Assembly (NCBI GenBank): GCA_001464585.1
Contig: LNFF01000006.1
Location: 1 to 64,000 of the forward strand
DNA length: 64,000 nt
Source: Gammaproteobacteria bacterium Ga0077554
GTDB taxonomy: Bacteria; Pseudomonadota; Gammaproteobacteria; Ga0077554; Ga007554
Reading direction: 5' to 3'
How positions within the stretch are numbered: position 1 is the first letter of the stretch; every line of letters begins with the position of its first letter. Position numbers and translations under genes: made by a program. The notes beneath the pieces are model-generated. The model did no database searches. It saw only the letters and a list, made by a program, of their open reading frames with translations, and was not told where the DNA came from. Shown in pieces: positions 1 to 64,000 of the stretch.

Positions 1-69
1 ACATTGGAGAGATCCCCTGAGCGTGTCAAAAAATATTTTCAGGATGCGCGAGTAAAATATGCTGCATGA
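1..69 (+). CDS. C-terminal end of an unidentified protein (cut by window edge)
   Basis: An open frame enters from the left edge and ends at TGA 67-69, giving 22 codons ending ...VKYAA. It reads as plausible protein (charged and aromatic mix, ERSPERVKKYF). It is followed about 80 bases later by a factor-independent terminator pointing the same way, as expected for the end of a plus-strand gene. The family is not recognised, and with so few codons this could be chance. Confidence 0.35.
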   Translation, partial: TLERSPERVKKYFQDARVKYAA

Positions 70-98
70 CTCACGGATAAATGATGCCGGATCAATAG

Positions 99-140
99 AA
101 GGATTCCTCCCCCCCGCTTTCGCGAGGGTCGGAATGACAT
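99..140. repeat. Partial copy of the dispersed ATGACA palindromic repeat
   Basis: The segment runs from AGGATTCCTC to GGAATGACAT and matches the right half of the family seen at 16669 and 35303. The left TGTCAT arm is missing, so this is a half copy. Confidence 0.5.
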
Positions 141-147
141 GGAAATA

Positions 148-176
148 CCCCGCAGCTTGCTGCGGGGATTTTTATT
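148..176 (+). terminator. Rho-independent terminator
   Basis: An 8-bp perfect GC stem (CCCCGCAG / CTGCGGGG, loop CTTG) is followed by ATTTTTATT on the plus strand. It would end transcription entering from the left edge. It also lies just beyond the stop of the minus-strand gene ending at 200, but on that strand the T-tract is poor. Confidence 0.75.
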
Positions 177-199
177 ACCATATCGTCAACCATCGCGCG

Positions 200-2302
200 T
201 TAATACATTTCTTCTTTGGTTGTTGATGAGATGACCTGCTTCTGCAGCCACTGTGTTGTCTCTCCGACGATCATCGGCGGGCAGATAAAATTGCCTTGTG
301 CTACATCGCATTCAAACATATTCAACAGGTCCAGGGTCGCCTGATTTTCCACGCCCTCGGCGATGATACCCATGCCCAGATTGTGGCCCAGGTGGATGAT
401 GGATTGCACGAGGGCGGCATCATCCTTGCTGTTTAGCATATTGTTGATGAAGGATAGGTCGATCTTGAGGGTTGTGATGGGTAACTTCCTCAGGTGGGAG
501 AGGGAGGTATAACCTGTGCCAAAATCGTCGATGGACAGGATTACCCCCAGCTCATGAATACGGCACAGGGTTTCCGTGGCGCGCAGAGGATCAATGATAA
601 TTGCGCTCTCGGTGATTTCCAGTTCCAGATAGTGGGGGGCGATCTGATATTTCTCCAGCAAGGCCGCAATTTTGTCCGGCAGATCGTTATCCTGCAAGTT
701 ACGGGCGGAGATGTTCGCCGCAACGTGGGCCTTGATGCCCATGTCATGCCATTCCCGCATCTGCCACAGTACATTGTCTATCACCCATTGCGTGAGCGGC
801 ATGATGAGGTCGCTAACCTCCGCGAGAGGAATGAATTCATTGGGCGCGACCAGGCCATGCTGCGGGTGCTGCCAGCGGACTAACGCCTCCATGCCGATAA
901 CATCATGCTCTTTGAGGCTGATTTTCGGCTGGTAATATAATACGAGTTGATTTTCCTGGATAGCGATCCTGAGACTGGTGATGAGGGACAGGCGGCGTGG
1001 GCTGTAGATGTCGAGCGTGGGATTGTAGACGGCGTAGCCGCCACCGTTTTTCTTGGCAAGATACATGGCGATATCCGCGCAACGCATCATGGAGTGCGGA
1101 TCATCGCTGTGATCGGGATATAATGCGATGCCAATGCTGGCGCCGATCTGCACTTTCAGCCCTTCCAGGTCAAAGGGCTGGCCGATAACAGCCAGCACCT
1201 TCTCTGCGGCATGAAGCGCATCCTCTATGTCGTTAATGTGCGGCAGCACTAATCCAAATTCATCGCCGCCCAACCGCGCCACGTTTGCCGGGATATCCAC
1301 CGCAGTACATAAACGCGGCGCGATCTGCTTTAACAGAATATCGCCGGCTTCATGGCCCAGAGCATCATTGATTTCCTTGAAGCGGTCCAGATCGATGAGC
1401 ATGAATGCCATGCGCTTGCCCGATAGCCGGCTTGCCTCGACAACCTGGTTCAGATCCTTGCTGAGTTGGAAGCGGTTGGGGAGACCAGTCAGTGAATCGT
1501 GCGTGGCCTGGTATTCCAGGGCAGTGGTATGTACCTTGCGTTGGGTGATGTTGCGGAAGACACCCTGCGATGCAACTGGCACGCCGTTCACAAAACGGCA
1601 GCTTATGTTGCCTTCGACTTCCACGTATTGACCATTCTTGGCAATGAAGGTGGTTTCCAGATTGTCGTAGTGTCCCCCGCTCATCACTTTGTGAAGCAGG
1701 GCTATGCAGTGATCCACCAATTCGGGAAGAATAATATCGAACACGGTAAGTGCTTTTACTTCATCCAGTGTGTATCCCATTGTCTCCAGCCAGGCGCGGT
1801 TGACGAACTGGAAGCGTCCATCAGGAGCCACGCTTTGAATCATGTCGTGGGCGCTTTCAAACAGGTTCCGGTAGCGTTCTTCGCTTTCCCGTAGCATTGC
1901 CTCGGCCTGGCGGCGCTTGCGCCTATCTCCCGCCTCAATCAATTCACGGTCAATCGCGGGCGCAAGCCGTGTCAGATTGTCTTTCATCAGGTAATCGTGC
2001 GCACCAGCCTTCATCATGGCCACGGCGATTTCCTCACCGATGCTGCCGGAGATAATGATAAAGGGCAGGTCTATGCCGCTTTCCTTGAGCAGGGCGAGCG
2101 CGGCGGGAGCGCCAAAATCCGGCATGGAGTAATCGGCCAGGACGATGTCCCAGTGTTGTGTTTGCAACGCGGCTTTCATGGCGGCGGCAGTGTCAACGCG
2201 TTCAAACACCGGAGCATAACCGCAACGCCGCAACTCGCGCAGTATCAATAACGCGTCATCTTCAGAATCTTCAACTATCAATACACGCAATGGAGTACCC
2301 AT
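200..2302 (-). CDS. REC-PAS-GGDEF-EAL cyclic-di-GMP signalling protein
   Basis: Bifunctional-type c-di-GMP turnover enzyme of 700 aa. Domain order is a CheY-like receiver (about 5-125, phospho-acceptor Asp in VLADYSMPD), PAS (about 140-260), GGDEF (about 270-435) and EAL (about 450-690). The GGDEF signature is intact (RLGGDEF), so cyclase activity is possible. The EAL domain keeps EALVRW, the ELEITES glutamate, DDFGTG and AEGVE, so phosphodiesterase activity is likely. The start is set at ATG 2302 rather than a longer open frame, because an AAGGG-type site precedes it and it lies 11 bp after the upstream stop. It is the last gene of a four-gene operon and probably the output of the kinase encoded upstream. 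Which activity dominates cannot be read from sequence. Confidence 0.93.
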   Translation of the reverse strand: MGTPLRVLIVEDSEDDALLILRELRRCGYAPVFERVDTAAAMKAALQTQHWDIVLADYSMPDFGAPAALALLKESGIDLPFIIISGSIGEEIAVAMMKAGAHDYLMKDNLTRLAPAIDRELIEAGDRRKRRQAEAMLRESEERYRNLFESAHDMIQSVAPDGRFQFVNRAWLETMGYTLDEVKALTVFDIILPELVDHCIALLHKVMSGGHYDNLETTFIAKNGQYVEVEGNISCRFVNGVPVASQGVFRNITQRKVHTTALEYQATHDSLTGLPNRFQLSKDLNQVVEASRLSGKRMAFMLIDLDRFKEINDALGHEAGDILLKQIAPRLCTAVDIPANVARLGGDEFGLVLPHINDIEDALHAAEKVLAVIGQPFDLEGLKVQIGASIGIALYPDHSDDPHSMMRCADIAMYLAKKNGGGYAVYNPTLDIYSPRRLSLITSLRIAIQENQLVLYYQPKISLKEHDVIGMEALVRWQHPQHGLVAPNEFIPLAEVSDLIMPLTQWVIDNVLWQMREWHDMGIKAHVAANISARNLQDNDLPDKIAALLEKYQIAPHYLELEITESAIIIDPLRATETLCRIHELGVILSIDDFGTGYTSLSHLRKLPITTLKIDLSFINNMLNSKDDAALVQSIIHLGHNLGMGIIAEGVENQATLDLLNMFECDVAQGNFICPPMIVGETTQWLQKQVISSTTKEEMY

Positions 2303-2313
2303 ATGACATGCCC

Positions 2314-2754
2314 TTACATAACAGGTGGAGACTCGTTTAAAAGCAGCCAATACAAACCCAGTTGCCGCACCGCCTCCATGAATTGTGCAAAATCCACGGG
2401 TTTGCGCACATAGCTGTTGGCGCCAAGCTGGTAGCTGTTGACAATATCGGCCTCTTCGCTTGAGGAAGTCAGAATCACTACCGGCAGCAGCTTCGTTCTG
2501 GCATCGGCCCGTAGGCGGCGCAGTACTTCCAGTCCATCAACTTTGGGTAGCTTTAAATCGAGCAGGATAACCTGCGGCATGATGCTGATGTCCCGGCCAG
2601 TGTAAGTTCCGGTCGCGAAAAGGAAATCCAACGCCTCAACACCATCGCGCGCCACTACGACTTCATTGAGGATATTATTCTTTTTCAGGGCACGCAGGGT
2701 TAATGCCTCGTCATCAGGATTATCTTCCACCAGCAAAATAATTTTAGGAGGCAT
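2314..2754 (-). CDS. Rcp1-like single-domain response regulator
   Basis: CheY-like receiver of 146 aa with no output domain. It has the acidic pair (LLVEDNPDD), the phospho-acceptor Asp in VILLDLKLP, a Thr/Ser switch (VILTSS) and the conserved Lys in YVRKPVD. The family is the Rcp1 type, which typically works with bacteriophytochrome-like kinases by receiving phosphate and passing the signal through protein contact. The gene lies between the kinase (10 bp upstream) and the GGDEF-EAL gene (11 bp downstream), so it may be a phosphate shuttle or sink in that pathway. Confidence 0.9.
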
Positions 2755-2764
2755 AACGTTTTCC

Positions 2765-4324
2765 TCAGTTAGAGTGTAACAGCTCTGTATGGGATGCTGG
2801 CGTGACGGGTGTCACATTTGCCATTGAAACGTGTTGCAAAAACGGCCGCTCCTGCGCGTCCTGCGCTCGCGGCACTTGTGCATCCCTGCACGGCGCAAGC
2901 GTGAAATAAAAAGTGGCTCCCTGCCCAACCGCTGCATGCGCCCAGATGTGCCCGCCGTGCCGGTGAATAATGCGCTGCACTGTAGCCAGCCCGATACCGG
3001 TACCCTCGAATTCGGTGGTCGCGTGCAATCGCTGGAAAGGGCCGAAGAGTTTGCCTGCATAGGCCATGTCGAATCCAGCGCCGTTGTCGCGTACAAAAAA
3101 TCCAGGTTGTCCATGGTCATGACTCACGCCGAATTGTATGTCTGCATGTTCGCATTTTGACGTAAATTTCCAGGCATTGCTGAGTAAGTTCTCCAGCATG
3201 ATGCGCATTAGACGTGGGTCGCCATAAGCGGTTAGTCCTTCTGTGATATTGAAGATCACCTGTCGTTGCGGTTGAGTCCTTTGCAAGTCGTTGGCGATAC
3301 TGCGCGCCAGCAGGCTCAGATCAACAGATTCCGCGCGCATCTCGTAGCGGGTGACGCGCGACAGGTTAAGCAGATCGTCGATGAGTTGCGCCATGCGCTG
3401 GCTGGCTGCCCGCACGCGGCGCAGCATGTTTTTGCCGCTTTCGTCGAGCTTGTCGTCATAGTCCTCCAGCAGCGCCTGGCTGAAGCCATCAATTCCCCGT
3501 AGTGGCGCGCGCAGGTCATGTGAGACGGAGTAGCTGAAAGCTTCCAACTCCTGATTGACGATGAGCAGTTGCGCAGTGCGTTCGGTGACGCGTTGTTCAA
3601 GCTGCCCATTGAGCCTGCGCATTTCTTCCCGGGTTTCTTTCAGGGAAACGGTCATAGTGTTAAAGGCCCGCGCCGTATCGCCAACCTCATCCCGTTGGTC
3701 AGCGCTAATTATGACATTGAGATCGCCCGCAGCGATTTTTTGCGCCCCCTGTGCCAGCGCCAGCAGGTGACGGGTGAGGAATCCGCTGACGATGATCAAT
3801 AGAGTAACCGTAGCGGTGATCACCAGCAATGAGATGCCGATGCCTTGTGCCAGGGCGTCAGCCTTGGCTTGTTCCATGGCTCGGGTCGAGATGCCGAAAC
3901 GTACATGCCCCACGGTTTGCCCCGTGATCTGGAGTGGTTGTTGCCGATCATACATATGATCTTGTTGAGTTCCGCTCAAATCCCGATCCACAGAAAAAGA
4001 GGCAGGTATTACACCAGCCCCTGTCATGTGTTTTGAATGATGGTCAATAACCTGGATATATTTCAGCCCTTTCGAATGAACGACTTCATTCAGGACATCT
4101 TGCAGGGCGGCGTAGTCGCGCTGCATCACCAGGGGCGCCAGCGCGGCATTCAGCAGGGGTTTTAATTCTTCAAGGCGGCTTTCCATCTGTTCCGTCAACG
4201 AATCGCTCATTAGAGCTACATGGTTGGCAATTGATCCGGTGAGCAGCACTGTCTGGATTAGCACGCAAGCGACGACGAGCCTAAAGCGCAGAGAGTGTGT
4301 TCCATAGGGCGATTTCATGGTCAT
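2765..4324 (-). CDS. HAMP-containing sensor histidine kinase
   Basis: Membrane sensor kinase of 519 aa. A first membrane helix (about 15-33) and a second (about 160-182) flank a periplasmic sensor region of about 125 residues. A HAMP linker follows (about 183-235), then a short coiled coil, a HisKA domain with His269 in the [11 protein letters not shown] motif, and an HATPase_c domain (NAWKFT N-box, DNGAGF, GTGIGLA). The last 45 residues after FYFTL are not part of the kinase fold and include a translated copy of a dispersed GC-rich repeat. Its ATG overlaps the stop of the preceding binding-protein gene (ATGA), which suggests that protein provides the stimulus. The kinase core is closest in style to phytochrome-type kinases that pair with Rcp1 regulators. 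Confidence 0.92.
2843..2893 (-). repeat. GC-rich RPE-like repeat inside the histidine kinase C-terminus
   Basis: Read on the minus strand, the unit starts GTGCAGGGATGCACAAGTG and ends GCGCAGGAGCGGCC. It matches the units at 57241, 45689 and 20742. Here it is translated in a different frame ([12 protein letters not shown]) from the one used in the other three host genes. Confidence 0.7.
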
Positions 4325-5229
4325 TTTCGTGACAGGCGCTGCTGTAGAAGTGTGACGAAGGGCTTAAGGAATTGCATATCTTGTTCGGTAATTGGGCCTA
4401 TGCCGCTATAACCAGTATTCTGTGAAAACACGGCACTGTTAATCCTGTCTTCATTGAAATGCAGCAGCGCATTATGCAGGCGTATGATTTCATGTGTGCC
4501 CATTTGCGGGTTTGCCATGAACAGGATATTAGGCGCCGGTTGCGTATAGGCCAAAACGCGTAAATGATTTTTATCTGCAGTGGGTAATGTCTTGAGAGCC
4601 CATTCAGAAATCAATGCCGCGTCAGATGCGCCGGAGGCGATCGCCAACGCCGCGCTGGTGTGTGAGGGGCTGTTACTGACGTTGATATCGCGCCCAAGTT
4701 GCAATCCCCCTCCGAGAAGCTGTTGTTCGCCGAGCAGGGTGACCATGGCGAGATTATTGAGGATGGCAAGGGTCTTGCCGCGCAGGTGCGCTATTTTTTG
4801 GTAGGGACTGGTTTTCGCTACTAAAAAAACGCCTCTTAGCGGATCTTGTATTTTAGCCAGATGGACAAACCCGTGCTGGTCTTCGGCGAGTTTTGCGAAA
4901 TGTGGCGCGGTCACGACAAAGTCGTATTCGTTTGCGCCCGTACGCCGGAGGAATTCAGGAAAATCCGGTGCGGTGCTGATAATAACCTCGCGCTTTAGAA
5001 CCCGCTCCAGATAGGACTTCAGCGGGGTATAATTGCGCATCAACGTGACTGCTGATTGCGATGGAAGAATACCGAATTGCAGCGGTTCCGTTGCTTGGTC
5101 CAAGGTGGCTCCCGGCATTGTAGAACTTCTTGCCTGTGCCGCAGCCGTATTCCAGAACAACATCAGAAAATGAATGATGAACAGAACAAGCGCGCAGTGA
5201 AAGACGTGCCATGCAGGTTTGGCGAACAT
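4321..5229 (-). CDS. PhnD-like periplasmic substrate-binding protein
   Basis: Periplasmic protein of the phosphate/phosphonate-binding PhnD family (about 302 aa from ATG 5229). It has a hydrophobic signal sequence ending near NTAAAQA, then [10 protein letters not shown] near the start of the mature protein and a two-lobe binding-protein fold ([31 protein letters not shown]). No ABC permease or ATPase lies next to it. Its stop overlaps the start of a histidine kinase, so it probably delivers a ligand signal rather than importing a substrate. The start is uncertain: ATG 5274, ATG 5343 or TTG 5346 in the same frame would lengthen the N-terminus, and none has a clear Shine-Dalgarno. The ligand is unknown. 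Confidence 0.8.
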
Positions 5230-5451
5230 TATTGATGGGCGGTGTGCTTCGGATAACCGCAAAAGTATCAGCATATTCGTCCAACCCCGCAGGATGAATA
5301 GGAATGTATTTTTGCCTCGGCGTATACTGACCGACTTGACCATCAAAGCAAGATAGGGTTTGTTAGTATGCTCATAAGTTGAGTGTTGTTGTCAACATTT
5401 TTTCTTCTCAGGCGACATCAATCTCTTCTGGTTTGGGCTCCTCGCTATGCT

Positions 5452-5593
5452 CTCCCCGCAGCTTGCTGCGTTTATTGTCATCGCCATTATCATTGCAGGC
5501 GAAGTGGGGGATCTTGCAAGATCTCTCAAAGTTGTCTCACCTTCGTTCGAGACTCGAGACAAGGATTTCTCGCTGTGCTCGAAATGACAGAGA
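5452..5593. repeat. Dispersed ATGACA palindromic repeat, variant copy
   Basis: The spacer between the signalling operon and ampG holds CGCAGCTTGCTGCG, a degenerate left arm (TTGTCATCGCC) and a right part containing TTCGAGACTCGAGACAAGG and CTCGAAATGACAG. The same right half occurs at 7795 and 28079. No gene is visible in this spacer. Confidence 0.65.
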
Positions 5594-5598
5594 AATAC

Positions 5599-5630
5599 GC
5601 CGCCCCTTGGGGCGGGGATCTTTATTTTAC
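5599..5630 (+). terminator. Probable rho-independent terminator
   Basis: A short GC-only stem (CGCCCC / GGGGCG, loop TT) is followed by GATCTTTATTTTA on the plus strand. It lies 22 bp past the ampG stop but points away from ampG, so which transcript it ends is unclear. Confidence 0.5.
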
Positions 5631-5651
5631 CGCGCGAACTTGAAGGACGCT

Positions 5652-7028
5652 TTAGATTTTGGGATTATCCGCAGTCCGCGCCACCAGCCACACCAGCGCC
5701 AGCACTGGCACACCAGCCAGCGCAGTGCCAGTGAAAAAGCTTGCCCAGCCATAGGCATCGACAAACTCGCCGGAAAATCCGGCGATGAATTTTGGCAGCA
5801 ACAGCATCACCGAGGTGAACAGCGCGTATTGGGTTGCGGAGTAGGCCTGGTTGGTGAGGCTGGAGAGGTAAGCGACAAACGCGCTGGACGCGATCCCGGC
5901 AGAGAGGTTGTCCGCCGAGATGGTGAACACCAATGCGCCGACATCGTGTCCGCGCCCCGCCAGCCAGACAAACAGCAAGTTAGTGGCCGCTGAGAGAACC
6001 GCGCCCAGCATCAGCGTGCGCATCACCCCCATGCGCATTGTCAAAACGCCCCCCAGCACCGCGCCGACGACAGTCATGATCACGCCATACACTTTGGACA
6101 CGGTGGCAACTTCATCCTTGGTGAATCCCATCTCCTGGTAGAACGGATTGCTCATTACACCCATGACTATATCGGAAATGCGGTACACGGCGATCATGGC
6201 GAGAATCAACGCGGCTTGCCATTTAAAGCGCTGGATGAAGTCGATGAAGGGTGACAGCACCGCACCATAAAACCATGCCGTGGCATTCAACGCGCCGCCC
6301 GACAACCCTGCCGCCGCGAAGCGTTCGCGTGCCTGTGCTTCGTGCTCGTTGATGGTTGTAGATACTTGTATCGAAGGCTCGCGGATGATCAATGTGGTGA
6401 GGATGCCAATGAGCATTAACCCTGCCATTACGGTGTATGCCACCTGCCAGGGACGGAAGTCGTAGGTGGTTTCAGACGGATCGAGGCTCGCCGCAATCCA
6501 CAGTACGCCCGCGCCTGCTGTGATCATCGCAAGACGATAACCTGTCTGATAAGTCGCAGCCATCGCGCCCTGTTTCTCAACTTCCACGGCTTCGATGCGG
6601 TAGGCGTCGAGCGCGATATCCTGGGTCGCCGACGCAAACGCTACCGCCAACGCAAACCACACCATATGCGTCAGATTCAACGCAGGGTCGGTATTCGCCA
6701 TGCCCAGCAAGGCTGCCGCGATACATATTTGCGACACCAATAGCCACGCACGCCGTCGCCCCAGCCGCGCCGTCAGGATCGGCAGATTCAGCCGATCCAC
6801 CAGCGGCGACCACAAAAATTTAAAGCCATAGGCCAATCCCACCCAGCTCAAATGGCCGATGGTCGCACGCGTAATTCCCGCTTCTGACAGCCAGAACGAA
6901 AGCGTGCCGAGTACGAGCAGCAGCGGCAGCCCGGCAGCGAAACCGAGGAACAGCATGCCAATGACGCGCGGGTGGGTGTAGACCTTGAAGGCGTCAAGCC
7001 AGCGAGTCGTATTTTTGGTGTTGCTCAT
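5652..7028 (-). CDS. ampG: AmpG-type muropeptide permease (MFS)
   Basis: Inner-membrane transporter of 458 aa with about 12 to 14 hydrophobic segments. Members of the AmpG family import GlcNAc-anhydroMurNAc peptides from the periplasm for cell-wall recycling. Supporting features are the N-terminal FLGFAAGLPLLL segment, LVDRLNLP followed by the basic LGRRRAW loop, the ATQDIALDAYRIE motif typical of AmpG, and MGFTKDEVA. The length is close to or slightly below family members, which often carry extra C-terminal helices. The gene stands alone with no cell-wall genes next to it. The exact substrate is inferred from the family. Confidence 0.85.
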   Translation of the reverse strand: MSNTKNTTRWLDAFKVYTHPRVIGMLFLGFAAGLPLLLVLGTLSFWLSEAGITRATIGHLSWVGLAYGFKFLWSPLVDRLNLPILTARLGRRRAWLLVSQICIAAALLGMANTDPALNLTHMVWFALAVAFASATQDIALDAYRIEAVEVEKQGAMAATYQTGYRLAMITAGAGVLWIAASLDPSETTYDFRPWQVAYTVMAGLMLIGILTTLIIREPSIQVSTTINEHEAQARERFAAAGLSGGALNATAWFYGAVLSPFIDFIQRFKWQAALILAMIAVYRISDIVMGVMSNPFYQEMGFTKDEVATVSKVYGVIMTVVGAVLGGVLTMRMGVMRTLMLGAVLSAATNLLFVWLAGRGHDVGALVFTISADNLSAGIASSAFVAYLSSLTNQAYSATQYALFTSVMLLLPKFIAGFSGEFVDAYGWASFFTGTALAGVPVLALVWLVARTADNPKI

Positions 7029-7220
7029 AAGCGTGTCACGCCGTTACTCCATGAGCGTGGGATGGTGCGGGAGAATAGATGTTCATGGGGCGCAATGCGA
7101 GCAAAAAGAGGTCATCCGCCCATCATCCCATATCTATGCGGTAAGGATGTGAAATATTTTACAAAAGTATAGACTTGGTGGGAAGTTTAAAATCTAATAA
7201 TCGAGATTAATTAACAATTA

Positions 7221-7254
7221 TAAGCTGCTGAAAAATATCTATTTCAGCAGCTTA
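7221..7254 (-). terminator. Strong hairpin terminator
   Basis: A 13-bp perfect stem (TAAGCTGCTGAAA and its complement, 8-nt loop) sits just past the stop of the Met/His-rich gene at 7265. T-rich flanks on both sides suggest it may work in both directions. Confidence 0.75.
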
Positions 7255-7264
7255 TTTTGTCATC

Positions 7265-7624
7265 TTACATCTTGTCTTTTTTCATCTCGTGCCCCGGCAT
7301 CTCATGGCCGGGCATGCCTTTGTGTTTTTCCTTCATTTCTTTCCATTTTGCGGCCATGTCATCGTCTTTTTTCATGATCTCATCAAGACGCGTAATCATT
7401 TTTCCCAGCTTTTCTTTTTCAGCCGCGCTGGGTTGATGATTAATATCTTTCAGAATCATCATCACGTCTTTCAACATGCCTTTGACTTCTTTCATGGTTT
7501 GATGATGCTCCTGCATCATCTTCCCTCTGTCATGCCCCATCGCACCTTTATCATCGGCATAGGCATTGCCCATAAAAAGGGCGCTGGTTAAAGCAAGCGC
7601 ACTAAATAATTGTGATGTTTTCAT
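7265..7624 (-). CDS. Small Met/His-rich periplasmic protein
   Basis: A 119-aa exported protein of unrecognised family. The start is ATG 7624, with AAGGAGAG 9 bases upstream; the open frame continues another 143 codons upstream, but only through repeat DNA. A signal peptide ends at NAYA (about residue 23). The mature protein is highly charged and predicted helical, with many Met and His residues (KGAMGHDRGKMMQEHHQTM) and a C-terminal tail with two GHEMPGHEM-type motifs. Met/His-rich periplasmic proteins often bind copper or other metals, which is only an inference here. The gene is monocistronic, with a strong terminator downstream. Confidence 0.8.
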   Translation of the reverse strand: MKTSQLFSALALTSALFMGNAYADDKGAMGHDRGKMMQEHHQTMKEVKGMLKDVMMILKDINHQPSAAEKEKLGKMITRLDEIMKKDDDMAAKWKEMKEKHKGMPGHEMPGHEMKKDKM

Positions 7625-7794
7625 AAACGGTACTCTCCTTGTGGTGTTAGGGTGGGCTTTCATGTTACCACAAAAAATATAGGCTTCATTTGAATGCGCG
7701 TCAAGTGGCTGCGCGTGTGGGTGGTGGTAACCTGATGGGTAAGGTATGATTTGTGCGTGATAGAGCACACGAGCTAGTCGTTTTAATTTCGTAA

Positions 7795-7953
7795 TGTCAT
7801 TTCGACCAACGGGAGAAATCCTTGTCTCGAGTCTCGAACGAAGGTGAGAAAACTTTGAGAGATGTAAGATCCCTCCCCCCGCTTTCGCAGGGGTCGGGAT
7901 GACAGTTATTCTTACACTCGGGATGACAGTAAATACCTTTGTTCGAAATGACA
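7795..7953. repeat. Dispersed ATGACA palindromic repeat, composite copy
   Basis: This copy starts TGTCATTTCGACCAACGGG and ends GTTCGAAATGACA, with two internal right ends (CGGGATGACAG). It contains the same TCTCGAGTCTCGAACGAAGG module seen at 5452 (inverted) and 59696. It fills most of the spacer upstream of lpxB. Confidence 0.75.
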
Positions 7954-7978
7954 ACATATCAGGGTTGTGTTTAATATC

Positions 7979-9151
7979 ATGCGTATCGGTATTGTAGCAG
8001 GCGAGGCCTCCGGCGATTTGCTGGGTGCGGGGATGATTCGCGCCATCAAGCAACGCCTACCTGATGCAGTGATTGAAGGCATCGCTGGGCCTGCCATGAT
8101 CGCGCAGGGGTGCACTGCACTGTTTCCCGCAGAAAAGCTCGCCGTGATGGGTTTTGTTGAAGTATTGGGACGCTATCGTGAGCTGCATGGCATACGCACG
8201 GAACTTATCCGCCACTTTCTCGACAATCCGCCCGATGTATTTATTGGCATTGACGCGCCCGATTTCAATTTGGGCTTGGAACACGCACTCAAAGAGGCAG
8301 GCATTCCCACCGTGCATTATGTCAGCCCCTCGGTATGGGCGTGGCGGCAATGGCGGCTGCGCAAGATTGCGCGATCCACGGATTTGATGCTGACGCTGTT
8401 TCCCTTCGAGGCGGTGTTTTATGAGGCGCATCATGTGCCGGTGCGGTTTGTCGGCCATCCACTGGCAGAAATGATCCCCGATGTTGCAGACCCGCAGGCC
8501 GCGCGTGTGGCATTGGGATTACCCCTGAAAAGTGAAATTGTCGCGCTGTTGCCCGGCAGCCGCATGAGTGAAGTGAATGCGCTGGGATTAACTTTTATTC
8601 AAGCCGCACAGTGGTGCGCCCAGCACCGCCCCGATGTGCATTTTGTAGCGCCGCTGGCGACGCCAGCAACGCGTGAACTGTTTGAGCAACTTGTGAAAAC
8701 CCATGCCCCCACTCTGTCGATAACAATTATCGCCGGGCGCTCGCGCGAAGTAATGGCCGCTGCCGATGTGGTGTTGCTGGCATCCGGCACTGCCACGCTG
8801 GAGGCGCTGTTATTAAAGCGACCCATGGTCGTAGCGTACAGGCTCGCGCGGCTAACGTATTGGCTTGCCAAATGGCTGGTGAAAGTGCCGTATGTGTCCT
8901 TGCCCAACCTGCTTGCAGGCAAAAGCATTGTCGAAGAATATATTCAGGATGCCGCTACGCCAGAAAATTTGGGCAAGGCTGTGGTACAGTTTCTTGAGCA
9001 GCCCCAGTCTGCGCAGGCGTTGCAAAAAATATTTTCGGACATCCATACTTCATTGCGCCAAGATGCAGATCAGCAAGCGGCCGAGGCAGTATTGGCATTG
9101 GCCAAAGACAGAACCTTGATCTCCCCTCTCCCGCGCACGGGAGAGGGTTAG
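7979..9151 (+). CDS. lpxB: Lipid-A-disaccharide synthase
   Basis: LpxB joins UDP-2,3-diacylglucosamine and lipid X to form the lipid A disaccharide, at the inner face of the cytoplasmic membrane. The 390-aa protein begins MRIGIVAGEASGD, the typical LpxB opening. It carries GIDAPDFN, HYVSPSVWAW, LPGSRMSEV and the donor-site ASGTATLEALL motif. ATG 7979 is preferred over GTG 7967 because family homology starts there. The last residues (ISPLPRTGEG) are encoded by a 10-bp inverted repeat that looks like a dispersed element, so the native C-terminus has been replaced or extended. The other lpx genes (lpxA, lpxD, fabZ), which often neighbour it, are absent here. Confidence 0.95.
   Translation: MRIGIVAGEASGDLLGAGMIRAIKQRLPDAVIEGIAGPAMIAQGCTALFPAEKLAVMGFVEVLGRYRELHGIRTELIRHFLDNPPDVFIGIDAPDFNLGLEHALKEAGIPTVHYVSPSVWAWRQWRLRKIARSTDLMLTLFPFEAVFYEAHHVPVRFVGHPLAEMIPDVADPQAARVALGLPLKSEIVALLPGSRMSEVNALGLTFIQAAQWCAQHRPDVHFVAPLATPATRELFEQLVKTHAPTLSITIIAGRSREVMAAADVVLLASGTATLEALLLKRPMVVAYRLARLTYWLAKWLVKVPYVSLPNLLAGKSIVEEYIQDAATPENLGKAVVQFLEQPQSAQALQKIFSDIHTSLRQDADQQAAEAVLALAKDRTLISPLPRTGEG
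9124..9147. repeat. Inverted repeat forming the lpxB 3' end
   Basis: A 10-bp perfect stem (CCCTCTCCCG / CGGGAGAGGG) with loop CGCA lies within the last codons of lpxB, and the stop follows at once. It may also act as an RNA hairpin at the transcript end. Confidence 0.6.
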
Positions 9152-9260
9152 GCAACCGCTGGTGACCCCTCTGTGTGGTACCGAACAGACTGCGTTCATC
9201 TTGCGCCGTATTCTATCTGATAAATAGTACTCAATTTTACTTTAAACTAAGGAGACTACG

Positions 9261-9665
9261 ATGAGCATTTCAAAAAAGTTGTTATTGACAGGAGTCTCAA
9301 TGATCCTTGCTGTGGGGCTAGCCGCATGCGACAAAAAAAACGAAGAGGATAAGATAGGCTCGTCTGCAAATGATACTCATATCGAGCGGGATATGGACGA
9401 AGCAGCCAACAAAATTGATAATAAAATGGATCAAGTTGGCGAGAAAGTCGATGACGCTACGATTACCGCTAAAGTCAAAGCCGCTATATTTGCAGAACCG
9501 GGGCTTAGCGCTTTACAGATTAACGTGGATACCGTCCAAAATGTGGTGACGCTCACCGGCTCGGTTGACTCACAGCAAAACAGTGATAGAGCTAAAGAAA
9601 TAGCAGGCGCTGTGGCTGGCGTAACAAGTGTAGTAAACAACCTGGTAGTTAAGTCAGATCATTAA
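9261..9665 (+). CDS. BON-domain lipoprotein
   Basis: A 134-aa secreted protein with a lipoprotein signal (lipobox LAAC, Cys about residue 23). A charged linker follows, then one BON domain (about 68-133: ITAKVKAAIF, VVTLTGSVDSQQ, VNNLVVKSDH). BON domains bind phospholipids and occur in OsmY-like envelope stress proteins. The start has AAGGAG 7 bases upstream. A long hairpin follows the gene. The role is probably envelope maintenance, by analogy with OsmY; no specific partner is visible. Confidence 0.88.
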   Translation: MSISKKLLLTGVSMILAVGLAACDKKNEEDKIGSSANDTHIERDMDEAANKIDNKMDQVGEKVDDATITAKVKAAIFAEPGLSALQINVDTVQNVVTLTGSVDSQQNSDRAKEIAGAVAGVTSVVNNLVVKSDH

Positions 9666-9699
9666 GGGCGAATTGCAACGCCTATATACGCTTGCGCAA

Positions 9700-9738
9700 C
9701 CTGTTGCATACTAATGCCTTGGCTTAGTGTGCAACAGG
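9700..9738 (+). terminator. Hairpin downstream of the BON-domain gene
   Basis: Arms of 15 nt (CCTGTTGCATACTAA and its near-complement, one G-U pair) enclose a 9-nt loop. There is no long T-tract, so it may be a stabilising 3' hairpin rather than a classical terminator. Confidence 0.5.
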
Positions 9739-9765
9739 AAAATCAATATCCTCTAGCGTAGATAA

Positions 9766-9838
9766 CTAGAATGGTGTCGCCACCATCACACGGTTTTGAC
9801 CCGCTGATTTGGCTGCATACAATCCTTGGTCGGCATGT
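9766..9838 (-). pseudogene. Remnant of a GGDEF-domain gene (C-terminal end only)
   Basis: On the minus strand 23 codons read ADQGLYAAKSAGQNRV followed by MVATPF and a stop. This is the usual end of a diguanylate cyclase domain (RADQALYAAKRAGRNRV type). An in-frame stop lies just upstream and no other part of the gene is found, so it is a relic. Confidence 0.6.
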
Positions 9839-9950
9839 TAATGAGAATAGAATTTTTAAACTTGACTGCCCATAAAATATCTAAAATATTACCATACTGC
9901 CCTCTGAAATTGAATTTGTTCATGCGAGGTATCTGGGTGCAATTCCACCT

Positions 9951-10496
9951 TCATGTGACTCGTGTTTCCTGCAGAGGCCACGTCCGCAGCACGCGGTAAT
10001 GCACGCCCATCACTTCGGTAAGTGATTCCACCAAAGCATAGTCTCGCACATTCCAAACAATCGGCGCTATCATTGCTGGAAGTATTGGCTGCTTCGGCTT
10101 CATCTTCCGGTACAAGGTGAGGTGGTTCTGGAAAGGGCGGCGGTCAATGGTAAATTTGCACTGTGTTGCAGCGTCCCGCATTTGTCCTGCCAAGCTCAGC
10201 AAGGTCGGTGGGTTTTCGCCGCCAACCCACACGACCTGAGGTTTACGCCAATAGCCCAGTTCAGTGAGAACGAGGGTGAAAGGTGCTGCCGCAATGTGGT
10301 CTAGCCGCTGCTCCAGACACTCCCGTTGTGTAGCCGTGGTGGCGCCGAGAAATAATAAGGTCATGTGCAAATTGTCGCCCTTGACGCGCTGACCGTTGTT
10401 CGGCGGCAAGTCATTTTGTAACTCAACAAGGTGATGCCGCACCATTGGATCCGGCCACAAGGCGATAAACAAGCGTTGGACTGTGGGCTCTGTCAT
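9951..10496 (-). CDS. thpR: RNA 2',3'-cyclic phosphodiesterase (LigT/ThpR)
   Basis: A 181-aa member of the 2H phosphoesterase superfamily, formerly called 2'-5' RNA ligase. The two catalytic HxT motifs are present as HMTLLFLG (about residue 44) and HLTLYRK (about 125). The N-terminus RLFIALWPD is also typical. The enzyme opens 2',3'-cyclic phosphates on RNA ends in the cytoplasm. It is monocistronic, between a GGDEF remnant and a dispersed repeat. Confidence 0.9.
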   Translation of the reverse strand: MTEPTVQRLFIALWPDPMVRHHLVELQNDLPPNNGQRVKGDNLHMTLLFLGATTATQRECLEQRLDHIAAAPFTLVLTELGYWRKPQVVWVGGENPPTLLSLAGQMRDAATQCKFTIDRRPFQNHLTLYRKMKPKQPILPAMIAPIVWNVRDYALVESLTEVMGVHYRVLRTWPLQETRVT

Positions 10497-10520
10497 TTAA
10501 TTTAATGAGGCTCTGATGTG

Positions 10521-10655
10521 TGTCATTTCGACCGTAGGCGACCGCCATGGATGGAGGAAGGTAGAGCAACGCAGGAGCAGTTGCCGGGAGAAATCCTGGA
10601 GGCATTTTAAAGAATCCAATAATATACAGATTTCTCCTCGCGGTCGAAATGACAA
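10521..10655. repeat. Dispersed ATGACA palindromic repeat, long modular copy
   Basis: Outer arms TGTCATTTCGACCG and CGGTCGAAATGACA are perfect complements. Between them lies a module with GCGACCGCCATGGATGG, AAGGTAGAGCAACGCAGG and AGCAGTTGCCGGGAGAAATCC, shared with 59696 and, inverted, with 55319. The rest of the 400-bp spacer (10660-10830) shows no gene. Confidence 0.85.
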
Positions 10656-10834
10656 CATAGCGTATATCAGAAGTCACTAACTTGGTTAGTTGCGGGTAGC
10701 TGCCTAGCTGCCAGTCGTCCAGTACAGATTGACCAGTTCAGGATTCGCCGTACGAAGGGTACGTAGGCGGGATTGCCCGCATGTTTCATATCCGTGTGGT
10801 TGTCTTGGCATTAGCATGGCGTACAGCCGCCCAT

Positions 10835-10868
10835 AAAAAAAGCCCCGCCATACTGGCGGGGCTTTTGT
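10835..10868 (-). terminator. Bidirectional rho-independent terminator after groEL
   Basis: An AAAAAAAGCCCCGCCA stem pairs with TGGCGGGGCTTTTGTTT. There are A- and T-runs on both sides of a 9-bp GC stem, so it ends the groESL transcript and can also work on the plus strand. Confidence 0.85.
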
Positions 10869-10900
10869 TTGCAGCGTGTTACTACGCAGCAGGGTCAGGC

Positions 10901-12556
<1,656 letters not shown>

Positions 12557-12621
12557 CTAAGTTCGTTGAGAAAAATATGTTGTGTTGTGTGGAGATGCGC
12601 GTTTGGCATCGCTGGCACGAT

Positions 12622-12912
12622 TTAGCCTTCGATAATGCCGATGATGTCTTCTTCGCGCATTACCAGCAGATCCTGGCCGTCTACTTTGACTTCACTGCCG
12701 GAATACTTGCCGAACAACACTTTGTCGCCCACTTTGACGCCCAGCGCGCGCACGTCGCCATTGTCCAATGGCTTGCCTTTGCCCACGGCAACCACTTCGC
12801 CACGGCTCGGCTTTTCGGCGGCGGCGTCCGGAATCACGATTCCACCAGCGGATTTACGCTCTTCCTCAATGCGGCGGATAATGACGCGGTCATGTAAAGG
12901 ACTGATTTTCAT
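12622..12912 (-). CDS. groES: Co-chaperonin GroES
   Basis: Small co-chaperonin of 96 aa that caps the GroEL cavity. It has the [10 protein letters not shown] start, the [16 protein letters not shown] mobile loop and the C-terminal [10 protein letters not shown]. The ATG follows an AGGGAG site. It is the first gene of the groESL operon, 85 bp downstream of the CIRCE operator. Confidence 0.99.
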
Positions 12913-12997
12913 ATGTTATCTCCCTATCCTAAATAATGGCATAAACAATGGTTGAATAGTTTTACAGCAACTTACCCATAGTATCGCTGGCGGACGA

Positions 12998-13024
12998 TTA
13001 GCACTCACCAGATACGAGTGCTAA
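12998..13024. promoter_or_regulatory. CIRCE operator (HrcA-binding site) for groESL
   Basis: The sequence TTAGCACTC, nine spacer bases, GAGTGCTAA is a perfect match to the CIRCE consensus. It lies upstream of groES, so the operon is expected to be repressed by HrcA and released on heat shock. The hrcA gene is not in this window. Confidence 0.96.
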
Positions 13025-13121
13025 TAATGATAGCCTCTTGAATTTCTACGTCAAGATATTTCGTAAAAAATACCATTTTAAGCTTTTGCCACCAGCCGTT
13101 TAATGCGGTATCTTTAGCAGT

Positions 13122-13448
13122 ATGAGCCAGGAATACTACGTTATTCTGAATACCTGCCCCGACCTTGAGACGGCGGAGGCGATTGCCAACACCTTGGTGG
13201 ACGAGGAGTTGGCGGCGTGCGTGAATATCATTCCCGGCGTGCGTTCGGTGTATATATGGGAAGGCCAGCGGACCACCAGCCAGGAGCACCTGCTGCTGAT
13301 TAAAGCCATGGCTTCCGATTACGAGGCCATCGAAGAAACCATCCTTGAACTCCACCCCTATGAACTTCCTGAAATTATTGCTGTCTCCATAAGCGCGGGT
13401 CTGCCCGATTATCTGGACTGGCTGGGCGTGGAAGACGCGGAAGATTGA
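13122..13448 (+). CDS. cutA: Divalent-cation tolerance protein CutA
   Basis: Small trimeric cytoplasmic protein of the CutA1 family, 108 aa. Typical motifs are LNTCPDLETAEAIA, ELAACVNIIPGVRSVYIWEG and HPYELPEIIAV. The family is linked to copper tolerance, but its biochemical role is poorly defined. It sits between groESL (divergent) and dsbD (49 bp downstream), an order common in gammaproteobacteria; in E. coli cutA also lies next to dsbD. Confidence 0.95.
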   Translation: MSQEYYVILNTCPDLETAEAIANTLVDEELAACVNIIPGVRSVYIWEGQRTTSQEHLLLIKAMASDYEAIEETILELHPYELPEIIAVSISAGLPDYLDWLGVEDAED

Positions 13449-13496
13449 GCGTGGCGATGTTTGGCTGCAATAGTTTGGTTTTGATGGTATTTTAAA

Positions 13497-15443
13497 ATGA
13501 TGCAGCTAGTTTTGATGATGTGGCTGGCGGTTGCGGGCGCCGTAATGCCGCTCACCGCCTCCGCCACGGATGCGCCTGGGAATGGCATACTGGGCACCCT
13601 GGCACAGCGCTTTGGTCTGTCTTCAGCCCCCCCCTCCACAGAGTTCCTCGACCCCGAGCAGGCGTTTGTTTTGACGGTGGATGCCGTTAATGCTTCCACG
13701 GTGCGCGCGCGTTGGGACATCGCCCCAGGATATTATCTTTATCGTAACAAATTCGGTATTACCGCTGCTGCTGCTACGGGCGGCGTGGCTGTTACTGCGC
13801 CCGGTATTGTAGTGGGGGAATTTACCGCGCCGCGCGGTGAAGTGAAGGCTGACCCCAACTTCGGCAACGTCGAAGTTTATCATCAGCCGGTTACTCTTCA
13901 CGTGCCTGTCACCCGCGCCACTGCAACTGCTGCCGAAGAAATTACGCTGGAGGTGCGCTATCAGGGTTGCGCCGACGCGGGTTTTTGCTATCCACCGATT
14001 GCCAAGCAGGTAACGCTGACATTACCAGCGGGTAATGCCACTTTTGCTGCGACGCCCTTAACAGGTGAAACAGGGGCAGAAGCAGCAGCGGGCATCGCAA
14101 CCGATGCGGAACTTCCCGAGCAGGATCGCTATGCCCGCTCGCTGGCCAGCGGCAACACGGCACTCACCTTGTTGACGTTCTTTGGCCTGGGCGTGTTGCT
14201 CGCATTCACGCCATGCATGTTCCCGATGATTCCGATTCTTTCCAGCATTATTGTTGGCCAAGGCGCCGGACTAAGCACGCGCCGCGCGTTTTCCCTGTCG
14301 TTCATGTATGTGCTGGCAATGGCGCTTGCTTACACGGTAGCGGGCGTATTGGCCGGACTATTTGGCAATAATTTACAGGCCGTGTTTCAAAATCCGTGGA
14401 TACTGGGCAGTTTTGTCGCAGTGTTCGTGCTGCTGGCATTATCCATGTTTGGGTTTTATGAGTTGCAACTCCCCAGCCGTTGGCAGAGTAAGCTCGCTGA
14501 TATGAGCAATAAGCAGCGCGGCGGCAGCCATGCGGGGGTGGCGGTGATGGGCCTGTTTTCCGCGTTGATCGTCGGCCCATGCCTGGCCGCACCGCTGGCG
14601 GGCGCGCTGATTTATATTGGCCAAAGCGGTGACGCGGTGCTGGGCGGCGCGGCGCTGTTTGCATTGAGTATGGGCATGGGTTTGCCGCTGCTGGCGATTG
14701 GCACGTCGGCGGGCAAACTGTTACCGCGTGCCGGGGGCTGGATGAACGCCGTCAAAGCGGTGTTTGGCGTGTTGCTGCTGGCGGTGGGCGTGTGGATGCT
14801 GGAACGCATTGTGCCACCGCAGATTATTATGGTGTTATGGGCCGTGTTACTGATTATTTCAGCGGTTTACATGGGCGCGCTCGAAAAGCTGGCGCCTGAA
14901 GCGAACGGCTGGCGCAAGCTGTGGAAAGGCGCAGGCGTAGTGCTGTTGATTTATGGCGGTCTGGTATTGCTGGGCGCCGCGAGTGGTGGCAAAGATGTGC
15001 TGCGGCCGTTGCATGGCTCATCATTCATGGGCGGAGCGTCAGCCCTGGCGGAGCAACACCTGCCATTCAAAACGATTAAAAGTGTGGCTGATCTTAATCG
15101 TGAGTTGGATGCCGCCCAGGCTCAGGGTAAGCCCGTGATGCTGGATTTTTATGCGGACTGGTGTGTGTCGTGCAAGGAAATGGAAAAGCTCACGTTCGCC
15201 GACCCCGGTGTACGACAAGCGTTGGCAGGAATGATATTATTGCAGGCCGATGTAACGGTCAACGATGCGCAGGATCAGGCGTTGCTCAAACACTTCGGTA
15301 TTTTTGGTCCGCCCTCTATTATGTTTTTTGGCGTAGACGGCACCGAGCGGCGCACCCGTCGCCTGGTGGGTTTTGTAGGGCCTGCCGCGTTTAAGGCGCA
15401 TGTGATGGGTGTGCTGGCTTCTAACCCTGACAGGATTTTATGA
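13497..15443 (+). CDS. dsbD: Thiol:disulfide interchange protein DsbD
   Basis: Inner-membrane electron conduit (648 aa) that carries reducing power from cytoplasmic thioredoxin to periplasmic disulfide isomerases. After a signal peptide (about 1-22) comes the alpha domain with its Cys pair (GCADAGFCYPP). A multi-helix membrane domain follows with one Cys near each half (FTPCMFP, VGPCLAAP). The gamma thioredoxin domain carries CVSC in DWCVSCKEME. All six redox cysteines are present. Its stop overlaps the start of a TlpA-like gene by 4 bp, so the two are co-translated and the neighbour is a likely electron acceptor. Confidence 0.96.
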   Translation: MMQLVLMMWLAVAGAVMPLTASATDAPGNGILGTLAQRFGLSSAPPSTEFLDPEQAFVLTVDAVNASTVRARWDIAPGYYLYRNKFGITAAAATGGVAVTAPGIVVGEFTAPRGEVKADPNFGNVEVYHQPVTLHVPVTRATATAAEEITLEVRYQGCADAGFCYPPIAKQVTLTLPAGNATFAATPLTGETGAEAAAGIATDAELPEQDRYARSLASGNTALTLLTFFGLGVLLAFTPCMFPMIPILSSIIVGQGAGLSTRRAFSLSFMYVLAMALAYTVAGVLAGLFGNNLQAVFQNPWILGSFVAVFVLLALSMFGFYELQLPSRWQSKLADMSNKQRGGSHAGVAVMGLFSALIVGPCLAAPLAGALIYIGQSGDAVLGGAALFALSMGMGLPLLAIGTSAGKLLPRAGGWMNAVKAVFGVLLLAVGVWMLERIVPPQIIMVLWAVLLIISAVYMGALEKLAPEANGWRKLWKGAGVVLLIYGGLVLLGAASGGKDVLRPLHGSSFMGGASALAEQHLPFKTIKSVADLNRELDAAQAQGKPVMLDFYADWCVSCKEMEKLTFADPGVRQALAGMILLQADVTVNDAQDQALLKHFGIFGPPSIMFFGVDGTERRTRRLVGFVGPAAFKAHVMGVLASNPDRIL

Positions 15444-16006
15444 AAAAAACGAGTCTGATAATGGGTGCATTACTGTTCTACGGCGTTAGCGTGGGAGGCA
15501 CCCAATGGTTGCAGGGGATGCGGGAAGCAAGCGCCACTCAGGAGCGCGTCGAACGTGTTGGGGGCACCAAGGTAGCATCTACTAATCCTCAGCGTCCACC
15601 GTTTGCCTTGCCGGACACGGCGGGTGTGTCGCGTCATATCAAAACCTGGGACGGCAAAGTACTGGTCATAAATTTCTGGGCGACGTGGTGTGGGCCGTGT
15701 CTGCGGGAAATCCCCGCTTTTATTGAGCTGCAAAAAAAGTACGGCGATAAGGGTTTGCAATTTGTGGGGGTCGCGTTTGATGACCTGGAGGCGATTCAGG
15801 GGTTCGCTAAAACTTCTAAAATCCAGTTTAATTATCCGATCCTGGTCGGGGAAGATGAAGCCATGACCATCGCGGCCATCTATGGCAACACCATTGGCGC
15901 GCTGCCCTACACAGTGATTATTGATCGCAAGGGTAAAATTGTGCATGGCCAGATTGGTGAAATATCGCACCGATCCGCTGAAGATATCATCAAACCGCTT
16001 CTGTAG
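15440..16006 (+). CDS. TlpA-like periplasmic thioredoxin
   Basis: Membrane-anchored thiol-disulfide protein of 188 aa. An N-terminal hydrophobic stretch (about 5-22) serves as anchor or signal, followed by a TlpA/ResA-type thioredoxin fold with active site WCGPC (in WATWCGPCLREIP) and the cis-Pro region GALPYTVII. Start overlap with dsbD (ATGA) suggests it takes electrons from DsbD. TlpA/ResA family members reduce apocytochrome c or copper chaperones; the actual client here is unknown. Confidence 0.9.
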   Translation: MKKTSLIMGALLFYGVSVGGTQWLQGMREASATQERVERVGGTKVASTNPQRPPFALPDTAGVSRHIKTWDGKVLVINFWATWCGPCLREIPAFIELQKKYGDKGLQFVGVAFDDLEAIQGFAKTSKIQFNYPILVGEDEAMTIAAIYGNTIGALPYTVIIDRKGKIVHGQIGEISHRSAEDIIKPLL

Positions 16007-16089
16007 TCCGTGATTCTTCATGAATCTTGTTGCTATCTGCATTGAACTTCTGTAAATTTTACATCTATAAATTACTCAGAGAATAAAAA

Positions 16090-16602
16090 ATGGCGACAGT
16101 ATTGGTGCTGCATGGCCCCAATCTTAATTTATTGGGTGGCCGCGAACCTCAGCATTATGGTCACACCTCCCTGGCGGTAATCAATGCGCGTCTGGAATCC
16201 CAGGCCCAGGCGGCGGGGCACGCGCTGGTGTGCTTTCAAAGTAATGCCGAGCATGATCTGGTTGAACGCATTCACGCCGCACAGGGAAGAGCGGAAGCGA
16301 AGGGTTCTGCTAGTGTCGCGGGAGGCACGATGCCGGGAGCGACCGCTGCGCAGCAGGAAGCCGTGGCATTTATCATTATCAACCCGGCGGCCTTTACACA
16401 CACCAGTGTGGCGTTACGCGATGCGCTGAGCGCAGTAAAAATCCCGTTTATCGAAGTGCATCTCTCCAACGTACATGCGCGCGAAGCGTTTCGCCATCAC
16501 TCCTATTTTTCTGATCTTGCGGTGGGGGTGATCAGCGGCTTGGGTCCACAGGGTTATGAGCTGGCTTTGCAGGCGGCGTTGGCCAGATTGCCTGCGAACT
16601 GA
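16090..16602 (+). CDS. aroQ: Type II 3-dehydroquinate dehydratase
   Basis: Shikimate-pathway enzyme that dehydrates 3-dehydroquinate. Family motifs are HGPNLNLLG (start), the catalytic Tyr in [53 protein letters not shown] and [15 protein letters not shown]. The length is 170 aa, while the family is usually about 145-150. The extra 20-odd residues (about 64-88, Gly/Ala-rich) come from an in-frame copy of a dispersed GC-rich repeat, placed between the HAAQG helix and the FIIINPAAF strand. The catalytic residues lie outside the insert, so the enzyme is probably active. It precedes accB-accC, as in many proteobacteria. Confidence 0.96.
16279..16356 (+). repeat. GC-rich RPE-like repeat inside aroQ
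   Basis: The segment begins GCACAGGGAAGAGCGGAAGC and continues through GGGAGGCACGATGCCGGGAG to a repeated GCGCAG. Its translated core ([15 protein letters not shown]) nearly matches the tandem insert in the CapA-like protein (45689). The flanking GCACAGGGA / GCGCAGCAG may be a target duplication or the unit's own ends. Confidence 0.75.
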
Positions 16603-16668
16603 AAAACAGTTTATTCGGTTCAGGTTGGAGCCCCTCGCTGCGCTTTCCCCGCAGCTTGCTGCGTTTAT

Positions 16669-16729
16669 TGTCATCCCGAACAAAGTGAGGGATCTTGCTT
16701 AAGATTCCTCGCAGCGCTCGGAATGACAT
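16669..16729. repeat. Dispersed ATGACA palindromic repeat, short copy
   Basis: TGTCATCCCGAACAAAGTG on the left and CAGCGCTCGGAATGACA on the right enclose GGATCTTGCTTAAGATTCC. It lies in the aroQ-accB spacer and is preceded by CCCGCAGCTTGCTGCG, also seen at 5452. Confidence 0.8.
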
Positions 16730-16754
16730 AGAATTTTATTGATATGGATGGATT

Positions 16755-17204
16755 ATGGATATACGTAAAGTCAAAAAGTTAATTGAATTGCTGGAAGAGT
16801 CCGGAATTTCAGAAATTGAAATCCGTGAAGGCGAGGAAACGGTACGCATTAGCCGCCATAGCCAGGGCGCTACGCCGATGGTGTATAGCCAGGCGCCGAT
16901 CTCCATGTCGGCCATCGCCGCCTCTGTGGCGACCCCTGCGGCGCCTGCTGTTGCGACACCCCCTCCTGTGGGGCATACCGTGATGTCACCTATGGTGGGT
17001 TCTTTCTACCGCGCCGCTGCGCCGGGCAGCAAGCCTTTCGTTGAGGTTGGCCAGCGCGTTAACGTCGGCGATGTGGTGTGTATTATTGAGGCCATGAAAA
17101 TGCTCAATCAGATTGAATCGGACAAGGCCGGGGTCATAACTGCGATTCTGGTAGAAAATGGCGAGCCGGTAGAGTACGGTGAGCCGCTGTTTGTTATTGA
17201 GTAA
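16755..17204 (+). CDS. accB: Biotin carboxyl carrier protein of acetyl-CoA carboxylase
   Basis: Carrier subunit (149 aa) of acetyl-CoA carboxylase, the first step of fatty acid synthesis. The N-terminal [17 protein letters not shown] segment is typical. An Ala/Pro-rich linker (about 55-77) follows, then a biotinyl domain with the biotin-accepting Lys in EAMKM and the C-terminal GEPLFVIE. It is followed by accC after 67 bp. The aroQ-accB-accC order is common in proteobacteria. Confidence 0.98.
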
Positions 17205-17271
17205 ACCAGTACCGCGTGGGTGTGTTATTCCCTTCCTGATGATTCCGATGATTCCACAGTGAGCCTGATGA

Positions 17272-18612
17272 ATGCTTGAAAAAGTTGTTATTGCCAATCG
17301 TGGTGAAATCGCATTGCGTATTTTGCGTGCGTGCCGCGAATTGGGTATTAAAACCGTCGCAGTGCATTCTGCCGCCGACCGTGACCTGAAACATGTGCTG
17401 CTGGCGGACGAGTCAGTGTGCATTGGCCCCGCGTCATCTGCATTAAGTTATTTGAATATTCCCGCATTGATCAGTGCTGCCGAAGTGACTGATGCCGTGG
17501 CGATACATCCTGGTTATGGTTTTTTATCTGAAAACGCTGATTTTGCCGAGCGCGTTGAACAAAGTGGTTTTATTTTTATTGGCCCGCGCCCTGAAACGAT
17601 CCGTTTGATGGGTGACAAAATTTCAGCGATTGCCGCCATGAAAAAAGCCGGTGTGCCGTGTGTGCCGGGTTCTGATGGCCCGTTGCCAGAAGATGAAGAT
17701 GAAATCCGCGCGCTGGCACGCGAGATTGGTTATCCCATCATTATTAAAGCGGCCGGAGGTGGAGGCGGGCGCGGTATGCGTGTGGTGCATAGCGATGCTG
17801 CCGTATTGCAGGCAGTGTCACTGACACGTGCCGAAGCAGGCAGTGCGTTTGGTAATGCTACCGTGTATATGGAAAAGTTTCTGGAAAATCCACGGCACAT
17901 TGAGTTTCAGGTGTTGGCTGATCAGCACGGTAATGCCATTCATCTGGGCGAGCGCGATTGCTCCATGCAACGCCGCCATCAAAAAGTTCTTGAAGAATCA
18001 CCGGCGCCAGGGCTGTCTGATAAATTGCGTAAAAGCATGGGCGAGATCTGCGCCAAAGCATGCCGCACCATCGGTTATCGCGGTGCTGGCACCTTCGAGT
18101 TTCTCTACGAAAATGAAGAATTTTATTTCATTGAAATGAACACGCGCGTGCAGGTCGAGCATCCTGTCACTGAGATGGTTACGGGTGTGGATATTGTCAA
18201 AGAACAATTACGTATCGCCGCAGGTGAAGAATTATCGCATCGCCAAAAAGATATTGTAATGCGTGGTCATGCTGTGGAGTGCCGTATCAATGCTGAAGAT
18301 TCGGTAAAGTTCATCCCTTCACCGGGGTTGATTACGCGCTACCATGCCCCCGGCGGGCCGGGTGTGCGCGTGGATTCGCATATTTATACGGGCTATAAAG
18401 TGCCGCCCCATTATGATTCCATGATCGGCAAGCTCATCACGCACGGCGACACGCGCGAATCGGCACTGGCGCGCATGCGCACCGCGCTCAGTGAAATTAT
18501 TGTGGAAGGAATTAACACCAACATTTTATTGCATAGGAATATTTTGAGTGATGCGGCTTTTGTCGCGGGTGGCACTAACATTCATTATCTGGAAAAGAAG
18601 CTGGGGTTGTAA
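17272..18612 (+). CDS. accC: Biotin carboxylase of acetyl-CoA carboxylase
   Basis: ATP-grasp enzyme (446 aa) that carboxylates the biotin on AccB. Motifs in order are [30 protein letters not shown], the glycine-rich ATP loop [27 protein letters not shown] and the catalytic [14 protein letters not shown]. The length is standard. Its 3' end is 10 bp from the likely start of prmA. Confidence 0.99.
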
Positions 18613-18622
18613 CCCATTATAC

Positions 18623-19504
18623 ATGCCCTGGCTACAACTTAAACTTGCCTCCACCCCTGATGCTGCCCAGCGCCTGAGTGATTTGCTGAGCGATGCAGGT
18701 GCGCTTGCCGTGACCCTGCAAGATGCCGCTGATCAACCGCTTTATGAGCCACCGCCCGGCGCGACGCCGTTGTGGAGCCAGACCTGGGTTACCGGATTGT
18801 TTGATGCTGATACAGATCTGCAAGCTGTGCTTGCCTGTCTGCGGAGTACGTTGGGCGAGCATGATTTGCCGCATATTATCAGCCCACTCGAAGATAAAGA
18901 CTGGGAGCGTGAATGGATGGATAACTACCATCCGATGCGTTTTGGCGCGCGCTTATGGATCTGCCCGAGCTGGCATCAGCCCCCGGATGCTGATGCCATC
19001 ACCGTCATGCTCGACCCCGGCTTGGCGTTTGGTACGGGCACGCATCCTACCACTGCATTATGCCTGGAGTGGTTGGATGCGCATGATGTTGTTGGCAAGC
19101 ATGTCATCGACTACGGTTGTGGCTCCGGCATTCTTGCCGTGGCCGCCGCCAAACTCGGTGCGCAGCAGGTGTGGGCGGTGGATTATGATCCGCAAGCGCT
19201 GCACGCAACGACACTTAACGCCGAAAAAAATGCCGTCAGCACGCTCATTCATACGGTATTACCCAACGATTTACCACACCAACCCACAGATATTATGCTG
19301 GCCAATATTCTGGCTGGCCCGTTAATCGAGCTTGCGCCTTTGTTTGCCGATCTGGTGCGTCCCGGCGGCGCCATTGTCTTGTCCGGCATTCTCAACACCC
19401 AGGCCGATGCTGTCATGCAACGCTACCAGCCCTGGTTTGACATGGTGCCCGCGACAGAGCGTGACGAGTGGATGCGCTTGAGTGGTGTGCGCAAAGCGAT
19501 GTAA
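18623..19504 (+). CDS. prmA: Ribosomal protein L11 methyltransferase
   Basis: PrmA methylates ribosomal protein L11 using S-adenosylmethionine. The 293-aa protein has the N-terminal L11-recognition domain and EREWMDNYHPMRFG. The catalytic domain carries DPGLAFGTGTHPTT, the SAM loop VIDYGCGSGILAVAAAKLGA and LANILAGPLIEL. ATG 18623 is chosen over ATG 18548, which would run into accC, because homology begins MPWLQLKL. It is probably co-transcribed with accBC. Confidence 0.97.
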   Translation: MPWLQLKLASTPDAAQRLSDLLSDAGALAVTLQDAADQPLYEPPPGATPLWSQTWVTGLFDADTDLQAVLACLRSTLGEHDLPHIISPLEDKDWEREWMDNYHPMRFGARLWICPSWHQPPDADAITVMLDPGLAFGTGTHPTTALCLEWLDAHDVVGKHVIDYGCGSGILAVAAAKLGAQQVWAVDYDPQALHATTLNAEKNAVSTLIHTVLPNDLPHQPTDIMLANILAGPLIELAPLFADLVRPGGAIVLSGILNTQADAVMQRYQPWFDMVPATERDEWMRLSGVRKAM

Positions 19505-19540
19505 TTTACCCATCCATTTCATTTATTCATGCAATCAAAT

Positions 19541-20662
19541 TTAGCAACACGCTGGCGCATCACATCCGCCGCCGCTGTAGTTACCGCCTTTGGTTTCCTG
19601 TGCAGGGCGCAGGGTGCCGGCGGGGGCGCACCAGGCGACGGGTGCGCGGGGTAGGGCGGGGGTGATGCCGATGAAGTCATTTTTGTAGGGGCCTTCTGTG
19701 AGCAGGTGGAAGGTGCGTTCGCACACGGCCATGCGTTCGCCGCGCAGGTAAACGTGCCCTTCATCATCATTGACACTGGCATAGGGGCCGCGATAAATGA
19801 CAGCGTGGCCGACATCCATGCACGCAGTGCCTGCGCCTTTGGTGGCGGTGAGTGTGGCGGAGCGGAACTCAATGCCGTTGATGACTCGCCATGGCTGCGC
19901 ATCCCATTTATCGTAGCAGACAGCGATGAATCCGGCATCGGTAAATGCCTTGATAAATTCCTGTTCCTGGAAAGCACCGGAAATGCAACCACTCCACAAG
20001 TGGGCGTCAGCCTTGAGATGGGCGGGCACGGTTTCATCGCTGATGATGTCGGAAATGGCGACGCGTCCACCGGGTTTGAGAACACGAAATATTTCGTTGA
20101 CCAGGCGTTGCTTGTCGCTATCACGCACCAGGTTTAATACGCAGTTGGAAATCACCAGATCTACTGAAGCATCCGCGATCATGGGTTGTGTGTGGCGTTG
20201 CTGGTCTTGCCAGGTGTTGAGTGCGACGAGATCGGCGGCATTGCGCACGGGATATTCTTGCAGATAATGCTCCAGCGCGGCGACATCCAGCGCGAGGTCT
20301 TCGATGTGGCCTTTGACGAAACGCACGCGTTGCCCGCCGAGTTTATTTGCCATTTCTGATTGATATTTACGTGCCAGCGCCAGCATGTCATTGTTCATGT
20401 CCACGCCGATAACGTGGCCGTGATCACCTACCAGTTGTGCCGCCATATAACAGATTTTTCCCGCACCGCTGCCCAGATCAAGCACGGTGTCGCCGATATG
20501 CACATAACGCGATGGGTCGCCGCAGCCGTAATCTTTTTCGATAATTTCCTGCGGCAACAGTGCCAGCAATGAGGTGTCGTAATCCACGGGGCAGCACAAG
20601 GCAGGCTGCACTTCTTTGGCGCCTTGTGAATAACGATCAATGACAGCGTGTGTGATGTTCAT
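19541..20662 (-). CDS. arsM: Arsenite methyltransferase ArsM
   Basis: S-adenosylmethionine-dependent As(III) methyltransferase, 373 aa. The SAM site is VLDLGSGAGK (about 60-69), followed by GVDMNNDML. The As-binding cysteines known from eukaryotic and bacterial ArsM have counterparts here: a Cys pair in ALCCP (23-24), Cys47 in YGCG, Cys174 in SNCVLNL and Cys226 in SGCISGA. A C-terminal extension ends Cys-rich (GGGCDAPACC). The start has AAAGGAACC upstream. It lies downstream of arsS on the same strand, the pair known from arsenosugar formation, where ArsM makes dimethylarsenite and ArsS adds the 5'-deoxyadenosyl group. Confidence 0.92.
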   Translation of the reverse strand: MNITHAVIDRYSQGAKEVQPALCCPVDYDTSLLALLPQEIIEKDYGCGDPSRYVHIGDTVLDLGSGAGKICYMAAQLVGDHGHVIGVDMNNDMLALARKYQSEMANKLGGQRVRFVKGHIEDLALDVAALEHYLQEYPVRNAADLVALNTWQDQQRHTQPMIADASVDLVISNCVLNLVRDSDKQRLVNEIFRVLKPGGRVAISDIISDETVPAHLKADAHLWSGCISGAFQEQEFIKAFTDAGFIAVCYDKWDAQPWRVINGIEFRSATLTATKGAGTACMDVGHAVIYRGPYASVNDDEGHVYLRGERMAVCERTFHLLTEGPYKNDFIGITPALPRAPVAWCAPAGTLRPAQETKGGNYSGGGCDAPACC

Positions 20663-20731
20663 GTTTGGTTCCTTTGATGTCGGAATGGTGATAGTGGCAT
20701 ACGCTTACAGTGATTACAAAGCCTTATGTAT

Positions 20732-20860
20732 TGTCATTTCGCCGTTCCTGTGCATCCATGCCCCCACGGCACTTGTGCGTCCCTGCACATCGAACCACCG
20801 GGAGAAATCTTGTCTTTAAAGTTCTTGCGCAGAGGATTTCTCCCGGTGGTCGAAATGACA
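20732..20860. repeat. Dispersed ATGACA repeat fused to a GC-rich RPE-like unit
   Basis: The outer arms (TTGTCATTTCG ... CGAAATGACA) belong to the palindromic family. Inside the left part, on the minus strand, is GTGCAGGGACGCACAAGTG to GCACAGGAACGGC, the unit found within four genes. It lies between arsS and arsM and shows that the two repeat families combine. Confidence 0.8.
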
Positions 20861-20884
20861 TGGCTAAAATAATCAAGGTTTCCA

Positions 20885-21850
20885 TTAATCAGTCAGCGCG
20901 CCACCGCAACTGCTGCCTTGGCCGGCGGTGCAGCCATAGCAATGATCTTTTACGACAATGGGGCGGCCTGTGATGTTTCGGTTCATGAGATCGGTGATGT
21001 GGGTACGTGGTTTGGCGCTGATGCGTAGCGGCAGGTTGAGCATTTGATTAAAGTCGCAATCATACACATAACCTTGCCAGTCGACACTGATGAGTGAGCG
21101 GCACATGACGGCGTTAAGATTCGATTCCTGGTAAGCGCCACGCAATAAATCCATGTAGCTATGAAATTGGTTTTTTGAAATCAAGGTGCTGCCAAAGCGC
21201 TGTATGGGCATGTTGGTGATGGTGTAAAGGTGGTTGAATATCACGTTATAATGTTCGCTTAAATGTTTGCGGTAATCTGCTTCCAGTGCTTGTTGCGGAG
21301 GCGGTAGCGAAGGACCTTGCGGGTTATAGACGAGATTAAGCATCAACCCGGATCCCGGTTTGGCATAGCCCAGCGCATTGAGTTTTTGCAGGCCACGGAT
21401 GCTGGCGGCAAATACACCTTTGCCGCGTTGTTGTTCTACATTTTCTTCAAGATAACATGGCAGCGAAGCGGTGACATGCACGCCTTGCGTAGCCAGAAAC
21501 TCTGCGGTGCCGGCGTGGCCAGGTTGTTCGAAGATAGTGAGGTTACAGCGGTCAATAACGTCAATATTTAATGCGCGGGCAGCGCATACCAGGTCACGAA
21601 AATGGGGATTTAATTCCGGCGCGCCGCCGGTGATGTCTAAGGTGGTAACGCCTGAATTTCCGAGAAACGCAATGATATGGCCAATGTTGTCGCGCGTCAT
21701 TATTTCGGTGCGTGCGGGGCCGGCGTTGACATGGCAATGCAGACAGGATTGATTACACACATAGCCCATGTTGACCTGCAAGGTGGTGAGCTTGCCACGT
21801 TTGATGGGCGGAAAGTCAGTGTCTTGCAGGAGAGGGAGTGTTGCGTGCAT
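20885..21850 (-). CDS. arsS: Arsenosugar biosynthesis radical SAM protein ArsS
   Basis: Radical SAM enzyme of 321 aa. The iron-sulfur motif is C32xxxC36xxC39 (VCNQSCLHCHV), followed by TLDITGGAPELNPHF. The C-terminal domain (DUF3641 type) is Cys-rich (VYDCDFNQML, HCYGCTAGQGSSCGG). The family is the arsenosugar-forming ArsS, which transfers a 5'-deoxyadenosyl radical to dimethylarsenite. The start has GAAAGGAAA just upstream. It is followed by arsM after 222 bp that hold only a repeat. The final arsenosugar products cannot be told from these two genes. Confidence 0.93.
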   Translation of the reverse strand: MHATLPLLQDTDFPPIKRGKLTTLQVNMGYVCNQSCLHCHVNAGPARTEIMTRDNIGHIIAFLGNSGVTTLDITGGAPELNPHFRDLVCAARALNIDVIDRCNLTIFEQPGHAGTAEFLATQGVHVTASLPCYLEENVEQQRGKGVFAASIRGLQKLNALGYAKPGSGLMLNLVYNPQGPSLPPPQQALEADYRKHLSEHYNVIFNHLYTITNMPIQRFGSTLISKNQFHSYMDLLRGAYQESNLNAVMCRSLISVDWQGYVYDCDFNQMLNLPLRISAKPRTHITDLMNRNITGRPIVVKDHCYGCTAGQGSSCGGALTD

Positions 21851-22019
21851 ATTTTTCCTTTCTAAAATTCAATGAACTGGCAGCGGCGATGAGGGCGGCT
21901 ATCGTTAATGTTACTCCCTAACCAAACAGAATCAACTTTCATGTGTCATTTGGATTGGGTTTAATGCGACCTGTCCAGCGTACACCCATCGTTGGGTCGG
22001 GCACGAAGGTCGGCGCTGG

Positions 22020-22181
22020 TCAGATAGCGATGGGTGCCAGCAGGCTCAGGGCCTGATCGAAGGCGAATTCCTTCGCCATTTGCTCATAGAATGCCCGTGC
22101 CTCGGGTGTGTCTGTCGGCGGTAGTATGACCTCAATGGTGAGCAGGAGGTTGCCTAACGGTTGGCCAGGTATGCCCTTGCC
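22020..22181 (-). pseudogene. Remnant of a CbpA/DnaJ-type co-chaperone (C-terminal end)
   Basis: On the minus strand about 53 codons read GKGIPGQPLGNLLLTIEVILP, then PPTDTPEARAFYEQMAKEF, then a stop at 22020-22022. This is the C-terminal client-binding domain end of a CbpA-like J-protein. Nothing of the J domain or the rest remains. The homology stops exactly where a malQ fragment begins on the opposite strand, so this is a deletion junction. Confidence 0.75.
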
Positions 22182-22182
22182 A

Positions 22183-22943
22183 CTACTTCAAATTGGATCA
22201 AACCGGGCACCCCCTGGTAGTTACGGGTGTGCCACCCGATTATTTTTCAGTGACGGGACAGCGTTGGGGTAATCCACATTATCAATGGGAAAGCATGCAG
22301 GCTGACGGGTTTCAGTGGTGGATAAACCGGATGGCCACCCAGTTTGCATTGTTTGATGTGGTGCGAATTGATCATTTCCGTGGGTTTGAATCGTGCTGGG
22401 AAATTCCAGAGCAAAATCCCACTGCAGAAGGTGGCCAGTGGATTAAAGTGCCCGGTGATGCCTTGTTTGATGCATTATGCAAAAAGTTCAGTGCCTTGCC
22501 GCTGGTCGCAGAAGACTTGGGTATTATTACGCCCGAGGTGGATGCCTTACGTGAAAAATATCATTTACCGGGCATGAAGATTTTACAGTTTGCTTTTGAG
22601 GGTGGCCCAACCAATCCTTACCTTCCGCACAACCATAAAAAAGACAGCGTCCACCCTCGGCTGGTTCCAGGAATTATCTTATCCCGCGCAAAATTACATT
22701 ATGGAATATCTGGCCAAACCGCTGGAATCCATGCCCTTGCCATTGATACGTAGCGCGCTTGCTTCGGTGGCGTGCCTGGCAATTATTCCCATGCAGGATG
22801 CATTACGGCTCGACGCCACACATCGCATGAACCTGCCCGGCACCGCGCAGGGTAATTGGCGCTGGCGCTACACCTGGGATCAAGTACCCGCCGACCTGGC
22901 GGCGCGTTTGCGGCGCATGGTGGAGATGTACGGTAGGGTGTGA
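22183..22943 (+). pseudogene. malQ: Degraded 4-alpha-glucanotransferase (malQ)
   Basis: Two overlapping frames together give the C-terminal half of MalQ (amylomaltase, GH77). The first (to about 22650) has GVPPDYFSVTGQRWGNP, the nucleophile segment VRIDHFRGFE and the acid/base region LVAEDLGIITPEV. The second resumes at TLGWFQELSYPAQ and ends PADLAARLRRM. At the switch the conserved YTGTHDND stretch, with an active-site Asp, is missing and the frame changes, which fits a deletion of about 25-30 bp. The first half of the gene is also gone. The product cannot be active. Confidence 0.88.
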
Positions 22944-22964
22944 TAGGGGTGAGGTATCCTTAAT

Positions 22965-23104
22965 GGGCACCTCTATAAATCCGCTGAAGCCACGATGGCG
23001 GCGTTGGAAATGGGCTCAAAATGCTCATGTACTCCGTGTACACTCCGCTTTTTCGCCCATTTCCGCCTTGCCCTCGTGGTTTGATCGAATTTATAGAGGC
23101 ACCC
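22965..23104. mobile_element. MITE-like element with long imperfect inverted repeats
   Basis: The 140-bp element has arms of about 50 nt. The ends are GGGCACCTCTATAAATCCG and CGAATTTATAGAGGCACCC; the inner arms GGCGTTGGAAATGGGC and GCCCATTTCCGCC also pair. It has no coding capacity. A smaller element with the same ends lies between two tRNA genes at 27102. Its right end (AGAGG) provides the ribosome binding site of the next gene. Confidence 0.75.
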
Positions 23105-23106
23105 AT

Positions 23107-24021
23107 ATGTTGAAATTGCTACTGACCAGCATCTTCCTGCTACTGGCGCTTTCTCTCACTGGATGCAGCATGATGGCGATAGGCTACAACAACGCCGATT
23201 GGTATCTGCGCTACAAGATCAACAACTACGCCTCTTTCAATACCGCGCAAAAAGAAACAATCCAGCGTGAAGTCGATGTTTTTATGGATTGGCACCGCCG
23301 CGACATGCTTCCTGAATACATAAATTTTCTCAAAAAAGTCGATCAAACACTCCAGAATGGCAGCGTAGAAAAAGAACAGATTTCCGCATTCAGCAATGAG
23401 TTGCGCGGTCTCTACCGCATGACGCTGACGCCTAGCGTCCAGCCTGCGGCCCATATACTGGCAAATCTGAACAAACCGCAGATTCAGGAATTCGAGCAAA
23501 CCCTGAAAGAGGAAAATGAAAAACTGAAAAAGAGCGCGCTGGATGGAAGCCGCGACGAGCAACTGAACAGACGCGCCGAAAAAACCATCGACTTCATCGA
23601 AGATTTCACGGGAAATCTATCCGGTGAACAGGAAGAAAAAATCACCCTGATGAGCCGCCAACTCCCCTTCACCACCCCGGCATTCATGCAAAACCGGGAA
23701 AGCAATCAAAGGATCCTCATCAAACTCCTAAACAACAATGAGGGCGCCGAAAAAATCGCATCCTTCATCGGCCTATGGATTTCCACGCCGGAAAATACCC
23801 GCACACCGGACGAACAAAGGCTCATAAAGGAACTTCAGGATGCCGCCAACGGAATGATTGCAAATGTCTACACAATATTGACCCCGCAGCAAAAACAACG
23901 GTTGCGCAACAAAATTCAGGAGTACATGGCAGACCTGGGGACACTGACCAAACAGTCGCAACTCGCCGCTGCCCGAACCGCGCCCAGCCTGGCACTATTT
24001 CTCATAAAATACGGCGCATAA
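23107..24021 (+). CDS. DUF6279-type lipoprotein
   Basis: Predicted outer-membrane or periplasmic lipoprotein of 304 aa. The signal peptide ends in lipobox LTGC (Cys about 20). The mature start has the YNNADWYLRYKI motif seen in the DUF6279 family; the remainder is helical and charged, with Lys/Glu-rich stretches. Function unknown. ATG 23107 is chosen because the open frame upstream runs through a MITE-like repeat. The AGAGG 9 bases upstream belongs to that repeat. Confidence 0.82.
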   Translation: MLKLLLTSIFLLLALSLTGCSMMAIGYNNADWYLRYKINNYASFNTAQKETIQREVDVFMDWHRRDMLPEYINFLKKVDQTLQNGSVEKEQISAFSNELRGLYRMTLTPSVQPAAHILANLNKPQIQEFEQTLKEENEKLKKSALDGSRDEQLNRRAEKTIDFIEDFTGNLSGEQEEKITLMSRQLPFTTPAFMQNRESNQRILIKLLNNNEGAEKIASFIGLWISTPENTRTPDEQRLIKELQDAANGMIANVYTILTPQQKQRLRNKIQEYMADLGTLTKQSQLAAARTAPSLALFLIKYGA

Positions 24022-24386
24022 CCCAGCACATGCCAGTTCCTTATGAAAGAGATCGCCCGGATCCAGGGAGGGGAAATTGCGGTGGAAATGTCTGCAAAGT
24101 TCCAATTGAGTATTTAAGGATCAAGCCTTGTCAATAACAAAACAATGACTTGCATGCAAGATCGTCGCCTGGGGATTTCTTAATCAAATTTGCTGGTAGC
24201 CTGTCGGCTGAGGGATTAGCCGCTGGCTACATAAGCACCGTTAAATCCACCGTAACAAAAATTTATGGTATACTTTTAAGGCTGTCAAAAAGGTTATAAA
24301 TAGCTTGGATTCTCGGGGAATTTGCCACTGTTTCAGCCGTCGGCACGCTCAATAATGGTAAGTTGAACCGCACGTAATATCCAGGC
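24022..24386. other. 365-bp spacer without a clear gene
   Basis: No supported gene is seen. A short plus-strand frame near 24050-24116 reads EIARIQGGEIAVE, similar to the end of a histidine kinase ATPase domain, but is too short to call. TATACT at 24269 could be a -10 box for uvrC; no convincing -35 box accompanies it. Confidence 0.4.
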
Positions 24387-26273
24387 ATGCCAGAAGAAAA
24401 TGTTGGAATGTCAGAATTAACTCCAATAGAGCCTCCCATCGGGTCTGGCTTCGATCCCAAAGATTTTCTTAAAACCTTACCCCATCAACCTGGGGTGTAC
24501 CGCATGCTGAACAGCAACGGTGAAGTGCTCTATGTGGGCAAGGCGGGCAGCCTTAAAAATCGGGTATCGAGCTATTTTCGGGCGACGGGCACCTCTTCCA
24601 AGACACGGATGATGGTCGCGCATATTCATGCCATTGAGATTACTGTGACGCGCACCGAAGGTGAGGCGCTGCTGCTTGAAAATAATCTCATCAAGGAATT
24701 CAAGCCGCGCTACAACATCGTGCTGCGCGATGACAAAAGCTACCCCTATATTTTCCTTTCTGATCAGCATGACTTTCCACGACTCAGTGTGCATCGCGGC
24801 GCCAAGCGCGAAAAAGGGCGTTATTTTGGGCCGTATCCTTCTGCTGGTGCAGTGCGCGACAGCGTGCATCTGCTGCAAAAAATATTTCCGGTGCGCCAAT
24901 GCGAAGACAGTTTTTACCGCAACCGTTCCAGGCCTTGCCTGCAATATCAAATCAAGCGTTGTACGGCGCCGTGCGTGGGTTTAATCAGCAAGGAAGCCTA
25001 TCAGGAAGACGTGCGTCATGCAGTGATGTTTCTCGAAGGTAAGAATGCCGAGGTGATTAATGAGCTGGTAGTGCGCATGGAAACCGCCGCTGCGCAGCTC
25101 CACTTTGAGCAGGCCGCGCAACTGCGCGATCAGATTTCCACCCTGCGCAAGGTACAGGAAAAACAGTTTGTGAGCGGTGATGGAGGTGATGTGGATGTGG
25201 CGGTGAGTGTGGCGCGGGGTGGCGCGGGCTGCGTGCAGGTCTTTTTCATCCGTGGTGGGCGCAACCTCGGCAACAAAACTTTTTTCCCGCGCCATGTTGA
25301 AAATGCCGACACTGCTGAAATTCTCGCGGCGTTTTTGCCGCAATATTATCTGGGCAGGGAAACGCCTGCGGAAATTATCATTAATCACGCCCTGAGTGAT
25401 GTCCCCTTGCTGGAGGAGGTGCTTCAGGCGCAGACTCAGCATAAAGTCACCATTAGTCACCGGGTGCGCGGCGACCGCGCCCAATGGCTGGCGCTGGCGG
25501 TCACCAATGCCGAAATGGCGCTGACGCAGCACATGCTCGGCAAGGCGAGTATGCGCCAGCGCTACGAGGCCTTGCAGGAGGCGCTGGGGCTGGATAGCCT
25601 GCCGCAGCGCCTGGAGTGCTTCGACACCAGCCACACCCAGGGTGAGTCGCCGGTTGCATCATGTGTAGTCTTTGATCTCAGAGGGGACGCCAATGGTCCG
25701 CTTAAATCAGATTACCGGCGCTTCAACATTCAGGACATCACCCCTGGTGACGATTACGCCGCGTTGCGCCAAGCCTTGCTGCGCCGCTATACACGCATTC
25801 AGGAAGGCGAGGGCAAGCTACCGGATATTCTGTTTGTCGATGGCGGCAAGGGGCAGGTCAGCATAGCGCAACAGGTGCTGGAAGAGCTGCAAGTGGTAGG
25901 GGTCATGCTGGTGGGAGTGGCCAAAGGAGCCGACCGTCGCCCCGGCATGGAGTCATTGTTCTTGTCCGGCAGCGATGCACCGATTATACTTCCGCACGAT
26001 TCTCCCGCGTTACATCTGATTCAGCAGATCCGCGATGAGGCGCACCGCTTTGCCATTACCGGCCATCGCCAGCGCCGCGCCAAAGACCGCAGCCACTCGG
26101 CGCTGGAAAAAATCCCCGGAATGGGGCCGAAGCGACGCCGTTTATTGCTGAATCAATTGGGAGGCATGCAGGAAGTGGCGCGTGCCGCAGTCGAAGATTT
26201 AGCCACCATACCGGGTATCAGCAAACAACTGGCGCAGCGTATTTATGATGCATTTCATGCCGATAAAGTCTAG
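24387..26273 (+). CDS. uvrC: Excinuclease ABC subunit C
   Basis: Dual-incision nuclease (628 aa) of nucleotide excision repair. It has a GIY-YIG domain (about 30-105: PGVYRMLNSNGEVLYVGKA, LKNRVSSYF), the Cys-rich segment RPCLQYQIKRCTAPCVG, a UVR motif near 200-235, the RNase H-like nuclease domain (LECFDTSHTQGE, ILFVDGGKGQ) and a C-terminal helix-hairpin-helix pair (IPGMGPKRRRLLLNQLGG, IPGISKQLAQRIYD). The start could be ATG 24387 or ATG 24408 (MSELTP); neither has a clear Shine-Dalgarno. It is followed by pgsA, as in Pseudomonas-like genomes. Confidence 0.98.
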   Translation: MPEENVGMSELTPIEPPIGSGFDPKDFLKTLPHQPGVYRMLNSNGEVLYVGKAGSLKNRVSSYFRATGTSSKTRMMVAHIHAIEITVTRTEGEALLLENNLIKEFKPRYNIVLRDDKSYPYIFLSDQHDFPRLSVHRGAKREKGRYFGPYPSAGAVRDSVHLLQKIFPVRQCEDSFYRNRSRPCLQYQIKRCTAPCVGLISKEAYQEDVRHAVMFLEGKNAEVINELVVRMETAAAQLHFEQAAQLRDQISTLRKVQEKQFVSGDGGDVDVAVSVARGGAGCVQVFFIRGGRNLGNKTFFPRHVENADTAEILAAFLPQYYLGRETPAEIIINHALSDVPLLEEVLQAQTQHKVTISHRVRGDRAQWLALAVTNAEMALTQHMLGKASMRQRYEALQEALGLDSLPQRLECFDTSHTQGESPVASCVVFDLRGDANGPLKSDYRRFNIQDITPGDDYAALRQALLRRYTRIQEGEGKLPDILFVDGGKGQVSIAQQVLEELQVVGVMLVGVAKGADRRPGMESLFLSGSDAPIILPHDSPALHLIQQIRDEAHRFAITGHRQRRAKDRSHSALEKIPGMGPKRRRLLLNQLGGMQEVARAAVEDLATIPGISKQLAQRIYDAFHADKV

Positions 26274-26336
26274 GAGTGCATTGCGCCGCAAGGGTGGTCT
26301 GCAGCCGCAGTTTTCTTTGGGCGCAGTGGGCGGCCT

Positions 26337-26909
26337 GTGAATATCCCCACGCTGTTAACCCTGCTGCGCATCGCACTTATCCCCGTTTTTGTTGTGGTTT
26401 TTTATCTGCCCTATGAAGGCATGCGTGCCGCCGCCGCCCTGATCTTCAGCATTGCCGCCATTACTGACTGGCTGGATGGCTATCTGGCGCGGCGGCTTGA
26501 TCAGGCCTCGGCGTTGGGCGCCTTTCTCGACCCGGTGGCGGATAAACTGATGGTAGCCATGGCGCTGGTATTGCTGGTGCAGGCTGAGCCTACGCCGTGG
26601 CTGGCGATTCCTGCCGCGATCATTGTTTGCCGTGAAATTGCCGTGTCAGCGCTACGTGAGTGGATGGCCGAAATTGGCGAGCGTGCCCAGGTCGCAGTGT
26701 CCGAGATCGGCAAATTTAAAACCACCGCCCAGATGTTTTCTATCATCTTTTTGCTATACCATACACCGCTCATGGGTCTGCCAATCCGCGCTATCGGCTT
26801 TATATTATTATATATAGCAGTAGGACTTACGCTATGGTCTATGTTATTATATATCCATGCTGCCTGGCCGATTCTCACTTCCAAAGACAACATTAATCCA
26901 AAAAAGTAG
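26337..26909 (+). CDS. pgsA: CDP-diacylglycerol-glycerol-3-phosphate 3-phosphatidyltransferase
   Basis: Inner-membrane enzyme (190 aa, GTG start) making phosphatidylglycerophosphate, the precursor of phosphatidylglycerol and cardiolipin. It contains the CDP-alcohol phosphotransferase motif in the form DWLDGYLARRLDQASALGAFLDPVADK. The N-terminus NIPTLLTLLRIALIPVFVV is typical. It lies 63 bp after uvrC and before a tRNA cluster, a common gammaproteobacterial order. Confidence 0.97.
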   Translation: MNIPTLLTLLRIALIPVFVVVFYLPYEGMRAAAALIFSIAAITDWLDGYLARRLDQASALGAFLDPVADKLMVAMALVLLVQAEPTPWLAIPAAIIVCREIAVSALREWMAEIGERAQVAVSEIGKFKTTAQMFSIIFLLYHTPLMGLPIRAIGFILLYIAVGLTLWSMLLYIHAAWPILTSKDNINPKK

Positions 26910-27001
26910 CACAAGAAATAATGAAGGTGAATCAGCATTAGTGCTTGACAGTGAAGCGTCATTCCCTAACAATATGCAACCTTCAAACGCCGTGTACAAA
27001 A

Positions 27002-27077
27002 GCGGGAATAGCTCAGTTGGTAGAGCGCAACCTTGCCAAGGTTGAGGTCGCGAGTTCGAATCTCGTTTCCCGCTCCA
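27002..27077 (+). tRNA. tRNA-Gly(GCC)
   Basis: The cloverleaf has acceptor GCGGGAA / TTCCCGC, anticodon loop TTGCCAA (anticodon GCC), T-loop GTTCGAATC and an encoded CCA. Confidence 0.97.
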
Positions 27078-27101
27078 AAATTTCACCAAAATTGAACTGA
27101 A

Positions 27102-27163
27102 GGGTGTCTCTGTAAGTTTGATTAAGTTGTAGCGCGGCTTTTAGCGAATTTACAGAGGCGCCC
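27102..27163. mobile_element. Short MITE-like inverted repeat between tRNA genes
   Basis: Ends GGGTGTCTCTGTAAGTTTG and CGAATTTACAGAGGCGCCC match those of the 140-bp element at 22965, with only about 24 bp between the arms. It sits in the tRNA-Gly/tRNA-Cys spacer. Confidence 0.7.
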
Positions 27164-27170
27164 TGACGCA

Positions 27171-27244
27171 GGCTGGGTGGCAGAGTGGTTATGCAGCGGC
27201 CTGCAAAGCCGTGGACGCCGGTTCGATTCCGACCCCAGCCTCCA
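27171..27244 (+). tRNA. tRNA-Cys(GCA)
   Basis: Acceptor GGCTGGG / CCCAGCC, anticodon loop CTGCAAA (anticodon GCA), T-loop GGTTCGATTCC, encoded CCA at the 3' end. Confidence 0.97.
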
Positions 27245-27298
27245 ACATCAGCAACTTACCCTCCGCTTGGCTGGGTTCAGCTAAGCTTGCCTGATCTG

Positions 27299-27387
27299 GC
27301 CCGGGTGGCGAAATTGGTAGACGCAAGGGACTTAAAATCCCTCGGAGGGAGACTTCCGTGCCGGTTCGATTCCGGCTCCGGGCACCA
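27299..27387 (+). tRNA. tRNA-Leu(TAA)
   Basis: Class II tRNA with a long variable arm (CTCGGAGGGAGACTTCCGTG), acceptor GCCCGGG / CCCGGGC-type pairing, anticodon loop CTTAAAA (TAA) and encoded CCA. Its 3' end borders a tyrosine recombinase relic, as expected for a tRNA used as an integration site. Confidence 0.96.
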
Positions 27388-27446
27388 AAAATCAAAGACT
27401 TACGGTACGGGGCTGCCTTTTTCGTTTTTGCAGTGTCAACCAAGTG

Positions 27447-27850
27447 TCAACGCGCGAGCGGGTTGAGATTTTTGGCTTCCTGCAGGTGTTCAGGATTGAC
27501 CAGCACAGACCTGTTTTTGCCGGACTTGGTGCCAGAAAAATGAATTTGTCCATTGCGTACTTGTGGAGCGCGTAATCCTTCAGCTTCACTCCATCAAGTC
27601 CCTGTTGCCAGCCAAATCCTGGCGATCAACCCGGCATCTCTATTGTATCCTTTCCCCAATTCAGCCAGAAGCGTATTGATCTGCCCAAGCCTCAGATAGG
27701 AAAGCTCGCGTTCCTCTATTTTAAACTGGCGTAGCAACGCCAAAGGATTTTCTTTTTTCCAGTAGCCCAGCCGAGAGCGTAGCTCATTGAACACGTAAGA
27801 CGGTCGGGTTGCCAAGCGCCCGGCATAGATTGCTACAACTAAACTTCCAT
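27447..27850 (-). pseudogene. Tyrosine recombinase (integrase) relic
   Basis: A single minus-strand frame reads LRSRLGYWKKENPLALLRQF, then ERELSYLRLGQINTLLAELG, then LIARIWLATGT, an in-frame TGA (27594-27596), then WSEAEGLRAPQVRNGQIHF and SGTKSGKNRSV before a final stop at 27447. This is the catalytic-domain start of a phage-type integrase. The TGA stands where ATGAR-WSEA normally continues with Arg, so one CGA to TGA change would explain it. The N-terminal domain and the HxxR...Y catalytic end are missing. It lies about 60 bp past tRNA-Leu. Confidence 0.8.
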
Positions 27851-27861
27851 GTGGAATGTAC

Positions 27862-28056
27862 TTAACAACATCGTCTCACGCCATTCCATTTTCTGTTCTG
27901 CTCCGCTTTGAAAAATGCTTTGCGTTCTAGCGGTTGATCGCCTGCGTTGGCGTGGTGTGTATGCCAGTGTTCAAGATAGCGTTCATAGGCGTCATCACCA
28001 CTGATAGTGCGTAGCAGTTGCCAGCTATGGCATGCGATTTTTTTTAGTGCAATCAT
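27862..28056 (-). CDS. ybdD: YbdD/YjiX family small protein
   Basis: A 64-aa protein of the DUF466 (YbdD) family, encoded after cstA-type peptide/pyruvate transporters. Typical features are GDDAYERYLEH, the HTHHAN segment and the C-terminal KWNGVRRCC. The exact role is unknown; the family is thought to assist the transporter. The start has AAAGG 9 bases upstream. It is separated from cstA by a dispersed repeat. Confidence 0.92.
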   Translation of the reverse strand: MIALKKIACHSWQLLRTISGDDAYERYLEHWHTHHANAGDQPLERKAFFKAEQNRKWNGVRRCC

Positions 28057-28078
28057 ATTAACGAACCTTTGATTAATG

Positions 28079-28212
28079 TGTCATTTCGAGCGTGGCGAGA
28101 AATCCCGGATCTCAAAAATTGAAACAGTCCAACAATCATCAAAGATTTCTCAAAGTTCTCTCACCTTCGTTCGAGATTCGAAACAAGGATTTCTTCCTGC
28201 GGTCGAAATGAT
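28079..28212. repeat. Dispersed ATGACA palindromic repeat
   Basis: Arms TGTCATTTCGAGCGTGGCG and GCGGTCGAAATGATAG enclose a body with CACCTTCGTTCGAGATTCG, shared with 5452 and 7795. It splits the cstA-ybdD transcription unit. Confidence 0.8.
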
Positions 28213-28237
28213 AGCACACCACTCCACACCTCAGAGA

Positions 28238-30334
28238 TTAATCACGCACCCAGTTTTCGACTGCGCGGCTGGGTTCATGGGGCGCTTCGGAAAGCGGTAA
28301 GTGGGGTTTGCCAGTGATAATACGGTATGCAACGCGCAATGTGTCCAGCACTAATATCCAGGTGGTCACCAGAAAGAAGGCGGTGAGTGTTGCGGCAATG
28401 TAATCATTGAAAATCAGTTGCGGGGCAGTGGCTGCTTTGTCAGGCGGCAATGTGCCTGCAGCAAGTTTGGCAGCCAAGTCTTGCGCGTGCGAGAGAAAAC
28501 CAATACGCAGTTCGGGGCTGAAAAGTTTTTCCCATGCGGCGGTGCTGGTGATGATGATCAGCCAGGTGAGCGGCACGGCAGTCACCCACGCATAACGCAG
28601 TTTGCCGGATTTGATGATGATGGTGGTGGCGACGCACAACGCAATCGCGGCAAGCATCTGGTTGGCGATGCCAAACAGTGGCCACAGGCTGTTGATGCCG
28701 CCCAGCGGATCCAGCGTGCCCATATAGAGGAAATATCCCCAGGCGCTCACGACGATGCCGCTGGTGAGAAATACGCTGGGATACCAACTGGTGCGTCCGA
28801 GTGGCTTGTAGATGTTGCCGAGCAGGTCTTGCAACATGAAGCGGCCAACGCGCGTGCCCGCATCAAGCGTGGTGAGGATGAACAGCGCTTCGAACATGAT
28901 GGCAAAGTGATACCACATGGAGAGCATGCCCCGGCCAAAGGCGTCAGAGAAAATGCTCGCCATGCCGACGGCGAAGGAAGGCGCACCGCCAGTGCGCGCA
29001 AATAAGGTGGTTTCGCCCATCTCGGTTGCGAGTTGCTGCATTTGCGCGACAGTGACGGGGAAACCCCAACTATTGATTGTGGCTACTGCATCTGCCGCTT
29101 CTTTGCCAACGATGCCCGCCGGACTGTTAATGGCGAAGTATACGCCGGGGTCAAGCACCGTGGCGGCGACCATCGCCATGATGGCGACGAACGATTCTAC
29201 CATCATTGCACCATAGCCGATGAAGCGTGCATCGGCTTCGTTGGCAAGCAGCTTGGGTGTAGTGCCGGATGAGATCAACGAGTGAAAGCCAGAGATGGCG
29301 CCGCAGGCAATCGTGATGAATACAAACGGAAACAGCGCGCCGCCGAAGATCGGCCCTGTGCCATCAATAAATTGCGTGAACGCAGGCATTTTTACATCGG
29401 GCCGCAGAATGATAATGGCGATTGCGAGCAGCAGCATGGTGCCGATTTTCATAAACGTCGACAGATAATCACGCGGCGCCAACAGCAGCCATACAGGCAC
29501 CACGGCGGCGGCAAAACCATAGGCGATGATCATCAACGCCAGTGTCGGGCCGTCATAATCAAACCACTGGCGCAACTCGGGCTGCTGATCCAGCCAACCG
29601 CCGCCTGCTACTGCCAGCAACAGCAACGCCACACCGATCAAGGTGCCTTCCAGTACCCGGCCAGGACGGATGTTGCGCATGTACAAGCCAATCAACACCG
29701 CGATGGGAATCGTCGCCGCCACTGTGGAAGTCGCCCACGGACTGTGCTTCATGGCGTTCACCACCACCAGGCCGAGCACCGCGATGAGTATGATCATAAT
29801 CATCATCACACCCACTAATGCCGCCACACCGCCGATGGGGCCAAGCTCATCACGCGCCATCTGCCCCAGTGAGCGACCATTGCGGCGGGTAGAAAAAAAC
29901 AGGGTAACAAAATCCTGCACACAGCCGCCCAACACCGCGCCGATTAAAATCCACAACGTACCGGGTAAATAACCGAACTGTGCCGCAAGGGTAGGGCCGA
30001 TCAGCGGCCCCGGCCCAGCAATCGCAGCAAAGTGATGACCGAACACCACCCACTTGTTGGTGGGCACAAAGTCACGACCATCGTTGAGACGCTCGGCAGG
30101 CGTGGCGCGGCTGGCGTCCAGCATTAACACTTTAGCAGCGATAAAGGCGCTGTAGAAACGGTAGCCAATGGCATACACGCACACCGCCGCGACGATAAAC
30201 CACACGCTATTAATCGACTCACCCCGGTGCAGCGCAATGGCGCCTACGGCGCTGGCGCCGAGGATCGCTATGCCGATCCAGATTAATATGCCCAGCAGGC
30301 TCATTTTTTTGGCAGGTGTAGTTATATTTTTCAT
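28238..30334 (-). CDS. cstA: CstA-family carbon starvation transporter
   Basis: Polytopic inner-membrane protein (698 aa) of the CstA family, which imports peptides or pyruvate under carbon limitation. It has [14 protein letters not shown], the [34 protein letters not shown] region (conserved in all CstA proteins), [12 protein letters not shown]-type and [17 protein letters not shown] motifs, and about 16-18 hydrophobic segments. The start has AGGGGAAC upstream. ybdD follows downstream, the usual partner. Confidence 0.95.
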
Positions 30335-30423
30335 GCTGTTCCCCTGAAATAATAAAATAAAGCCTCGAATTGTATCATGTGTGCGACCCAGATAAATCTC
30401 CCTGGTTACAGATGGTTTCTCCC

Positions 30424-30966
30424 TCAGATTTCTGTCCTACTGTCCAGATATTCTCTATATCGCTTGACACAGTCATCGAGCGAATATCGAAATCCGTCAG
30501 GTATGTCCAATTCCGCGTCAAGAGCAAACAGTAAAGGTAATCGCGCAGGATTTGTTGCGTCTATAGTTTCTAGTTGGCAACATAGCTCCCAAGCATGGTT
30601 CATTCCATCTTCCGTCTGTGCAGAAGGTGACGTTAATTTCGATGGCATAGACCTTCCAAGGCGCAAGCGTAGTTTTCGCAATTCATCATCTGTGGCGTTT
30701 AACATAAATTCTTGCAATACCACATAGACTACTTGAGATGGTATTGAAAGCGTCATCAGAGACGGTGTTGAAAGCGTTGCGCGCAGTCCTTCCATGACCC
30801 TGGATAATTGCTCATCATTCAGATGAGGGTAGTGGTATTTTACTTTTTCATGCAGGCTATCAGGGAAAGCATATGCTTTAATAAATAGTCTTCTTTCTTT
30901 TTCTATATCTGTCATTATTACCATAAAAATAATGGCAATAATGACGACTATTATGATTATCTTCAT
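30424..30966 (-). CDS. Conserved protein with N-terminal membrane anchor, function unknown
   Basis: A 180-aa protein. An N-terminal Ile-rich membrane helix (about 2-17) is followed by a cytoplasmic domain. Motifs [36 protein letters not shown] and [19 protein letters not shown] resemble a conserved family of unknown function in proteobacteria, recalled from memory with a PSQVVDVAWHEFIL motif. Here that motif is altered and the usual Trp-His is lost, so this may be a divergent copy. The low GC of the first 20 codons reflects the Ile-rich helix. Confidence 0.65.
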
Positions 30967-31085
30967 ATAATTGACTCATTAAATTAAGGCGCTGCAATCC
31001 TTGCCAGAAATATCATGAATAGTCAGTCCATTCGCTTGGTATTTGTCGGTTCAGGTGGCCTGCCGAATCAATATAAAGTATCAAG

Positions 31086-31568
31086 CTAGTTGTCAGTTTT
31101 TATGATGGTGCCCAGCGATAAAGTCTTCACATGATACTTTCCCTCATAATCCTGAATCTTGGAGATGCTATTTCTCGCCATGATTATCCCCATCGAGGGT
31201 TCCTGTTGAATGAATATGATATCGCCTGCTTTTGCCGATATGTTTGTTTCTGCCCAGTTTTCCGCCTTGGAAAGAATCTGGTGGTCGCTAGGCATCAAGT
31301 TAAAATATATGTACTGACTCGATCTTGTGTAACCCATTTCAGATTCTGGCTCCTGATTATCCACAAATACATTAAAACGTATCAATCCGCCAAGCGATGA
31401 GGGGCGCACTACATACACAATGGCTTTTCCTTCTTCTGGTAATTTTGGTAACTGGTATTCTAAAACCTCTGCTTTCATTTTTTCGGGCGATGGTAAACTG
31501 GCACATCCCGAAAGTACGGTGAATATGAACATCAAAAAACCTGCGCCTGTAGCGTAATATTTTCTCAT
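31086..31568 (-). CDS. DUF2846-like lipoprotein
   Basis: A 160-aa lipoprotein with lipobox LSGC (Cys about 22). The mature domain has EEGKAIVYVVRPSSLGGLIRF, NLMPSDHQILSKAE and GDIIFIQQEPSMG, resembling DUF2846-type domains, which are small beta-rich envelope proteins. ATG 31568 is preferred because AGGAAGGAAC lies just before it and the lipoprotein signal begins there; the frame is open a further 24 codons upstream. Confidence 0.75.
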   Translation of the reverse strand: MRKYYATGAGFLMFIFTVLSGCASLPSPEKMKAEVLEYQLPKLPEEGKAIVYVVRPSSLGGLIRFNVFVDNQEPESEMGYTRSSQYIYFNLMPSDHQILSKAENWAETNISAKAGDIIFIQQEPSMGIIMARNSISKIQDYEGKYHVKTLSLGTIIKTDN

Positions 31569-31748
31569 CTCATGTTCCTTCCTGTTGTTGTAGAATTCTT
31601 GACTTGCCACCATCCCGAGCCACGTAAGACAAAGAGGCACTCAAGTCAAATGGCTGTTCTTTGTTTTCTCCGTGCAATCCATGACTCATTGATTACCATA
31701 ATACTCACTTTCTCATTTTTTAAAATTCGCAATACTACTGGGATTTGT

Positions 31749-31902
31749 CTACGTAAAACTACGTAGTCAGGCAGAGTGCATTCCATGCGCCGAAAATGGT
31801 GTGTAACGCACCTTTAATTGAAAAATGGACAAATTCGTCATTTCTACAGTAGACTCCACCGATAGAACCGATTACAAAACCATATGCTATCTTTGCTACG
31901 TA
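31749..31902. promoter_or_regulatory. CTACGTA direct repeats upstream of the kinase/regulator pair
   Basis: CTACGTA occurs at 31749 and 31759, exactly 10 bp apart on the same strand, and a third time at 31896, within 25 bp of the probable kinase start. Spacing of one helical turn suggests a binding site for a dimeric regulator, perhaps the LuxR-type regulator encoded downstream. No experimental or database support is available. Confidence 0.4.
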
Positions 31903-31926
31903 CAAATGATTGGATTGAGCTTTCCC

Positions 31927-33258
31927 ATGCAAGTCACACACAGCATCTTCAAGTTCATCGTTTTACCGCTGCTGCTGACGGTGATCATCATTGGTGCGTT
32001 GGTTCAATATCGTGCCCAGCTATTGGCGGAGCAACAGGCACTGCTGATTGAAGAGAGTTTTCTTGCCGCCAAGCGCGCGGAGCTCAAGCATTATGTCGAT
32101 TTGGCGCGAAGCTCGATTGATCCACTGTACGATTCCAACCGTAATGATGTTGCCGCAAAAAATCAGGCCAAGGCGATCCTGCAGTCGCTTAATTACGGTA
32201 GGGATGGTTATTTTTTTGTGTATGATCTTGCAGGCAATAATCTCGTTCATCCACGCCAACCAGAACTGGTGGGCCGAAATCTGTGGAACCTGACCGATCC
32301 ACAGGGTCGTCATGTAATCCGTTCCCTGCTGGATGCGGCAAAGAGCGGGGATGGCTACCAGCGTTATGCCTGGGAAAAGCCTTCTACCCGCATAATGACT
32401 GAGAAACTGGCGTATGTCGTCCTGTTGGAGCAGTGGGGATGGATGATAGGCACGGGTATCTATCTGGACGATATTGAGCATACGACAAGCGCGGTACGTG
32501 AACATGCAACAGCTACTTTACAGAAACTTGTCTACATATCGTTGGCGGCGGTAATGGCAGTATTCGCGTGTGGCCTGGCGCTCAGTGTGCGCGAACACCG
32601 GTTGGCCGAGGGCAAACTCAAAGCGATGACCCAGCGTATTGTCAGTCTCCAGGATGAGGAGCGTGCCCGTGTATCACGAGAATTACATGACGGGATCAGC
32701 CAGCTTCTGGTTTCTGTCAAGTTCAAGTTCGAGCTGGTAGAACACAAATTGGCAAGTGGGGTCGCCGAGCCACGGGCTGACTTAATCAAGGGTATAGCCA
32801 GTCTGACGGATGTAATTGGCGAGGTACGTCGTATCTCGCATGACTTGCATCCTGCGCTATTGGATACACTGGGTTTGTCCGTTGCCATTGCCCAAATGAT
32901 AACGGAATTCGAACAGCGTACTGGCATTAGTGTTAAGGCCAACAACACAGCAGATAACCTCACTTTGCCTGATCGCGAGACACGGGCATTGTTTCGCATT
33001 ACGCAGGAAGCGCTATCCAATGTTGAACGCCACGCCGCAGCGACGATCGTGACAATGACCCTTTCGTTCGAGAACGCGCGCGTACGTCTGGTGATTAGTG
33101 ACAATGGCTGCGGTTTCAGCGTCAACAAGCTTGACCAAGCATCCGGTATAGGCCTTCGCAATATTCGAGAGCGAATTGAACATCTGGGGGGATATTTAAA
33201 CCTGTCTTCCGATCCGGGGTGTACCACCCTGACAATCAGTTTACCTGTCAAGATTTAG
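31927..33258 (+). CDS. Cache-domain sensor histidine kinase (NarL/LuxR pair type)
   Basis: Membrane sensor kinase of 443 aa. A first membrane helix (about 8-25) and a second (about 200-220) bracket a periplasmic single Cache domain (YGRDGYFFVYDLAGNNLVHP, GRNLWNLTDPQG, WGWMIGTGIYLDDIE), of the type that often senses small organic acids. Next come HisKA_3 with the phospho-His in SRELHDGISQ, and an HATPase_c domain (EALSNVERHA, DNGCGF, GIGLRNIRERIE). The start is uncertain: ATG 31927 (MQVTHS) fits the first helix, while ATG 31906 and 31825 are in frame. Its partner regulator starts 9 bp after the stop. Confidence 0.9.
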   Translation: MQVTHSIFKFIVLPLLLTVIIIGALVQYRAQLLAEQQALLIEESFLAAKRAELKHYVDLARSSIDPLYDSNRNDVAAKNQAKAILQSLNYGRDGYFFVYDLAGNNLVHPRQPELVGRNLWNLTDPQGRHVIRSLLDAAKSGDGYQRYAWEKPSTRIMTEKLAYVVLLEQWGWMIGTGIYLDDIEHTTSAVREHATATLQKLVYISLAAVMAVFACGLALSVREHRLAEGKLKAMTQRIVSLQDEERARVSRELHDGISQLLVSVKFKFELVEHKLASGVAEPRADLIKGIASLTDVIGEVRRISHDLHPALLDTLGLSVAIAQMITEFEQRTGISVKANNTADNLTLPDRETRALFRITQEALSNVERHAAATIVTMTLSFENARVRLVISDNGCGFSVNKLDQASGIGLRNIRERIEHLGGYLNLSSDPGCTTLTISLPVKI

Positions 33259-33266
33259 GAAATAGT

Positions 33267-33950
33267 ATGTTTAAAAGCTATTCTTCAAAACCTGGTTGCC
33301 GTCTCGTACTGGTTGATGATCACCGCTCAGTCCGTGAAGGGCTGCGAGCGGGATTGAAAGAAATGCAACATGAAGCGGTATCGCAGATCGAGATTGTGGG
33401 TGAGGCGGGAAACGCTGCCGAGGCTTTGGCATTAGCTGGCCAGGTGAATCCCGATTTGATGTTGATTGATATCACAATGAAGGGCATGAATGGCATCCGG
33501 CTTACAGAAGAGCTAGGCCGCCGTCATCCTGCAATTCGCGTGCTGATTCTTAGCATGCACGATCAGCGGGAGTACGTCACCAGCGCATTGCACGCGGGTG
33601 CGAGCGGCTATGTGTTGAAAGAGGCGGGCCTGAAAGACATCATCGCCGCCATTGATGTGGTTATTGCCGGGGGTACTTATTGTAGCCCGTCTATCACACG
33701 TTTACTGCTCGATCTGTCACCCCTCGATAAACTGACGAAGAGAGAGCGGGAAACAGGAACTCTGATTGTATTGGGTTTCTGTAACAAGAAGATATCCCAT
33801 CGGTTAGGTATCGGTGTACGTGCGGTCGAGACCCATCGGTTGAATCTGCGGCGTAAGCTAAATGTCAACAGCACGGCTGAATTGACCAAGCTATGGATCG
33901 AACGTGGGCTGATCAGCGTTGATGATCTGCCAGGTGGCGATATAACCTGA
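33267..33950 (+). CDS. LuxR/NarL-family response regulator
   Basis: Transcription factor of 227 aa with an N-terminal receiver (VLVDDHRSVREG, phospho-acceptor Asp in LMLIDITMKGMNG, switch Ser in ILSMHD, Lys in YVLKEAG) and a C-terminal HTH (LTKRERETGTLIVLG, KISHRLGIGVRAVETHRLNLRRKL). ATG 33267 is chosen because TAGGA precedes it and the receiver starts right after. It is the cognate partner of the Cache kinase. Its targets are unknown; the CTACGTA sites upstream of the kinase are candidates. Confidence 0.93.
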   Translation: MFKSYSSKPGCRLVLVDDHRSVREGLRAGLKEMQHEAVSQIEIVGEAGNAAEALALAGQVNPDLMLIDITMKGMNGIRLTEELGRRHPAIRVLILSMHDQREYVTSALHAGASGYVLKEAGLKDIIAAIDVVIAGGTYCSPSITRLLLDLSPLDKLTKRERETGTLIVLGFCNKKISHRLGIGVRAVETHRLNLRRKLNVNSTAELTKLWIERGLISVDDLPGGDIT

Positions 33951-34103
33951 AAAATGGATAGATCAGCGAGAGTGGGGTGGATCTGATATCGTGCTAACGG
34001 ATTTGGAATTTTTGCCGGATTGGAGCTAATTTTAACATGACTGCTTCACCTTGGGGGCTGGGTTTGCTATTGTTAGGTTCTTTAAGCTCAACAGGCGTAC
34101 CCC

Positions 34104-35267
34104 ATGAATCTTCACGAATATCAGACCAAGCAACTCTTTACCAATTATGGCATTCCCATTCCCAATGGTGTGGTGGCGCACTCGGCACAAGAGGCGCGCG
34201 CGGCGGCGCAGACGCTGGGCGGCACGGGAGGCTGGGTGGTGAAGTCGCAGGTGCATGCGGGCGGGCGCGGCAAGGCGGGGGGGATATTGCGCGCGTACAC
34301 CCCGGCGGAACTGGAAGACCTGGCAAGCCGCCTGTTAGGCATGTGCCTGATCACGCCACAGACTGGCCCGGCAGGTTTGCCGGTGACCTCGGTGTTGATC
34401 GAACCCCTATGCACCATCGCCCGCGAATTATATCTGGGCGCGGTGATTGACCGTGCCCGTGAGCGTATCGTCATGATGGCGTCGAGCGCTGGCGGCATGG
34501 ATATTGAAGAAGTCGCCGCGCATCACCCGGAACAATTGCTGACGGTAGTGGTTGATCCGGTGGTGGGTCTGCAAGCTTATCAATGCCGTCAAATCGGTTT
34601 TGCGTTGGATCTTACCGCTGTGCAAGTCAACAATCTCACTAAAATCATGCTCAATCTCTATCGTTTGTTCACTGAAAAAGACGCCAGCCTGCTGGAGATT
34701 AATCCGCTGGTAGTGACGGCGCAAGGCGATCTGCTGGCCATTGACGCCAAGTTCACTCTTGACGAAAACGCGCTGTATCGCCACCCCGCATTCGAAGCGT
34801 TGCGTGACACGTCACAAGAAGATGAGAAAGAAACTACCGCACGGCAATTTGGGCTGAATTACATCACGCTCGACGGCAATATTGCTTGCATGGTAAATGG
34901 CGCGGGCCTGGCGATGGCGACGATGGATTTGATCAAACTGCATGGCGGCGAGCCTGCCAACTTCCTGGATGTCGGCGGCGGCACCACGGCGGCCAAGGTC
35001 GCCGAAGCTTTCAAATTGATTTTGTCCGATCAAAAAGTGAAGGCGGTACTGGTGAATATCTTCGGCGGCATTGTGCGCTGTGATTTAATTGCCGAAGGCA
35101 TCATCAACGCTGTGCGCGAAGTCGGCGTTACGATTCCCGTCATAGTGCGGCTGGAAGGCACCCACGCAGTGCAAGGCAAAGAGCTGCTGCGCAACAGCGG
35201 CTTGAGCATCATCACCGCAGACAGCCTGGATGAGGCCGCACGGAAAGCAGTGGGGGCAGCTTGTTGA
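34104..35267 (+). CDS. sucC: ADP-forming succinyl-CoA ligase beta subunit
   Basis: Beta subunit (387 aa) of the TCA-cycle enzyme that couples succinyl-CoA cleavage to ATP or GTP formation. It has the MNLHEYQTKQLF start, an ATP-grasp domain (VVKSQVHAGGRGKAGG, LLEINPLVV, DAKFTLDENALYRHP) and the CoA-ligase domain (DVGGGTTAAKVAEAFKLIL, NIFGGIVRCDLIAEGI). The length is standard and no defect is seen. sucD, which nearly always follows at once and encodes the alpha subunit with the phospho-His, is missing; a dispersed repeat and a DNA glycosylase gene follow instead. An alpha subunit encoded elsewhere would be needed. Confidence 0.95.
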   Translation: MNLHEYQTKQLFTNYGIPIPNGVVAHSAQEARAAAQTLGGTGGWVVKSQVHAGGRGKAGGILRAYTPAELEDLASRLLGMCLITPQTGPAGLPVTSVLIEPLCTIARELYLGAVIDRARERIVMMASSAGGMDIEEVAAHHPEQLLTVVVDPVVGLQAYQCRQIGFALDLTAVQVNNLTKIMLNLYRLFTEKDASLLEINPLVVTAQGDLLAIDAKFTLDENALYRHPAFEALRDTSQEDEKETTARQFGLNYITLDGNIACMVNGAGLAMATMDLIKLHGGEPANFLDVGGGTTAAKVAEAFKLILSDQKVKAVLVNIFGGIVRCDLIAEGIINAVREVGVTIPVIVRLEGTHAVQGKELLRNSGLSIITADSLDEAARKAVGAAC

Positions 35268-35302
35268 TCTGATTCACTGTCATCTCGAACATAAAAAATA
35301 GC

Positions 35303-35359
35303 TGTCATTCCGAACACAGTGAGGAATCTTAAGATTTCTCGCTACGCTCGAAATGACAT
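35303..35359. repeat. Dispersed ATGACA palindromic repeat, short copy
   Basis: TGTCATTCCGAACACAGTG and TACGCTCGAAATGACA enclose GGAATCTTAAGATTTC. A half copy (TGTCATCTCGAAC) lies just before it at 35278. It occupies the place where sucD would be expected. Confidence 0.8.
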
Positions 35360-35377
35360 AGCCCGGTAGAGCCCCCC

Positions 35378-36025
35378 ATGACCCACACCACCTTCGATGT
35401 AAACTGCCGACGCTGTCCGCGCCTGGCCGATTTTTTGGATGGCGTGCGCCGCGACCACCCCGACTACCACGCTCGCCCTGTCGCATCCTTTGGCGTAGAT
35501 GATCCTGATCTGTTGATTGTTGGCCTGGCGCCAGGCATGCACGGAGCCAATGCGAGTGGCCGTCCCTTTACCGGAGATTTTGCTGGAATATTATTGTATA
35601 AAACATTATTTGAAATGGGATTCAGTAACAAACCCGCATCCATCTCACGCGCCGATGGCCTGCAATTGCACCATTGCCGCATCACCAATGCCGTGAAATG
35701 CCTGCCCCCCCAAAACAAACCCCTGCCAGTGGAAATTACCACCTGTAACCCTTACCTCAAAAACGAAATCGCGAGCTTGAAAAAAGGCGCAGTCATCCTG
35801 GCGCTGGGCACCATCGCACATACTGCGGTGCTGCGTACCCAAGGCTTAAAGCTCAGCGCCTATCCCTTTGGTCACGGCCATCAGCACCCACTACCTGTCG
35901 GATACTGGTTGCTCGACTCCTACCATTGCAGCCGCTACAACACCCAGACGCGGCGTTTGACAGAAGCGAGGTTCAAAACCGTGTTTGAGCAGGCGCGTGG
36001 GTTGTTAAAGAAGGAAAATAGTTAA
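35378..36025 (+). CDS. Family 5 (UdgB-like) uracil-DNA glycosylase
   Basis: DNA repair enzyme of 215 aa. It has N-terminal iron-sulfur cysteines (NCRRCPRL), the GLAPGMHGANASGRPFTGD active-site loop, ITNAVKCLPPQNKP with further cysteines, and SYHCSRYNTQTRRLT, which matches the family 5 signature (HPS-like motif replaced by HCSRYN). Such enzymes remove uracil and some other damaged bases. It is monocistronic, with a repeat just upstream and TTAGAGGTTCC downstream. Confidence 0.9.
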   Translation: MTHTTFDVNCRRCPRLADFLDGVRRDHPDYHARPVASFGVDDPDLLIVGLAPGMHGANASGRPFTGDFAGILLYKTLFEMGFSNKPASISRADGLQLHHCRITNAVKCLPPQNKPLPVEITTCNPYLKNEIASLKKGAVILALGTIAHTAVLRTQGLKLSAYPFGHGHQHPLPVGYWLLDSYHCSRYNTQTRRLTEARFKTVFEQARGLLKKENS

Positions 36026-36226
36026 GGAATCTCCGGATAAATTAGAGGTTCCTTAACATTTTTTCGTGATCAAGCCGATGTTTTCAGGGAAGCTGGCACC
36101 GAGGATGCCAGTGAGGCCCAGCATGTGACATTTCCCCTATTGCGTAACCACGGTTATCGTCAACAACACGTAACAATTTTTTGTTATGTTCGGGATATCA
36201 AGCGGATGTATTTAGCGAGGTATCCC

Positions 36227-37717
36227 ATGCATCGTAACAATCAATGGGCGGCATCACTGGTTTTGGCAGTGGTTGGAGCCGGGTTTTATGCTGCTCCAAG
36301 TTATGCCTTGTCCATCGTCCCAGTCACCCATGGCGTGGCGACAGGTGAGATTGGTGCCGATAGCGCGCTCATTTGGTCGCGTACCGACCGTAAGGCCGTG
36401 ATGCATGTGCGAATCATCGGCAAGAGAGGTGGTGGCAATCAACATCGACAAGTGGGTGTCACCTCTGAGCGTGATTTTACCGGCAAGATTAGAGTTGATG
36501 GCCTGGAGCCCGATACGCCCTATCGCTATAAAGTCTGGTTTGATGATGATAAAAACAAAAAACAATTTCGTTCCGAGAAAATGGAAGGTATTTTTCGCAC
36601 CGCGCCGACACCCGTAACGTCCAAGGCAGTCACATTTGCATGGGGCGGCGATGTCGCGGGTCAGAATGTGTGCCGTGATGCCCAGGAGGGTTTCCCGATC
36701 TTTGCCGCGATTAACCGCATGAAATTGGATTTTTTCATTGGCTTGGGTGACATGATCTACGCTGACAACACCTGTTCCGCAATAGGGCGTTATGGCAACA
36801 CGCAAGTGCCGGGGGATTTTCAACAGGCCGCTACGTTACAGGATTTTTGGGCGCACTGGAAATACAACCGCGAAGAAACCCATTATCAGACCTTGTTGCG
36901 CAACACACCTTATTACAGTATTTGGGATGATCATGAGGTGGTCAATGATTTTGGCCCGTTACACGATACCCGCAATAACCCCCCGTATACGCCGGATACA
37001 CATTTATTGCCCCTCGGTCTCCAAGCATTTCTTGATTACAACCCGGTGGAAGAAAACGCTTCTACACCAAAACGCCTGTACCGTAATGTGCGTTGGGGTA
37101 AGCATGTAGAAATGTTTATTCTCGATACGCGTCAGTACCGCGACGCCAATTCCGCCAAAGACAGCGCGCAACAACCCAAAACCATGCTGGGACGCGAGCA
37201 ATTGGTATGGTTCAAAGAAAAACTCAAGGCGTCGGCTGCGACATGGAAATTCGTTGTCTCAAGCGTACCGATGTCGATACCGACAGGCTTTCCCGCAGAA
37301 CTTGGCCGTGATGGTTGGGCCAATCATAAGCAAGATACGGGCTTTGAACAAGAGCTGATGGATATTTTGCAATTCATGCGCAGTGAAAATATGCGTAATG
37401 TAGTCTGGCTTACTACCGATGTGCATTTTGCCGAGGTATTTCGTTATACACCGTTTGCAGAGCATCCTTCTTTCAGGATTCATGAAGTGGTGACGGGGCC
37501 GCTCAATGCCGGGCTGTTTCCTAATCGCATTTTTGATACTACGCTGGGTGCGGAACAACTCTTTTTTTACGGGCCGGAGGCACCCGTTGTCAGTTATGCC
37601 GAGGCCAAACCATGGATGAATTTTGGTCTTGCACGCATCAATGCAAAAGGCGAACTTATATTATCAATCAACAATGTCCTGGGCGAGCCGGTTTACACAT
37701 TGACGTTGCCACCGTAA
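36227..37717 (+). CDS. Exported PhoD-like phosphatase/phosphodiesterase
   Basis: Secreted metallophosphoesterase of the PhoD family, 496 aa. The signal peptide ends near PSYA (about residue 25). A fibronectin-like N-terminal domain (about 30-125: GVATGEIGADSALIWSR, LEPDTPYRYKVWF) leads into the catalytic domain with GLGDMIYADN, SIWDDHEVVNDFG, EMFILDTRQYRD and WLTTDVHFAEVFRY. No twin-arginine pair is evident in the signal, so export may be by Sec. ATG 36227 has AGG upstream. A PhoD-like gene without a signal peptide follows. Confidence 0.88.
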   Translation: MHRNNQWAASLVLAVVGAGFYAAPSYALSIVPVTHGVATGEIGADSALIWSRTDRKAVMHVRIIGKRGGGNQHRQVGVTSERDFTGKIRVDGLEPDTPYRYKVWFDDDKNKKQFRSEKMEGIFRTAPTPVTSKAVTFAWGGDVAGQNVCRDAQEGFPIFAAINRMKLDFFIGLGDMIYADNTCSAIGRYGNTQVPGDFQQAATLQDFWAHWKYNREETHYQTLLRNTPYYSIWDDHEVVNDFGPLHDTRNNPPYTPDTHLLPLGLQAFLDYNPVEENASTPKRLYRNVRWGKHVEMFILDTRQYRDANSAKDSAQQPKTMLGREQLVWFKEKLKASAATWKFVVSSVPMSIPTGFPAELGRDGWANHKQDTGFEQELMDILQFMRSENMRNVVWLTTDVHFAEVFRYTPFAEHPSFRIHEVVTGPLNAGLFPNRIFDTTLGAEQLFFYGPEAPVVSYAEAKPWMNFGLARINAKGELILSINNVLGEPVYTLTLPP

Positions 37718-37775
37718 GGATTTAAAACTTTCGAATAAAGAAGCCTCCTTTACCGATGAAATAGGCTACGACAGA

Positions 37776-39188
37776 ATGAAAATTAATCTTAAGTTTCCCA
37801 CTGTTGGTCCGATTGTTGGCTACACGAATGGGATAAGTTCCAGAATTTGGTTTCGCGGCGACATGGATGTGAAGGACAATACAGCATGCCAGCGCTGTTT
37901 TGGGGCCGTTATTTTTCGAAAGAAAGGAACAAAAGGGTGGTTGAATCCAATCATCAATAAAATGTCGCCCAATTTTGACATGACTGCGGTATTTGTACTT
38001 AGTGGCTTAGAGCCTGAAACTGATTATGAGTACAAAACCGGATGGTTTTTTGCTGACGCTGACTATGAAAACCTTTCTAAAATTCCGTCAGATTTATTTA
38101 AGTGGCACAAGGATTCATGGGTATTCCGCTCCGGATCCAGTAATCCCTCAGCCTCCCGATCGTATGTCGTAGGATCGTGCCGCTATCTGCTTCGCCTGTT
38201 CGGCCTGGATATTTTTGATGATCGGGGGGATAAAGTCTTTCGCAGCATCCTTGGGCAAATAAACAATGGGCGACGCGTTGATGCGCTGCTAATGATTGGT
38301 GATCAGATATATGCGGACGACTTGTATTTTCTGTCATCCGATACGCGGTTTTCGCAGTTCGTTAAGCGCTACCAGAATGTATTTTCGCAGCCATACATAC
38401 GAGAGTTAATGGCTTGTACTCCTACGTATATGATCCTTGATGATCACGAGATAGAAAATAACTGGCCAGCCAACGCATCGCCGGCGGATCGCTTCACGCT
38501 TTATCCACACGCGATCCATTCCTATCAGATATACCAAAGTAGCCATTCCCCGTTATTTAATGTTTCAGCAACTGGGCGAATTGAGGGGACGCCATCGCAT
38601 TTTTGGTATTCCTTCACCGATGGTTGCGCCGATTGGTTCGTAACGGATTCCAGGACGGAACGAATCGTAGTGGGTGATAGAAAGCGCATGCTCAAGGACG
38701 AACAGTTACAAGCCCTATTCAAATGGCTTGACGAAGACTCCGGAAAAGTAAAGTTCATAGTTACCTCGGTAATATTGTTTCCGGATGTTTCATCAAACAG
38801 AGACGACAGTTGGGGCGCATACCCCGAACAGCGTGAGCAAATTCTGGATCACATCAGAATTAAGAATATTCAGAAAGTAATCTTCATTTCAGGTGATATG
38901 CATTGCTCGTTTACCGCAGAACTGCGAATAGACTTCAATGCTGATTTTCTGATTCATCAAGTGGTGTCGTCTTCCTTCTTTTGGCCCTATCCGCACATGG
39001 AAAAAGGTGATGTTATTGAGGACAAACTCATCACGGGGGCGCAGGCACCATACAAGGCAAAGCTTTCATCACCCATACATACGACGGATAATTTTGTTCG
39101 TTTGGATGTTTCATCAGATACAGTAACAGTGTCATTCTTTGAACGAAAAGGCACACAACTTGGAGCGCCTGTGCTGCTTGTTTTTTGA
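37776..39188 (+). CDS. Cytoplasmic PhoD-like metallophosphoesterase
   Basis: A second PhoD-like enzyme, 470 aa, without a signal peptide. It shares the layout of a fibronectin-like start (GPIVGYTNGISSRIWFRG, LSGLEPETDYEYK) and a catalytic domain (MIGDQIYADD, MILDDHEIENNW, FVTDSRTER, IFISGDMHCSFTAELRI). Outside these motifs it is very different from its neighbour, so it is not a recent duplicate. Its substrate is unknown. It may be co-transcribed with the exported enzyme 58 bp upstream. Confidence 0.85.
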   Translation: MKINLKFPTVGPIVGYTNGISSRIWFRGDMDVKDNTACQRCFGAVIFRKKGTKGWLNPIINKMSPNFDMTAVFVLSGLEPETDYEYKTGWFFADADYENLSKIPSDLFKWHKDSWVFRSGSSNPSASRSYVVGSCRYLLRLFGLDIFDDRGDKVFRSILGQINNGRRVDALLMIGDQIYADDLYFLSSDTRFSQFVKRYQNVFSQPYIRELMACTPTYMILDDHEIENNWPANASPADRFTLYPHAIHSYQIYQSSHSPLFNVSATGRIEGTPSHFWYSFTDGCADWFVTDSRTERIVVGDRKRMLKDEQLQALFKWLDEDSGKVKFIVTSVILFPDVSSNRDDSWGAYPEQREQILDHIRIKNIQKVIFISGDMHCSFTAELRIDFNADFLIHQVVSSSFFWPYPHMEKGDVIEDKLITGAQAPYKAKLSSPIHTTDNFVRLDVSSDTVTVSFFERKGTQLGAPVLLVF

Positions 39189-39244
39189 AAGTACAATTAC
39201 TCGGGAAGACCATTGGGGGTGTGATCTCAGAGCGTGAGGACGGA

Positions 39245-40558
39245 TTAACGCAACAGTTGCAACCATGCCGTTAGCCCCAGCAGGGTGACGAACAACACCG
39301 GCACGGTCAACACGATGCCGACGCGGAAATAATAGCCCCAGCCGATCTTCATGCCGCGCTGCGCCAATACATGCAGCCACAACAGGGTGGCCAGGCTGCC
39401 GATGGGAGTAATCTTGGGCCCGAGGTTGCAGCCGATGACGTTAGCGTAGATCATGGCTTCGCGTACCACGGGTGAGAGCGTTGCGCCGTCGATAGCGAGG
39501 CTGCCGATCAATACCGTTGGCATGTTGTTCATCACCGCCGATAACCCGGCAAACAGAAACCCCGCACCGAGCGTGGCGAGCCAAATACCTTGTCCATCCA
39601 GCCATTCAAGCGTGTGGCTCAGTTCGGCGGTCAATCCCTGATTGCGCAAGCCAAACACCACCAGATACATCCCCAGTGAAAATAACACTACCTGCCACGG
39701 CGCTTCGCGCAACAGGGTGAATATTGGAATGACGGCCTTTGGCTGTTGTTTCAAGAAATGTTCGTGCCCCGCCGCCAATAGCAGGATCAACGCGGCTGAT
39801 CCGGCAACTGCGGAGACCGGCAAGTGCAGCGGGTGCGCGGAAAAATATCCAACCAATAGCAGTATCAAAACAAGCCAACCCGTCTTGAACACAAAGGGAT
39901 CGCGGATCGCTTTTGCCGGATCGTTCAACGCTGAAACATCGAAACGCGGCGGTATATCTTTGCGGAAAAACAGCCACAGCACCAGCATGGTCATCGCCAG
40001 TGAAACCAGGTTTACCGGAAACATCACTAAGGCATAGCTGGCAAATGAGATATCGAAATAATTAGCAGTGACGATGTTGACCAGATTGGAAATCATCAGC
40101 GGCAAGCTGGTGGTGTCCACCACAAATCCGGTCGCCATGATGAACGCCAGCGAGGCCGCTGGTGTAAAACGCAAGGCGCGCAGCATCTCAAAGACGATGG
40201 GAGTAAGTATCAGCACCCCGCCATCATTGGCGAACAATGCGGCCACTGTGGCGCCGAGCAGGATGATCAGCAGGAACAGCCAGTGTCCCCGACCATTGCC
40301 CCAGCGCGCCACATGCAGCGCCGCCCATTCAAAAAATCCAGCGGCGTCCAGTATCAGGGAAATGAGGATCAGCGCGATGAAAGTGAAGGTGGCGTCCCAC
40401 ACGATGTTCCATACAGTGGGCACATCCGCAAGTGTGATGACACCGCTGAATAACGCTACCAGCGCCCCGCCCAGTGCGCTCCAGCCGATGCCGAGTTTTT
40501 TCGGTTGCCAGATGACCAGTGTCAGCGTAGCGATGAAAATCAGCACCGCAATCAGCAT
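39245..40558 (-). CDS. arsB: Arsenite efflux permease ArsB
   Basis: Inner-membrane arsenite/proton antiporter of 437 aa with about 12 hydrophobic segments. Supporting motifs are [83 protein letters not shown] and [23 protein letters not shown]. It follows arsC with a 7-bp overlap, so the two are co-translated: ArsC reduces arsenate and ArsB expels arsenite. No arsR or arsA is nearby. Confidence 0.95.
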
Positions 40559-40962
40559 AAACGGCGCTTGATTTCCGACAGCAGTTGGCTCCTGATTTGG
40601 TCACGCACCCGGATGAAACTTTCCAGCGGCTCGCCGTGCGGGTCGTGAAACGGCATGTGGATTGTTACGATCTTTTTAGGGAAAATCGGGCAGGTCTCCC
40701 TGGCGTTGTCGCAGACGGTCACCACCAGGTCAATGGATTCATCCATCACGGTATCCACTGTCTTGGGGTGCAGCCCAATGGTGTCGATATCGAGCTGTTG
40801 TAGCGCAGTGATGGCGCCATCCGCCACCTTGGGGCCGGGGTGAGTTCCGGCAGAGATGGCGCGGATATGCGACCCCAGGTCATGATTGATGAGTGCCTCA
40901 GCCATCTGGCTGCGGCAGGAATTGCCGGTGCAGAGAATCAAAACCGTTTTGCGTGTATTCAT
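40552..40962 (-). CDS. arsC: Thioredoxin-linked arsenate reductase ArsC
   Basis: Arsenate reductase of the low-molecular-weight phosphatase fold, 136 aa. The P-loop CTGNSCRS holds the nucleophilic Cys; another candidate redox Cys pair lies at [10 protein letters not shown]. The end [13 protein letters not shown] is typical. The ATG follows AAAGGATG. It is the first gene of an arsC-arsB pair. This is the type linked to thioredoxin, not the glutaredoxin-linked E. coli type. Confidence 0.93.
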
Positions 40963-41002
40963 TCTTCATCCTTTAAATAAAAATCACCGCAGCAATTTGC
41001 TA

Positions 41003-41109
41003 TGTCATTCCGAGCACCGCGAGGAATCCTTAAGATCCCCCACTGCGTTCGGGATGACAGTTTTTCTTTATGTTCGGGATGACAGTTATTCTTTGCGTTC
41101 GGGATAACA
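41003..41109. repeat. Dispersed ATGACA palindromic repeat with tandem right ends
   Basis: It starts TGTCATTCCGAGCACCGCG. The right end CGTTCGGGATGACAG is followed by two more right-end copies (GTTCGGGATGACAG, GTTCGGGATAACA). It lies between the divergent ends of arsC (start) and the pyruvate kinase gene (stop). Confidence 0.8.
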
Positions 41110-41143
41110 ATACATGCAGCAAGATTTCGATGGGTAATACGCC

Positions 41144-43078
41144 TTATTGGCCTTGCTCTTTTCCTGTTTGCGACCACCAGTGCAGTTTTCGTAACAAGGT
41201 TATCTTCTTGTCTTGATGGGCCTGCATGCGGGTGAGAATGTCGTCAAGCGTACGTATTGCCTCCAGAATGTGGGATCCCTTATTGAGCATGACGCATTCC
41301 GCTTGAACGCCTTGCGCCGCATCCGTGATCTCTGCGCGTGAAGGCAACCCGGTTTTTGCCAGGTTTTCTAGCACTTGGGTTGCCCAGATCACGGGTATAT
41401 GTGCCGCCTCACATAACCAAAGCATTTCCTCTTGCACTTCCGCCAGTCGTTCATAGCCGTATTCGACAGCCAGATCACCGCGTGCAATCATGATTCCAGC
41501 ACTGTTTGTACGCATCGCCGCGAGCAGAATTTCCGGGAGTTGCTGGAAGCCACGGGAGGTTTCAATTTTCAAGATGATCCCCATTTGTGGCGCATCAAGT
41601 TTGTGCAGCCATTCTTGCAGGTCAATTACATCGGAGGCCTGCTGCGTGAACGATAATCCCACCAGGTCCGCATGTTTCGCAACGAACTGCAAAGCTTCGA
41701 TATCTGCGGTGGAGAGCGCCGCTAACTTCAATTTGCTGTCAGGAAGATTAATGCCTTTTCCGGCACGCAGTTTATCGCCATTTTCCCGGGCATGGGCGAT
41801 AGTGACTTCTATCTGCTCTGTGGTGACTGATTTGATCACGCCGCCGATCTTTCCATCATCAAACCAGATTCGTTCGCCCGACCGTACGTCGGAGAATACT
41901 TCTGGCAGGGTGCAGGGAATTGTGGCTGGTTTTATCAGCCTGTCTTTGTCGTCATGCTGGGCAGGACGCCCAGGGGTGGCGGATTTCGTCAGGATAAGCG
42001 GATCATCTTTTTTCAGGGTGATATAGGCGTCTGTGTGGGGCAATTCCCCAACAATACATTTGGATGAGAGATAGGATTTATGGCCTTTTTCCGTCAAGCG
42101 CCGCAGCGTGAGTGTAGTTCCCGTTTGAACATAGGCGGATTTTTCGCATTCGGCGCAGCAAAAATCTGCTCCACCTTTGATGATATTGAGCCGCCTCTTC
42201 TTGCCGCGCGCGTCAGTGAATTCTACGGTATCCCCTTCCTGAAGGCGTTCCAGCCACTCCTGGGGGACGGGTAATATTGCATCAGCCCACGTAAATTGGC
42301 CAGGTACTGCCTTCGAGTCCGAGGGGATCAGGCCGATACGTGCGGGGCTCGTTACGCGGCCCAGACTGTCGTGCGGGGGATGCCATTTTACGCATTGGGA
42401 GCCGGCCTCGATCGCTCCGGTGCGTAGCTTGGGACCGGCAAGATCCATCAGGATAGGGCATTGTTTTCCGGATTCACGTACGGCTTTGCGTATTTTTGAG
42501 ATCATCCGTTTCCATGTGGCCGCATCGTCATGCGCACAATTGATGCGTGCGCAGTCCATACCGTTTTTCAGCCATCCCAGTACCATCGAGTAGTCGTCTG
42601 CGGCGTCGCCTGGCAAGGTGACCATGATGCGCACCTTCCTGCTTTTCGGGGGTGTGCCAAGCAGCGTGTCGGTGTGCGTATGCAACAAAAGCTCACCGAA
42701 AGCCGGGCCGCCGGGCTGATGTTCATCAAAATCCAGGGGTGATGTGGGATCCAGTAATCGGCGCAGCACCGTGAGGAGGGTGTCGATGGCGGCCAGCGCA
42801 TGCGATTCGGCACGGCCCAGCGACGATAGGCCGAAGCGCGCCAGCTTCTTTTGCAGGTCGCGGATATCATGGCGGCGCAGCGCGAGATAATGCACCAGAT
42901 TTCGTGCGCTGGCGACGTGATCGGGGTGAATGTCACGTGGCTCCGCAAAGAAGGCAGATTCCAACCTGGCCATGTCTTCGCGCAGAGTATTTAACTCGTC
43001 GATTAGCGCTGTTAGTTCGCCGTGTGTTTTGTCAGGTCGATTGTGATGCGGGGGTTTTGCCTTGGCTGCACGGGACAT
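41144..43078 (-). CDS. Pyruvate kinase-like protein with long N-terminal extension
   Basis: A 644-aa protein, well above the usual 470-500 aa for pyruvate kinase. Residues about 1-140 form a charged helical extension of unknown role. The kinase barrel follows: MVTLPGDAADDYSMVLGWLKNG, the substrate segment ARINCAHDD, LMDLAGPKLRTG, KHADLVGLSFTQQASDV and GIMIARGDLAVEYG. Residues in the insert domain include CCAECEK, a cluster of three cysteines that could bind metal. The regulatory C-terminal domain of classical pyruvate kinase is absent, since the protein ends soon after the barrel. ATG 43078 is chosen over TTG 43111. True pyruvate kinase activity is probable but not certain. Confidence 0.8.
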   Translation of the reverse strand: MSRAAKAKPPHHNRPDKTHGELTALIDELNTLREDMARLESAFFAEPRDIHPDHVASARNLVHYLALRRHDIRDLQKKLARFGLSSLGRAESHALAAIDTLLTVLRRLLDPTSPLDFDEHQPGGPAFGELLLHTHTDTLLGTPPKSRKVRIMVTLPGDAADDYSMVLGWLKNGMDCARINCAHDDAATWKRMISKIRKAVRESGKQCPILMDLAGPKLRTGAIEAGSQCVKWHPPHDSLGRVTSPARIGLIPSDSKAVPGQFTWADAILPVPQEWLERLQEGDTVEFTDARGKKRRLNIIKGGADFCCAECEKSAYVQTGTTLTLRRLTEKGHKSYLSSKCIVGELPHTDAYITLKKDDPLILTKSATPGRPAQHDDKDRLIKPATIPCTLPEVFSDVRSGERIWFDDGKIGGVIKSVTTEQIEVTIAHARENGDKLRAGKGINLPDSKLKLAALSTADIEALQFVAKHADLVGLSFTQQASDVIDLQEWLHKLDAPQMGIILKIETSRGFQQLPEILLAAMRTNSAGIMIARGDLAVEYGYERLAEVQEEMLWLCEAAHIPVIWATQVLENLAKTGLPSRAEITDAAQGVQAECVMLNKGSHILEAIRTLDDILTRMQAHQDKKITLLRKLHWWSQTGKEQGQ

Positions 43079-43321
43079 TGCGATATTACCTGAGGTTATT
43101 ATGCGTTCCAACTACCCTTAATATCATATGATTGTTACTTCAATGTGAATTATGGGTGGCTGGACGAAATGCAATTGCTTCGATAGGTAGTAATTTACTT
43201 CCATTTCGTGATACCAAATGAATCTCCCGGCTCCAGCCGGTTCAGGCATTCTCTTGCCCGCCGTAAAAACCGAAAAATTTGACGCTGAGGGATGATACCC
43301 GTAAAATTTATCAGTTACATG

Positions 43322-43396
43322 GGGCGATTAGCTCAGCGGGAGAGCACTGCCTTCACACGGCAGGGGTCGCTGGTTCGATCCCAGCATCGCCCACCA
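43322..43396 (+). tRNA. tRNA-Val(CAC)
   Basis: Acceptor GGGCGAT / ATCGCCC, D-arm GCTCAGCGGGAGAGC, anticodon loop TTCACAC (anticodon CAC), T-loop TTCGATC, CCA encoded. Confidence 0.95.
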
Positions 43397-43456
43397 TCTA
43401 ATATCCAGGTTCGGCTCTTCGAGACCCGATAATTTTTCCTTATTGTTCCGAATATT

Positions 43457-43873
43457 ATGAATCCATACATGCAGGCCATTGTTGGCGGTGGCTTGATCGG
43501 TCTCTCTGCCGCGTTGTTATTACTGTTTTCTGGCCGAGTGGCGGGTGTCAGCGGTATTCTGGGTAATGTCGTGGTCGGCGCATTTGGCGCCCGGGTGTGG
43601 CGCGTATACTTTTTAATTGGGTTGTTAGCCGCGCCGCTGGTTTACTGGCTGCTGGGCATCCCTGCGCCGCACGTCGATATGACAGTCAATAGTCCCATGC
43701 TTCTGCTGGCTGGTGTGCTGGTGGGTTTTGGCACACGCCTGGCGTCGGGCTGTACCAGCGGGCATGGCGTGTGTGGCATTTCAAACCTGTCATGGCGCTC
43801 GCTGGTGGCCACGCTCACCTTCATGGGCGCAGGCGCGCTGACGGTATATATCATGCGTCATGGGATGGCTTGA
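43457..43873 (+). CDS. YeeE/YedE-family membrane protein, first half
   Basis: Inner-membrane protein of 138 aa with four hydrophobic segments, of the YeeE/YedE (sulfur transport) family. Key features are [23 protein letters not shown] and the Cys-containing [16 protein letters not shown], the family signature. Larger YeeE proteins import thiosulfate; the two-gene split form seen here is widespread in proteobacteria. The next gene starts right at its stop, so both subunits are probably made together. Confidence 0.9.
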
Positions 43874-44317
43874 GTGCAACCTGTGATATGCGTCATAGTG
43901 GGTTTGCTATTTGGCTTGGGATTAATGATCTCCGGCATGACTGACCCGAGCCGCGTGCTGGCCTTTTTGGATGTCGCAGGTGATTGGAACCCCCTCCTGG
44001 CGCTGGTCATGGCCTCTGCGATTGCCGTTGCGCTGCCTGCCTACAGCTATTACAAACGCCGTGGCATGCTATTGAGCGGCAACACGCTCCCGCTGCCGGA
44101 GACACGCACCATCACACGTCCACTGCTCATCGGCAGCGCCATTTTTGGCATCGGCTGGGGACTCAGCGGCATTTGTCCCGGCCCTGCCGTGGTGTTGGTG
44201 GGAAGCGGCAACCTGCAAGGTATTATTTTTACCGTGGGCATGGTGGCAGGCATTGTTGCTCATGCGTTTTTTGAAAAGCGCGTGTTGGGTAATAAACCTG
44301 TGCCTGAAGATGTGTGA
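43874..44317 (+). CDS. YeeE/YedE-family membrane protein, second half (DUF6691 type)
   Basis: A 147-aa membrane protein starting with GTG directly after the previous stop. It has GLLFGLGLMISGMTDPSRVLAFLDVAGDW, typical of the second subunit, and the GWGLSGICPGPAVV motif with the conserved Cys. Together with the upstream gene it should form one transporter-like unit for a sulfur compound; the substrate is not known. Confidence 0.9.
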   Translation: MQPVICVIVGLLFGLGLMISGMTDPSRVLAFLDVAGDWNPLLALVMASAIAVALPAYSYYKRRGMLLSGNTLPLPETRTITRPLLIGSAIFGIGWGLSGICPGPAVVLVGSGNLQGIIFTVGMVAGIVAHAFFEKRVLGNKPVPEDV

Positions 44318-44450
44318 GACTTGAAGTGGGATTTTGGCTGCTGATGTAAATGATGACACCAGGGTCTTGTTTTCTCCCTGTGTTCTCCGTGGTGAATCAT
44401 CGTTTTGAGGTTATGACTTACTGAAACTTTTTAGCATATAGGAAATGACG

Positions 44451-44864
44451 ATGCCAATGGCCTTCCCCCGTTACACTGTTAATCGCTGTATTATCATTCT
44501 GCACCACAAGCAGCCGTTTCTTGACTGGCTGCAGAGCGCAGACCCGCATCCATTGGAAAATATTACGCTTGCTGATCTGGGTAATGACGGCGATGCGTTT
44601 ATGATTCCGGGGGGTGATATAGTGGACGGCGTGGAGGATGCCGAGAAATGGGTGGAAAAACGCTGGCGGATGTTTTTCGAATATACCCTTGGGGAATGGC
44701 TTACAGATGAATCAATGTGGCCGCAAAAACTCACCCTGAAAATGTTTCGTGAGTGGTTTGATATTGAGTACCGTTCAATGGTGTGGGATCTGGTTGATGC
44801 GCCGATCCTGATGGAGGATTGGGAGGAAGATGGGCATGATGGAGAAGATGAAAGACTGCATTGA
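44451..44864 (+). CDS. Conserved hypothetical acidic protein
   Basis: A 137-aa cytoplasmic protein, acidic toward its C-terminus (MEDWEEDGHDGEDE). Motifs HHKQPFLDWLQSADP and MWPQKLTLKMFREWFDIEYRSMVWDL resemble a small family of unknown function in gammaproteobacteria, where PFLDWL and a late W...F..WF pattern recur. ATG 44451 is selected from three closely spaced ATGs (44445, 44451, 44457), with TAGGA 7 bases upstream. Confidence 0.75.
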   Translation: MPMAFPRYTVNRCIIILHHKQPFLDWLQSADPHPLENITLADLGNDGDAFMIPGGDIVDGVEDAEKWVEKRWRMFFEYTLGEWLTDESMWPQKLTLKMFREWFDIEYRSMVWDLVDAPILMEDWEEDGHDGEDERLH

Positions 44865-44865
44865 G

Positions 44866-46398
44866 TCATTTACGGCTTTTTTGAAATGCGCCATCCTGCG
44901 CAATGATAACGCCAGTGTGTGGAAAATCCTGTTTTGATAACAGGCGTATCACATCAACCGCAATCATTTTTTCATCCGGCACCGGCACGCCAAATCCTGT
45001 TTGGCGGGTGGGGATGATCTTGCCGGAAACGAAGCGGCCGGTCTCGTCCATGTCGGCTTCCAGTATCAGGCCGACGCCATTAAAGCCCCAGATATTAAAG
45101 GCGCGATAAGTGGCGAAGTTACCGAGTGAATAGGCGATGAGCCGGTCTTTGTAAACCTCCATGCCACGCACCACATGCGGGCCAGAACCCAGCACAATGT
45201 CCGCGCCTGCATCTACCACCGCATGGGCAAAGCGTCGCACATCGCCCCGGTTTTCACCCATGAAAAGTTCGGCTTTGCTGGGTGTATGTAATGCCTGCAG
45301 CCCTTCAGCGCCGCCATGAAACGAAACAATCACCCGATTGCCCAAGGCTTTTTCTGCGGCGATCATCTGTTGCGCGGTTTCAATGTCGAGCGTGGTGTTG
45401 GTATGACGCGCCGAATGAAATGCGATGAATGAGAAGGGGAGGCCATTGCGCTCGAAGCGCGCGACGGTACCTTGTCTGCCCGACCATGCAATGCCGAGGT
45501 CGTCGAGCGTTTTTTCAGTTTGATCGCGGCATTCCTCGCCGAAATCGACAATGTGATTGTTTGCCAGCGAAATCACATCAAAACCCGCGTCTTTAACAAA
45601 TCCAGCAAATTTTCGCGGCGAACGAAAGGCGAAGCAGTTATTCTGAGCGCCGGTCTCTTTATTTGCAGAATCCTTCACTTGCGCTTTTCCCTGTACGGCG
45701 GTCGTTCCCGGCATCCTGCCTCCCACAACATTTGCACGTCCCTGTGCGGCAGTCGCTTCCGGCATCCTGCCTCTCGCAACACTTGTACTTCCCTGTACGG
45801 CGCATTTTTGGGATTCGCCGCCGTCGCAGAGTGTGCCTTCGTAATTGGCAAAGGTAATGTCAGCGCCCTTGAGTAAAGGTGTTATTTGTTCCAGAGGTGA
45901 GGTGTTGTTAGCCGGTAGCATGTTACGCGGGAAATCAGTGCCGAGCATGGTATCGCCGACGGCGCGAATTTTAATGAGGGCGGACGGGTGTTCATCGATC
46001 TCTGCAAAACTGGCTGGGCTTGCGGCGCGTAACGCATGCGCGGGTGTGATAATGGCGACGTGTTCGCTGATGGTGTTCAGTGCTTTGGTCAGGCCCGATC
46101 TTTTCGGCGTCATGCGTTTCACGGTGCGCCAGGCAGACTGGGCTTTTTCATAATCATGCGTCAGAAAAAAAGCCCAGCCGAGTTCCCAGTGGCACTCAAC
46201 ATTCTTTGGCTGCGTAACCAGGCATTGTGTAAATGCCGTAATCGCAGTTTCGCCGTCACGCGCACCCAGCGCTTTTTTACCGCGAGTATAAGACGAATCT
46301 GCGGTGTCATCCTCTGCTTCAGGTGCTTGCGCAAGACCCATTGGGCTGGCTGTCAACAGTGCCAGCATGACGAGCAGGGCGCCTGGAGTTTTATTCAT
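44866..46398 (-). CDS. CapA-family (PGA_cap) metallophosphatase-like protein with TPR region
   Basis: Exported protein of 510 aa. A signal peptide (about 1-23) is followed by two TPR-like helix pairs (about 37-105) and a PGA_cap domain (about 140-480), related to CapA of poly-gamma-glutamate synthesis. Motifs are [84 protein letters not shown]. Residues about 199-236 are a tandem 17-aa Gly/Ala-rich insert from a dispersed repeat, placed before the NNCFAFRSP segment. No capB or capC is nearby, so polymer synthesis is not implied. It starts inside the last codons of trhO. Confidence 0.85.
45689..45802 (-). repeat. Tandem GC-rich RPE-like repeat inside the capA-like gene
   Basis: Two 51-bp units (45689-45739 and 45740-45790) plus the start of a third. 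Each translates to 17 aa of the pattern A-QG-A-V-GRMP-T (for example [17 protein letters not shown]). The core is almost the same as the insert in AroQ. Confidence 0.85.
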
Positions 46399-47122
46399 TA
46401 GGCTGGCTCAATTCCAGCCCTTGCCCCAGCGCCATCCGCTCGTCGAAGACAAAACATTCACCTTGCCACAGGCTATTTTCAGCCGGGATTTTTTCCAGAT
46501 ATTTGAGGATGCCGCCTTGCAGGTGATACACCGTTTCGAAACCCTGCCCTAGCATGAATGACGTTGCCTTTTCACAACGGATGCCGCCGGTGCAAAACAG
46601 CGCCACTTTTTTATGCTGCGCCGGATCGAGATGTTTGCTCACATACTCCGGAAATTCGCGGAAGGTAGTCGTCTGCGGGTCAGTCGCGCCCCGGAATGTG
46701 CCCATCTGATATTCGTAACCATTACGCGTGTCGATCAACAACACCTCAGGATCCGCAAGCAACGCATTCCAGTCTTCCGGCGCCACGTACGTGCCCACCT
46801 GTGCGCCGGGATCGATCCCCGGCACACCCAGGGTGACGATTTCCTTTTTGATGCGCACTTTCATCTTGCCAAACGGCATGGCGTGGGCGAAGGACTCTTT
46901 ATGCTCAAGGTCAGCGAAGCGCGGATCCGTGCGTAATAACGACAACAGCGCATCCACCCCGGCGCGCGTGCCCGCAATGGTGCCGTTAATGCCCTCGGGC
47001 GCCAGCAGCAGTGTGCCCTTGAGTTCCTGCGCAACACAAAAATCGCGCAAGCGGATTTGCAACTCCCGGTAATCGGGTAATCTGACAAACTTGTATAGGG
47101 CGATAACGATGATATTTGGCAT
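46391..47122 (-). CDS. trhO: tRNA uridine(34) hydroxylase TrhO (rhodanese-like)
   Basis: A 243-aa enzyme of the YceA/TrhO family, which makes 5-hydroxyuridine at tRNA position 34 using oxygen. It has the N-terminal [40 protein letters not shown] and a rhodanese domain with the catalytic Cys in [14 protein letters not shown]-terminal [10 protein letters not shown] and [13 protein letters not shown] are typical. The capA-like gene overlaps its 3' end by 8 bp. Confidence 0.95.
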
Positions 47123-47207
47123 GGCTTAAATGGCTTAAATGGTTTTTGTGCCGCTATGATATGCGAAGCGGTGGCTGATGGACAAATACTAACTCTAAAA
47201 ACGGCGA

Positions 47208-47339
47208 TTGAAACGTAGCGAAAATGAATTTGTGCCATCAAATAGTACAAAAAACAAACGTAAGTTGACGGCTGAACGCATTGAGCCGCGGACCAACGGT
47301 GCGCCAGAGCCCGCCTCTCTGGCTTTGATGGGCTTATTT
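47208..47339 (+). pseudogene. Possible PEP-CTERM protein remnant
   Basis: A plus-strand frame contains GAPEPASLALMGL (47298-47336), an almost exact copy of the PEP-CTERM sorting motif start. The usual glycine-rich membrane helix and Arg cluster are replaced by a terminator hairpin. Upstream codons are not recognisable. It is probably the last trace of an exosortase substrate gene, but such a short motif could be chance. Confidence 0.4.
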
Positions 47340-47371
47340 GCCCACCCCTCTGCGGGTGGGCATTTTTTTAT
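47339..47371 (+). terminator. Rho-independent terminator
   Basis: GCCCACCC / GGGTGGGC stem with loop CTCTGC, followed by ATTTTTTTATT. It points to the plus strand, yet no intact plus-strand gene lies before it. That supports loss of the gene it served. Confidence 0.85.
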
Positions 47372-47462
47372 TCCGCTGCTATGCTTCTTGTTAATCCAAG
47401 CCATCAATCCTTCATCACCACCTACCGGACTAAAAATGCTAAATTATAAGTGTATACAACAC

Positions 47463-47585
47463 TGAAAAACGCTATTTCTGTTTTGGCGAGGTCGAGGGTG
47501 GCATTACCACCGTCGCATATTTGGCGCTGGTTACTGGCGAAAGGGGAAGGCAATTTATGAGCGCAAAAATCAAGTACACCGATGA
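47463..47585 (+). pseudogene. Remnant of a BrnT-type toxin gene
   Basis: Two frames joined by a frameshift give RYFCFGEVEGGI and RRIFGAGYWRKGKAIYERKNQ, the C-terminal part of a BrnT-like toxin. The final stop (47583-47585) overlaps the start of the next antitoxin gene, the usual toxin-antitoxin arrangement. The N-terminal half is gone. Confidence 0.6.
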
Positions 47586-47832
47586 ACCGATTGAGGCCAG
47601 AATCATTCAAGACATTCTTCCTCCACCTGAAGAGCTTGCTTTCCGGGAGGAAGGGGTAAAAGTTACCATCGCCCTTAGCAAGAAGAGCATTGAGTTTTTC
47701 AAGTCTGAGGCAACCAAACACCATACCCAATATCAGCGCATGATCCGCAGGCTTATTGATGCCTATGTGGACACCTACGATAAACCTCTAACACCGCGCT
47801 CAACGCGTACTACCCGCAAGCGGACATCATAG
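47557..47832 (+). CDS. CopG/BrnA-like antitoxin, orphan
   Basis: A 91-aa protein. The C-terminal half carries a ribbon-helix-helix-like region (GVKVTIALSKKSIEFFKSEA, YQRMIRRLIDAYVDTY) and a basic tail (RSTRTTRKRTS). The N-terminal half probably binds the toxin. ATG 47557 lies inside the remnant of a BrnT gene, so the toxin partner is lost and this copy is an orphan. A truncated second copy of its 3' part lies at 48881. Confidence 0.75.
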   Translation: MSAKIKYTDEPIEARIIQDILPPPEELAFREEGVKVTIALSKKSIEFFKSEATKHHTQYQRMIRRLIDAYVDTYDKPLTPRSTRTTRKRTS

Positions 47833-47838
47833 AGAGGG

Positions 47839-47902
47839 TGTCATCTCGACCGCAGGGAGAGATCTTAATGACCAAGGATCTCTCCCTGCGGTCGAGATGA
47901 CA
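47839..47902. repeat. Near-perfect long hairpin of the ATGACA repeat family
   Basis: Two 26-bp arms (TGTCATCTCGACCGCAGGG... and complement) are perfect inverted repeats around a 12-nt centre. An almost identical copy lies at 49934. This is the best preserved form of the family in the window. Confidence 0.9.
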
Positions 47903-48066
47903 GTGCAGCCAGAAGTTCATTGGCAAGTGAGTGGCCGGATGGAATAAAATGAAATCCGGGGGACACTTCTGCCCCGGCACGTCGGTAACACATCGGTGCA
48001 TTCACCCCTGTTAATGTTGGGCTATCAAGCTTGCCATTTTTGTATATGATGATAACATACGTTAAC

Positions 48067-48381
48067 ATGATCGACTTTGCACGAGTAATCGGTTTCGACT
48101 GGGACGAAGGCAACGCCCGCAAGAGTGCGGACAAGCATAACGTTAGCCAGGCAGAAGCCGAACAAGCTTTTTTCAATGAACCGCTGTTGCTGGCGCCCGA
48201 CTTGAAGCATAGCCAGCAGGAGTTGCGTTGCCACGCGCTTGGCAAGACCGACGATGGCAGATTTCTGCATATTACCTTCACGTTGCGTGCCGCCGACACC
48301 TTGATCCGTGTAATTTCTGCCCGCGACATGCACCACAACGAGAGGAGCTTCTATGACCAAGCCAAAAAAGACGCCACCTGA
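48067..48381 (+). CDS. brnT: BrnT-family toxin
   Basis: A 104-aa ribonuclease-type toxin of the BrnT family. Typical features are GFDWDEGNARKSADKHNVSQAEAEQAF, the ELRCHALGKTDDGRFLHITFTLR beta-strands and LIRVISARDMHHNERSFY. ATG 48067 is chosen as the family homology begins there. The next gene overlaps its end by 29 bp and encodes the antitoxin, so this looks like an intact module. BrnT proteins cut RNA and are neutralised by BrnA. Confidence 0.88.
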   Translation: MIDFARVIGFDWDEGNARKSADKHNVSQAEAEQAFFNEPLLLAPDLKHSQQELRCHALGKTDDGRFLHITFTLRAADTLIRVISARDMHHNERSFYDQAKKDAT

Positions 48382-48625
48382 ATTTAAGACCGAAGCTGAG
48401 GAACGTACCTTTTGGGAGAGCCATGATTCCAGTGGCTATGTGGACTGGAGCCAAGCCAAGGCAACGCGCCTCCCTAATCTAAAGCCATCTACGAAAACCA
48501 TCTCGTTACGTTTGCCTATGGCGCTCCTGGAACGCATCAAGATCGAGGCGAACAAGCGGGACGTGCCTTATCAATCGCTGATTAAAGCATGGCTCGCTGA
48601 GGACGTAGATAAGCATCGGTTCTGA
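48353..48625 (+). CDS. BrnA/CopG-type antitoxin
   Basis: A 90-aa antitoxin with N-terminal toxin-binding region (FKTEAEERTFWESHDSSGYVDWSQAKA) and a ribbon-helix-helix domain (PSTKTISLRLPMALLERIKIEANKRDVPYQSLIKAWL). It overlaps the BrnT toxin gene. The AGGAG within the toxin gene (48340s) serves as its ribosome site. The pair is expected to autoregulate by antitoxin binding to its own promoter. Confidence 0.88.
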   Translation: MTKPKKTPPEFKTEAEERTFWESHDSSGYVDWSQAKATRLPNLKPSTKTISLRLPMALLERIKIEANKRDVPYQSLIKAWLAEDVDKHRF

Positions 48626-48657
48626 TAGTATTGTCGTCCATTCTTCATTCAGCGCTA

Positions 48658-48780
48658 ACACCGAAACTATAGGGTGTCATAGATGGCATCGTCGTCCTTG
48701 TCCCAGATTTTGGCGAAAGCGGTTTCTGAAGCGCCAGAGAAATCCCGCCGCAAACGTTTGTCCTGATCGCGTTGTTGTAA
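48658..48780 (-). pseudogene. Truncated duplicate of the antitoxin gene at 50538
   Basis: The minus strand encodes LQQRDQDKRLRRDFSGASET through KDDDAIYDTL and a stop. This is nearly identical to the C-terminal half of the antitoxin at 50538-50738; the DNA match also continues past the stop. The first half is missing, replaced by the TGGCATGAATCACCCGC repeat. It is a partial segmental duplication. Confidence 0.85.
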
Positions 48781-48792
48781 TAGGTACTTGGT

Positions 48793-48881
48793 CTGGCATG
48801 AATCACCCGCAAAGCAAACGTAGCCGGATGAAGTAGAGCATGTCCGCGTGGGCACAGAAGACGTGCCCACCCTACCGGACT
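48793..48881. repeat. Repeat of about 90 bp, copy 1 of 3
   Basis: The unit starts CTGGCATGAATCACCCGCAA, includes GTAGCCGGATGAAGTAGAG and ends CGTGCCCACCCTACCGGACT. Further copies are at 50090-50177 and 50797-50886. The copies flank or join the toxin-antitoxin modules. Confidence 0.85.
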
Positions 48882-49076
48882 TTCCGGGAGGAAGGGGTAA
48901 AAATTACCATTGCCCTTAGCAAGAAGAGCATCGAGTTTTTCAAGTCTGAAGCAACCAAGCGCCATACCCAGTATCAGCGCATGATCCGCAGGCTTATTGA
49001 TGTCTATGTGGACACCTATGATAAACCCTTGGCATCGCGCTCAACGCGTACCACCCGCAAGCGGACATCCGGCTAA
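48881..49076 (+). pseudogene. Truncated duplicate of the CopG-like antitoxin at 47557
   Basis: From TTTCCGGGAGGAAGGGG to the stop this segment repeats 47641-47832 with few changes (for example V for A in RRLIDVYVDTY). The first 28 codons are missing; the 90-bp repeat abuts the break. It is therefore a 5'-truncated copy without a proper start. Confidence 0.85.
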
Positions 49077-49254
49077 AAACAATTTGTCATCTCGACCGGA
49101 TTGCATCTGGGCTACGCTTGCCGCCTCGGCACGCCGGTAACGCATCGGTGCATTCACCCCTATCCATGTTGGGCTTCATTGCATTCAACCCACCCTGCCG
49201 AACTCAAGTGTGTTGAAGAGGTTCGTGTGTGGAGTGACTCAGGAGCCTATCGTA

Positions 49255-49307
49255 GAGTTAAGGGGCACGCCGTTTTACGGCGCGTCCGCTTGAACGCCGC
49301 GTTAGAC
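49255..49307 (-). repeat. attC-like integron recombination site, incomplete
   Basis: On the minus strand GTCTAACGCGGCGTTCAAGC, GGACGCGCCG-TAAAA-CGGCGTG and CCCCTTAACTC follow the order of a class 1 type attC (R'', L'', central hairpin, L'). The final GTTRRRY (R') is not present, so the site is truncated. It lies at the 3' end of the BrnA-like gene, where a cassette's attC is expected. Confidence 0.6.
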
Positions 49308-49524
49308 CAGCCGACAATTTTGCAAACTCGACTACTGAGCGTAGGGCGGCATTGACTGATGCTGAATCAGGAAAGGACTTGGCCAATTCAGGATCAACAA
49401 GTACCAGATTTGATCCCTCAACCTTCAAGCGATGGGCATAACGTCCGCGTTTTGCCTTGGAGAAATCAAAATCATATTCAGGGCGCAAGTCATCGCCTGG
49501 TTCATTTGGTGTTTTAGGTTTCAT
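49258..49524 (-). CDS. BrnA-like antitoxin with attC-encoded tail
   Basis: An 88-aa partner of the BrnT-like toxin encoded just upstream (11-bp overlap). The N-terminal DLRPEYDFDFSKAKRGRYAHRL segment resembles antitoxins of this class, which bind toxin and operator; SFPDSASVNAALRSVV follows. The last 18 or so residues (LTRRSSGRAVKRRAP) are encoded by an attC-like element, so the native C-terminus was replaced or extended when the cassette formed. Function as an antitoxin is inferred from the neighbour. Confidence 0.78.
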   Translation of the reverse strand: MKPKTPNEPGDDLRPEYDFDFSKAKRGRYAHRLKVEGSNLVLVDPELAKSFPDSASVNAALRSVVEFAKLSAGLTRRSSGRAVKRRAP

Positions 49525-49783
49525 AGCGTTTTCTCTCTTTGTTGGTTGCTACCCGGGCACTAATAATTCGGATTGTACCGCCTCGTTCAGTGTGGGAGAC
49601 CACCAGTAATTTTCCATCAACCCCCAGTCCGTAAGTGATTAGTCGAGCCTCTCCTCGGGAATGATCGGGGTCAGGAAACGTCGCTGACAGATCGTCCTCG
49701 AAGGCTCGCGCTGCTGCCTCAAAGGAGACGCCGTGCTTTCGCAGATTTGCTTCAGCCTTTTCGAGATTCCATTCAAATTTCAT
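49514..49783 (-). CDS. brnT: BrnT-family toxin, second module
   Basis: An 89-aa BrnT-type toxin: KFEWNLEKAEANLRKHGVSFEAAARAFEDD, DPDHSRGEARLITYGLG and TIRIISARVATNKERKRYE are family features. Its start lacks a clear Shine-Dalgarno, as is common for genes carried in integron cassettes. Its 3' end overlaps the antitoxin gene. It is not closely similar to the BrnT at 48067, so it was acquired separately. Confidence 0.88.
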   Translation of the reverse strand: MKFEWNLEKAEANLRKHGVSFEAAARAFEDDLSATFPDPDHSRGEARLITYGLGVDGKLLVVSHTERGGTIRIISARVATNKERKRYET

Positions 49784-49933
49784 GGGGCAATTTTAGCGCG
49801 TCTCGGCTGGCTATGTCTATCGGGTGATCTACACGGCCCTAGCTTCTTCAGGCGCGAGCCGAGTTGGTGCAGCGGTGAACATCGCCCTCGGCCGACGTGT
49901 GCATGTTACATTGGAAGCGGCTTAACAAAGGGC

Positions 49934-49998
49934 TGTCATCTCGACTGCAGGGAGAGATCTTACCTCACCAAAGATCTCTCCCTGCAGTCGAGATGACA
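49934..49998. repeat. Near-perfect long hairpin of the ATGACA repeat family, second copy
   Basis: The arms (TGTCATCTCGACTGCAGGG... and complement) are perfect over at least 26 bp. It differs from the copy at 47839 by a compensated base pair (C-G to T-A at arm position 13) and in the loop. A compensatory change suggests that pairing is preserved. Confidence 0.9.
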
Positions 49999-50089
49999 GT
50001 GCAGTCAGAAGCGCATTGGCAAATGGGTAACCCGGATGGAATAAAATGAAATCCGGGAGACATGCGCTTCATCCAGGCTACTTGTTTGG

Positions 50090-50177
50090 CCTGGCATGAG
50101 TCACCCGCAAAGCAAACGTAGCCGGATGAAGTAGAGTATGGCCGCGTGGGCACAAAAACGTGCCTACCCTACCAGAC
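50090..50177. repeat. Repeat of about 90 bp, copy 2 of 3
   Basis: Matches 48793-48881 with several substitutions (CTGGCATGAGTCACCCGC..., CGTGCCTACCCTACCAGACT). It lies just past the end of the MazF/PemK-type toxin gene. Confidence 0.8.
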
Positions 50178-50203
50178 TTCACAAAAAACGTTCAGCCCAA
50201 CGG

Positions 50204-50551
50204 CTACGCGTGCGCACCCAGAATTTTCTGAAGCACGCTACCCAGGTGATCGCGGTCGGCGGTTGACAACTGTCCCATACCCCTGACGATCTGGCTTTTC
50301 TCCAGTGTGGCAATCAAGGGCTTGAGCATGGAGGGTTTGACCAAACCCGCGGTCTGCCAGTCTTGCAGAAGGGCTTCGCCAGTGGCAAGTTCGGTTTTGA
50401 TCTGGCTGGTAATGGCCATCAATATCACGTCAGGCCGCGCCTGTTGGTAGGCGGAGCTACTGATGATCACGGCGGGGCGTTTCTTGGTCGCTTGCAGGTT
50501 AGTGAATGGAAAGGCCACCAACACCACATCACCGAAACTATAGGGTGTCAT
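50204..50551 (-). CDS. MazF/PemK-family toxin
   Basis: A 115-aa mRNA interferase of the PemK/MazF fold. It starts MTPYSFGDVVLVAFPFTNLQATKKRPAVIIS, the standard MazF opening with a conserved Arg-Pro, and has VILMAITSQI. ATG 50551 is selected; two further ATGs upstream (50560, 50569) lie inside the antitoxin gene. The 14-bp overlap with the antitoxin gene upstream shows an intact operon. Confidence 0.88.
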   Translation of the reverse strand: MTPYSFGDVVLVAFPFTNLQATKKRPAVIISSSAYQQARPDVILMAITSQIKTELATGEALLQDWQTAGLVKPSMLKPLIATLEKSQIVRGMGQLSTADRDHLGSVLQKILGAHA

Positions 50552-50738
50552 AGATGGCATCGTCGTCATTGTCCCAGATTTTGGCGAAAGCGGTTTCGGA
50601 AGCGCCAGAGAAATCCCGCCGCAAACGTTTGTCCTGATCGCGTTGTTGTAAAAAGTCGATGAAGTCTTCCACCTCCGCCAATCGGTCGGGTGAGAGATGT
50701 TCTATCTTTTCCAGCACGTGTTGTACCTGCGGATGCAT
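50538..50738 (-). CDS. Antitoxin of the MazF/PemK-type module
   Basis: A 66-aa antitoxin. It has the N-terminal helix pair of this class (LEKIEHLSPDRLAEVEDFIDFL) and a toxin-binding tail (SETAFAKIWDNDDDAIYDTL). ATG 50738 is preferred over TTG 50744, as AAGGAGG lies 7 bases before it. A truncated duplicate of its 3' half is at 48658. Confidence 0.85.
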   Translation of the reverse strand: MHPQVQHVLEKIEHLSPDRLAEVEDFIDFLQQRDQDKRLRRDFSGASETAFAKIWDNDDDAIYDTL

Positions 50739-50796
50739 GTTCAATCCTCCTTAGCAAGTGTAGTGTACGCTGTGCGTACCAGGAATAGGTGCTTGG

Positions 50797-50886
50797 CCTG
50801 GCATGAATCACCCGCAAAGCAAACGTAGCCGGATGAAGTAGAGCATGTCCGCGTGGGCACAGAAGACGTGCCCACCCTACTGGACT
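50797..50886. repeat. Repeat of about 90 bp, copy 3 of 3
   Basis: Almost identical to the copy at 48793 (CTGGCATGAATCACCCGC to CGTGCCCACCCTACTGGACT). It lies upstream of the MazF-type module, so copies 2 and 3 flank that module in direct orientation. Confidence 0.85.
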
Positions 50887-50950
50887 GTTCCAAACACTAC
50901 ATCTAGTGGGTTTGGGAGCTAACCCGATAAGCACGGTTCGTTGGTAATGA

Positions 50951-50978
50951 GTAACCGGATGGAATAAAATGAAATCCG
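50951..50978. repeat. Short CCGGAT...ATCCGG hairpin repeat
   Basis: The unit CCGGATGGAATAAAATGAAA + TCCGGG forms a small hairpin (CCGGAT / ATCCGG). Other copies are near 47935, 50033 and 51083. All four lie between toxin-antitoxin modules and usually follow a GCATTGG or GTAACC context. Confidence 0.75.
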
Positions 50979-51133
50979 GGAGAAATGTGCATGGAGCCAC
51001 AGTTCCCCGAATTCCATTGCATTGCATTCAGCCCAACCTACCGAGCTGGATCAGATTTGATAGCAAATTTTGGCAAACATGGCCCGGATGGCATAAAATG
51101 AAATCCGGGCTAGTTGCTTGTTACCGTAATTTT

Positions 51134-51409
51134 TCAAGATGGATCCGGGTGAGGGGCAGGTAAGTCAAAACGTTCATATCTACCATTGATATCCGCTATG
51201 CAATAGTGTGAACCTATAACTCCGACAATAGAAATATTAGTGATCATTGTTATAGCTTTTACGTCTTTTACGGGAAAAGAGACTTCTTTTCCACGGATTC
51301 GATTTCCTGCTTTATCTGCAATAAATGGTATGCCTTTTTCATCAAATCCAATAGTGAATGGAAGTGGTTCATTCTTTGATGGATGATCGTCGCAATATGG
51401 TTTGTCCAT
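51134..51409 (-). CDS. Small protein of unknown function
   Basis: A 91-aa protein of unrecognised family, probably cytoplasmic. It has a hydrophilic first half (DDHPSKNEPLPFTIGFDEKG) and a mixed second half (VKAITMITNISIVGVIGSHYCIADINGRYERF). ATG 51409 follows AAGGAGAAGA, a strong site, which supports real expression. It lies between the repeat-rich toxin-antitoxin region and the FecR-domain gene. Confidence 0.65.
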   Translation of the reverse strand: MDKPYCDDHPSKNEPLPFTIGFDEKGIPFIADKAGNRIRGKEVSFPVKDVKAITMITNISIVGVIGSHYCIADINGRYERFDLPAPHPDPS

Positions 51410-51486
51410 GACTCTTCTCCTTGTGGTAATAACAATGGTTTTTTTAATAAATACTAAATGCAAACATAAAAATATTAATACTTTTA

Positions 51487-54400
51487 TTAGAAATTCAGCG
51501 TAAGTTTGGCGGCAATCAATCTGCCTATAGGCATCTTTGGATTTGCACTATCCATTTCGAAAAAATTATAATCATTTTTATCTTCCAAGTTTCTCACTTC
51601 TATTGAAGTAATTCCTCTACGCTTAGATAACCTGTAAACTGCGCTTATGTCAAGAATTAAAAATTGATCATTTCCCTCCTGTTGGCGATTAGTCGTGTTG
51701 TCAATGAATGTTCCCTTTTGATCGGTATAGGTTGCTCTCGTTTGTAGTGAAAAGCTTGAAAGATGAAATAAATTAAGAGAAATCGGTACCTTATGGGTGG
51801 CTAGATTGATAACTCCCAGTAGATTATTGCTTACTTCTCGTTTATAGCCTTCGTATTGATATTCAACATTTACTGAGATCCAATTAGAGCGTGATGAATA
51901 TAAATACGCACGACCCATCGTTTCTTTCCAATTGGTGTGGACAACTTCTGTGGTCTGCGATGCCGCGCTTGATACATAGATTGGTATATCCATATCTCTT
52001 TTTGAGAACTCTGCCCCCCCATATAGAGAGTTATAAAGTACCTTATCTATAGCAGCCCCATAGTGACGCGAGTCAGTTGCGCTTCTATCGTCAAAGAATT
52101 GATTAAATCCGGCTACTTGGGTAGGTTCCAAGGTTTGGTTAGTGGTAAGTTCCTTTTTTAGAACCCTAAAAGCTGCTATGCGTAAAGCTGTGGAAGGGGA
52201 TAAATTCCATATAGCACCAAACTTTGGATTAATCTGACTTTTCTCAAAATCACCTTTGTATTTATCCGCGCTAGCGCCAGCTATTATTATAAATGTTGGG
52301 TTATTAAAACGAATGTAGCTATACGCATTGTCGTTCTGAATATCACTATTTGCAAGAGTAGTTGATGATGGTATGAACGGAGAAAATCTGATGGTTCTTG
52401 TGGTCTCCCTATCTAGGCCATAATGGCCTATTCCGCTAGTAAGGGTAAATTTATTGGATCGGAATAAATGCTGCACTTCAGCGATGTACCCATTATCTTG
52501 ATCTGTAATATCCCTTACGATAGGTATACTATCGTAAAATCTATCCTCAGCATTTTGATATATAAGCGATGTGATGACATCCGACGAGGGTGAGAAGGCA
52601 TGTCGTAATCCCATCCGAAAGGTTTCTGACTCCCTGCTTTTTCTAAGTGTTTTCGAAAAGTTATTCGGGTAAAAGCGAAACGGCAAATCCCCACTTTCCT
52701 TGTTTGCATATCTGTATTCAGCTTGTGCACTGGTACTTGGTGATAAGGTAGTTTGAATAAAAAGATTATAAATATCTTGCGTAAGATCGTTGTTTGGGCG
52801 GAACCCATCGGTTTCATAGTGAAATTGCCCCAGACTATAGGACAGCTTTCCTTGTATGCCTGAGACAGCAATATCATTTCCGGTGGTATTATTGTTGCCC
52901 ATAATTCCATTGGCTTGGAATGCGATTCGGTCGCGCGTAAAAAGTGGGTTGAACTCATTAAATCCTGCTCTTGATGGCCCCGCCCCATCTAATATTCCCA
53001 AATTACTTTCCCCCAATTGAGGTTGAATAGGGTTGATGTTGATTGGTTGAAGCAACTGTGCCTGGAGTAGCTCGCTGACACGGGCAATTTCATGGCGGGG
53101 TAATGCGGCATAAGAGTCCGACAGAAAGCGATGCGCGGAATGGTTGGTGGGGTCGGCATTAAGGGATTTCCAGCCTTCGACCAACGCTAATTGTTGGAAT
53201 CCCAAGTCACTGTAGATGCGCGCCTGACTGGCGCTACGCGCCGCCTGATCCTGGTCGAGCAATAGCCGCGAGCGATACACCGCACGGTTATCATTCAGTT
53301 CTATGGATTTTTGCAGGTCTTGCAGCGCTTCCACCGGGCGGTTGGTGCTTTGTTTTAGTATCGCATCATAAAACCACGGAGTAGGGTCTTTGGGGTCGAG
53401 GGTTTTGGCGATGTCGAATTGGCTGGCGGCGAGGGAGTCGCGCTTTTCTTCGTAGTAGGCTTTGCCCATGTAGCTGCGCACCAGCGCGTTGCTGGGATCA
53501 AGCGCGGTGGCGATTTCTATTTCTTCGCGCCCGGCGGCCAGGTCGCCGTCACGGATTTTTGCTAATCCAAGGCCTAGACGTGGCAGCGGGTCGGCCTGGT
53601 CGAGCGTAATGGCTTGCTCAAAGGCCTGCCGGGCGTGTTTGGTTTTGATTTGGGTGAGGTAGACAAAGCCCAAGACGCTTTGGGTGCGTGCCAGATTGGG
53701 ATTGAGCGCGGCGGCTTTGCTGGCAGCCGCAAGCGCGGCGTCAAGATTGCCGGTCATCAGGTGCAGTTCGGCAATGCGCGCCCAGGCGAGGGCGTTGTCA
53801 GGCTCGCTATCTGCGCCGCGCTGCGCGGCATTGATTGCTGCTGGCAGGTTGAAGTTGGCCTGTTGCGCGTAAGACAGCGCCATCCAGGAACCTGCCACTT
53901 GCGGAGCTTGTGCAACGGACTGCTTTGCCAGAGTAAGCGCGGTTTCATGCTGATTCTGTGCCACCGCGATGACAGATTGCAGCGCCAGTGCTATGCCGTC
54001 ATTGGGTGAGATGTCCAGCGCAGTTTTGATGTCTGCACTGGCTTCATTGACGCGGCCGATGTTGAGCAAGAGCGAGGCGCGGTAGCCAAAAAACGCGGCG
54101 GCTGGTGTGTCTGCTGGTGTGTCAATGACGCTGGCAAGTGCATTTTGCATGTCGCCGGATTGGGCGTATTCAATGGATTTGCGTACCTGCGCTTGCCATG
54201 AGGCATCATCGCCACCTTTGAAGTCATCGAGGCGGTAGCTCAATATCGGTGGGTAATGCAACGCCCAGTGTACGGCTTCACGCGGATTAATGGGGATGCT
54301 TGTTACGGGCGCCTGGTCGGCACCAGCGGTGGCGGCTTCGCCACGGCGCAGGGTGACGCGCCCGCTGGGGTTTTCGGCGATGACGCGCCCTTCAAATACC

Positions 54401-54879
54401 GAAACTGTCGTTTTATTTTCTGCAACCTTGACAAAAAATTCGGTGCCATCCACAGCGGCATTCACAAACGGGGTGTCGACCTGGAATTTTTTCGGGGTGC
54501 GGGTGATGACATTGATTGCGCCATCAAGTAATTCCAGCCAGAAGGGTTTGTCAGGCTGCGCTGCGGGGAGCGTTAAAGTGGATTTCTGGCTGAGACGCAG
54601 TACGGTGTTGTTGCGCAGTAACAACGCGGCGCGGCTATGGGCTTGGGTGTGAACCACGCTGCCGGGGCACAGGGTTTGATTGAGTGCTACAGATTGCCAA
54701 GCCGTTTCTGGGGTGAGCCGGGTTTCTACGCGGCCTTCGGTGGAGACGACTTTGGCGACCCAGTCGGCGCACTCATTTGGCGCGGCCGCGCTCATTACTG
54801 GTGCAATAAGGAGTATGCCCACTGTAATTAACCGCCCCCGGTTTTTGATTCTACCCACAGTGATCCCCACAGTGATCAT
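51487..54879 (-). CDS. FecR-domain/TPR/outer-membrane beta-barrel protein
   Basis: A large 1130-aa exported protein. A signal peptide ends near MSAAA (about 35). A FecR-type domain follows (about 60-190: VVSTEGRVETRLTPETAWQ, PKKFQVDTPFVNAAVDGTEF, VTLRRGEAA), then a TPR array (about 225-610) with many repeats of the ALDLQ-N-A-Y type. The last 480 or so residues are rich in alternating strands and end in Phe (AAKLTLNF), as outer-membrane barrels do. This layout would place FecR and TPR in the periplasm with a C-terminal barrel in the outer membrane. It is preceded by a CHASE2 cyclase on the same strand. The role is unknown. Confidence 0.8.
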   Translation of the reverse strand: MITVGITVGRIKNRGRLITVGILLIAPVMSAAAPNECADWVAKVVSTEGRVETRLTPETAWQSVALNQTLCPGSVVHTQAHSRAALLLRNNTVLRLSQKSTLTLPAAQPDKPFWLELLDGAINVITRTPKKFQVDTPFVNAAVDGTEFFVKVAENKTTVSVFEGRVIAENPSGRVTLRRGEAATAGADQAPVTSIPINPREAVHWALHYPPILSYRLDDFKGGDDASWQAQVRKSIEYAQSGDMQNALASVIDTPADTPAAAFFGYRASLLLNIGRVNEASADIKTALDISPNDGIALALQSVIAVAQNQHETALTLAKQSVAQAPQVAGSWMALSYAQQANFNLPAAINAAQRGADSEPDNALAWARIAELHLMTGNLDAALAAASKAAALNPNLARTQSVLGFVYLTQIKTKHARQAFEQAITLDQADPLPRLGLGLAKIRDGDLAAGREEIEIATALDPSNALVRSYMGKAYYEEKRDSLAASQFDIAKTLDPKDPTPWFYDAILKQSTNRPVEALQDLQKSIELNDNRAVYRSRLLLDQDQAARSASQARIYSDLGFQQLALVEGWKSLNADPTNHSAHRFLSDSYAALPRHEIARVSELLQAQLLQPININPIQPQLGESNLGILDGAGPSRAGFNEFNPLFTRDRIAFQANGIMGNNNTTGNDIAVSGIQGKLSYSLGQFHYETDGFRPNNDLTQDIYNLFIQTTLSPSTSAQAEYRYANKESGDLPFRFYPNNFSKTLRKSRESETFRMGLRHAFSPSSDVITSLIYQNAEDRFYDSIPIVRDITDQDNGYIAEVQHLFRSNKFTLTSGIGHYGLDRETTRTIRFSPFIPSSTTLANSDIQNDNAYSYIRFNNPTFIIIAGASADKYKGDFEKSQINPKFGAIWNLSPSTALRIAAFRVLKKELTTNQTLEPTQVAGFNQFFDDRSATDSRHYGAAIDKVLYNSLYGGAEFSKRDMDIPIYVSSAASQTTEVVHTNWKETMGRAYLYSSRSNWISVNVEYQYEGYKREVSNNLLGVINLATHKVPISLNLFHLSSFSLQTRATYTDQKGTFIDNTTNRQQEGNDQFLILDISAVYRLSKRRGITSIEVRNLEDKNDYNFFEMDSANPKMPIGRLIAAKLTLNF

Positions 54880-55318
54880 AAGAACTCACATTCTTTGTTG
54901 GGGAGGAAAGAGATCAAATCTAGCCCTATCATTCTTACTTTCTTCCGCTTCTTTATTGGTGGCAGCGCTTTCCGTGAGATACCAAGAGAATCGTCAAAGT
55001 TATAGGTGACCCCCAGAAAAACTCCAGGGTTGGTGATACCCCTTCTTACAGATCTTCGTGTCTATATCCCCTTCCTGAACGGGAACGGTTTTAAAATGTA
55101 GGGAACAGAATACCACCCCAGGCGTTACAAATAAGTTACAGATGCAGGGTAATATTACCAATGCTGTGGATGCGTTCCCATTTTTCCCTACGCCACCGAA
55201 ATTACGTTGGTTTAAGCGCAGCATGGTGTTGTTGTCATGATGTTGTTTAAACATGCTTATATATATTTAAAAGAAACTTACCGCAGATTATAATTTTTTG
55301 CAATGGTTTTTTATCCTT
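54880..55318. other. 440-bp spacer without a recognised gene
   Basis: No supported gene on either strand. A short minus-strand frame (55000-55254) has no family features. The segment probably holds the promoter of the FecR-domain gene. Confidence 0.4.
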
Positions 55319-55654
55319 AACGTTATTTCGACCGAAGGGAGAAATCCTTGACTCGAATGAATGTGAGAGATCTTCCAGGATTTCTCCCGGCAACTGCTCC
55401 TGCGTTGCTCTACCTTCCGCCATCCATGGCGGTCGCCTTCGGTCGAAATGATAGGGGGTCGCTCGAAATGACCGGGGGTTTGTCATCCCGAACGATAGTG
55501 ACGACTGCAAGGATGCAGGAGGTAGAGCAACGCGCCGGGCAGGACGCCCAAGTGCGGTGAGCGCAGGGATGCGCAAGAACCGCCCGGGAGCAGTTGCCGA
55601 GGGATCCTGGTTTTTATTACAGTGAAAGATTCCCCACTTCGTTCGGAATGATAC
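55319..55654. repeat. Composite of three or more ATGACA-type repeat copies
   Basis: Left end TTATTTCGACCGAAGGGAG pairs with TTCGGTCGAAATGATAG at 55440. A further block, TTGTCATCCCGAACGATAG to TTCGTTCGGAATGATAC, follows. It includes the GGTAGAGCAACGC module in both orientations and a GC-rich unit (AAGTGCGGTGAGCGCAGGG). It appears to be nested insertion of repeat into repeat. Confidence 0.8.
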
Positions 55655-55686
55655 AAAAGGGGATTTTTGCAAGAGGTTGATATGTT

Positions 55687-57951
55687 TTATTCAGGAATAA
55701 TGCCATGCAGTCTGTCGGAGCGGCGCCGATTCTTTTTGCTGTCACATAAGTTCAGGTAAAATTGCGCGGGGCCGTCGCTGGCGTGAATCTGTAATACGCC
55801 TGAAAAACCGTGCATTGCTTCCGTCCACTTTTGATCTTTGAATGCGGCGAGTGCTTCTGCGAAGCGTTGGCAGATTTGATGTTGCAATACGGTGGCATGG
55901 TGTTCGTGGCACATCAGTTCATAAACAGTGATAGGCTGGGTTTTGCCTGCCAGTGCAAAGGGGCCGAGTTCGCGGGTGAGAAAACCGCATGTCAAAAAGC
56001 CGTCGGCATTCATGAGTACATCATGTGATGCTAATACTTTCGTGCCCAGTTGTTTGTTCAAGGTCTGGATGCGTGTAGCGGTATTAACGATATCGCCCAC
56101 GGCGCGATATTCAAAGTGATCTACGGCGCCGACATTACCAAGCATCACGTTGCCGCTATGCAGGCCAATGCGTGTTGGTAGCGTGGCGCCTGTAGAATTC
56201 TTATTAATATTTTTATTGAAATGGGCCACAGAAGTTTCGATATCCAATGCGGCATCGCATGCCTGTTGATGTAAGGATGCGGTGGGTAAAGGGCTCGTCC
56301 ATAAGGCCAGCATGCAGTCTCCCACCACATCAGAAATTATGCCGCCGTGTTGGCGCACTGGCGTGAACAGTGCATGGTAATAGGCGTTCATCAGAATACG
56401 TAATTGCTCAGGAGGCAGTGTTTCCGAGAGTGACGTATATTTTTCAGCATCGGTACACAGGCATACGCCATGCACCAGTTCGCCGGTGGCGCCCGGTGTG
56501 GCGTTGTCAGCAGACATTTTATCGACGATGTTAGTGGGCACGTAATAGCCGAATGTTTCACGCAGGCGACGGCGTTCTTTGATGGCGTCGATATAGCGCC
56601 ATAGCAGGGCGCTAAACAGCGCAGCGGGTGCTTGTATCAGCAAAGGAACAGCTATCGGCAACCACACTGCAGTAGTGCTGAATTCATATAGGGCAAAAGC
56701 AAAATAGCTGCTCATCAGCGTTGTACTGGTGAGCAATGCGATGGCGATGGGCATCCATCGGCATACCATGCCCATGAGCAATCCCCACGCCAGAATAAGC
56801 GCGAGATGTGCTGCGGGGCTGGCGGGACGTACCGTAGAGTCTTCCAGTAAATTAGCAAATGCGGTTGCGGCAATTTCTACGCCGCTGATGTCCAGGCCGC
56901 TGTCATCTTGTGAAAATACCGTGTAAAAACCATCTTTCTGTTCGGGTTGGCGCTGTTCGGAAAAACCCACGAACACGACTTTATCTTTGAAGCCTTGCGA
57001 CGATGACAGCGCCTGATGATAGGGGATGTTGGTAATGGTGTGCGGTGGGCCATACAGATTCAGGTAGGGGTGATTGTTGCCGGAGTACATTTTTACCAGG
57101 GCGCATAGCAGGTGCCGATTAGAACTGGTAGATGTGGCGAGCTTGTCCAGCATCGTTTCTTGCAGGGAGGGATCCTGATTAAATAAATCACGCACGGTTT
57201 CTATCAGGGGTTGCAAGCTGTGATCCTGGAGCGGAGTGGTGGCCGCTCCTGCGCATCCTCCGCCCGCGGCACTTGCGCATCCCTGCGCGGCGGGCAGGCG
57301 CGCCGCATAAGCCGGGTTTGCCTGGATCAGCAGGGCGCGGAATTCGTCGTAAGCCGGTAGCGCATAGGCCTGTAATACTGTGGTAGGCAGGGTTGGCACA
57401 TCGTGCGCGCCGGGTTTGAATGTCCAGAAACGGTTGACTTTAACCGGCACTTTGGGCAGCGGAAACGGCACCGTGGCCAGCGCGTTTGCGGAAAACAACG
57501 GCAAGGGTGGCGCGAGCCGTTCCAGTGTCATGGCCGGCCCCGTGCCCTGTGACACGGTTTCGCGTTTCAGCGCTTCCACCAGCACTACGTTGCGTGCATT
57601 GCGCATGGCTTGAGCAAGGCGTTGATCGTCTGCGGCGTTGCGCGGCTCTTCAAACAGTAAATCAAAAACAATGACGCGCGCGCCCTGTTGGGCTAGATTG
57701 TCGATCAGACGCGCATGGTAGCTGCGCGGCCATTTGGCGGGCTGGTTGGGCAAGCCAAAGACATCAGAGGATTCTTTGTTGAGGGTGACGAGCACAACAT
57801 CGGGCGGCGCTGTTTGCGCGCCACGCAGGGTGAACAGGCGATCCAGCCCCAGATTTTCTTCCAGTAACGCGCCAAAAGGAGTTAAACTTACTAACAGCCC
57901 TAACAGGCTGGTAAGCAAGCCTAATATTAATGCCTTGGCAAGGCGGTTCAT
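55687..57951 (-). CDS. CHASE2-domain class III adenylate/guanylate cyclase
   Basis: Membrane cyclase of 754 aa. After one N-terminal helix comes a periplasmic CHASE2 sensor (about 35-370: LITLNKESSDVF-like start, ARVIVFDLLFEEPRN, VVFVGFSEQRQ), then three helices (about 375-450) and a class III cyclase domain (about 490-670: VCLCTDAEKYTSLSE with metal Asp, SDVVGDCMLALW, RIGLHSGNVMLGNVG, FEYRAVGDIVNTATRIQ). Substrate choice (ATP or GTP) is not clear by eye. CHASE2 residues about 220-235 carry a dispersed GC-rich repeat (PAAQGCASAAGGGCAG). It is followed by the FecR-domain gene and faces a Crp/Fnr gene 33 bp away, a potential cAMP responder. Confidence 0.9.
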   Translation of the reverse strand: MNRLAKALILGLLTSLLGLLVSLTPFGALLEENLGLDRLFTLRGAQTAPPDVVLVTLNKESSDVFGLPNQPAKWPRSYHARLIDNLAQQGARVIVFDLLFEEPRNAADDQRLAQAMRNARNVVLVEALKRETVSQGTGPAMTLERLAPPLPLFSANALATVPFPLPKVPVKVNRFWTFKPGAHDVPTLPTTVLQAYALPAYDEFRALLIQANPAYAARLPAAQGCASAAGGGCAGAATTPLQDHSLQPLIETVRDLFNQDPSLQETMLDKLATSTSSNRHLLCALVKMYSGNNHPYLNLYGPPHTITNIPYHQALSSSQGFKDKVVFVGFSEQRQPEQKDGFYTVFSQDDSGLDISGVEIAATAFANLLEDSTVRPASPAAHLALILAWGLLMGMVCRWMPIAIALLTSTTLMSSYFAFALYEFSTTAVWLPIAVPLLIQAPAALFSALLWRYIDAIKERRRLRETFGYYVPTNIVDKMSADNATPGATGELVHGVCLCTDAEKYTSLSETLPPEQLRILMNAYYHALFTPVRQHGGIISDVVGDCMLALWTSPLPTASLHQQACDAALDIETSVAHFNKNINKNSTGATLPTRIGLHSGNVMLGNVGAVDHFEYRAVGDIVNTATRIQTLNKQLGTKVLASHDVLMNADGFLTCGFLTRELGPFALAGKTQPITVYELMCHEHHATVLQHQICQRFAEALAAFKDQKWTEAMHGFSGVLQIHASDGPAQFYLNLCDSKKNRRRSDRLHGIIPE
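57241..57294 (-). repeat. GC-rich RPE-like repeat inside the CHASE2 cyclase
   Basis: The minus strand reads GCGCAGGGATGCGCAAGTG, then CCGCGGGCGGAGGATGCGC and AGGAGCGGCC. It is the same unit as at 2843, in a different reading frame (QGCASAAGGGCAGAA). It sits in a loop of the sensor domain without disturbing the frame. Confidence 0.8.
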
Positions 57952-57984
57952 CCTGGATCCTTCATAATCCTGAAAATTATTCCT

Positions 57985-58659
57985 ATGATACCTAACGATA
58001 GCCTACACAACACGATGCTGACACACGTTCCATTATTTTCCGGCTTGAGTGACGCCGAAATTCAGCCTGTATTAAACCACGCCACAAAAAAGGTTGTCGC
58101 CAAAAATACCATTATTATTAGCGAAGGTGATCAATCCGCATCTTTATATGTGATCCTGAGCGGCAAAGTAAAGGTATTTTTACAGGATGACGAAGGCAAA
58201 GAAGTGGTGCTTAATTATCAGGAGCCGGGGGAATATTTTGGCGAGCTGGCGCTGCTTGATGATGAGCCGCGTTCCGCATCGGTGATGACGGTCGAGAAAT
58301 CCACATTTCTGGTGATTTCCAAGCAGGAATTCAAGCAATGCTTGATCGATCACCCTGAGATTGCATTTGCGTTGATTAAAGGCCTGGTGCTGCGTTTGCG
58401 CCTCTTGACTGAAAACGTCAAGGATCTTGCGCTCACCGATGTGTATGGGCGAGTAGTCAAACTGTTGTCGGGATTAGCAAAACCCCACGCAGGAAAAATG
58501 GTGATTACTGATGCACCCACCCAGCAGGACATCGCCAACCGGGTGGGTGCGTCACGCGAAATGGTGGGGCGTATCCTGCGCGATTTGACCACGGGTGGCT
58601 ACCTCAAGGTGGAAGGAAAAAATATCACCATTAACGACAAGCTCCCCCCTGGGTGGTGA
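57985..58659 (+). CDS. Crp/Fnr-family transcription regulator
   Basis: A 224-aa regulator with an N-terminal cyclic-nucleotide-binding domain (about 10-125: IIISEGDQSASLYVILSGKVKV, PGEYFGELALLDDEPRSASV, which includes the phosphate-binding cassette) and a C-terminal winged helix (QQDIANRVGASREMVGRILRDL). The cassette ends GELALLDDEPRSASV, close to the cAMP-binding form. It has no N-terminal Cys cluster as in Fnr. It is divergently transcribed from the CHASE2 cyclase with a 33-bp gap, so they probably share a promoter region. ATG 58015 is a possible alternative start. Confidence 0.92.
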   Translation: MIPNDSLHNTMLTHVPLFSGLSDAEIQPVLNHATKKVVAKNTIIISEGDQSASLYVILSGKVKVFLQDDEGKEVVLNYQEPGEYFGELALLDDEPRSASVMTVEKSTFLVISKQEFKQCLIDHPEIAFALIKGLVLRLRLLTENVKDLALTDVYGRVVKLLSGLAKPHAGKMVITDAPTQQDIANRVGASREMVGRILRDLTTGGYLKVEGKNITINDKLPPGW

Positions 58660-58699
58660 GCGATGGTGAGCGGTTGCCTTTTGTGTTAACCCATCTATC

Positions 58700-59653
58700 G
58701 TGGCGCGCAGTGTGACTGGCGCGCCTTTTCCTGTTGCCCGTTTTCTCGCCCCCCGTTATTGGCTTACCTGGATAGGGTTGGGCATCACGTGGGCGCTGGC
58801 ACAATTACCGTATCGCTGGCTGATGCGTTTGGGGCGTGGCTTGGGTCGGGTGATGGGCGCATTGCCGGGTGCGCGGCGGCATGTCGCAACGGTGAACCTG
58901 TCGCTGTGTTTCCCGGAGTTTAGCGCTGCCCGGCGTCAGGAGGTGCTGCGCAAGCATTTCGAATCGCTGGGGATGGCTTTAATGGAAACGGCGCTGTGCT
59001 GGTGGGCGTCACCCGCGCGGTTGCATTCATTGCTGGTGCAGGTTCAGGGGTTGGAACATCTGGAAAAAGCCTTGGCGCAAGGTGATGGAGGGGGTCGGGG
59101 CGCGATAGTGCTGATCGGTCATTTCACCACCATGGAAATGATTGGCACACTGCTGCATACGCGGGTCGCGCTGCATGTGACTTATCGCCAGCACAAGAAT
59201 GCGCTGTTTGATGAGGTGATGCGGCGGGCACGGCTGTCGCATCAAGGTGCTGTGCTTATCGAACACGATAATATTCGCGTCATGCTGCGCACTTTGAAAA
59301 ATAATAACGCATTATGGTATGCGCCTGATCAAAACTATGCGGGCAAGCACAGCACGTTTGCGCCGTTTTTTGGCATACCTGCCGCCACCATGACTGGCAC
59401 TGCCGAAATGGCACGTATCAGCGGCGCACCGATTATCCCGTTATTTCCTGAGCGTTTGCCTGATGACAGCGGTTACCGCATTACCCTGCAACCTGCGCTG
59501 GAAGGGTTTCCCGCCGGGGATGCCGAGCGCGATGCGGCATGTATTAATGCGTTGTTTGAAAGCCACGTGCGGCGTGTGCCAGAGCAATATTTGTGGGTGC
59601 ATCGGCGTTTTAAAACGCGGCCAGCGGGTGAGGGGTCAGTCTATCATAAATAA
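58700..59653 (+). CDS. lpxL: Lipid A biosynthesis acyltransferase (LpxL/HtrB family)
   Basis: Inner-membrane acyltransferase of 317 aa (GTG start) that adds a secondary acyl chain to the Kdo-lipid A precursor. It has the N-terminal anchor helix (about 20-45), NLSLCFPEFSAARRQ, the catalytic HxxxxE-type motif in IGHFTTMEM, YRQHKNALFDEVM, ALWYAPDQNYAG and PLFPERLPDDSGYRI. Whether it acts as LpxL or LpxM cannot be told from sequence. It begins the LPS-related block that runs to the window end. Confidence 0.92.
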   Translation: MARSVTGAPFPVARFLAPRYWLTWIGLGITWALAQLPYRWLMRLGRGLGRVMGALPGARRHVATVNLSLCFPEFSAARRQEVLRKHFESLGMALMETALCWWASPARLHSLLVQVQGLEHLEKALAQGDGGGRGAIVLIGHFTTMEMIGTLLHTRVALHVTYRQHKNALFDEVMRRARLSHQGAVLIEHDNIRVMLRTLKNNNALWYAPDQNYAGKHSTFAPFFGIPAATMTGTAEMARISGAPIIPLFPERLPDDSGYRITLQPALEGFPAGDAERDAACINALFESHVRRVPEQYLWVHRRFKTRPAGEGSVYHK

Positions 59654-59695
59654 CATTTTTTATAGTTTTTAGGCAATTTGTGATGTGGAGTATGT

Positions 59696-59861
59696 TGTCA
59701 TTTCGACCGAAGGCGACCGCCATGGATGGCGGAAGGTAGAGCAACGCAGGAGCAGTTGCCGGGAGAAATCCTTGTCTCGAACGAATGTGGGAGATCTTTA
59801 ATATTGTTGAACTCTTTCAATGTTTGAGCCTTCAGGATTTCTCGCTTTGCTCGAAATGACA
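59696..59861. repeat. Dispersed ATGACA palindromic repeat, long modular copy
   Basis: It starts TGTCATTTCGACCGAAGGCG and ends TTTGCTCGAAATGACA. It contains the module ACCGCCATGGATGGCGG, AGGTAGAGCAACGCAGG, AGCAGTTGCCGGGAG as at 10521. It lies between the lpxL stop and the stop of the minus-strand glycosyltransferase gene. Confidence 0.85.
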
Positions 59862-59876
59862 CATACCAGGACTTCC

Positions 59877-60740
59877 TTAGTCATCACCATTGATTTTTTC
59901 AACGCTGGACTTTTGTGGTGGCAATGGGTCGCCGTGCTGTTGTGTCTGATGATGTTCATAGAGCTTGGCATATTTTAAAAAAACATAAAATGCGCCGATC
60001 ACAGCGGTAATAAATCCTGCCCAGCCGTTGAGAAAGTTGCGCTTGAAAACATAAGTGCGCAGAAAATACAGCGGCGGATAAAACACCATGATCCAGGGAT
60101 TGGCGCGCGCGCCTTTGGCAATTTTTTGCTGGGCCATGCCCGTGGAATATTTGTTGGTCTTGTCCACTTTCAGGTGGATGCTGGTTTCGCCGTAATGATA
60201 AAATGGCAGGTCGATACGTTTGATGGCGCCATCGACTTCGGGGCTTTCGTGGATTGGGGCGGTGCTAATCCTGCCCTTGGTTTTGTCGAACAGGCGCAGA
60301 AAATAATTCAGGCGCACGTTGGGGTTGTTCATGCGCCAGAAGAGTTGTTCCAGGCGCGGGAACTCATAGCCATCAGCGCCGTTATTTGCACTGCCAAGCC
60401 CAGCGGTGAGTAAACGCTTGATTTCGTCTTGCAGGGCGGGTGAGAGAGCTTCGTCGGAATCGAGCAACAGCACCCAGCGATGAGTGGTGTGGTCCAGCGC
60501 CATTTGTTTTTGTTTGCTGTAACCCATGAACGGATGCCGGAAGATACGGCAACCGTAGCGTTGAGCGATCTCTACAGTGGCGTCATTGCTGAATGAGTCC
60601 AGCACGATGATTTCATCAGCCCACTTAACGCTTTCCAGGCACACCGGCAAGGTACGCTCATTGTTGTACGTGGTAATGAAAACAGAAAGTTTTTCCAAAG
60701 TGAGGGGACATCCTGGTAATTTGACTGGGGTGAAAAACAT
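59877..60740 (-). CDS. Family 2 glycosyltransferase (KdtX/WaaE-like)
   Basis: A GT2 enzyme of about 287 aa, close to the lipopolysaccharide core transferases of the WaaE/KdtX type. It has LSVFITTYNNERTLPVCLESVKWADEIIV, the DSFSNDATVEIA segment, the DxD-like LLLDSDEAL, NPNVRLNYFLRLFDK and a C-terminal hydrophobic region with KRNFLNGWAGFITAVIGAFYVFLKY. The start is unsure: ATG 60740 is used, ATG 60809 would add 23 residues, and TTG 60698 just before EKLSVF would match the family length best. Confidence 0.87.
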   Translation of the reverse strand: MFFTPVKLPGCPLTLEKLSVFITTYNNERTLPVCLESVKWADEIIVLDSFSNDATVEIAQRYGCRIFRHPFMGYSKQKQMALDHTTHRWVLLLDSDEALSPALQDEIKRLLTAGLGSANNGADGYEFPRLEQLFWRMNNPNVRLNYFLRLFDKTKGRISTAPIHESPEVDGAIKRIDLPFYHYGETSIHLKVDKTNKYSTGMAQQKIAKGARANPWIMVFYPPLYFLRTYVFKRNFLNGWAGFITAVIGAFYVFLKYAKLYEHHQTQQHGDPLPPQKSSVEKINGDD

Positions 60741-60821
60741 CGAACTTTGGCTATGATAAGTCAAATCAGGCGGCAAGGGTAGTTGCCCGGTGCGGTATAG
60801 AGAAAACACAATGAATGAGCG

Positions 60822-61952
60822 ATGCTATCAATGAACGCGGATGAACGCCCGATTGCAATTTTGCTGTCGCACCGTGAAATATATCAGGCTGAAGGGGCGG
60901 GGGCGGTGACGTCGTGCGTGCGCGACATGGCGGCATGCAGCCGTTACCGCGAGCGCATTGTGGTGCTGGGTGATGCGGTATCAGCACCGTTCGCTGAAAC
61001 CCGATTTTTGCCTGTCACCAAGGCGTCGTGGTTTTATGGGCGGCGCACCGCCCGCTATGCGCAAGGGGCGGCCAACGCAATCAGGGATCTCAATCCGGCG
61101 CTGGTGGAAGTGCATAATCGGCCTTCCTATATAGAGCGTCTCAAAAAGGCAGTACCGCACACGCCCTTGGTGCTTTATCTGCATAATGATCCCCAAAGTA
61201 TGCGCGGCTTCAAAACCCCGGCGGAACGCACGCGCGTGTTGCAACAGGTGGCGGCAGTGGTGTGTGTGAGTGGTTATATTCGCGGGCGGTTGCTGGACGG
61301 TGTGTCTACTTCCGAATTGGAAAGCAAGGCGCATGTGGTGCTGAATGGTGTGGATACCGCCGTCATTACTCCATGCAGCGATCAGCCGCGCCGCAAGGAA
61401 ATTTTGTTTGTGGGGCGCTTGATTCCAGAGAAAGGCAGCTTGCTGTTCGCGCAGGCGGCAGTGCTGGCGTGCGAGCAGATACCGGATTGGCGTTTTGTCA
61501 TGATTGGTGCATGGGGGTTTACCAATAGTGAGTCGCCTAAAGAATATGAAAAACAGGTGATGGCCGAAATGCAGAAACTGGGTGATCAAGGCGAAATGAC
61601 CGGCTATTTGCCGCGTCGGCAGGCGTTGGAGCGTTTGTCCAGCGCTGCCATGTCGGTGATTCCGTCGTTATGGGAAGAGCCCTGCTCGCTGGCAGTGATT
61701 GAGGCGATGGCAGCGGGTTGCGCAGTGATTGCCGCGCGCCGGGGCGGGTCACCGGAATTGATAGGGGATGCAGGCGTGCTGGTTAATCAGGATGATCCGG
61801 CGCAATTCGCCGAGCGTATGGTGCAATTGGCATTGAATGCGCCGGTGCTGGAAGATTGGCAACAGCGCGCCCGGACGCGAGCGTTGCAAGGCCTGGATAT
61901 TCGTCATGCCAGTGCGGGGTTGGATGCAGTGCGGGAGAAATATGTTGGATAA
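60822..61952 (+). CDS. Family 4 glycosyltransferase
   Basis: GT-B fold glycosyltransferase of 376 aa (GT4). It has an N-terminal acceptor domain (VEVHNRPSYIERL), then VCVSGYIRGRLL, the nucleotide-sugar segment ILFVGRLIPEKGSLLFAQA, and the EX7E region EPCSLAVIEAMAAGCAVIAARRGGSPELIG. It is probably an LPS core or O-antigen sugar transferase, by its neighbours. ATG 60831 is an alternative start. It diverges from the GT2 gene. Confidence 0.92.
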   Translation: MLSMNADERPIAILLSHREIYQAEGAGAVTSCVRDMAACSRYRERIVVLGDAVSAPFAETRFLPVTKASWFYGRRTARYAQGAANAIRDLNPALVEVHNRPSYIERLKKAVPHTPLVLYLHNDPQSMRGFKTPAERTRVLQQVAAVVCVSGYIRGRLLDGVSTSELESKAHVVLNGVDTAVITPCSDQPRRKEILFVGRLIPEKGSLLFAQAAVLACEQIPDWRFVMIGAWGFTNSESPKEYEKQVMAEMQKLGDQGEMTGYLPRRQALERLSSAAMSVIPSLWEEPCSLAVIEAMAAGCAVIAARRGGSPELIGDAGVLVNQDDPAQFAERMVQLALNAPVLEDWQQRARTRALQGLDIRHASAGLDAVREKYVG

Positions 61953-62029
61953 GGGTCGCGTGATACTGAATTGTTTTCCGGGTTTTGTTATGCTGCATGC
62001 CATTGGCTCGAACCCACACTGCCTGCCCT

Positions 62030-63385
62030 ATGCAAACTAATTTCGAAAAATATTCGCTGTTGACAGCGCGCGTGCTGACCGTAGCTATTCCATTATTTCT
62101 GGTTACCGGGCGTGCGGCGGCCGATGTAGCAATTTTGCTGATCGCCTTGCTGTTCATAGTGCGCAGTATTGTTACACGGGATGGGTCATGGCTGCGTGCC
62201 ACTTGGGTGCGTTTCGGCCTGGCACTGTGGGTATGGATGCTGCTGATCAGTAATTTTGCCTTTGATGTGGGCTTGTCTTATATCCAGGCCGTGCCGTGGC
62301 TGCGATTTTTATTGTTTGCGGTGGCGCTGGAGGCGTGGGTACTGAATACGGTATGGATACGCCGCCTGGTGATCAGCGCCACAGTGATGCTGGTATTGGT
62401 TGCCGTGGATGCCTGGTGGCAATATTTTACCGGCTTTGATTTTTTAGGGCATCCACGTCCCTCCGGAACGCGGCTTACCGGCCCTTTCGATGATTTGCGG
62501 GTAGGAACTTACCTGCTCAAGTTGATGTTTCCCGCCTTGCTCGGGTTTGCGCTGTGGCGCATCGGGGAAAAGGCAAATATCGGGTTTAAGCTGTTCTTGG
62601 GTATTGCCGCGTTGGTGGTGATCGGCGCGGTGTTTGTCAGTGGCGAGCGCATGGCGTTTTTACTGCTGGTGTTGGGTTTGGTTCTGGCGGCGGTGTTGCA
62701 AAAAGGTGCGTTGCGCGCTGCCGTGGCAGGCGTGCTGGTCACGGGTGCAGTAGGGGTTGGTGTGGTGGCGATGGCAGATCGCGCCATGCTGGAGCGGCAG
62801 TTCACGTCGGTGGTTACCACTCTCTCCATATTTCGTGATACTCCGTATGGCGAACTGTGGCGTAGCGCACTGCAATTGGGTAGTGAACGGCCTGGGACGG
62901 GTGTCGGCATGAAGAATTTCCGCGTGGCATGCAAAGACCCGCAGATTGGTTTGCCTGAAGAAGTAGAGGGTCGTTGCGGTACTCATCCGCACAATCTTTA
63001 TCTGGAATGGTTCTCTGAATCGGGCGTGCCGGGATTGATGCTATTTTTATTAATGCTTGCCGCTTTGGCCAAACATCTGTGGCAAGGTTGGCAAATAGAG
63101 TACAGCCGTGCGTGGATGGCCGGCCCGGTGATTGCGGTGATTATCCAGCTGTGGCCAATAGCAACTACTGCCAGTTTTTTCTCTAACTGGAGCGGTGCGC
63201 TGATGTGGCTGGCGATAGGTTGGGCGCTGGCGGCGGCGCGGGTGGGACAGCAACAAGAGAGTGTGCGTAATAGCGTGCCTGTTAGAATTATAATCCCCCC
63301 TAACCCCCCTTTTTCAAAGGGGGGTGATGGAGGCAGCGTGCTAGAGCCTCCCCCCTTTGAAAAAGGGGGGCAGGGGGGATTATGA
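62030..63385 (+). CDS. O-antigen ligase/polymerase-like membrane protein
   Basis: Polytopic protein of 451 aa with about 11 hydrophobic segments and a Wzy_C-type periplasmic loop. Typical features are DVGLSYIQAVPWLRFLLFA, GTRLTGPFDDLRVGTYLLKLMFPALL, GERMAFLLLVLGLVLA and the loop GVGMKNFRVAC... with THPHNLYLEWFSESGVPGLMLF. It probably ligates O-antigen to lipid A-core (WaaL-like). The last 30 residues (IIPPNPPFSKGGDGG... KGGQGGL) come from a C-rich inverted repeat, not from the protein family. The start could be ATG 62030 (MQTNFEKYS), ATG 61991 or ATG 61994. Confidence 0.87.
   Translation: MQTNFEKYSLLTARVLTVAIPLFLVTGRAAADVAILLIALLFIVRSIVTRDGSWLRATWVRFGLALWVWMLLISNFAFDVGLSYIQAVPWLRFLLFAVALEAWVLNTVWIRRLVISATVMLVLVAVDAWWQYFTGFDFLGHPRPSGTRLTGPFDDLRVGTYLLKLMFPALLGFALWRIGEKANIGFKLFLGIAALVVIGAVFVSGERMAFLLLVLGLVLAAVLQKGALRAAVAGVLVTGAVGVGVVAMADRAMLERQFTSVVTTLSIFRDTPYGELWRSALQLGSERPGTGVGMKNFRVACKDPQIGLPEEVEGRCGTHPHNLYLEWFSESGVPGLMLFLLMLAALAKHLWQGWQIEYSRAWMAGPVIAVIIQLWPIATTASFFSNWSGALMWLAIGWALAAARVGQQQESVRNSVPVRIIIPPNPPFSKGGDGGSVLEPPPFEKGGQGGL
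63290..63383. repeat. C/G-rich inverted repeat at the ligase gene end
   Basis: Left arm ATAATCCCCCCTAACCCCCC and TTTTTCAAAGGGGGG mirror the right arm CCCCCCTTTGAAAAA and GGGGGGCAGGGGGGATTAT. It encodes the last 30 or so residues of the ligase and ends in GGGGGGATTATGA, which makes the stop of that gene and the ribosome site and start of the next. Confidence 0.85.
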
Positions 63386-64000
63386 CTCTCAAAATTACCC
63401 AGTTAATGATCTCAAAAGGCTTTGGCGGCGCAGAACGGCTGTTTATCGACATGTCATTGGCGCTTGCGGAAACGGGGGTGAAGGTACAGGCAATCTGTCA
63501 CAAGGATTTCGTAAAAAAATCCGCGCTGCATCATCCCAATATTGATATATGCGCTGTCAATGTGCGCGGCGTATGGGGCGTCTGGTCAGCACGGAAAATT
63601 ACTCATGCCATCCATGAATTTCAACCCGCAGTGATTCATTCGCATCTGGCGCGCGGCGCATGGTTTGCGGGTCGGGCCGCACGTACACTGGGTATACCGC
63701 TGGCAGTTAATCTGCATAATTACGTTAAACTCAAATATTACCGCGATGCCGCCATGTTTGTGCCCGGCACCGAAGATCAAAAACAGTACCTGATGCAGCA
63801 CGGCATCGCCGCACAACGCATACAAGTGATCCCGCATTTTTCCCTGTTAAATCCAGCCGATCAATTGCCTAGCGGTGATAATGCCTGTCCGGTGTTTGTC
63901 AGCTATGGCCGCATGGTAAAGAAAAAGGGATTTGATGTGCTGCTACAGGCCTTCAAAATGGTGCTTGACCAAGGATTGCAGGCGCGCCTGATTATCGGTG
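63382..64000 (+). CDS. Family 4 glycosyltransferase, 5' part (cut by window edge)
   Basis: The first 206 codons of a GT4 enzyme; the frame is open to the last base. It starts MTLKITQLMISKGFGGAERLF, a typical GT4 opening with the acceptor-site GGAE motif. It continues HSHLARGAWFAGRAARTLGIP, LHNYVKLKYYRDA, VIPHFSLLNPADQ and FVSYGRMVKKKGFDVLLQAF, the start of the C-terminal nucleotide-sugar domain. ATG 63382 overlaps the ligase stop (ATGA), with a purine-rich GGGGGG supplied by the repeat. Confidence 0.9.
   Translation, partial: MTLKITQLMISKGFGGAERLFIDMSLALAETGVKVQAICHKDFVKKSALHHPNIDICAVNVRGVWGVWSARKITHAIHEFQPAVIHSHLARGAWFAGRAARTLGIPLAVNLHNYVKLKYYRDAAMFVPGTEDQKQYLMQHGIAAQRIQVIPHFSLLNPADQLPSGDNACPVFVSYGRMVKKKGFDVLLQAFKMVLDQGLQARLIIG

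Follow-up and report, generated by a model that had tools for sequence, protein, structure and literature searches.

Which element has multiplied in the spacers of this genome, and what moves it? The DNA belongs to Gammaproteobacteria bacterium Ga0077554 (GCA_001464585.1, here G000), and the window is the whole stretch of 64,000 nucleotides that was analysed, LNFF01000006.1 positions 1-64,000. A preliminary description had listed at least 13 copies of a palindromic repeat, nearly always in spacers, and had likened them to REP/BIME systems that are moved by a RAYT transposase. The repeat is indeed present at 13 of the 13 places. Approximately 23 hairpin units are distributed over these 13 spacer sites. 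That they are located in spacers is borne out at 5452, 7795 and 16669: these sites lie in gaps between blocks which are conserved with a sister species, and therefore are spacers. The site first noticed, 10521-10655, is an inverted pair, whose plus-strand member (10521-10594) has a long loop and whose minus-strand member (10630-10654) is compact. The units of the window are:

103-139, minus strand: TGTC REP with a lengthened inner stem (TGTCATTCCGACCCTCGCGAAAGCGGGGGGGAGGAATCC)
5565-5589, minus strand: TGTC REP, ATTTC-GC class
7795-7819, plus strand: TGTC REP, ATTTC-CC class, loop AAC; an identical unit is found upstream of the nuclease gene described below
7869-7928, minus strand: REP with a lengthened inner stem (7869-7904) and an upstream half-REP (to 7928)
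10521-10594, plus strand: long-loop REP with a nested GGATG-type palindromic insert in its inner part
10630-10654, minus strand: compact REP, inverted partner to 10521
16669-16693, plus strand: REP, ATCCC-AC class
16704-16728, minus strand: REP, ATTCC-GC class, partner to 16669; the orthologous spacer of G001 is without a REP
20732-20808, plus strand: REP in two parts, with a palindromic D5-family element (20741-20792) nested between them
20836-20860, minus strand: REP, inverted partner to 20732
28079-28103, plus strand: REP of the ATTTC-GC class, with a degenerate inverted partner whose end is near 28211
35303-35327, plus strand: REP, ATTCC-AC class
35334-35358, minus strand: REP, ATTTC-GC class, partner to 35303
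41003-41027, plus strand: REP, ATTCC-GC class
41035-41109, minus strand: REP (41035-41059), then two half-REPs on the head side at a spacing of 25 nt
47839-47863, plus strand: REP, ATCTC-CC class; forms one perfect long hairpin together with 47878-47902
47878-47902, minus strand: REP, partner to 47839
49934-49958, plus strand: REP, ATCTC-CT class
49974-49998, minus strand: REP, partner to 49934
55321-55345, plus strand: REP with head CGTT; a degenerate REP is at the orthologous place in G001
55377-55451, minus strand: arm of a long-loop REP, matching the complement of 59698-59772 at 100% over 75 nt (inverted copy)
59696-59769, plus strand: long-loop REP with a nested palindromic insert; G001 is without a REP here
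59837-59861, minus strand: REP, ATTTC-GC class, partner to 59696

The hairpin unit is built according to a fixed plan. TGTC is followed by a 5-bp stem which begins with AT, a GA/GA mismatch, a 2-bp stem and a 3-nt loop; the return arm comes next and a C(C)TT tail ends the unit. The usual layout is an inverted pair with TGTC outermost (19 of 29 neighbour pairs in the 268,671 bases read). Under a strict rule, which asks for a TGTC-like head, a 5-nt stem and GA on either side, the window has 15 true units. A looser rule yields 26 rows, overlapping readings and one chance match included, as against a mean of 0.2 and a maximum of 1 in shuffled windows. One match of either rule, at 42910 (strict) and at 56582 (loose), was discarded as chance.

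From the same 268,671 bases 72 units were collected, picked on a TGTCAT head. In 66 of the 72, two outer stem positions form Watson-Crick pairs; 35-36 would be expected from independent columns. For one inner stem pair the figures are 61 observed and 23 expected. The stem positions covary; thus, the structure has been selected or copied as a hairpin. The TGTC tag is common to the window units and to 72/72 units of the sample, which was chosen on that head, and the same selection fixes the AT with which the stem starts; in the facing arm, T is found in 64/72 and A in 68/72. A CGTC tag is present in related loci. The tails in the sample are CTTG, CTTA and CCTT, not CCA, the tail of most fully paired relatives. 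An Rfam search of the window reported tRNAs only.

These features recall the CGTC superfamily of REPs, which have a CGTC or often a TGTC tag, a stem that opens with AT and a short unpaired tail, and which occur in pairs (Di Nocera, De Gregorio, Rocco, 2013; PMC3733652). Most of their tails fit CCA, and no transposase association was reported (PMC3733652). That paper gives a stem of 8-9 bp and a loop of 4-5 nt, with mismatched stem letters printed in lower case. The window units share the TGTC tag, the AT start of the stem, the short tail and the pairing. They differ in a conserved GA/GA mismatch, in a 3-nt loop and in a CTT/CCTT tail instead of CCA. Their stem reads 5 bp, GA/GA, 2 bp, where the paper gives 8-9 bp.

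The interiors had been described as mixed from modules. The modules are real, yet three different things were mixed in them: covarying hairpin classes, a nested GGATG-type element, and half-REPs. The hairpin classes have ATTTC, ATTCC, ATCCC or ATCTC stems, each with a matching partner. The second palindromic element, made of GGATG hairpins, is nested in REP arms at 10521, 20732, 55377 and 59696. A half-REP, with head and left arm only, precedes a full unit by about 19-26 nt. The proposed assembly by insertion or recombination is a possible origin that fits the nested elements and the half-REPs.

How far has the repeat spread? Genome-wide counts were obtained from pattern searches and from about 269 kb of sequence stretches. 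The pattern TGTCATYYCGANYNNNRNGAGRRATC, with at most 2 mismatches, has 394 matches in the 2.9-Mb genome (44 contigs); the reversed pattern has 0. With one mismatch allowed, three species of the genus have 377, 79 and 25 copies (79 in G001), and five genomes from other genera of the family 0-1. The burst of this repeat is limited to the genus. In the sister genome G001 the spacers orthologous to 7750-7979, 16603-16735 and 59671-59908 contain no REP, and at the 55319 site a degenerate REP occupies the orthologous place; the spacers are too diverged to show insertion junctions. Counts and spacers together fit recent gain, with decay or conversion afterwards. The kinship with REP/BIME sequences was thus well chosen: this is an amplified hairpin family with many copies, inverted pairs, a genus-limited burst and no REP in three G001 spacers.

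The presumed mover is a different matter. According to the preliminary description the repeats would be REPINs moved by a RAYT, i.e., a Y1/HUH transposase. The genome has five Y1_Tnp matches, one of which comes near the NCBIfam model REP_Tyr_transpos (78.5 bits; cut-off 80), and the head-to-head paired layout resembles a REPIN. Yet none of the five is bracketed by TGTC hairpins, and in this genome and its class together the figure is 0 of 35 Y1_Tnp loci. The presence of Y1_Tnp does not predict that of the repeat (18/24 vs 55/90 genomes, p 0.24, in 114 genomes of the class). The repeats carry a TGTC head in place of GTAG, and the CGTC repeats were likewise without a transposase association in Di Nocera et al. 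(2013; PMC3733652). A RAYT as mover is very improbable. Matching ends are found elsewhere: none of these 35 Y1_Tnp loci has them, a small GIY-YIG nuclease gene does.

This gene is a stand-alone ORF of 97 residues outside the window (G000:C9:87407-87700; PF01541, E 3e-16). It lies exactly between inverted TGTC REPs, its start codon directly after the upstream REP and its stop codon abutting the downstream one. The catalytic residues Y10, Y21, G23, R31, H35, E68 and N87 are conserved in 107-109 of 109 aligned rows. Structure prediction (pLDDT 92.5) yields a fold like those of UPF0213 and Slx1, a nuclease of branched DNA; a PDB search by sequence gave no match. In the sister species G002 the nuclease gene is bracketed by inverted REPs in the same way. 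Since the gene occupies the same place in both species, it has made no recent hop. In G002 contig C7 (L053, about 1882-2039) a second, internally deleted copy adjoins the intact one; between its two REPs only the 5' and the 3' end of the gene are left, in this order. Judged by its sequence, this element likely captures the birth of a gene-less REP pair; no nuclease-gene fragments were found in the other REP pairs of G000. G006, from another genus of the family, has a nuclease with 49% identity which is bracketed by CGTC-type hairpins. Other small GIY-YIG genes of the genus (G000 C26, G002 C64) have no such hairpin nearby. In G001, with its 79 REPs, no nuclease was found in an assembly that is 85% complete.

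The arrangement is not a peculiarity of one genus. A contig scan with a three-sequence alignment returned 80 nuclease loci from more than 20 phyla, selected by protein and not by repeats. Inward hairpins within 100 nt on both sides bracket 34 of the 80 nuclease ORFs compared to 2 of 439 other ORFs of these loci (p 1e-28); counting ORFs with such a hairpin on one side or both, the numbers are 62/80 and 30/439. Shuffled upstream flanks gave 10 in 1600. At roughly one in four of the 80 genes no hairpin could be recognised over this distance of 100 nt. In a further sample from the class of the window, hairpins stand on at least one side of 21 of 29 nuclease genes, and 13 of 29 have them on both. 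Across 114 genomes of this class, at least 5 ATTCC-type REPs were counted in 13 of 22 genomes with the nuclease and in 11 of 92 without a detected nuclease (p 1e-5). The GIY-YIG nuclease, not a RAYT transposase, is the likely partner and spreader of the repeats. In the literature searched, no link between GIY-YIG nucleases and these repeats was found, and the repeat motif occurred only in seven unrelated papers.

Half-REPs are seen in the window (7869-7928, 41035-41109) and at nuclease loci of many phyla (L059-L133). At nuclease loci 47 of 285 units have one upstream, in G000 8 of 76; in an equal stretch after the tail the numbers are 7 and 1. Nuclease cuts may have left them behind, or they may be a further site of binding at a distance of about two helical turns.

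Two hairpin types exist at the nuclease loci, one with the GA mismatch and one fully paired. Both ends of a gene have the identical type in 49 of 53 cases; in shuffles the mean is 26 and the largest value 41. The nuclease tree (108 members) has 4 changes of hairpin type, compared to 28 with shuffled labels (0 of 500 as low), and in the 57 rows of known phylum 4 changes of type are set against 38 of phylum; these counts are approximate, since few columns went into the tree and many of its forks are weak. G026 and G114 possess one nuclease of each type apiece, and each of these nucleases has its own hairpin. At residue 78, K/R is found in 36/36 GA-type nucleases and W in 49/52 of the fully paired type; position 18 is G in 47/52 of the latter, and among GA-type nucleases G is not a common residue there. 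Shared descent inflates the counts at both positions. Genomes with a GA-type nuclease contain 378, 239, 42, 26, 23 and 6 GA-type REPs, those with the other type 0-14. Nuclease and hairpin type co-evolve, and the REP type of a genome matches the type of its nuclease.

With these data a further view can be judged, namely that the hairpins do no more than terminate transcription or stabilise mRNA in the ordinary way, that they were multiplied by chance duplication, and that the GIY-YIG neighbourhood is incidental. The spacer location would agree with it, and paired units fold stably (z -3.8 to -12.2). However, a lone unit folds weakly (z -0.75), and the bracketing is both-sided, inward and nuclease-specific and tracks the nuclease tree. 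This view is disfavoured by the present data, and we give it hardly any credence.

Probably, the window repeats are a GA-mismatch branch of the CGTC/TGTC REPs and belong to a system of two parts, one being a stand-alone GIY-YIG nuclease with a length of about 97 residues, the other the hairpin, which forms the inverted termini of the nuclease gene. The anatomy, the bracketed genes of many phyla, the coupling of types and the lineage-limited burst were observed, and from them a mechanism may be drawn up. The nuclease would recognise its own hairpin, probably as single-stranded DNA, and would cut in or near it. Repair from another copy could then spread the hairpin, and sometimes the gene, in a homing-like manner. 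The dispersed REP pairs would be gene-less derivatives of the nuclease element, as a MITE is to its parent. GIY-YIG enzymes are hydrolases, for which we know of no strand-transfer activity; because of this, entry of a REP into a REP-free site would need host repair. A more general proposition is offered tentatively, at somewhat less than even chances: the CGTC/TGTC REPs of many phyla would be termini and gene-less offspring of one widespread selfish element with a stand-alone GIY-YIG nuclease as its only gene, which would spread by cutting its own hairpins and being copied in, in a homing-like way and without a transposase, and residue 78 (K/R or W) would help to set the hairpin architecture that is accepted.

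The nuclease and its hairpin might instead serve the host, in defence or in DNA uptake. Ssn, reportedly described by Chenal et al. in Nature Communications in 2025, is said to be a GIY-YIG family of site-specific single-strand nucleases with the NTS repeat of Neisseria as target. This repeat, with which the nuclease is paired, is reportedly present in hundreds of copies, and many homologues are said to have their own target sequence. By analogy, cutting of single-stranded DNA at the repeat would tune natural transformation, and the repeats would be kept as useful and not spread by themselves. That Ssn is reportedly a GIY-YIG single-strand nuclease acting on a repeat with hundreds of copies speaks for such a role, as does the strong coupling of enzyme and hairpin. 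On the other hand, the patchy spread across phyla looks selfish, and so do the genus-limited burst, the internally deleted copy beside its parent gene and the in-frame stops or frameshifts in 6 of the 80 nuclease genes. A host function as the reason for the repeats appears unlikely, even if it deserves serious consideration; it does not exclude homing-like spread, and one enzyme could do both. The disrupted genes (L085, L086, L088, L096, L103, L120) are as expected of a selfish gene with turnover.

With Ssn, the self-spreading nuclease element proposed here has in common the GIY-YIG fold, the intact catalytic residues and the link of a nuclease to a genome-wide repeat. Here, perhaps in contrast to Ssn, the repeats bracket the gene as inverted termini and form gene-less pairs, and two hairpin architectures track one residue. 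With RAYT-REPIN systems it shares dispersed inverted hairpin pairs with the tags outside, an enzyme gene flanked by the repeat, and patchy genus-level bursts; it differs by a GIY-YIG hydrolase in place of Y1/HUH, a TGTC/CGTC tag in place of GTAG, and by having no Y1 association. Like the GIY-YIG homing endonucleases, it would be a small selfish nuclease gene spread by cut and copy, yet it has no intron and no fused DNA-binding modules, and its proposed target is the terminal hairpin of the element itself. The tie to a GIY-YIG nuclease also distinguishes the window-type repeats from the CGTC superfamily as described. CGTC/TGTC repeats are widespread dispersed hairpins of bacteria which in 2013 were left without a mover. 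A link to one small nuclease family, a hairpin code and a single-residue candidate for specificity make the question of the mover testable at the bench, and would widen the Ssn-type pairs of repeat and nuclease into a general class of mobile elements.

Two further kinds of repeats were seen in the window. Around the REP pairs at 47839 and 49934 direct repeats of 100-190 nt, mostly of 92-97% identity (D1, D2, D4), extend over 47639-50886; they are a local duplication. A 75-nt palindromic repeat of the D5 family (16276-16350) is inserted in frame in an aroQ-like gene (ORF 16090-16602, plus strand); the insert is missing from this gene in G001 and G002. More D5 copies lie within ORFs at 2844, 45751 and 57241, and a palindromic repeat inside ORFs is reminiscent of the Rickettsia palindromic elements.
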